This document shows, in pieces, positions 1-22,506 of a DNA stretch of 22,506 bases (positions are counted from its first letter, which is position 1; every line of letters begins with the position of its first letter). The position numbers and the translations under genes were made by a program. Under the pieces are notes generated by a model. The model saw only the letters and a program-made list of their open reading frames with translations, did no database searches and was not told the DNA's origin. The DNA lies in IMG/VR virus record IMGVR_UViG_3300046713_000240, positions 1 to 22,506 of that record; one strand, written 5' to 3'. The DNA comes from a virus.

Positions 1-1740
1 GCCCGTGTTGGCACTAGCCCAAAAGCTGACAATGATGGTCTTGCCCGCCAGCCTACGCACGTTCTCAACTGCCTGTGATACGAACGAGAACGCCCCCGCC
101 CCGGCGTTTCCGGTTACGTTTGCCCCAAGGAAGTTGATCGCTTCCTCATCACCTATAGCGGCACGGTTGGCGTCGCTATATTGGCCCGGCTGGACATTAA
201 ACGTGTCCAGACTATAGGTCATATACCAACGATCTGCTGTAAAACTGGCTGCCGTGCTGAACACGCCCGACCCGCGTTGTTGCACATTCATCATGCTGTT
301 GTGGATGAGGTTGCGGCCCACGTTGTTCAGTGCGGAACCGACATCGGCCTTGGTCGCGGCATTGGCGAGGCCGGTGAAATTGGACGCGGTGACAAATTGC
401 TGGCTGTTGCCATCGTCATAGGCGATATATGTCTGCCCGCCCGTGCTGTCATACCAGATCGATCCAGCAACAAACGCTGGCGGCGTCGGCGCGATGATCG
501 CCCCCGCCTGCACCGCACCCATAGCAGTCTTGACGAAGGCTGTGGTAGCGATGGATGTGTCATTGTCAGCAGGAGCCGCCGTCACCGCGACAGCACCCGC
601 AGGCAAGGATGGTGCGCCCGTGAACACAGGAGAAGCGAGCGGCGCGTAACCAGCCAGCGAAGCCGTCACCTGTGCCGCGGTCTGATAGCCCGCCGGGTTG
701 GAAGCGGCGTAAAGGCTGGTGTCGGTCGGGTGGACGTGATCGCCATGACTCCATGCCACGGCGGTTCCAGCCGCGGCCGTCCCATTCATCAAGGGCGCCG
801 TGACCGAAGCGGGCAACACCGTCGTCACGTCGGCCGTGGTGAGGGTTATGGCGCCCGTGCGCGTGTTGAACGATGAAACGCCCGAAGCGGTCAAAGCGTT
901 CTTCACGAAGGCAGTCGTTGCTATACTGTTATCATTATCAGCCGCGGCAGGAGTCGGGGCTTGCGGATCGCCTGTCAGGATGGGGCTGGCCAGGGTCGCA
1001 TACGGCGCCAGCGAGGCGTTCCAATCGCTGATATCGGTATGAACCAGCGTGACCGCACCCGTCTTGCCGTTGACAGAAGTGACGCCTGTGGAGATCGGTT
1101 GCCACGCGGAATTGCCGCGCACCATGACCTGATTGGTGCCTGTGTCGAAGTAGACATCGCCGGGCGTTGGAGCGCCGGAGAACGGGTCGGTAGCGGGCGT
1201 GGACGAATACGGCCCATACCACATGCTGTTGAACGTCACCCACGAGTTGTTCGCCGCGGTGGCGCTGCCAGCGGCCGCAGTAGCACTGTTGGCTGCCTGC
1301 GTGGCACTGGTGGCAGCCCCCTGCGCCGAGTTGTTGGCAGCGGAAGCCGAAGCAGCGGCGTTGGTGGCGGAAGCAGCCGCGTTGGTGGCACTCGTCTGCG
1401 CCGCGGTAGCACTGCCCGCAGCAAGCGATGCGCTGCCCTGTGCCGCGGTGGCGCTGTTGGCTGCCTGCGTGGCGCTCGCCGCGGCAGCCGCCGCGCTGGC
1501 CGAAGCCGCGGCAGCCGCACCAGGGGCGGCGATGATGGCATCGATGTTGTTGGCGCAGATGATCACGGATTCAATGTTCTGCGCGACGATATCGACGTAC
1601 GTGCCTTCGCCCGGGATGTAGGAGCCGTCTTCAAGCAGATACCAGGTGACGCCCTGCGCCGCTGGATCGGGCGTGATCGGGCCAGGGTCGCCTTTCGGGA
1701 TCGGGTCAGGCCGGGTGCCGACAGGAAAGACAAAGTTCAT
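1..1740 (-). CDS. Tail fibre protein, C-terminus cut by window edge
   Basis: The frame starts at ATG 1740 and stays open to base 1, giving 580 codons with no stop, so the C-terminus is missing. Layout: residues 1-70 form a short head domain; about 74-162 are an Ala/Ser/Thr-rich low-complexity stalk built from repeated SAT-AA units (ATQAANSATAA occurs twice). After that come two VNGKTGAVTL / FNTRTGAITL elements and two copies of an ADNDxSIATTAFVK repeat near residues 270 and 400, both common in phage tail fibres. From about residue 480 there is an NLIHNSMMNVQQRGSG ... ADRWY stretch typical of distal receptor-binding domains. The start overlaps the adaptor stop as ATGA, so the two are translationally coupled. 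The role is host recognition at the tail tip. The tail-fibre class is confident; the receptor cannot be inferred. Confidence 0.88.
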   Translation of the reverse strand, partial: MNFVFPVGTRPDPIPKGDPGPITPDPAAQGVTWYLLEDGSYIPGEGTYVDIVAQNIESVIICANNIDAIIAAPGAAAAASASAAAAAASATQAANSATAAQGSASLAAGSATAAQTSATNAAASATNAAASASAANNSAQGAATSATQAANSATAAAGSATAANNSWVTFNSMWYGPYSSTPATDPFSGAPTPGDVYFDTGTNQVMVRGNSAWQPISTGVTSVNGKTGAVTLVHTDISDWNASLAPYATLASPILTGDPQAPTPAAADNDNSIATTAFVKNALTASGVSSFNTRTGAITLTTADVTTVLPASVTAPLMNGTAAAGTAVAWSHGDHVHPTDTSLYAASNPAGYQTAAQVTASLAGYAPLASPVFTGAPSLPAGAVAVTAAPADNDTSIATTAFVKTAMGAVQAGAIIAPTPPAFVAGSIWYDSTGGQTYIAYDDGNSQQFVTASNFTGLANAATKADVGSALNNVGRNLIHNSMMNVQQRGSGVFSTAASFTADRWYMTYSLDTFNVQPGQYSDANRAAIGDEEAINFLGANVTGNAGAGAFSFVSQAVENVRRLAGKTIIVSFWASANTG

Positions 1741-2459
1741 GCGAATGCCCCCGTGCCCAGACCAAAGGAAGCGTAGCGACCCTCATTGCCGGCTTTGTTG
1801 ATGTCCCTGACCGCTTCGTCCCAAAACCCCTTCCAGATGCCGATGCGCTCGTCATTGACCAAATAAGGCTCAGCTTCGATCAAGGCGCCGTAAAGGTAGA
1901 GTTCGGGGTAGACATTGAGGATTTCGTTGGTGGTTTGGGTGTCGGACAGCGGCAGGAAGCGTTGCCAGTAGACCGCCTCGAAATTGCGGTAGAGCGTCGG
2001 GTCCATGATCTGCGGCGGCAGGTCCGTCAGCGGCGTGGGCTTGGGCGCGAAGCGTATCTGCTTGCCGACGACGGCGAAGGCTTCGGGCAGTTGGGCGTTG
2101 ACCGGCGTGCCGAGATAGTTGCCGGTGTTGGACATCGAAAAAGTATTTTCAAGCTGCCCATTCGACATGCCCCGCAGACGCATGCGCTGTTCCGGCCAGC
2201 CACCGCTGTTGCCCTTGCCGGCACCCGCGGCTATCGAAATGATTTCGATGAAATCATAGGGCAGGTATTCATATTCATCGTTCAGGATCGCCACCGCCCT
2301 CGATTGCATCTCCTTCGCCCGTAGCTGGCGGTACATGCGGCGCTCGGCCAGGGCGATGAAGGTCGGAATGCGGGTGCTGAGTTCGACACGATCCGCCAGC
2401 CAATCCAGGATCGTCGCCTGAAGGCCGGCGTAGTCGTTCATCCCTACGGTGGCGCTCAT
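1737..2459 (-). CDS. Head-to-tail adaptor (SU10 adaptor / gp6-like)
   Basis: This 240-residue protein follows the capsid genes and precedes the tail fibre, the usual place of the connector. It opens with a helical segment (LQATILDWLADRVEL, IPTFIALAERRMYRQLRAKE), which resembles adaptor proteins that form a ring under the portal. The middle has the LYRNFEAVYWQRFLPLSDT stretch and the end has NVYPELYLYGALIEAEPYL, both familiar from the adaptor family of SU10-type podoviruses. The ATG shares one base with the TAA stop of the upstream gene, and a GGAAGGG ribosome binding site lies within that gene's last codons. Family assignment rests on pattern recognition and gene order. Alternative names for the same role are tail tubular protein A-like or head completion protein. 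Confidence 0.72.
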   Translation of the reverse strand: MSATVGMNDYAGLQATILDWLADRVELSTRIPTFIALAERRMYRQLRAKEMQSRAVAILNDEYEYLPYDFIEIISIAAGAGKGNSGGWPEQRMRLRGMSNGQLENTFSMSNTGNYLGTPVNAQLPEAFAVVGKQIRFAPKPTPLTDLPPQIMDPTLYRNFEAVYWQRFLPLSDTQTTNEILNVYPELYLYGALIEAEPYLVNDERIGIWKGFWDEAVRDINKAGNEGRYASFGLGTGAFA

Positions 2460-2779
2460 TATACCCTTCCGTCATACGTCCGAAAGAACCTGTTATCGGG
2501 ATCATTCAGCCAAGTCTTAAACCGCTTGCTGTCATCCATGATGCCCAGTTGTTTCAGCAGCATGTACGTGGCCAAGGGCAGTTCCGCCACCTTGACCATA
2601 TGCTTCTGCGTGTTCCCGGCATGGACGTTGCGTGGGTTCTCTTTGGCGTAAGCCTTGTTGTTCTCAACCAGATCGCGGGCGCCGTAGGATTCGTGGATGA
2701 AATATTCTTCCGTGCCGTCATAGCCGATCCAGACGCGCATCTGGCGTTCGCGGTCATCGAAGACGAGGCGGCGTTCCAT
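2459..2779 (-). CDS. Conserved phage protein between capsid and adaptor
   Basis: This 106-residue soluble protein has no function I can name. It is charged and predicted mixed alpha/beta, with an N-terminal RLVFDDRERQMRVWIGYDG segment and a C-terminal FKTWLNDPDNRFFRTYDGRV segment. The WLNDPDNRxFRT ending recurs in short proteins encoded just after the major capsid gene in several podovirus-like head modules. The position between capsid and adaptor suggests a head-completion, decoration or assembly role, which is inference only. Its stop codon overlaps the adaptor start by one base. A strong hairpin separates it from the capsid gene upstream, so it may be expressed at a lower level than the capsid. 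Confidence 0.7.
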   Translation of the reverse strand: MERRLVFDDRERQMRVWIGYDGTEEYFIHESYGARDLVENNKAYAKENPRNVHAGNTQKHMVKVAELPLATYMLLKQLGIMDDSKRFKTWLNDPDNRFFRTYDGRV

Positions 2780-2787
2780 AAACGCAT

Positions 2788-2811
2788 CCCCTACGCCTTA
2801 CGGCGTAGGGG
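2788..2811 (-). terminator. Perfect 10-bp hairpin after the capsid gene
   Basis: CCCCTACGCC (2788-2797) and GGCGTAGGGG (2802-2811) are exact inverted repeats around a 4-base loop. The hairpin lies in the 45-base gap between the capsid stop and the next gene. On the transcribed minus strand it is followed by ATGCGTTTATGG, not a clean U-run. It is therefore better read as a partial terminator or a 3' mRNA stabiliser that raises capsid expression relative to downstream genes than as a full terminator. Confidence 0.6.
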
Positions 2812-2824
2812 TCCGGGTAGTCAG

Positions 2825-3799
2825 TTACGATAGGTCGGCGATGACGAAATGCGCTTTTGGCGCGTCAACCCGAAGTGTTCCTTCCCATGTCACCATGCCG
2901 TTGTCGGCGTCACCGATCTTGGCCAACTCATCGACGACGAAGTTGGATTCGGGCAGTGTTGCCACGGTATAGAAGCCGGGCTGGATGCCGAAGGCGTAGC
3001 CCGCCGGCATGAAGCGGTTCGGCACGATCTGCAACTCGCCGAAATCGCTCTGCCAGGCCGAGACGGCACCGATAAGCGCCGTGGGCTTGACTTCGGAGAT
3101 GCGGTATTCGGAGGTGGCGGTGCCCGACACGTTGATCAGGCCCGAAATCGCCCGCTTCTGGGCACTCGACACCATGATCAACTCAGGCTTGCCGCCATTG
3201 TCAAAGGCGGATTGCATCGCCGCACTGAGGATCGGCAGGGTGACGGCGCGCGGCGTGCCAGCCGTGCCCGCCGTGGTGCCGTCGCCTACCGGCGCGGTAC
3301 CCGTGGCGCCGCCGTTGAAGTTGCCCGCCCATGCCGGGAAGCTGGCCATTTCGCGCGGGTCGGTGCCTTTCTTGATCTGCACGCCAGTCTTGCCAGTCAG
3401 CGAGACTTCGATATCGCGGCGGATTTCCAGCCCTTTGAGAAGCTGTTGATAGGTGATCTCGCGGGCGCGACCAGCTTTGTTGACGACGTTGAGCGAACGG
3501 CTTACGGACCAGTCGGTTGAAGCGATCTGGCAGTAATTGCCTAGCCGCAGGGTAGGCTTCAGATTGACATATGCCGCCTTGAACCCTTCCGGCTGGGCGT
3601 TCTTGGCGGGTGCGACTAGCTCCTGGACCTGCCATTCGTGGTAGATCGCTTCGGCACCGGCTTTGTTGGCGCCCTGGTAAAACGGGCATTCGGTCGGGTC
3701 GATGCGCGCGATCTTGTCGATCAGGTCTTCACGCTGACCGATTGCCTTGTTCGCACCCGTGGTGATGTACGTGGCGGCATCTGCCGCTGCCATGGCCAT
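2825..3799 (-). CDS. Major capsid protein (SU10 / DUF5309-like)
   Basis: This 324-residue protein has the size, position (after scaffold, before adaptor) and sequence character of the HK97-fold major head proteins of SU10-like podoviruses. The N-terminus ATYITTGANKAIGQREDLID ... DPTECPFYQGANK and the following HEWQVQELVAPAKNAQPEG match the N-arm/E-loop style of that family. Later TDWSVSRSLNVVNKAGRARE, a long helix with EIRRDIEVSL, and PELIMVSSAQKRAISG fit the P- and A-domain regions. A Gly/Thr/Ala-rich insert (residues about 165-190) probably forms a surface loop. ATG 3799 directly follows the scaffold TAA with GGGGAA upstream; a second ATG two codons in (3793) is a possible alternative start. 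The product would assemble as the icosahedral shell on the scaffold. Confidence 0.87.
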   Translation of the reverse strand: MAMAAADAATYITTGANKAIGQREDLIDKIARIDPTECPFYQGANKAGAEAIYHEWQVQELVAPAKNAQPEGFKAAYVNLKPTLRLGNYCQIASTDWSVSRSLNVVNKAGRAREITYQQLLKGLEIRRDIEVSLTGKTGVQIKKGTDPREMASFPAWAGNFNGGATGTAPVGDGTTAGTAGTPRAVTLPILSAAMQSAFDNGGKPELIMVSSAQKRAISGLINVSGTATSEYRISEVKPTALIGAVSAWQSDFGELQIVPNRFMPAGYAFGIQPGFYTVATLPESNFVVDELAKIGDADNGMVTWEGTLRVDAPKAHFVIADLS

Positions 3800-4879
3800 T
3801 TATCGTATTCCCCGCTCTGCGAGAAGGGCATCGACAGCATTCGCGATGCTCGGCTTCTCATTGAATTTTGCCTGAGCGGCAGACCGCCTTCCTGTGTTGG
3901 GGTCCGTGTTGGGAACAGATCGTCCACGACTGATTGACTTCACCAGCACTGGCGAAACCCGTTTGGCGGCAATTGGCCCGGCGCCCTTGCCCTTGCGCGC
4001 GACCATCAGGTCACGCACCAGGAAGATGAAACGCGGGTCAACGATTGGCGCATTACCCAATTCCTCTGCGCTGTAGCCATAGGTTTCGGCAAACTCGACA
4101 AGTTCGCGAATTTCGCTCTTGCGAGTCCGTTCATCGCGCCAAGACGGCAATTTCTCCATCAGCGTGTTGACGACCTGGCCACGAAGCTCCTGAAGTCTCG
4201 CGTTCTGATCCTTCTGAGCCTCACGGGCGAGCCGGTCTTCCTCAACCTTGATGGCGTCCAGCTTGGCTTGCTGGTCACGCCACGCCTCTTTGGCTTCGAG
4301 GTAGCCGATGGGGTCTTGCTGTTTCAGCGCATTCCAGTTCGGTTCCGTGCCTCCAAACGTGTTGATCTGTCGCCGCAGGGACACCAGCAATTCGGCGTAC
4401 TGCGCCCGTTCCGTACGCAAATCGGCAACCTCGCCATCGTGAGACTTACGAGTGGCAGCCAGGTCGGCCATCTTGCGCGAGTAATCAGCCTGTCGGTGAT
4501 AGCTGTTGACGAGTTCCTTTAGCGTGACGCGCTGAGGTTTTCCCTGGACCTGGACTTCGTATTCCTGGTCTTCCGGTTCCTGCGCCGCACCTTCAGGTTC
4601 GTCAGCTTCCTCATCGGGGGCTGGTTCTTCGACCGGGGCGTCAGGTTCGGTGCCCGCGTCGGGCGTGTCGATTGTCTGCTCGCCGGCGTCTTCGTCTTCC
4701 GGTTCATCCGCAGGCGTCTGCGGCGTTCCAGAAGCGGACGGGGTTTTCGCGGCTGGAGGAGAGGTTGCCGGAGCGGGGTCCGATCTCTCTTTCAGCAGGG
4801 TGGCAACCGCCTCTGCCATCGTCAGTGGCCCGGTGCCCGCTTCCGCAGGCGTGTCGGGGGTTTTGACAGTTTCAGACAT
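3800..4879 (-). CDS. Capsid scaffolding protein
   Basis: A 359-residue protein directly upstream of the capsid gene. Residues 1-105 are disordered, very acidic and rich in Pro, Glu, Asp and Ala. Around 107-135 is the motif VQGKPQRVTLKELVNSYHRQ followed by ADYSRKM, a signature I associate with podovirus scaffolds. Residues about 140-240 are a charged, helical coiled-coil-like region, and the C-terminus is basic (ARKGKG ... AAKRVSPVLVKSISRGR), consistent with a capsid-binding tail. Its stop abuts the capsid ATG. The start has AGG upstream and is the only good one. It would act as an internal template for prohead assembly and then leave. No protease domain is visible in it or in the neighbouring genes. 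Confidence 0.8.
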   Translation of the reverse strand: MSETVKTPDTPAEAGTGPLTMAEAVATLLKERSDPAPATSPPAAKTPSASGTPQTPADEPEDEDAGEQTIDTPDAGTEPDAPVEEPAPDEEADEPEGAAQEPEDQEYEVQVQGKPQRVTLKELVNSYHRQADYSRKMADLAATRKSHDGEVADLRTERAQYAELLVSLRRQINTFGGTEPNWNALKQQDPIGYLEAKEAWRDQQAKLDAIKVEEDRLAREAQKDQNARLQELRGQVVNTLMEKLPSWRDERTRKSEIRELVEFAETYGYSAEELGNAPIVDPRFIFLVRDLMVARKGKGAGPIAAKRVSPVLVKSISRGRSVPNTDPNTGRRSAAQAKFNEKPSIANAVDALLAERGIR

Positions 4880-4911
4880 TTACCTAAGCCTTGTCAAGAA
4901 GTTCATCATGA

Positions 4912-5181
4912 TCAGGCATCTTCCCGCAGACGCAGGACGGCACGCGCCTCACTGACCCACCCTTGCGGGATGGCATCGAGCAATTCGGCAGCCATTTTGA
5001 GGGCTAGCGCCTGTTGGCGGGATGGGTCGCCTTCGGCGCCAAATGGCGCGTCGGCCCAAAGATCGAACGCACGGGTGCGCAGTTCGTGCAAAAGCCGCTT
5101 ATACGCAGGCGTATCGATCAGTATCTCGGCTTCGCGCCCGCGGGTAACGGGATCAACCGAATTGTGGTTAATGTTCGGCAT
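4912..5181 (-). CDS. Small helical protein between portal and scaffold
   Basis: I place the start at ATG 5181 (MPNINHNSVDPVTRGREAE), giving 89 residues and a 14-base overlap with the end of the portal gene. An ATG 18 codons upstream would push the start far into the portal and add low-complexity sequence, so it is less likely. The protein is mostly helical, with DTPAYKRLLHELRTRAFDLW and SRQQALALKMAAELLDAIPQ segments, and ends at REDA. No motif identifies a function. Small genes at this spot in head modules are common and usually uncharacterised. Confidence 0.62.
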   Translation of the reverse strand: MPNINHNSVDPVTRGREAEILIDTPAYKRLLHELRTRAFDLWADAPFGAEGDPSRQQALALKMAAELLDAIPQGWVSEARAVLRLREDA

Positions 5182-7663
5182 CGGGATTCTCGATGTTGGG
5201 CGACTTGCTGATGCCACGCTTGATATCGATGGCACGCAAAGCCGTTTCCGCTTGCAGTTCGTGCATATCGACGGCGGTGTCGGCCTGGAGCTTCATGCGC
5301 TGCAATTCGACCTGCATCAGCGCCTTCAACTTCTCCAGTTCCATCTCTTTCTGCGCTTTCCATTGCTGGAACTGCATGTCCTGGGCGTGCTGGGCCGCTT
5401 CCATCTGCATGCGTTGCTGGCTTTCCTGCTGGTCAGCCTGCAACTTGGCCTGTTGCGCCTGGATATCGGCCTGGGCCTTCTGCATCGTCGCCTGCGCCTT
5501 GGCGGCATCGGTCTGGGGCGAGCCTTGTGGGGCGCCAGGAGCGCCTTGTTGGGCCTGTTGCGCCTGCTGAGCGGCTTGTTGTTGCATAATCTGGTCGATA
5601 TTTGGCGGCAACGGCTTGAAATACCGTTCCACTTGCCGGTATGGGGTCAGCGCGATCAGGTCGGACAGCGTGTTGCGGTATTCCTGCATGCCACTGAGCG
5701 GATTTGCAGGCCCCAGCTTCATCATCACCATTTCTTGCGTATTCTTGACGGCGCCAAGGGCCTGCAACCGTTCCGGGTCCGTTCCATTTCCAAGCCCGAC
5801 GATAGCGATACATTCCATTGATGGGTCAAAAGATTGCGGGTCAACCGAGAGGAAGCCGCCGGAGGTATGAATTTGCATCTGGCGGTCCTGATACCTGACC
5901 GCGAGTTTGAGCAGGGCGCTGAACATCGGCGCGATGGCGGTTTCGGCCAGGGTACGCGCCACCGCTTCAAGCCGGATGGTCCGGGCGTCAACGATCTCCT
6001 TGACGCCGGTTTCGGTGCTCGATTGCAGGGCCTTTGGATCAAGGCCCGCGGATTGAGGGGAGATGCCGGTGCGGAACTCGCGGATTTTGTCAAGCCGGTC
6101 AATCATCGGAAATGCCTGCGCGCCGACGAATTCGACGTTCAGCGGCATAAACGCATTCGGTTGGCGTATCCGGATAATCCGTCCAAACGCATCGTCGGTC
6201 GCGTCGTCAAGATTGACCGCTGATTCAACCGCGGTAAATCGAGGATTTACGGCGGCGTAGAGGGAATCAAGCTGCTGCCGCATGATCGAAGATTGCTGGT
6301 CCTGCAAATCCACGACTTTACGCGCCAGGCCCGCACCGATGGGGGAATGTGGGATTATATACGGGGAACCAATCGTGAACGGCCAGTCCGCGATGCGCTC
6401 CCGTTCCAGCACTTCATAGTCGTTGCCCACCGCCACGACGCGGTACATCTCAGGCACGCCATCGCCGTCCGCGTCCATCCGCACGGCGGCATCGATGACG
6501 CGGATCGGCCAGGTAGTCGCGTCTTCGGAGGATTGAGAGAAAGACGTATCCTGTCGCTTGGGCTGGCGGGCCATCTGCTCTGCGGTCAGGCCCATCGGGG
6601 CGGCATGCTTGACGACATCGCGCCACTTGAAGCCGGCGGCGGTCAAGTCTCCAACCGTCCTGTCGCTGTACACCGCCATGATCTTGCATTCGGAGACTTT
6701 CTCGGCGCTGCCGTCGATCAAGAACTCATCGGGGGAGACGGTATCGACCTTGATCTTGACCGCTTGGGAACGCCGCAGGAGGCGGATGGACCAGGTAGGA
6801 GCGGGTTCGGGCGGCGGTGTGGGCGCAGGCGTGGGGACCGGCGATGGAAGCGGCACCGGCATCGGTTGGGGCGGCTGCCCCATGGGCGCACCGTTCATGC
6901 CCGGTGGCCCACCCATAGGAGATGGGGCGCCGTCAAGGCGCGGCGCCGGGCCTGCCGGCCCAACCGCAGGCGCGTTGGGAGCTAAACCTGCGGCCCCATT
7001 CATGCCCTGCGGCGGTACCGCAGGCGTTACTTCGGATTCATCATCGTCCGTGCTATCATCAGGGTCTTCCGGGGCGAGGGGATTGCCCAGCACATCGCTG
7101 AGCATTTCGGTATCTTCTTCGCGGCTGAGTATCGTTACGTCACGATCACTAGCTAAGGCATCGCACTCGTCTTCGGTCAGGCCCATGTAGAATTCTTCTT
7201 CGACGTGCTCGCTTGGTTCGGCACGGTGGAAGAAGATGCCGACATCGGCCACCAAGGCGTCCAAAAGGAAGCTGGATAAGTTTGTCCAGCCCGGGTTCTG
7301 CGTGAAGAACAGATGGTAGATGTAAGAGGTGGCGGTGTCAGCCTGCTGTTGCGCCGCTCCGGTTGATGGCACGAACTGCACCAGGCCGCGCGGGTTGCCG
7401 AAGACGCGCAACAACTGCGCATGGGCGGCATCGCAGGTGTCGGCCACTTCGGTTGCAACGACGGACGACCTGCCTCGCCGCGGCGTAGAATCGACCTGGC
7501 CGTTGTAGTAGCGCCATTGCTTGACGCGATCAGCGGAAAGGTAGCCGTCGCGGAACATGACGGCCTGATCGACCATGCGGTTGAATACGCGCTGGAACGT
7601 TTCGGCAGACATCTTGCGCGGTTTGCGCGGGGTGGACGGCGGTGACGAGAAGGGACTGTCCAT
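5168..7663 (-). CDS. Portal protein (SU10-type)
   Basis: An 831-residue portal subunit. The N-terminal part (ETFQRVFNRMVDQAVMFRDG ... VKQWRYYNGQVDS, then RRGRSSVVATEVADTCDAAH) matches the SU10-like portal family, as does the later FTIGSPYIIPHSPIGAGLAR segment, where the clip/stem core would lie. The dodecameric ring sits at one capsid vertex and is the DNA channel for terminase. Two additions stand out. Residues about 213-291 are a Pro/Gly/Met-rich insert with PPPEPAPTW at its end. Residues about 692-820 are a Gln/Ala-rich coiled coil (QQQAAQQAQQAQQ onward), perhaps the barrel or an extension of it. The ATG directly follows the terminase TAG stop; ATG at codon 18 is a possible alternative start. 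Family identification is by eye but the context is strong. Confidence 0.87.
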   Translation of the reverse strand: MDSPFSSPPSTPRKPRKMSAETFQRVFNRMVDQAVMFRDGYLSADRVKQWRYYNGQVDSTPRRGRSSVVATEVADTCDAAHAQLLRVFGNPRGLVQFVPSTGAAQQQADTATSYIYHLFFTQNPGWTNLSSFLLDALVADVGIFFHRAEPSEHVEEEFYMGLTEDECDALASDRDVTILSREEDTEMLSDVLGNPLAPEDPDDSTDDDESEVTPAVPPQGMNGAAGLAPNAPAVGPAGPAPRLDGAPSPMGGPPGMNGAPMGQPPQPMPVPLPSPVPTPAPTPPPEPAPTWSIRLLRRSQAVKIKVDTVSPDEFLIDGSAEKVSECKIMAVYSDRTVGDLTAAGFKWRDVVKHAAPMGLTAEQMARQPKRQDTSFSQSSEDATTWPIRVIDAAVRMDADGDGVPEMYRVVAVGNDYEVLERERIADWPFTIGSPYIIPHSPIGAGLARKVVDLQDQQSSIMRQQLDSLYAAVNPRFTAVESAVNLDDATDDAFGRIIRIRQPNAFMPLNVEFVGAQAFPMIDRLDKIREFRTGISPQSAGLDPKALQSSTETGVKEIVDARTIRLEAVARTLAETAIAPMFSALLKLAVRYQDRQMQIHTSGGFLSVDPQSFDPSMECIAIVGLGNGTDPERLQALGAVKNTQEMVMMKLGPANPLSGMQEYRNTLSDLIALTPYRQVERYFKPLPPNIDQIMQQQAAQQAQQAQQGAPGAPQGSPQTDAAKAQATMQKAQADIQAQQAKLQADQQESQQRMQMEAAQHAQDMQFQQWKAQKEMELEKLKALMQVELQRMKLQADTAVDMHELQAETALRAIDIKRGISKSPNIENPDAEH

Positions 7664-9118
7664 CTATACCACCCACGCTACATCTGATTTGAGTTTGTTG
7701 CCCACGCGGCCTCCAGAAAACGACGTTGCGAATCCGACAGGGCCGTCGTTGCCGGCGTAGAAGGACATTGCGAGCGCATCCGCACAGTCGGGGCTGGACA
7801 AGCCTCGCTTGCGCATCTCGTCCTTGCTCTCGATCTTGATCCGTCCATCGGACAAGTAACGATATTTCAGCGCGGTCAGGTCGGCGACCAGCTTGTCGTG
7901 GGCGGGAACTGAGACTTGGCGGGTGGCAAACCAGTCGCGGGTGCGGCAGTAGAGTTCGTCACGCAGGCGATAGTACTGGCTGCCCGTGGTGGGGCTTTCA
8001 GAGACGTTGACGGCCAGGACAGGAAGGCCCATCTCGCTCATACGGTCGGCCACGCCGGCACCCAAGCCAATCGCATCGACGCAGATGGCGGATGGGCGCA
8101 TATCGATGGGTAAAGCGTCGTATTCGGTCTTGACGACGCCGACGACGTGCATCAGGTCAACGTTACGCCAGATGATTGGGCGTTCGTTGATGACGGGGCC
8201 TAAGCGTTTTATAAGGACGGTGGCGTCGGAACCGAAACGTGCCACGTCCAGCCCCCAGACCGCACGCTTGTAGTCGTCGCGCATAAGGTTAGGAGCTTCG
8301 CGCGTGGTCGCGGCAAGGACCATCTCGCGAGATAAGAGCACATCCTCTTCGTGCAGCGGGAATTCGCCCAAGACGCGGGCGGCATAGCGGGCTGACGCGG
8401 GGCCGTAATTGTCGGCCATCTCACGGATGAAGGCCGGATCGACGTATTTGCTGTCGAAGCAGGAGACCTTCGCTGAATACCAACGATCCGCCATGTCGGT
8501 ATGGGTGCGGTAGAAGAAGCCGGACGAGCGCAGCGGGTTTCCCGCCAGCACCGTGATCGCACCCGGGGTGCTCATGCTCCCCTGGCCCGCATCGAACACT
8601 TGCTCGGCCACGCCGCTGGCTTCATCGACGATCAGCATCACGTTGGCGGAATGAACGCCCTGGAGGGCTTCGGGCTGTTCGGCACGCGATGTACGCGCGC
8701 TGACGAAGGAAGCGGCGCTGTCGGACTTCAGGAAGATGCGGTCGGACGTGACTTCGAACAGGTCAGCGATGGAGGCGGGGCAGGCTTTGAGCCACCTGCG
8801 GACTTCAGCCCAGAGCGCATCGAACAACTGTTGGGCTGTCGGCGCAGTGACGACGGTCTTCTGCGGGTAGCGGGTAACGGCAAACCATATGGTCAGCCAG
8901 GACAGCAGGGTCGTCTTGCCGACGCCGTTGCCGGAGCGGATGCTGACGCGGGTATGGCCCTGGCTCATGGCCTTCAGGATTTTGGCCTGCCACGGCTCCG
9001 GGGTGACGCCAAGGCACTCGACGCAGAAGGCGTACGGGTTCCGGCTCCATAGCCACATGCGGGCCGCGGAGGCGAGGTCAGGCTTCTGCGTCAGGAGGGA
9101 AGAGAACCCATCCGCCAT
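7664..9118 (-). CDS. Terminase large subunit
   Basis: A 484-residue DNA-packaging motor. The ATPase domain shows Walker A SGNGVGKT at residues 62-69 and Walker B MLIVDEA at 161-167, with the catalytic Glu in VDEA. A coupling-type VLAGNP follows at 190-195. The C-terminal RNase H-like nuclease has its expected acidic residues: Asp291 in GLDVARFGSD, Asp348 in CVDAIGLG, and Asp444/Asp447 in SPDCADAL. It drives DNA into the prohead through the portal and cuts concatemers. All catalytic motifs are present and the length is typical, so it is probably active. It abuts the portal gene and is preceded by a 129-base leader without a gene. Confidence 0.95.
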   Translation of the reverse strand: MADGFSSLLTQKPDLASAARMWLWSRNPYAFCVECLGVTPEPWQAKILKAMSQGHTRVSIRSGNGVGKTTLLSWLTIWFAVTRYPQKTVVTAPTAQQLFDALWAEVRRWLKACPASIADLFEVTSDRIFLKSDSAASFVSARTSRAEQPEALQGVHSANVMLIVDEASGVAEQVFDAGQGSMSTPGAITVLAGNPLRSSGFFYRTHTDMADRWYSAKVSCFDSKYVDPAFIREMADNYGPASARYAARVLGEFPLHEEDVLLSREMVLAATTREAPNLMRDDYKRAVWGLDVARFGSDATVLIKRLGPVINERPIIWRNVDLMHVVGVVKTEYDALPIDMRPSAICVDAIGLGAGVADRMSEMGLPVLAVNVSESPTTGSQYYRLRDELYCRTRDWFATRQVSVPAHDKLVADLTALKYRYLSDGRIKIESKDEMRKRGLSSPDCADALAMSFYAGNDGPVGFATSFSGGRVGNKLKSDVAWVV

Positions 9119-9212
9119 CAGCGTTCGCGCAGTGCATTGGCCCGCTCGGGGCCGGCTGGAAGGGCCTACTCGGCAACTGCTTCGGCTGTTTTGGCAGGTT
9201 CGGTTAGGACGT

Positions 9213-9229
9213 ACCCGTCAAAAACGGGT
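9213..9229 (-). other. Hairpin in the 129-base leader of the terminase gene
   Basis: ACCCGT (9213-9218) and ACGGGT (9224-9229) pair around CAAAA. A nearby CCCGTAC (9237-9243) could compete for the same strand. It lies in the only gene-free gap of the virion module, 9119-9247, between the small and large terminase genes. It might tune large terminase translation or be chance. I see no gene in that gap. Confidence 0.35.
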
Positions 9230-9247
9230 CTAGAAGCCCGTACAGGG

Positions 9248-9667
9248 CTATCTGGCCCAATCGGGTAGGGGAGGCTCCGCAGGCGCTAGGGGCGCCTGTG
9301 GCGCAACCGCAGCCCCTTCTAGCAGTGCTCCCAAGTCGATGCCGCGCTGTTGGGCGCTGTTGACCAGTTGCACCAGCATCAGATGGTTGAATTGCTGCGG
9401 CGTGGCGACGTTCTCGGCTTCTTTGGGCAAGGTGCGGGCAATCGCGGCGAACACCGCGACCGCATCGCCTTGCTCCATCTTGTCGGCCAGCGCATCGAGC
9501 ATGCTGGCCGGGTTCAGGCGTGGATGGTCGAGGAGGCCGGCATGGAGGGCATCGCGCCAGACCTTGCCGGGGCTGTCGGGCGGCGGGTCCAGCGACACGT
9601 CGGCGGAAACCGCAAGGCTGTTGCCTGGCAGCATCGGCAGAACATCGAGGATGGTCGCATCGCTCAT
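9248..9667 (-). CDS. Candidate small terminase subunit
   Basis: I choose ATG 9667 (MSDATILDVLPMLPG), giving 139 residues. The frame stays open far upstream, but that extension crosses terminators and is Arg/Pro-rich noise. The protein has a helical centre (NPASMLDALADKMEQGD ... VFAAIARTLP) and QFNHLMLVQLVNSAQQRG, then a Pro/Ala-rich tail ending DWAR. I see no convincing helix-turn-helix. The call rests mainly on position: the first gene of the virion module, immediately before the large terminase, with a size normal for DNA-recognition subunits. It could also be an unrelated small protein. No strong Shine-Dalgarno site precedes the chosen start. Confidence 0.5.
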   Translation of the reverse strand: MSDATILDVLPMLPGNSLAVSADVSLDPPPDSPGKVWRDALHAGLLDHPRLNPASMLDALADKMEQGDAVAVFAAIARTLPKEAENVATPQQFNHLMLVQLVNSAQQRGIDLGALLEGAAVAPQAPLAPAEPPLPDWAR

Positions 9668-9726
9668 CGGTGGATGAAACGCTCTAAACGACTGGAAAGT
9701 CAAGCGGATGGCGTGATCGCAGGGTG

Positions 9727-9756
9727 TTGCGGTTTCCAAACGCAGCCGTGTAGAAC
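9727..9756 (+). promoter_or_regulatory. Possible sigma70-like promoter for a mini-cassette
   Basis: TTGCGG (9727-9732) and TAGAAC (9751-9756) are separated by 18 bases and match the consensus at 4 of 6 positions each. Transcription would begin near 9763, so the RNA would start with the hairpin at 9762-9789 and then carry the 26-codon ORF. This is a weak call made on spacing and context. Confidence 0.3.
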
Positions 9757-9789
9757 AAAAACGCCCGGCAGGAATCCCCCTGCCGGGCG
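9757..9789 (-). terminator. Strong rho-independent terminator on the minus strand
   Basis: CGCCCGGCAGG (9762-9772) and CCTGCCGGGCG (9779-9789) form a perfect 11-bp GC-rich stem with a 6-base loop. Read on the minus strand the stem is followed by TTTTT (9761-9757). It would stop minus-strand transcripts coming from the RuvC side before the terminase genes, so the virion module should have its own promoter downstream of it. Read on the plus strand, the same stem would be the 5' end of the mini-cassette RNA. Confidence 0.72.
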
Positions 9790-9832
9790 CCGCTCCCGCC
9801 CCGGTAAGAGGGCGGCGAAGGAGAAACCTGTG

Positions 9833-9913
9833 ATGTTCACGCATCGCAAGCCTCTGCCGTGGATTATGGTTCTTGTGCGCGTAAGCGTCAAGATTTCCAT
9901 AGCCCGCCGATAG
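9833..9913 (+). CDS. 26-residue basic mini-ORF with a good ribosome binding site
   Basis: ATG 9833 is preceded by GAAGGAGA at about 8 bases and opens 26 codons ending TAG at 9911-9913. The peptide starts MFTHRKPLPWIMVLV and ends KISIARR. It has an aromatic/aliphatic core rich in Val and Ile with basic ends, and is shorter than a clean membrane helix. It is bracketed by a 5' hairpin (9762-9789) and a 3' hairpin (9914-9950) and runs against the neighbouring genes. It could be a leader peptide, a small toxin-like or regulatory peptide, or chance. The clear ribosome binding site is the best evidence that it is translated. Confidence 0.4.
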   Translation: MFTHRKPLPWIMVLVRVSVKISIARR

Positions 9914-9950
9914 AGGACGGGGCCGGCTCGCAAGGGTCGGCCCCTCTCCT
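9914..9950 (+). terminator. Hairpin just after the mini-ORF
   Basis: GGGGCCG (9919-9925) pairs with CGGCCCC (9938-9944), and flanking AGGA/TCCT extends the stem. It begins 5 bases after the mini-ORF stop and is followed by CTTT, a short U-tract, when read on the plus strand. It fits a modest terminator that ends the mini-cassette transcript. Confidence 0.45.
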
Positions 9951-9976
9951 TTGGAGCGCACCCGCAGGGTAAAACG

Positions 9977-10010
9977 AAAAACACCCGGCAGGAATGGCCT
10001 ACCGGGTGTT
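9977..10010 (-). terminator. Second minus-strand terminator
   Basis: AACACCCGG (9980-9988) pairs with CCGGGTGTT (10002-10010). Three more inner pairs follow after a mismatch. On the minus strand the stem ends GTGTTTTTCGTTTT. It shares the 12-base string CCCGGCAGGAAT with the terminator at 9757-9789, so one may have arisen from the other by duplication. It would end leftward transcription from the RuvC gene. Confidence 0.6.
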
Positions 10011-10051
10011 CCCCACCGGAGCAAAGCGATGGTTGGACATCACCTTGACAA

Positions 10052-10098
10052 CCTTGGCACTACTGGAATTATTTTTCCAGAAAATTTTGACGCCAAGG
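10052..10098. other. Nested dyad with an AT-rich core
   Basis: An outer pair, CCTTGGC (10052-10058) and GCCAAGG (10092-10098), encloses a perfect inner hairpin, CTGGAA (10063-10068) and TTCCAG (10075-10080), around TTATTT. The self-complementary AAAATTTT lies at 10081-10088. Low-GC, nested symmetry next to the terminase genes and a resolvase gene would suit a packaging or replication site, or a structured RNA. Function is not shown by the sequence. Confidence 0.45.
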
Positions 10099-10339
10099 AT
10101 TTTGGACGGGGGTGCGAATGTGGTGGTCGCCGCCGATCCAGCTTGGGGGGCATCGCGCGAGGGCGGGGGGCAACCTGGGGTTGCGGCTCGCTCCCTCCGC
10201 ACGCTGCGGTTGCAGCCAGGTCGCGAGCGCACGCAGGGCCGTCCGCGCGGTTGCAGGGTGCGGCGAGGGTGCAGGGTGCATAAGCCATTGATGAAACTGT
10301 CAAATACGTCAAACCGATAATGCGTCAATATCGGATGGT
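10099..10339. other. GC-rich non-coding stretch with short repeats
   Basis: I find no believable gene here. The open frames that exist are Arg/Pro/Ala-rich and lack ribosome binding sites. The stretch holds two GGGGGGCA runs (from about 10145 and 10165), a perfect small hairpin GCAACC-TGG-GGTTGC (10170-10184), two GCGGTTGCAG copies, and AGGGTGC repeats near 10250-10280. At its right end, just after the RuvC stop codon, CCGATA (10314-10319) and TATCGG (10329-10334) form a 21-base dyad that could be an operator or a weak terminator. Confidence 0.4.
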
Positions 10340-10840
10340 TTAGCCCTTGCCTAATATGTCAAGCCGCATTCCGGCATGCGCTACCCACAGCGCATCGGCC
10401 GCGCCGCTAACGAATGGCGCCGGCCACCCTGCCACGGCCGCATTAAAGCCTGGCACAGCGCGCGCTAGCGCCACTGCCACGGCTTTATCCGAGCCGATGG
10501 GTATCCTTGCCAGCCTACGCCATTGAACCGGCCACACGGGCACCACACGCAGCCCTAAGCCCGCGCACACGCCGCGCACCACGCCGGCCCTGTGCATTAA
10601 TTTACCCGCACTCGCCACCCCCTGCCGCGGCATCGGCATTTGCTGTTCTAAAGCGAGCGATAAATGCGAAAATGGCGCCAAGATATACGCTAATTCTTCC
10701 GGTTCCTCCGGCATTTGACGCAGCAACCGCACGGTTTGACCGTTTTCTGCCATTTTCAGCCAGCAAAGCGCGCCGTAGCGCCCGGGATCGGCGCCGATCA
10801 CGTGCAACGGCACCGGGTTTGGGACGCATTGGGACGGCAT
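10340..10840 (-). CDS. RuvC-like Holliday junction resolvase
   Basis: A 166-residue protein with a RuvC/RNase H-like layout. The first strand has VIGADPGRYGALCWL with Asp18, and the second acidic residue is Glu65 in LALEQQMPMP. Then comes a GxxxG-type helix (AGVVRGVCAGLGLRVVPVWP) that leads into the VPxxW segment. The C-terminal GAADALWVA holds Asp149, and Asp118 sits in GSDKA. Such enzymes cut branched DNA made during replication and recombination and clear it before packaging. Start: ATG 10840 with GAGGGG five bases upstream. It is transcribed leftward, alone, into two terminators. The family call is good; exact substrate preference is unknown. Confidence 0.8.
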   Translation of the reverse strand: MPSQCVPNPVPLHVIGADPGRYGALCWLKMAENGQTVRLLRQMPEEPEELAYILAPFSHLSLALEQQMPMPRQGVASAGKLMHRAGVVRGVCAGLGLRVVPVWPVQWRRLARIPIGSDKAVAVALARAVPGFNAAVAGWPAPFVSGAADALWVAHAGMRLDILGKG

Positions 10841-10866
10841 TTTTGCCCCTCGCAGAGTCTTCTAGT

Positions 10867-10892
10867 ACTTGTCTACACAGCCTGTCTACACA
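10867..10892 (-). repeat. Tandem TGTCTACACA repeats in the RuvC leader
   Basis: TGTCTACACA occurs at 10870-10879 and 10883-10892, a 13-base period. The pair lies between the predicted promoter and the RuvC start. GTACCAA is also directly repeated (10923-10929, 10932-10938) inside the promoter spacer. Both pairs look like regulator-binding sites. Confidence 0.4.
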
Positions 10893-10913
10893 ATCACGTA
10901 CTACTTTCTACCT

Positions 10914-10942
10914 CTTATATATGTACCAAGCGTACCAAACAA
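10914..10942 (-). promoter_or_regulatory. Candidate promoter of the RuvC-like gene
   Basis: On the minus strand TTGTTT (10942-10937) and TATAAG (10919-10914) are spaced by 17 bases. The -10 box matches at 5 of 6 positions and the -35 at 3 of 6. It lies in the only AT-rich patch nearby, about 75 bases upstream of the start codon. Confidence 0.42.
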
Positions 10943-11020
10943 AGAGAATCAATAACTTAACTGTGGCGGGTTGGGACGGCATCCCCGCATGCGACAAGTT
11001 TGTAAAGCCCAAACCGCCCC

Positions 11021-11043
11021 CGTAATTCGCTTTCCGAATTACG
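11021..11043. promoter_or_regulatory. Perfect 9-bp dyad in the divergent control region
   Basis: CGTAATTCG (11021-11029) and CGAATTACG (11035-11043) are exact inverted repeats around CTTTC. There is no T-run on either strand, so a protein-binding site is more likely than a terminator. It sits between the leftward RuvC gene and the rightward small-gene block. Confidence 0.45.
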
Positions 11044-11091
11044 CTAATGCGCCCTGCGCATGGCTGCCTCGCGAACCCGTGATATCTATAC

Positions 11092-11148
11092 ACGTTGACA
11101 ACATAGCCTGACCCTGCGCATATGGCGCTTACCAAACGTTGACAACAT
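11092..11148 (+). repeat. Two ACGTTGACAACAT repeats before the rightward block
   Basis: The 13-mer ACGTTGACAACAT occurs exactly at 11092-11104 and 11136-11148, 44 bases apart. Each holds the dyad GTTG-A-CAAC. Similar CCCTGCGCAT strings precede both copies, so a longer unit may be duplicated. The embedded TTGACA resembles a -35 box, but neither copy has a good -10 box at the right distance. An operator pair is the better reading. Confidence 0.5.
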
Positions 11149-11162
11149 CGAAGGGACTGCGG

Positions 11163-11321
11163 ATGCCCCGATTGATAGAAATACGATACAATGGCGCCAA
11201 TGCGCCGTTCCCGTTCACCGTTTACGTTGCGACTGGGCAAGGGTGGGCATTGTTCGCTCAGTGCAAGGACAATCATGCGGCGTCCATCGCTGCGGACAAA
11301 GCCCGCTATAGCAACGCTTAA
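11163..11321 (+). CDS. Small protein, first gene of the rightward block
   Basis: 52 residues from ATG 11163, with AAGGGA six bases upstream; an ATG eight codons earlier (11139) lies inside the second repeat and has no such site. The sequence begins MPRLIEIRYNGANAPFPFTV and continues with a short Gly/Trp segment and a helix near the end (NHAASIAADKARYSN). I do not recognise it. Its shape, a few beta strands then one helix, recurs in other small genes of this block. Confidence 0.6.
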   Translation: MPRLIEIRYNGANAPFPFTVYVATGQGWALFAQCKDNHAASIAADKARYSNA

Positions 11322-11343
11322 ACCCTGTGATAGATTGGACGAA

Positions 11344-11646
11344 ATGAAAATGACACACGAAGAGATGGACTTAGAGGTTGCCGATGCGCAGCATTATTTG
11401 CCGCATTTCAAGCTAGATCGCTGCCGGCACGAAAGCGTTAGCATGACAAGCCTGTGGCTGTTCGATGCCGAAGGCAAACAGATCGGGTCGTGCTCGCGTA
11501 CCGACAATGGCGGATGGCGTGCGAGCCACATGCACAAGGGCCAGCTTGTAGCCCAGCGCCACATCTTCCTGATGTTGGATGCGCTGGACTACATCGCCGC
11601 CCGGCATGCTTTCTTCGTGAAAACGCTGTTACGGGCTAGAGTTTAA
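11344..11646 (+). CDS. Unrecognised 100-residue protein
   Basis: Start at ATG 11344 (MKMTHEEMDLEVADAQHYLP), with GGACGA upstream; the next ATG, two codons in, is also possible. The middle contains SLWLFDAEGKQIGSCSR, a beta-hairpin-like stretch, and the C-terminus is helical (IFLMLDALDYIAARHAFFVK). No enzymatic motif is visible. The next gene starts 4 bases after its stop, so the two are co-transcribed. Function unknown. Confidence 0.62.
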   Translation: MKMTHEEMDLEVADAQHYLPHFKLDRCRHESVSMTSLWLFDAEGKQIGSCSRTDNGGWRASHMHKGQLVAQRHIFLMLDALDYIAARHAFFVKTLLRARV

Positions 11647-11649
11647 CCC

Positions 11650-12246
11650 ATGCGCCACAAACTCAAACGTGAACACTTCATCCCGAAACATTCCATGCGC
11701 GTCGCTGACAAAAACTCCGATGCGGAATGCTACATATACGATACCACTACTGCGAAGGGCGTGCGCTTCGGCGCATGCTTCTTCGTCGGCAAGCAGGCTA
11801 AGCCGCTATGGCACTACGTCTACAACACTGCGGAAAAGCGTGAAGCATCGGTTGCCGAAAGTTTCACGCTTCGCCAAAAGTCTATCGCCAGCAAAGCCAA
11901 GTACCGCGCCGAAGAGAACGCCAAGGGAAGCGGACTGATCGTTGGCGACATACTCAAATCGTCCTGGGGCTATGATCAAACGAATGTCGATTGGTACGAA
12001 GTGACGGCCCTGATAGGCGTCAAGATGGTGGAACTGCGGAAGATCGCTGGGCACAGGGAAGCCACTGGCCACGATACCGGCCGCACCGTGCCGCAAAGCG
12101 GCGACTACATCGGCGAGCCGTTCCGCAAGCTGGCGCGTGCGGGCTACGTGCGGCTAACCAGCTACAGCGGCGCCAGCAAGTGGAACACAGCAACCGTTGC
12201 GGGCGTGCCAATCGGACCGTCCGCTTACTTTTCAACCTACGCATAA
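11650..12246 (+). CDS. Conserved phage protein of unknown function, 198 residues
   Basis: This protein contains GDILKSSWGYDQTNVDWYEV followed by a TALIG...VELRKI segment near residues 95-130, and FRKLARAGYVRLTSYSGASK near the end. This SSWGYDQTN(V/I)D(W/Y)Y stretch recurs, to my knowledge, in many phage genomes as a protein without known function. The N-terminus is basic and has an SMRVADKNSDAECYIYDTTT segment. It looks like a compact soluble domain with beta strands at the core. It is the largest protein of the small-gene block and lies in series with its neighbours. Host takeover or protection from host defence is a guess from context only. Confidence 0.72.
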   Translation: MRHKLKREHFIPKHSMRVADKNSDAECYIYDTTTAKGVRFGACFFVGKQAKPLWHYVYNTAEKREASVAESFTLRQKSIASKAKYRAEENAKGSGLIVGDILKSSWGYDQTNVDWYEVTALIGVKMVELRKIAGHREATGHDTGRTVPQSGDYIGEPFRKLARAGYVRLTSYSGASKWNTATVAGVPIGPSAYFSTYA

Positions 12247-12258
12247 GGGACAACACAC

Positions 12259-12486
12259 ATGGCCACCTGGCATCAGATGCGCGACCGCAAGCGCAACCCG
12301 GCACCGCTCTACCACCCGACGCTATGGACGGTCCTAATCGATCCACCCGGAGGCTTTGCTTCGTCCATGCTGTTTACCACGCAAGCGGATGCCGAAGCGT
12401 ATATCGGGCGCTTGTCGCTTACCGCGGGCGTATTGCTCTTGAAGCCTGCCAGCGCAACCCCGCCAACAACCATTACGAAAGCGTAA
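12259..12486 (+). CDS. Small protein with a TxADAExY motif
   Basis: 75 residues from ATG 12259, with AAGGGA nine bases upstream. It begins MATWHQMRDRKRNPAPLYHP. The core LWTVLIDPPGG and FTTQADAEAYIGRL resembles the next gene, which has FDTVADAETFLAG at the matching place. It may be a strand-helix micro-domain and a diverged duplicate of its neighbour. Function unknown. Confidence 0.58.
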   Translation: MATWHQMRDRKRNPAPLYHPTLWTVLIDPPGGFASSMLFTTQADAEAYIGRLSLTAGVLLLKPASATPPTTITKA

Positions 12487-12490
12487 CAAC

Positions 12491-12733
12491 ATGACCGCCA
12501 CCCAAGCCACCATCGTCCCTTGCCGCTACTGGCATGATCCTGTCAGCAACCGCCGGTTTTCACCGTTCACATCCTGGAAACCGGAGACGGCCGTACTTGT
12601 CACGAAAGGCTACACGATCCGTTGGCCAGACGGCACGCAAGGGTGCGGCCGCCCGCCCTTCGATACCGTGGCCGATGCCGAAACTTTCCTTGCGGGCGTG
12701 CCGCAGGGCTTCAAAGGGATGAATGTGCTATGA
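12491..12733 (+). CDS. Small protein with an FDTVADAExF motif
   Basis: 80 residues starting MTATQATIVPCRYWHDPVSN, four bases after the previous stop. The second half, GYTIRWPDGTQG ... FDTVADAETFLAGV, parallels the gene before it. The stop overlaps the next ATG as ATGA, so the two are translated in series. No known function. Confidence 0.6.
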   Translation: MTATQATIVPCRYWHDPVSNRRFSPFTSWKPETAVLVTKGYTIRWPDGTQGCGRPPFDTVADAETFLAGVPQGFKGMNVL

Positions 12734-12978
12734 AAGAACACAAAGACATTTCCACGATGCCTGAACCCCGCATGCGGGAGATTGCCGCCGGGTTCGAACG
12801 ATGCGCCAAGCTATTGCATGAATTGAGCCAACGGCTTGATGGGTACAGTGATGGACGTGGCAATCTTGGCACGTACAGCGGCACGGCCGCGGCGCATGCG
12901 CGGGAGTTGGCGAACAGCATGTGGCAGCATGCCGAAGCGAAAAAAGCCGCGCGCCCCCGCGCCAAAGCGGAGGGTTGA
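12730..12978 (+). CDS. Small helical protein
   Basis: 82 residues from ATG 12730, which overlaps the previous stop (ATGA). It is almost entirely helical: MREIAAGFERCAKLLHELSQ, then AAHARELANSMWQHAEAKKA, with a Gly-rich turn between. It has a basic tail ending RAKAEG, consistent with a helical hairpin or a nucleic-acid-facing tail. I do not recognise it. Confidence 0.58.
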   Translation: MKEHKDISTMPEPRMREIAAGFERCAKLLHELSQRLDGYSDGRGNLGTYSGTAAAHARELANSMWQHAEAKKAARPRAKAEG

Positions 12979-12981
12979 GCT

Positions 12982-13230
12982 ATGCACACGTTCAAATCCG
13001 TCTACTTCGCTGACGAACGCACGGTCACGGGCGAGTATGTCAACGGCAACATAACCGTTACCGCATGGTCAGGCCCACATGACATCGTGCAAACCGAACA
13101 TTTCACCGCTTCCGAGCCCGGCATACACGATGCCGACATGCTGCAATCGTACTGCCGCACGACGATGGTGCAATGGCAGCGCAACCGTAAACACGGCGTG
13201 GATCAGCCGTGGAAAACGCCGGAGGGCTGA
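12982..13230 (+). CDS. Unrecognised 82-residue protein
   Basis: ATG 12982 is preceded by GGAGGG, one of the strongest ribosome binding sites in the block. The protein begins MHTFKSVYFADERTVTGEYV and has alternating short strands, then a helix with LQSYCRTTMVQWQRNRK. It reads as a small alpha/beta protein without catalytic motifs. Unknown function. Confidence 0.58.
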   Translation: MHTFKSVYFADERTVTGEYVNGNITVTAWSGPHDIVQTEHFTASEPGIHDADMLQSYCRTTMVQWQRNRKHGVDQPWKTPEG

Positions 13231-13233
13231 CGG

Positions 13234-13461
13234 GTGGGCGAGCTGTTTTGTACGATCATAACCGGCGTCTGCGGCACGCCGCACCGCTATTACAACAGCG
13301 AGGAGCGGGCATTGCGCGCGGCACAACAACGTTGCCGACGCACGGGCGAAGCTGTCGAGGTGGCGTGGTGCAGGCACCACGGCAACCCGAAAGTGTGGCT
13401 CGCCTTCGTCACCCCTGACGGCACGACAAGAACACAGTTCGCAGCCCATACCGAAAGCTAA
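13234..13461 (+). CDS. Unrecognised 75-residue protein, GTG start
   Basis: GTG 13234 follows GGAGGG at 7 bases, which decides the start. The sequence begins MGELFCTIITGVCGTPHRYY, then has a charged helix (SEERALRAAQQRCRRTG) and a strand pair (VEVAWCRHH, VWLAFVTPDG). Three cysteines in 75 residues are notable, but no metal site is evident. The strand-helix-strand order resembles other genes of this block. Function unknown. Confidence 0.57.
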   Translation: MGELFCTIITGVCGTPHRYYNSEERALRAAQQRCRRTGEAVEVAWCRHHGNPKVWLAFVTPDGTTRTQFAAHTES

Positions 13462-13465
13462 AACC

Positions 13466-13795
13466 ATGTGGTTCCGCCGCAAACTACCAAGACATACCCC
13501 ACAGCCCGCATTCGTGCGGGCTGCCTACGTTCAACGCGATTCTGACAGCCCGCATTTTCGCAAGGGACTTGCCGATGGGAACGCGGGCCGGCCATGCGAA
13601 CGTCGTGTGCTTTACGTCTCTACAATGACGCACGGGCTGATGCCGGACGAAGACTGGCGCCTCTACCAGGCCGGCCATGCGCAAGCCGCTAGCGACAAGC
13701 GTGCGGCTTATGCGCAGGCTGTCCAGATGCTTCGCAACGCCGGCGTAGACCCGATTCCCGATTGCACGCTGAAAGCCGCAGGGTTGCTGCCATGA
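13466..13795 (+). CDS. Unrecognised 109-residue protein, faintly RMF-like
   Basis: Starts MWFRRKLPRHTPQPAFVRAA. The middle, FRKGLADGNAGRPCERR, and the later EDWRLYQAGHAQAASDKRAA have the G-x-x-x-G and W...GW-like spacing seen in ribosome modulation factor-type proteins, but the match is loose and much longer than RMF. The C-terminus is helical (AQAVQMLRNAGVDPIPD). The stop overlaps the next start as ATGA. Treat the resemblance as a hint only. Confidence 0.58.
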   Translation: MWFRRKLPRHTPQPAFVRAAYVQRDSDSPHFRKGLADGNAGRPCERRVLYVSTMTHGLMPDEDWRLYQAGHAQAASDKRAAYAQAVQMLRNAGVDPIPDCTLKAAGLLP

Positions 13796-14031
13796 ACACA
13801 GAGACATATCTAAACGCGCTATGCGCGCGAACCAACAACCCTTCCGTGCTCAATGCGTTGCATGCTTGCCGCTCCGGGCATCCATTGGGGCGCCACAACC
13901 CGTACAAATGGCGCACGGCGTACGGCATGATCCAGCAACACACGGTCACGTTCTTAATGGTGGAGGAAGTGGAGTTCTTAGGCTTGATGGCTGCGGTTGA
14001 AGCTAAAAACGCTCTAGAGGGCAAGCCATGA
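13792..14031 (+). CDS. Unrecognised 79-residue protein
   Basis: ATG 13792 overlaps the previous stop (ATGA), and its own stop overlaps the next ATG the same way, so it sits in the middle of a translationally coupled run. It begins MNTETYLNALCARTNNPSVL and ends with a helix VEFLGLMAAVEAKNALEG. It is soluble and helix-rich. No function can be given. Confidence 0.58.
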   Translation: MNTETYLNALCARTNNPSVLNALHACRSGHPLGRHNPYKWRTAYGMIQQHTVTFLMVEEVEFLGLMAAVEAKNALEGKP

Positions 14032-14195
14032 ATACGCTTTTGCTTGCCCTCTTGGGTAACGCCGCCGTCGCGTACGTATGGACGCGTGGCAACGGCGCCT
14101 CGTTCGGCGGCGTGCTGGCGTTCATGCTGTTGTCCGAAGCGGCTGCGATAGGGCTGTTTTTCGGCGCCGTCTATGCGCTGGCAAACATGCGGTAG
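14028..14195 (+). CDS. Small membrane protein with two transmembrane segments
   Basis: A 55-residue ORF from ATG 14028, in ATGA overlap with the gene before. Two hydrophobic stretches are clear: LLLALLGNAAVAYVW (residues about 4-18), and a longer one including FGGVLAFMLLSEAAAIGLFF. A short polar turn (TRGNGA) lies between them. Few charges remain, with a single basic residue at the end. It would insert in the inner membrane. A holin-like role is possible on size and topology, but no endolysin lies nearby, so a superinfection or host-modifying membrane peptide is equally likely. Confidence 0.6.
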   Translation: MNTLLLALLGNAAVAYVWTRGNGASFGGVLAFMLLSEAAAIGLFFGAVYALANMR

Positions 14196-14199
14196 CGCC

Positions 14200-14445
14200 A
14201 TGCACACCCTACGCTTGCACGCTGCGGAAACGCCGCCTGGCCAGGCGCCGCCAGGCGTTCCATATCATTACGACAACGACACTATACCGATGACGCACCA
14301 AATTGCCAAATCCAATCCTGTTTTTGACCCTTTGACCGAAAAAGTACCAGGTTGGAAACTCAGGAAAAAGCATGCTTGTTTTCTGGGGACGGTTTGGGCG
14401 AATCGGGTGCCGTTTCTGCAAAAAGCATGCTTTTATTCAGGGTGA
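14200..14445 (+). CDS. Doubtful 81-codon ORF over a regulatory region
   Basis: ATG 14200 opens 81 codons just after the membrane protein; a second start lies at 14290 (MTHQIAKSNPVFDPLTEKVP). The 5' part is a GC-rich palindromic stretch (14234-14257), and the 3' part contains two copies of the AAAAGCATGCTTTT element, read as KKHACF and QKACF. No good ribosome binding site was seen. It may be a real short gene from 14290 or simply the untranslated leader of the methyltransferase. Confidence 0.3.
   Translation: MHTLRLHAAETPPGQAPPGVPYHYDNDTIPMTHQIAKSNPVFDPLTEKVPGWKLRKKHACFLGTVWANRVPFLQKACFYSG
14365..14434. promoter_or_regulatory. Two GCATGC palindromic sites upstream of the methyltransferase
   Basis: AAAAAGCATGCTTGTTTT (14365-14382) and AAAAAGCATGCTTTT (14420-14434) share the palindrome AAAAGCATGCTTTT with variation at one end. 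Their centres are 55 bases apart and the second ends 14 bases before the methyltransferase ATG. The palindrome has no loop, so it is a DNA-binding site rather than a hairpin. Likely operators; the nearby 79-residue helix-turn-helix protein is the natural candidate binder. Confidence 0.6.
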
Positions 14446-14448
14446 AAA

Positions 14449-15402
14449 ATGGATCACGCGCACGCCCTGCTTGAACGCATGCGGCTGGATGTGGGCCAGG
14501 TGTTTGACAGTCTGCTTAGCCGGCCCTTGCGTGTGCTTGATCTGTTCAGCGGCATCGGAGGCTTCTCGCTGGGCTTCGAACGTGCGGGAATGCGCACCGT
14601 GGGCTTCTGCGAAATCGACCCTTACGCACGCGCCGTGCTGGCGAAACATTGGCCGGGAGTGCCATGCCATGATGATGTTAAGACACTCGATGTCCGAAGT
14701 GGCATCGATGTGGTGTGCGGTGGCTTCCCGTGTCAGGACATATCCGTGGCCGGGCGCAACGCCGGTATCGATGGAGCGCGCAGCGGATTGTGGCGCGACA
14801 TGCTCCACATCGTCGAAACCATCAGGCCGCAATGGGTCGTCATCGAAAACGTCCCGGCCCTTCGCTCTAGAGGACTGGACAGAGTGCTCGGGACACTCGC
14901 TGCGCTCGGCTATGCTTGTGAATGGCATTGTATACCCGCTGCCGGCGTTGGCGCCCCTCACCGGAGGGATCGGGTCTGGATCGTGGCCCACGCCTACGGA
15001 GGCGGACGGCAAGGGCGGGCGCGCGCCCGACAATCTGGCGACGGCGGCACGGGTCTGGCCTACGCCGACGACGCGCGACTGGAAGGATGGCGACAGCCGA
15101 TCATGTCGCAACGTGCCTTCGAACGCCTTGCTTGGACGCGAAGTGCATCATGGCTCGCAGGCGCATGGAACCGTTCTGAACCCGGAATGGGTAGAATTGC
15201 TGATGGGCTATCCGAAGGGCTGGACCGAAGTGAACGCCCCGCCGAACAGTGGGAGCAGGGCACGCCGCGGACGGTAGGAAAAGGACTGCCGGAACGGCGC
15301 CGGCGCCTGATCGCGCTCGGCAACGCCATCGTCCCCCAGATCGCGGAACTTATCGGGCGTACGATTGTGCAAAAGCATGCTTTATTGGAAATGAAACGAT
15401 GA
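14449..15402 (+). CDS. DNA (cytosine-5-)-methyltransferase
   Basis: 317 residues carrying the ordered motifs of C5 methyltransferases: motif I DLFSGIGG (31-38), Glu55 in FCEIDP, motif IV GGFPCQDIS (91-99) with nucleophile Cys95, motif VI ENV (133-135), motif VIII HRRDRVW (171-177), and motif X GNAIVPQ (about 291-297). Motif X makes the enzyme formally complete. It transfers a methyl group from SAM to C5 of cytosine in a site that cannot be read from sequence. No restriction endonuclease is adjacent, so an orphan, protective role fits. Between motifs VIII and X, where target recognition should lie, the sequence is Gly/Arg-rich and short, and a second frame carries methyltransferase-like sequence there. 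Two palindromic sites precede it and a third overlaps its 3' end. Its stop overlaps the next start (ATGA). Confidence 0.92.
   Translation: MDHAHALLERMRLDVGQVFDSLLSRPLRVLDLFSGIGGFSLGFERAGMRTVGFCEIDPYARAVLAKHWPGVPCHDDVKTLDVRSGIDVVCGGFPCQDISVAGRNAGIDGARSGLWRDMLHIVETIRPQWVVIENVPALRSRGLDRVLGTLAALGYACEWHCIPAAGVGAPHRRDRVWIVAHAYGGGRQGRARARQSGDGGTGLAYADDARLEGWRQPIMSQRAFERLAWTRSASWLAGAWNRSEPGMGRIADGLSEGLDRSERPAEQWEQGTPRTVGKGLPERRRRLIALGNAIVPQIAELIGRTIVQKHALLEMKR
14912..15277 (+). other. Second reading frame with methyltransferase-like signatures
   Basis: In the frame one base ahead of the methyltransferase, 121 codons run from ATG 14912 to a stop at 15277. The part from 14984 on reads SWPTPTEADGKGG, then VWPTPTTRDWKDG (second WPTPT at 15056), LLGREV, and near 15178 LNPEWVELLMGYPKGWTEV. 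I recognise the WPTPTxxDxKxG and LNPxWVExLMGxPxGWT pattern as the C-terminal half of many phage cytosine methyltransferases. The same bases in the main frame read EPGMGRIADGLSEGLDR, which is also a known ending type. No ribosome binding site precedes ATG 14912. It could be a frameshifted C-terminus, an overprinted gene or a relic. Confidence 0.45.
15371..15386. promoter_or_regulatory. GCATGC palindromic site before the helix-turn-helix gene
   Basis: AAAAGCATGCTTTATT (15371-15386) lies inside the last codons of the methyltransferase gene (QKHALLE) and 12 bases before the next start codon. This copy is constrained both as coding and as a palindrome. It would place an operator directly on the helix-turn-helix gene. 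Confidence 0.55.
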
Positions 15403-15638
15403 AAAGCGAAGAGTTCAAAGCCTGGCTTGACCGCCACCATCTAGGTCCGGTCGAGGCCGCACGCCTGTTGGGCGTGGCGTATCAGTCGATCTATAATTGG
15501 AGCGGAAGGCGGCGGCGCGTGCCGAAGCAGGTGGCGCTTTTGACCGCTTACATCGACAACTATGGCTGGCCTGCTGCGGCGCTCACATCTTCCCAGTGCA
15601 AGCAGATAGGCTTAGTGACGCAGAAGCAGGCGGCGTAA
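15399..15638 (+). CDS. Small helix-turn-helix regulator
   Basis: 79 residues from ATG 15399, in ATGA overlap with the methyltransferase stop. Residues about 14-36, HLGPVEAARLLGVAYQSIYN plus W, form a Cro/YdaS-like helix-turn-helix, followed by a basic RRRRVPKQVALL stretch and a short dimer-like helix. It is the right size for a Cro-type repressor. Three palindromic sites lie upstream and two downstream, so autoregulation and control of the methyltransferase are plausible, much as controller proteins act on modification genes. DNA target and partners are inference. Confidence 0.72.
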   Translation: MKSEEFKAWLDRHHLGPVEAARLLGVAYQSIYNWSGRRRRVPKQVALLTAYIDNYGWPAAALTSSQCKQIGLVTQKQAA

Positions 15639-15719
15639 AAAAGCATGCTTTTATCGTGGCCAATCTACACCTGGCCAGTCCGCGGCTGCGGCAGCGGTTT
15701 TGTTGTAGAGCATGCTTTT
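15637..15719. promoter_or_regulatory. Two GCATGC palindromic sites at the convergent gene ends
   Basis: AAAAAAGCATGCTTTT (15637-15652) covers the gap between the plus-strand TAA (15636-15638) and the minus-strand TAA (15651-15653). AGAGCATGCTTTT (15707-15719) lies 67 bases further on, inside the 3' end of the minus-strand gene. These complete a set of five sites, all within 14365-15719. Confidence 0.55.
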
Positions 15720-16034
15720 CCATATGCGGCGCGGACAGCGGTGGCAAGCGGCCCTGGATGCCGGTGCGAAGCGGTCGGTTGGTTCGCAAATGCCAGCACG
15801 GAAAGCGCGTTTCATCAGCGGTCCCATGGCACGGTTCTCATGCGTGCTGGGACCACCACGGTTCTGCCGCACAAGTTCAACATCATCGGAATAGAAAAAC
15901 GGCTGCCGCTTGGCCACTTCGATCAGCGCCGCCATCATAAACGCCGCCCATTCCGGGTTGGCGGCCCGCTCCGCACGATCCATGCCTTCGCGCTTGGCGG
16001 CTTCGCCAACTTCATGGTTGAAGCTAGATGACAT
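15651..16034 (-). CDS. Phage protein, possibly a winged-helix-type domain
   Basis: 127 residues from ATG 16034, preceded by GGAAGGGAGC, a strong ribosome binding site. The core has FFYSDDVELVRQNRGGPSTH, then ENRAMGPLMKRAFRAG, and TDRFAPASRAACHRCPRRIW. The pattern (N-R-A-(M/W)-G-(P)-(V/L)-M-(K/R)-R-A-x-(K/R)-A-G) followed by Ser-Arg and a Trp recurs in small phage proteins of unknown role, and the AMGPLMKRAFRAG part would suit a recognition helix. The C-terminal tail (TAAAAADWPGVDWPR) holds a palindromic site at DNA level. Last gene of the leftward replication block. Confidence 0.62.
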   Translation of the reverse strand: MSSSFNHEVGEAAKREGMDRAERAANPEWAAFMMAALIEVAKRQPFFYSDDVELVRQNRGGPSTHENRAMGPLMKRAFRAGICEPTDRFAPASRAACHRCPRRIWKSMLYNKTAAAAADWPGVDWPR

Positions 16035-16043
16035 GCTCCCTTC

Positions 16044-16262
16044 CTACTCTCCCACCTGCGGCTGCGCCCGCAGCGCATCTATCGCCATGTCCAAACACGC
16101 CTGCCGAAAGACTGCCCTTTCCATGCGGATCATCCCTTGATCGACCATCCGCCGGAATATCCGCTCCCTTACCCGATACTCCCGTTCCAGTTCACGCAAC
16201 GCCGCCTCCGGCGTTGGCGCCAGCGTTGCTTCGTGGCGTTGAACGGGCAGGAATTTGAGCAT
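16044..16262 (-). CDS. Small charged helical protein
   Basis: 72 residues from ATG 16262, which overlaps the adenine methyltransferase stop as TGATG; starting earlier would extend it into that gene. It begins MLKFLPVQRHEATLAPTPEA and is otherwise strongly helical (ALRELEREYRVRERIFRRMV, ACLDMAIDALRAQPQ). The charge pattern suggests a coiled coil or protein-protein contact. Unknown function. Confidence 0.6.
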   Translation of the reverse strand: MLKFLPVQRHEATLAPTPEAALRELEREYRVRERIFRRMVDQGMIRMERAVFRQACLDMAIDALRAQPQVGE

Positions 16263-16864
16263 CAGCGCCGCTCGACCATGTGCTGGAACATCCTCTCCAC
16301 CGTCTGCATGCCGGCAAGCCAAGCTGGTGTCGTGAATTGGTTGCACCAACTTTGCCAGGCCCGCGTCACCGCGCCTGTACCCGGGAAGAGGTCATCCAGC
16401 TGGTCTTCCGGCCGGGCGCCAAGCAACTCAAATGCCCAGTAACAAACCGCTTGCGGTTTCGCGCCCGTCAATCCGCGTTTAAGCGTGATCGATTCTTGTA
16501 TCCAGTCGCGCATCACCAGGCGTTTGCTGACTACTGGCTTGCGTGCCGGCTTCACAATTACCGGCTCCCACGCATAGGCTACTGACACGTTGCGCTTGAA
16601 CGCGGCGAAACCTTTGACCCACGCGCACCAGCGCGCTCCACTGGCGCTTACCAAGGGCGCTAACGTGGCGATGGAATGCGGCGTTGCCGCAGCGTGCAAT
16701 ATCCACCCGTCATACTCGGCATTAAGCCGGGCAATCAGCGCCGCATGGTCTACTTCGCCGGCATAATCAGGTTCATCACGATATAGATGGGCGCAGCCGA
16801 CATAAGGTGGATCGGCGTAGCCGATGCGCATCGCCGTTTTAGGTTCTGGCAACAACGTGAGCAT
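16262..16864 (-). CDS. DNA adenine methyltransferase (DPPY type)
   Basis: 200 residues from ATG 16864, in TGATG overlap with the primase-helicase stop; upstream in-frame starts lie inside that gene and are rejected. The catalytic motif IV is ADPPY (17-21), near the N-terminus, and the SAM-binding motif I is DLFPGTG (158-164), near the C-terminus. This IV-before-I order marks the beta/permuted amino-methyltransferases. Between them lie WCAWVKGFAAFKRNVSVAYA and WEPVIV, seen in a recurring family of short phage methylases. It probably makes N6-methyladenine and has no partner nuclease here, so protection from host restriction is a fair inference. Target site unknown. Confidence 0.83.
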   Translation of the reverse strand: MLTLLPEPKTAMRIGYADPPYVGCAHLYRDEPDYAGEVDHAALIARLNAEYDGWILHAAATPHSIATLAPLVSASGARWCAWVKGFAAFKRNVSVAYAWEPVIVKPARKPVVSKRLVMRDWIQESITLKRGLTGAKPQAVCYWAFELLGARPEDQLDDLFPGTGAVTRAWQSWCNQFTTPAWLAGMQTVERMFQHMVERR

Positions 16865-19416
16865 CAGCCGGCCACCAGTTTCAGCCCGCGATAGCCTTTG
16901 CCCTGGTCTTGCCCTATGCGAACATTCTCCGGGCGCACGTTGAACTCGACGCGGACGATGCGCGCGATCTGGCGATACAAATCGGACGGCAGCGTTTCGA
17001 CGATCTCGGCAATCTCTTCGTTCTGCTCGGCCATCAGTGCCAAGTGCTTCTGCACGGCGTCGTGCAGTGTCGTTGACATGACGTGCATCATCGGCGCCGC
17101 TTTCTTCACGACGGCGATCACGGCGGCACGGATCGGGTCGATATAGTGCCACTCTTCCGCCGTCTCGGTTTCGACCGCTTGCCACGCGGCACGGTCGAGA
17201 TGATCGGCATGGGACCACGTATGCGGACGCCAGAATGATGGTCTGCCATTCAGCAACTCGGCCAGGCGCTTGATCAAGAACGCTAAGATTTTTGGGGCTT
17301 CTTCCAGCACAAGGGCACGGAACTCGGGGTTAGATTCGAATTGCTCGCGCAGATGCAGGAACACGATGCGCCTGCGGAGGTTGAATTCAGCATCTTCGAA
17401 CGAAAGCCTGCCATTGGTGGCGAGTGTGATCGTGGCCTTCCAGGCTAGCATCTCAGGATTGCCATACATGCGCCTTGCTTCTGCGATCTCTCCGCTGATG
17501 GCGCCTTTCAACATTGGCTCATCCGGTTTCCAGTTGTCCGGAACTTCGGTAAAGAGTACTGCCCTTGCCCCTTGCAGATCGGCCATGGTGCGGCGTGCTT
17601 CGGTGTCGCGCCCCTTGCTGAACACCGTTGGCCGGATTGTGCTGTAAGCGTAGCCACCATCAAAGCTATGGCCCAATACGGCGACGATGATGTCGCACAG
17701 GAGCGATTTGCCGTTGGCGCCAAAGCCTTGCAGCACCAGGCATTTCTCGACCGCCCGTTCGCCCTGCAATTGCAGCGCCATCCAGTCCAACAGCAGGCTC
17801 AGCTTGCCCAAATCTTTCGACACGATTTCCAGCACCGTTTGCAGGAACAGGGTTGGTTCTGCTCCAAGGTCCGGAGCTACCGGCGTGATCATGCTCACCC
17901 GGTCGTGCGGGATGGCGGCGCGCATCCGCCCGGTGCGGAGGTTGACCAGCCCGCCTGGCGTGTTCAGCGCCAACGGGTCGGTATCGAAGGGCTGCTTTAT
18001 GTAGGCGCCCTCCATCACTGCCAGCACGGCCCGGGCACGCTTCTCGTCTTCCAGCCACCGCGCCATGTTGGCGATCTGCGCTTGTGTTCCTTCGAGCCTG
18101 CGGGAGAGCAGGCGCACGACACGGCGGATGCGGTGCAGCGCGGCAGGAATGCCGATGACGAAGCGCGTGGCGCCATCCCACACCGCCCACTGGTTATGCG
18201 GGTTCAGCGCCAGTTCAGGGCCGATCTCATTGGCCATGCGTTCGGCCAGGGTCATGTCCGTCTGCGCCGCGTCCAACAACCCCGCGGCCGGGAACGCAGT
18301 GGACACAGACGCCTGCGTATTTGTCCGAATCTCTGCGTCAACTGGCCGTGAAGTGTTCGTGTTTTGTTCAATGACAACAGTGTCCGGAATGATTTGTTGC
18401 CAGCCACACCCCCTTGCAAAGCTGTACAGCGTATCCGCCCCAACCGACGTGCCGGCGTCGAAGCTGCGTATTTTGGCTTCGATCCAGTCGTCTTCGTTCG
18501 GCCATTGCCGCAGCCACGGGACGAGATTTCTGAGTATCCAGCCCGGGTCGCCGCCGCACCCGCCCACGGCCGCGGCGATGATCGTCAAGACACGCTCATA
18601 CGTGTCCGTGGTGCGGTTGGGCCTGCCATCGGACAGCGTGCGCGTGTTGGGGATGGCCCTTAACGCTTCCGCCAACTCGTTCTTGTCGGCGGCGATCATG
18701 GCCGGATGTCCCAGCGGGAAGCGGCCATCTTCGGTTGACGCCTGGCGCGTCGTGACGGTGCAGCCAAGCCGCTGCAACTGTGCCGTCAGCGCAGGGACAA
18801 GGGATGCGATGTCACCCTCGTCCGCGGGCGGTAGCTCACGCCATGGCGTCGTAAATACGCTGCCATGCTCCCACCATGGCCATCCCGTCTCGGTCTGGCC
18901 CCACACGCGGGCCTGGTTCCCCGCGCCCAAGATTTCTACCTTGGCCGGCGAGCCGTCAGGATGGACGTAGGCGATGGTTATCTTGCGCCCGCTGCCGTTG
19001 GGCGCCCGGTAGAACAGCATGCCGCGTGGCGTGCCGGGACGGCCGCGGAACGGGGCGGTTCCCAGTTTCTTCTCCGTGATCTGCCGCAGCGCGTTGGCAA
19101 TCGTTGGGTCGTCTTCGTCGATATCGATGGTGCGGATCGTGCGCGTGCGCAGCCCCCAGGATGGATGCCACTTGGCCCAGCCGCGCAGCGCGTCTTCGGT
19201 GACTTCAATCGCCTGCCAGTGCAACAGGCCGCGCCAGTTGCCGTTGGCCAGCAACTCTCCTGGCGCCTTGCCGCGGCTCTTCAGGTCGATATGGCTGTCT
19301 GGATCGACAGGAGCGCCGTAGGGGATGACGGGTATAACGTCGCCGCCATAGCCGGCAGAGCACAGCATCCGCATGGCACGTTCGGCGTCTTCGTAGCTGT
19401 TGTCGGGCAGGCTCAT
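16864..19416 (-). CDS. Primase-helicase (prim-pol plus SF3/D5 helicase)
   Basis: An 850-residue replication protein. The N-terminal archaeo-eukaryotic primase-like domain has the metal-binding TIDIDEDD at about residues 95-102 and later a LFYRAPNGSGRKI stretch. The C-terminal SF3 helicase has Walker A GFGANGKS at about 564-571, Walker B AVLFTEV at about 616-622, and sensor TLATNGRLSFEDAE at about 662-675 followed by LRRRIVFLHL. A D5_N-like region precedes the ATPase. One polypeptide would unwind the replication fork and make primers for the family A polymerase encoded upstream. All core residues are visible and the length is typical. The start follows the small membrane ORF with only one base between. 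Confidence 0.9.
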   Translation of the reverse strand: MSLPDNSYEDAERAMRMLCSAGYGGDVIPVIPYGAPVDPDSHIDLKSRGKAPGELLANGNWRGLLHWQAIEVTEDALRGWAKWHPSWGLRTRTIRTIDIDEDDPTIANALRQITEKKLGTAPFRGRPGTPRGMLFYRAPNGSGRKITIAYVHPDGSPAKVEILGAGNQARVWGQTETGWPWWEHGSVFTTPWRELPPADEGDIASLVPALTAQLQRLGCTVTTRQASTEDGRFPLGHPAMIAADKNELAEALRAIPNTRTLSDGRPNRTTDTYERVLTIIAAAVGGCGGDPGWILRNLVPWLRQWPNEDDWIEAKIRSFDAGTSVGADTLYSFARGCGWQQIIPDTVVIEQNTNTSRPVDAEIRTNTQASVSTAFPAAGLLDAAQTDMTLAERMANEIGPELALNPHNQWAVWDGATRFVIGIPAALHRIRRVVRLLSRRLEGTQAQIANMARWLEDEKRARAVLAVMEGAYIKQPFDTDPLALNTPGGLVNLRTGRMRAAIPHDRVSMITPVAPDLGAEPTLFLQTVLEIVSKDLGKLSLLLDWMALQLQGERAVEKCLVLQGFGANGKSLLCDIIVAVLGHSFDGGYAYSTIRPTVFSKGRDTEARRTMADLQGARAVLFTEVPDNWKPDEPMLKGAISGEIAEARRMYGNPEMLAWKATITLATNGRLSFEDAEFNLRRRIVFLHLREQFESNPEFRALVLEEAPKILAFLIKRLAELLNGRPSFWRPHTWSHADHLDRAAWQAVETETAEEWHYIDPIRAAVIAVVKKAAPMMHVMSTTLHDAVQKHLALMAEQNEEIAEIVETLPSDLYRQIARIVRVEFNVRPENVRIGQDQGKGYRGLKLVAG

Positions 19417-19417
19417 A

Positions 19418-19510
19418 CTAATCCCAATCGCCGTTCCATACCCGCCAGCACAAGGCGATGCCTATGACCAGCACCACGAACATCAAGACGAGGAACACCA
19501 GTGCGGTCAC
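19418..19510 (-). CDS. 30-residue single-pass membrane mini-protein
   Basis: GTG 19510 overlaps the stop of the upstream gene (GTGTGA), and TAG lies at 19420-19418, one base before the primase-helicase start. The peptide is almost one continuous helix: TALVFLVLMFVVLVIGIALC, then WRVWNGDWD. The topology would be one membrane-spanning segment with a short polar tail. Tight packing between two genes suggests it is translated. Function unknown. Confidence 0.48.
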   Translation of the reverse strand: MTALVFLVLMFVVLVIGIALCWRVWNGDWD

Positions 19511-19758
19511 ACGTTGTCCAGCCGTTCCAAGATTGCACTGAACTGGGCCACTTCGCTGCGCCGTAACGGCAACAGCAGTACTTCATCCAACGCTTCCAGC
19601 CCTGCGGGCAGATCGCGCGGCGATGCGGCGACGTTAGCCTTGTCCAACAGATCGGCTTCTTCGACCGTATCAGCGGAACTGGGCTGATGCACCGGACGGC
19701 TTTTTTGCCCGGCTGCCCAGATCAAGCGGTGGCGTATCTCGCGGATCAGGTAGCGCAT
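19507..19758 (-). CDS. Unrecognised 83-residue protein
   Basis: ATG 19758 has an excellent site, GAGAGGGG, seven bases upstream, which fixes the start despite an 89-base overlap with the preceding gene. It begins MRYLIREIRHRLIWAAGQKS and continues acidic (TVEEADLLDKANVAAS), then LEALDEVLLLPLRRSEVAQF. It is helical, charged, without catalytic motifs. Likely a small accessory protein of the replication operon. Confidence 0.58.
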   Translation of the reverse strand: MRYLIREIRHRLIWAAGQKSRPVHQPSSADTVEEADLLDKANVAASPRDLPAGLEALDEVLLLPLRRSEVAQFSAILERLDNV

Positions 19759-19972
19759 CGGTTTCCCCTCTCAATGCCCGTAGCCAGATTTCACGCATTG
19801 CCGCCAACGGCATGCGCACTTCGAAGCGCAGCCCCGTCGTCGTGACCAGCACGCACACATTGCCGTTTTCGATTGAGAACACCGAAACGATCTGGTTCGG
19901 GTTGACCAGGATCGAGCCGGTGTTCCGGTCGTGGAGCGTGATGATGCCGTCAGATTTTTCGGTAGCGATCAC
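19670..19972 (-). CDS. Unrecognised 100-residue protein, GTG start
   Basis: GTG 19972 follows AAAGGA at about 7 bases inside the end of the polymerase gene. The first 65 residues look like a small beta-rich domain: DGIITLHDRNTGSILVNPNQ, VSVFSIENGNVCVLVTTTGL, RFEVRMPLAAM. This resembles short LytTR- or PH-like folds by eye, but I cannot name it. The C-terminal part (DALPDPRDTPPLDLGSRAKK) is polar and overlaps the next gene in another frame. Possibly a regulatory or DNA-handling accessory protein. Confidence 0.6.
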   Translation of the reverse strand: MIATEKSDGIITLHDRNTGSILVNPNQIVSVFSIENGNVCVLVTTTGLRFEVRMPLAAMREIWLRALRGETDALPDPRDTPPLDLGSRAKKPSGASAQFR

Positions 19973-21878
19973 TTACTTTTCCTTTCGCTTGCACCGGCAT
20001 GTCCGGCGCCCATGATTTCGGCCCCGCCAGCACCCGTTCAATCAGCCCGATATCGGGCGATGGATGCTCCACCACGACTTCATCATGGACAATGAGCACG
20101 ACCGGGTAGCCAATATCTTCCAGGGCGAAGCACCCTTCCATCAGGAAGTCGCGGCACAACGCCTGGACAACGTTTTCGAATATCTTGCTGCCCCACAGGC
20201 GGATATCGCCATACTGGTGGGTTTGCGAGTTGACGCCTTTATAAACGAGTGCTGGGCGCGTGTAGGGCCGGCCGGATGCGCCAACCATCACGACGCCCTC
20301 AACCCGTGGTCGCGTGTAATACAAGAAGCGACCACTGGGCAGGCGGCACAGCAGCGTACCTTTTTCAGTGCGCCAGGCGGTATGATGGGTAGTGAAAATC
20401 TGTCCTTGGTTGGCGCAGGCGTGCATCGCCGCACTTTCCAGCGCGTTCCATGCTTGCGGAATGGCGGCGTAGCGGTTGCGGTAGCTGGAAACGGCACGCG
20501 CCGCGAATTCTTGGGTCAGGTCAATGCCGGCGGATGCGCACGCCTCACGGATGCGCAGCCCGTTGGCGCCGTACTGCGCCGCCAACGCCAATGTCTTGCC
20601 GACGAAGCGTTCCTTTTCGTCAACTGGGGTAATGATGCGGCCGTAGACGATGGATGCGGTTTCGCAGTACACGTCGCCGCCCATCGCCAATGTCTCGACA
20701 ATCTTGCGCTCACCGGCCAGCCATGCGGCACCGCGCAACTCTATCGCGTTCAGGTCGCAGATCGCGAACTGGCAACCGGGCGTGGGCACCAGCATCGAGC
20801 GCAGGCAGTCGGCGATCACATCGAGCGGTGCGCCTTCTGACCATTGGACGAGAACATGGTTGGCGGTTTCCAACGCCGCGATGCCCGCTTTGATGTCGTC
20901 GTATCCACGGGACGGTCGGGGCAGGTTCTGCAACTGCACGATGCGGCTTGAATGCCGGCCCGTTGACGCCCCATGATAGACCAACATTCCACGCAGGCGG
21001 TCGTCGCTGCCAGCGTGCGACAGCATCTTGACGAGTTTACGCACACTGCTCCGGCTCCCTTGCGTGCGGATGTTCAGGAGTTCGGCCACGTCGTCTGGTT
21101 GCGGCTCCAACCCGGCTACTTCTTTCTTGCCCAGCGACAGCAATGCGGCACCCTTGTCGCGGGCATGCTTCAGGATGCGGGCGATCTGGCCGGTTGTCGT
21201 GATCGCCCCGCCGGTCAGATCGTGCATGCGCTTGTTCAAGCCGCGCGCCGTGTCTTCCGCCACCACCTGCGCCCGCTCGACCAGCGGGCGGTCGATACGG
21301 ATGCCGCGGTCGTTCAGTTTGTGATCATAAAGCCAGATGCGCCGTTCATACGGCGGCTGCGGCGGCAGGCGCTTGTGCAGCGCCCGCAGCGTATGCACAT
21401 CGATCCCGGCATAGTCCAGGAACTGCGCGAACAGCACTTCGTCTTCGTTGAACCGCCCATCCTTGTCGGGCTGCGTCAACTGCTTGATCAGTTTCTTGCC
21501 GCGCGGGTCTTTCTGATGCGACAGGTTCAACGCCACCGCGGCGCCTTCAAGGTCGGGCGGCAGGCCGCACATACGACACTGCGCCTGCGTGTCGTGCCAG
21601 TAATCGTCGCAGTCACCAAGCGACGGGAACAGGCGGCGCGTTACCAGCCGTTCGAACGAAGCGTTATGCGCCACCCATTGCGCGTGGCGCCTGGCGCTGA
21701 ACAGGCCGCGCATGCCGTCCGCGACTTCGGGGCAGCGCATGTCCACGACCCGCACTGGGCCGTCATCTTCGGCCCAGGCGAGGATCAGCGGCTTGAATGA
21801 GGAATGGGCGACGTAGCGGTAGGCGCCAACCTGGCGGAGATCGAGCCTGCATCGTGTTTCATAATCGATGTAGAGCAC
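19950..21878 (-). CDS. Family A DNA polymerase with 3'-5' exonuclease
   Basis: I place the start at GTG 21878, preceded by GTGGGG, giving 642 residues; an ATG 13 codons upstream would overlap a small membrane ORF. Proofreading domain: Asp5/Glu7 in YIDYET (exo I), Asn72 in AHNASFE (exo II region), Tyr156/Asp160 in YAGID (exo III). Polymerase domain: motif A CDLNAIELRG (about 374-383) with catalytic Asp, motif B RFVGKTLALAAQYG (about 422-436), motif C HDE (about 598-600). In motif B the usual Phe/Tyr position is Leu, which I believe is common in this phage subfamily and could affect sugar discrimination. No 5'-3' exonuclease domain. This is the replicative phage enzyme working with the primase-helicase. 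Confidence 0.92.
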   Translation of the reverse strand: MLYIDYETRCRLDLRQVGAYRYVAHSSFKPLILAWAEDDGPVRVVDMRCPEVADGMRGLFSARRHAQWVAHNASFERLVTRRLFPSLGDCDDYWHDTQAQCRMCGLPPDLEGAAVALNLSHQKDPRGKKLIKQLTQPDKDGRFNEDEVLFAQFLDYAGIDVHTLRALHKRLPPQPPYERRIWLYDHKLNDRGIRIDRPLVERAQVVAEDTARGLNKRMHDLTGGAITTTGQIARILKHARDKGAALLSLGKKEVAGLEPQPDDVAELLNIRTQGSRSSVRKLVKMLSHAGSDDRLRGMLVYHGASTGRHSSRIVQLQNLPRPSRGYDDIKAGIAALETANHVLVQWSEGAPLDVIADCLRSMLVPTPGCQFAICDLNAIELRGAAWLAGERKIVETLAMGGDVYCETASIVYGRIITPVDEKERFVGKTLALAAQYGANGLRIREACASAGIDLTQEFAARAVSSYRNRYAAIPQAWNALESAAMHACANQGQIFTTHHTAWRTEKGTLLCRLPSGRFLYYTRPRVEGVVMVGASGRPYTRPALVYKGVNSQTHQYGDIRLWGSKIFENVVQALCRDFLMEGCFALEDIGYPVVLIVHDEVVVEHPSPDIGLIERVLAGPKSWAPDMPVQAKGKVSDRYRKI

Positions 21879-21879
21879 G

Positions 21880-22002
21880 TCAACCCCACAGGTTTCCAAA
21901 CCCCAACCCAAGCACAACCAGCACCAGTGCGGCGGCGGGTAAGGCCAGCCACATGAAAGGTTTCAGGCGGTTGCGAATGCGCCGCAGTCGCCTGCGGCGC
22001 AT
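21880..22002 (-). CDS. 40-residue membrane mini-protein upstream of the polymerase
   Basis: ATG 22002 lies five bases after the stop of the Ig-like gene, and TGA ends at 21880, one base before the polymerase GTG. It begins MRRRRLRRIRNRLKPFMWLA and continues with a hydrophobic helix, LPAAALVLVVLGLGFGN. The arginine-rich end would stay in the cytoplasm with the helix in the membrane, a type of anchored peptide. Function unknown. The ORF would be a spacer if not translated. Confidence 0.45.
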   Translation of the reverse strand: MRRRRLRRIRNRLKPFMWLALPAAALVLVVLGLGFGNLWG

Positions 22003-22007
22003 TCGGG

Positions 22008-22506
22008 TCACGAGTCGCGCTTGTTCTTCGGCTCTTCGTGGCGGGACGGCGCCCGCCCGGGATGGTCATTCTTGGCTTCTTCGTGCTTAGCCTTGGGCGC
22101 TTCGTGATGCGGCGCCGCCGCTTGGGCTTCCATCACGACGGCACCCGAGACGGTGACGGCATTGGATGGCGGCGCCGCGGTGACGCCATTGGCGTTGGTC
22201 GCGGTCACGACACAGGTATAGATTTTGCCGTTATCGGCAGCGGTGACGGCCAGCGGCGTGCCGGTCGCACCGGCAACGCCATCGACTTGCCACTGGTAGG
22301 CGTAGCTGGTCGGCTCCCCGACCCATTCGCCCATCGTGCAGGTGACTGTGCTGCCCTCCTGCGCGGCATGCGGCACGTACTTGACCACGGGCGGCAACTT
22401 GGCGGTGATGCCCGCCAGGTAGGCCACTTCGTTCACGTCGTAGCGTTCCTGTTGGCACAGGGCTTCGAAGATGATGACGGGTTCGGCACCGGCATCGATC
22501 AAGTCT
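22008..22506 (-). CDS. Ig-like domain protein, N-terminus beyond the window
   Basis: The frame is open to the right edge, so the true start probably lies outside; a TTG at 22502 is only the first in-window start codon. Visible residues: an N-terminal EPVIIFEALCQQERYDVNEV helix-like segment, then an Ig-like fold with STVTCTMGEW, TSYAYQWQVDG, and YTCVVTATNANGVTAAPPSN ending in AVTV, which has the Trp-in-core and YxC(V)VT pattern of this fold. The tail is charged and repetitive (HHEAPKAKHEEAKNDHPGRA). Such domains usually sit on phage surfaces and bind carbohydrate or host envelope, yet this one is encoded in the replication block. Confidence 0.72.
   Translation of the reverse strand, partial: DLIDAGAEPVIIFEALCQQERYDVNEVAYLAGITAKLPPVVKYVPHAAQEGSTVTCTMGEWVGEPTSYAYQWQVDGVAGATGTPLAVTAADNGKIYTCVVTATNANGVTAAPPSNAVTVSGAVVMEAQAAAPHHEAPKAKHEEAKNDHPGRAPSRHEEPKNKRDS

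Follow-up and report, generated by a model that had tools for sequence, protein, structure and literature searches.

Overlapping reading frames at the methyltransferase locus

The window, by which we mean the whole stretch of DNA analysed, is a 22.5 kb virus record (22,506 nt, IMGVR_UViG_3300046713_000240). It contains an ORF for a C5-cytosine methyltransferase (alpha) and, inside this ORF and in the +1 frame, a second ORF (beta), with the following features:

14449-15402, + strand: alpha, C5-cytosine methyltransferase ORF, 317 amino acids, with motifs I-VIII and X and without a motif IX of its own
14655-14659, + strand: GGGAG, Shine-Dalgarno-like site for beta, 9 nt before the ATG at 14669
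14669-15277, + strand: beta, nested +1-frame gene, 202 amino acids from a putative start codon
14959-14979, + strand: motif VIII of alpha, HRRDRVW; its +1 reading is part of a conserved stretch of beta that runs into GSGxWPTPT
14984-15055, + strand: first WPTPT module of beta, about 72 nt, missing in the nearest relative (L002) in a pairwise alignment
15056-15097, + strand: second WPTPT module of beta, WPTPTTRDWKDGDS
15176-15226, + strand: motif IX, LNPEWVELLMGYPKGWT, in the +1 frame; columns invariant or near-invariant in alignment A1
15178-15228, + strand: main-frame string EPGMGRIADGLSEGLDR, on the same bases as motif IX and for the most part its shadow
15316-15339, + strand: motif X of alpha, LGNAIVPQ, downstream of the nested stop, where the DNA is single-coding again

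Alpha harbors the catalytic domain of a C5-cytosine DNA methyltransferase with motifs I, IV (PCQ), VI (ENV) and VIII. It matches PF00145 over residues 28-181 (E = 7e-43; 147.6 bits, cut-off 22) and phrog_363 (E = 5e-80), and M.HhaI was aligned to it over residues 26-180 only (E = 7.5e-20). Motif X follows after the recognition region, residues 290-296 of alpha falling on invariant columns of alignment A3. In the AlphaFold model of alpha the pLDDT is about 90 or more over most of residues 30-180, 82-94 in the last blocks (about 290-317), which include the motif X helix, and below 50 over residues 194-214 and 234-284, which include EPGMGRIADG, the main-frame reading at the position of motif IX; for EPGMGRIADGLSEGLDR it is about 36. 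Given the low pLDDT over most of residues 190-284, alpha is predicted to be without a folded small domain and its string EPGMGRIADGLSEGLDR to be mostly a disordered shadow of motif IX. Foldseek aligned about 162 columns of the model with M.HhaI, which correspond to the catalytic half.

No stop interrupts the +1 frame between 14372 and 15277, and the conserved nested protein begins near 14669, where the ATG is followed by further in-frame ATGs at 14672 and 14675. Beta belongs to phrog_1008 (E = 1.4e-19), which is the nested +1 family. A Pfam search found no relative of beta, and in the PDB the nested profile matched only apolipoprotein E, by chance. Folded alone, beta yielded a poor model (pLDDT 59, pTM 0.24; 42 sequences). 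The first WPTPT module, being missing in L002, must have been gained or lost without breaking either frame.

An earlier note, made from the letters of this DNA, had described the main-frame string between motif VIII (14959) and motif X (15316) and, in the +1 frame, WPTPT at 14984 and 15056 and the longer string LNPEWVELLMGYPKGWTEV, which begins at 15176. All of this was borne out by the sequence, the coordinates to within a base or two. The segment that the note had delimited, 14940-15277, is indeed read in two frames, but is only the 3' end of a longer +1 ORF.

Conservation and selection in two frames

Scans of IMG/VR with the main protein and with the +1 protein, a scan of bacterial genomes with the +1 alignment, and named phage records yielded 319 phage and bacterial loci. 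A profile search showed the layout of the window in 301 of these, with motifs I-VIII and X sharing a frame and the nested protein read in +1. The scans with +1 queries partly selected for the +1 motif, whereas the scan with the main protein did not; in the latter the WPTP/LNP half was missing in only 5 of 72 loci, one of which is cut short (L061), one of which runs into unrelated sequence (L069), and three of which belong to a single-chain family (L062, L064, L070). These tallies count loci, near-identical ones included; there are 118 distinct anchor sequences among the first 153 loci. L153 was considered as an in-frame WPTP methyltransferase and was dropped; a nested frame with motif IX is also present there.

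The earlier note had taken the two strings for endings known from phage methyltransferases and encoded by the same DNA one base apart. Both are real family signatures, and they are paired exactly one base apart in more than 100 distinct loci. The note had also stated that the overlap would be a coincidence if in homologues the +1 frame were full of stops and free substitutions, which is clearly not so.

The gene was recoded with synonymous codons, either from neighbouring genes or permuted from the gene itself, the main protein remaining unchanged. A recoded gene has on average 3-4 stops in the +1 stretch 14669-15277, which is fully open in 2.8% or 0.5% of the recodings, depending on the scheme. 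Against a nested-protein profile built without the window and without its nearest relative, beta scores 195.7 bits, a value reached by none of 10,000 synonymous recodings (maximum 121.5). The recoded sequences still average 72-76 bits to this profile, and the main protein therefore forces part of the +1 resemblance, but not the observed level. To that extent the recodings lend something to the view that in this GC-rich DNA the +1 frame just passively shadows a conserved protein.

Rates at four-fold degenerate sites, determined for the main and the +1 frame from close homologue pairs, bear on the same point. They were 0.215 (main) versus 0.024 (+1) in motifs I-III, 0.048 versus 0.069 in the stretch before motif VIII, 0.024 versus 0.170 in the recognition region, 0.022 versus 0.099 in the motif IX block and 0.337 versus 0.000 at motif X; because the sequence pairs are not independent, these rates are contrasts rather than tests. 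The codon-position counts agree with them. Selection thus acts on the main frame alone at both ends of the gene, on both frames in the middle and mainly on the +1 frame over the recognition region, where the synonymous sites of the main frame are nearly frozen and those of the +1 frame vary near the unconstrained rate of motifs I-III. The comparison of the window with L002 is a small sample that points in the same direction: 2 of 62 synonymous codons differ in 14980-15277 and 9 of 36 after the nested stop. A passive shadow, to which we give hardly any credence, is already refuted by the four-fold rates unless a constraint at the RNA level mimics +1 coding. A chance overlap was likewise considered and is ruled out by the synonymous recoding together with the four-fold site rates.

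For the origin of the two endings the earlier note had offered three options. A single ancient indel does not fit, both frames being under selection today; overprinting fits best. The third option, programmed frameshifting near motif VIII, would join the same catalytic domain to another ending and so yield a second enzyme. The frames do overlap just past motif VIII, and in one locus (L068) motifs I-VI are naturally fused in frame to WPTP...LNPxWVE, but this fused form was found in only 1 of 106 loci. With frameshifting, the +1 constraint should set in at the shift site and there should be no independent start, whereas synonymous change drops far upstream of motif VIII, starting at a +1-frame ATG with a Shine-Dalgarno site in front of it. 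At one alignment column, which in the window corresponds to the ATG at 14669 with its GGGAG, this combination occurs in 35 loci versus 6.9 expected under synonymous permutation, and at another column, in a second subfamily, in 14 versus 1.5 expected. In the sister-clade members shown (see below), the likely nested start is closely preceded by stop codons. Both the onset of the constraint and the excess of Shine-Dalgarno sites speak for an internal start rather than for frameshifting, which we regard as very improbable.

Between the nested start and motif VI, at motif IV, the constraint weakens and the synonymous rate goes up again, so that the first 30 or so codons of beta may vary freely and its exact start is a putative one. 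A continuous start at 14669 does not fully account for this rise or for the two-frame constraint before motif VIII.

Division of the motifs between the two chains

The homologous loci exhibit four architectures. In the clade of the window motif IX is in beta and motif X in alpha. In a sister clade (L313, L320-L371) the main frame contains LNPDWVEWLMGxP as well as motifs I-VIII and X. The +1 frame of these loci still has the WPTPT region but comes to a stop before motif IX, where the synonymous rates of the main frame are normal again. Because LNPxWVExLMG is there in frame with motifs I-VIII and X, it can be identified as methyltransferase motif IX. The main chain of the Streptomyces phages Lilbooboo and phiBT1 goes no further than motif VIII, and an overlapping +1 ORF contains the recognition region, motif IX and motif X. 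The members of a third clade are complete single-chain methyltransferases, with the recognition region, a canonical motif IX (LTPTECERLQGFPDGWT) and motif X all in alpha. In each architecture a locus has the recognition region, motif IX and motif X only once, both chains taken together.

The third clade, which comprises L062, L064, L070 and their relatives L409-L429, also has a nested +1 ORF, whose ending, LSPKACAGILRRAEKRGK, is not that of beta and in which synonymous change is reduced.

The earlier note had proposed that the two endings supply one locus with two target specificities. This did not hold up, since LNPxWVExLMGxPxGWT is motif IX and the main-frame string is mostly its shadow. The two proteins seem to complement each other within a single enzyme. 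In the window the large polypeptide has motifs I-VIII and X and lacks motif IX, as in an enzyme of the M.EcoHK31I type, motif IX (LNPEWVELLMGYPKGWT) sits in the small polypeptide, and the small gene (14669-15277) lies inside the large one (14449-15402) in another frame, an arrangement kept in the homologues. By analogy, beta most likely supplies the recognition region and the motif IX that are absent from the main protein.

We therefore consider it probable that the locus encodes one two-polypeptide C5-cytosine methyltransferase of the M.EcoHK31I kind from overlapping genes. Alpha would be the catalytic chain, consisting of motifs I-VIII, a poorly constrained linker and motif X. Beta would start inside the alpha gene at its own ribosome-binding site in the +1 frame, carry the recognition region (the WPTPT modules) and the motif IX missing from alpha, and stop before motif X; alpha and beta would then assemble into an active enzyme, like alpha and beta of M.EcoHK31I. 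That beta is produced, binds to alpha and sets the target sequence is what we infer from this arrangement.

Beta could instead be a separate product with a role of its own, such as a regulator or an anti-restriction factor, that overprints the gene and is no subunit of the enzyme. Such a product would explain why a nested +1 gene persists in single-chain methyltransferases and would suit a protein without a relative in Pfam or the PDB. Against it stands the way in which the two chains complement each other: in the window clade beta carries just the motif IX that alpha is missing, where alpha holds motif IX the nested gene stops before it, and where alpha ends early the nested frame has taken over motifs IX and X. 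We consider a separate product unlikely. The single-chain clade with its constrained nested gene nevertheless implies that the supply of motif IX cannot be the only role of the nested gene, which must have, or have had, another one.

An extension of the two-polypeptide reading is that a large class of phage C5 methyltransferases has, as a general and little-recognised trait, nested +1 partners. These would act as a changeable specificity or regulatory subunit, with WPTPT modules gained and lost without breaking the frames and with a function beyond completing the enzyme. We put this forward tentatively, its chances being in our estimate somewhat less than even.

Relation to known methyltransferases and to annotated phage genes

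M.EcoHK31I from E. coli, which recognizes YGGCCR, consists like the enzyme proposed for the window of two polypeptides, the large one with motifs I-VIII and X and the small one with motif IX. Its small gene reportedly lies inside the large gene in another frame. M.EcoHK31I belongs to a restriction-modification system, whereas the window is from a phage and no restriction gene was recognised beside the methyltransferase. The recognition domain was predicted to be in the large subunit of M.EcoHK31I, together with motifs I-VIII and X, and motif IX in the small one (PMC3404938), whereas in the window the substitution rates place the recognition domain in the nested protein. By its architecture the locus would be of the same kind as M.EcoHK31I (X82231). 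With the window gene and three relatives as DNA queries, E. coli genomes yielded no match that was recognised as M.EcoHK31I.

M.AquI is split within the variable region into a large subunit with motifs I-VIII and a small subunit with motifs IX-X (PMC3404938). The loci of Lilbooboo and phiBT1 are split in this way too, with overlapping frames. Motif X is in the small subunit of M.AquI and in the large one of the window.

In PHROGs the nested family (phrog_1008) and the alpha family (phrog_363) are both labelled 'DNA methyltransferase', the listing making no mention of the overlap. In Paenibacillus phage Shelly the gene within the methyltransferase gp55 has an annotation of its own, as gp56, and bears the note 'g55 internal gene'; it is called a hypothetical protein, and no function or conservation is claimed for it. 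A search of open-licence papers, by the motif strings as well as by overlap or nesting of methyltransferase genes in phages, brought up no description of the general pattern. The kind is known from a few enzymes; new are its breadth in phages, the selection in two frames and the varied split of the recognition region and motifs between the chains.

Long nested genes on the same strand with clear selection in both frames have rarely been documented in bacteria and phages; here they occur in hundreds of contigs. The nested gene explains mislabelled entries, namely the nested family listed as 'DNA methyltransferase', a phiBT1 methylase that 'may be inactive' and a prophage gene given as two pseudogenes. 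Provided that the nested chain determines the target sequence, the loci would be a natural series of split methyltransferases in which changes of phage DNA modification can be studied, and in many tests of phage methyltransferases, done with one cloned ORF each, half of the enzyme would have been missing.

In phage phiBT1 (L406, 1581-2685) it is gp9.1 that carries the note 'DNA methylase may be inactive', and what it lacks, the recognition region and motifs IX and X, is in an unannotated overlapping +1 ORF (1699-2628). In the prophage of E. coli NZ_CP041110 (L405, 2489-3658) the annotation breaks a methyltransferase gene with a nested +1 ORF into two incomplete pseudogenes, even though its main frame runs through both pieces without a stop. 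In Mycobacterium phage Llama (L159, 1513-2272) the methyltransferase is divided between two annotated genes. The cause is a change of frame near 1875, seen by comparison with phage ShroomBoi (L158); it also shifts the nested frame out of place and is possibly a recent inactivation or a sequencing error.

In the window five near-perfect palindromes AAAAGCATGCTTTT (14366-14379, 14421-14434, 15371-15384, 15639-15652 and 15706-15719) flank the methyltransferase gene together with a small ORF (15399-15638) that is Cro-like, with a weak match to P22_Cro. The number expected is 0.69, and no shuffle gave five. The palindromes resemble operators, and L002 has four of them around its own copy.
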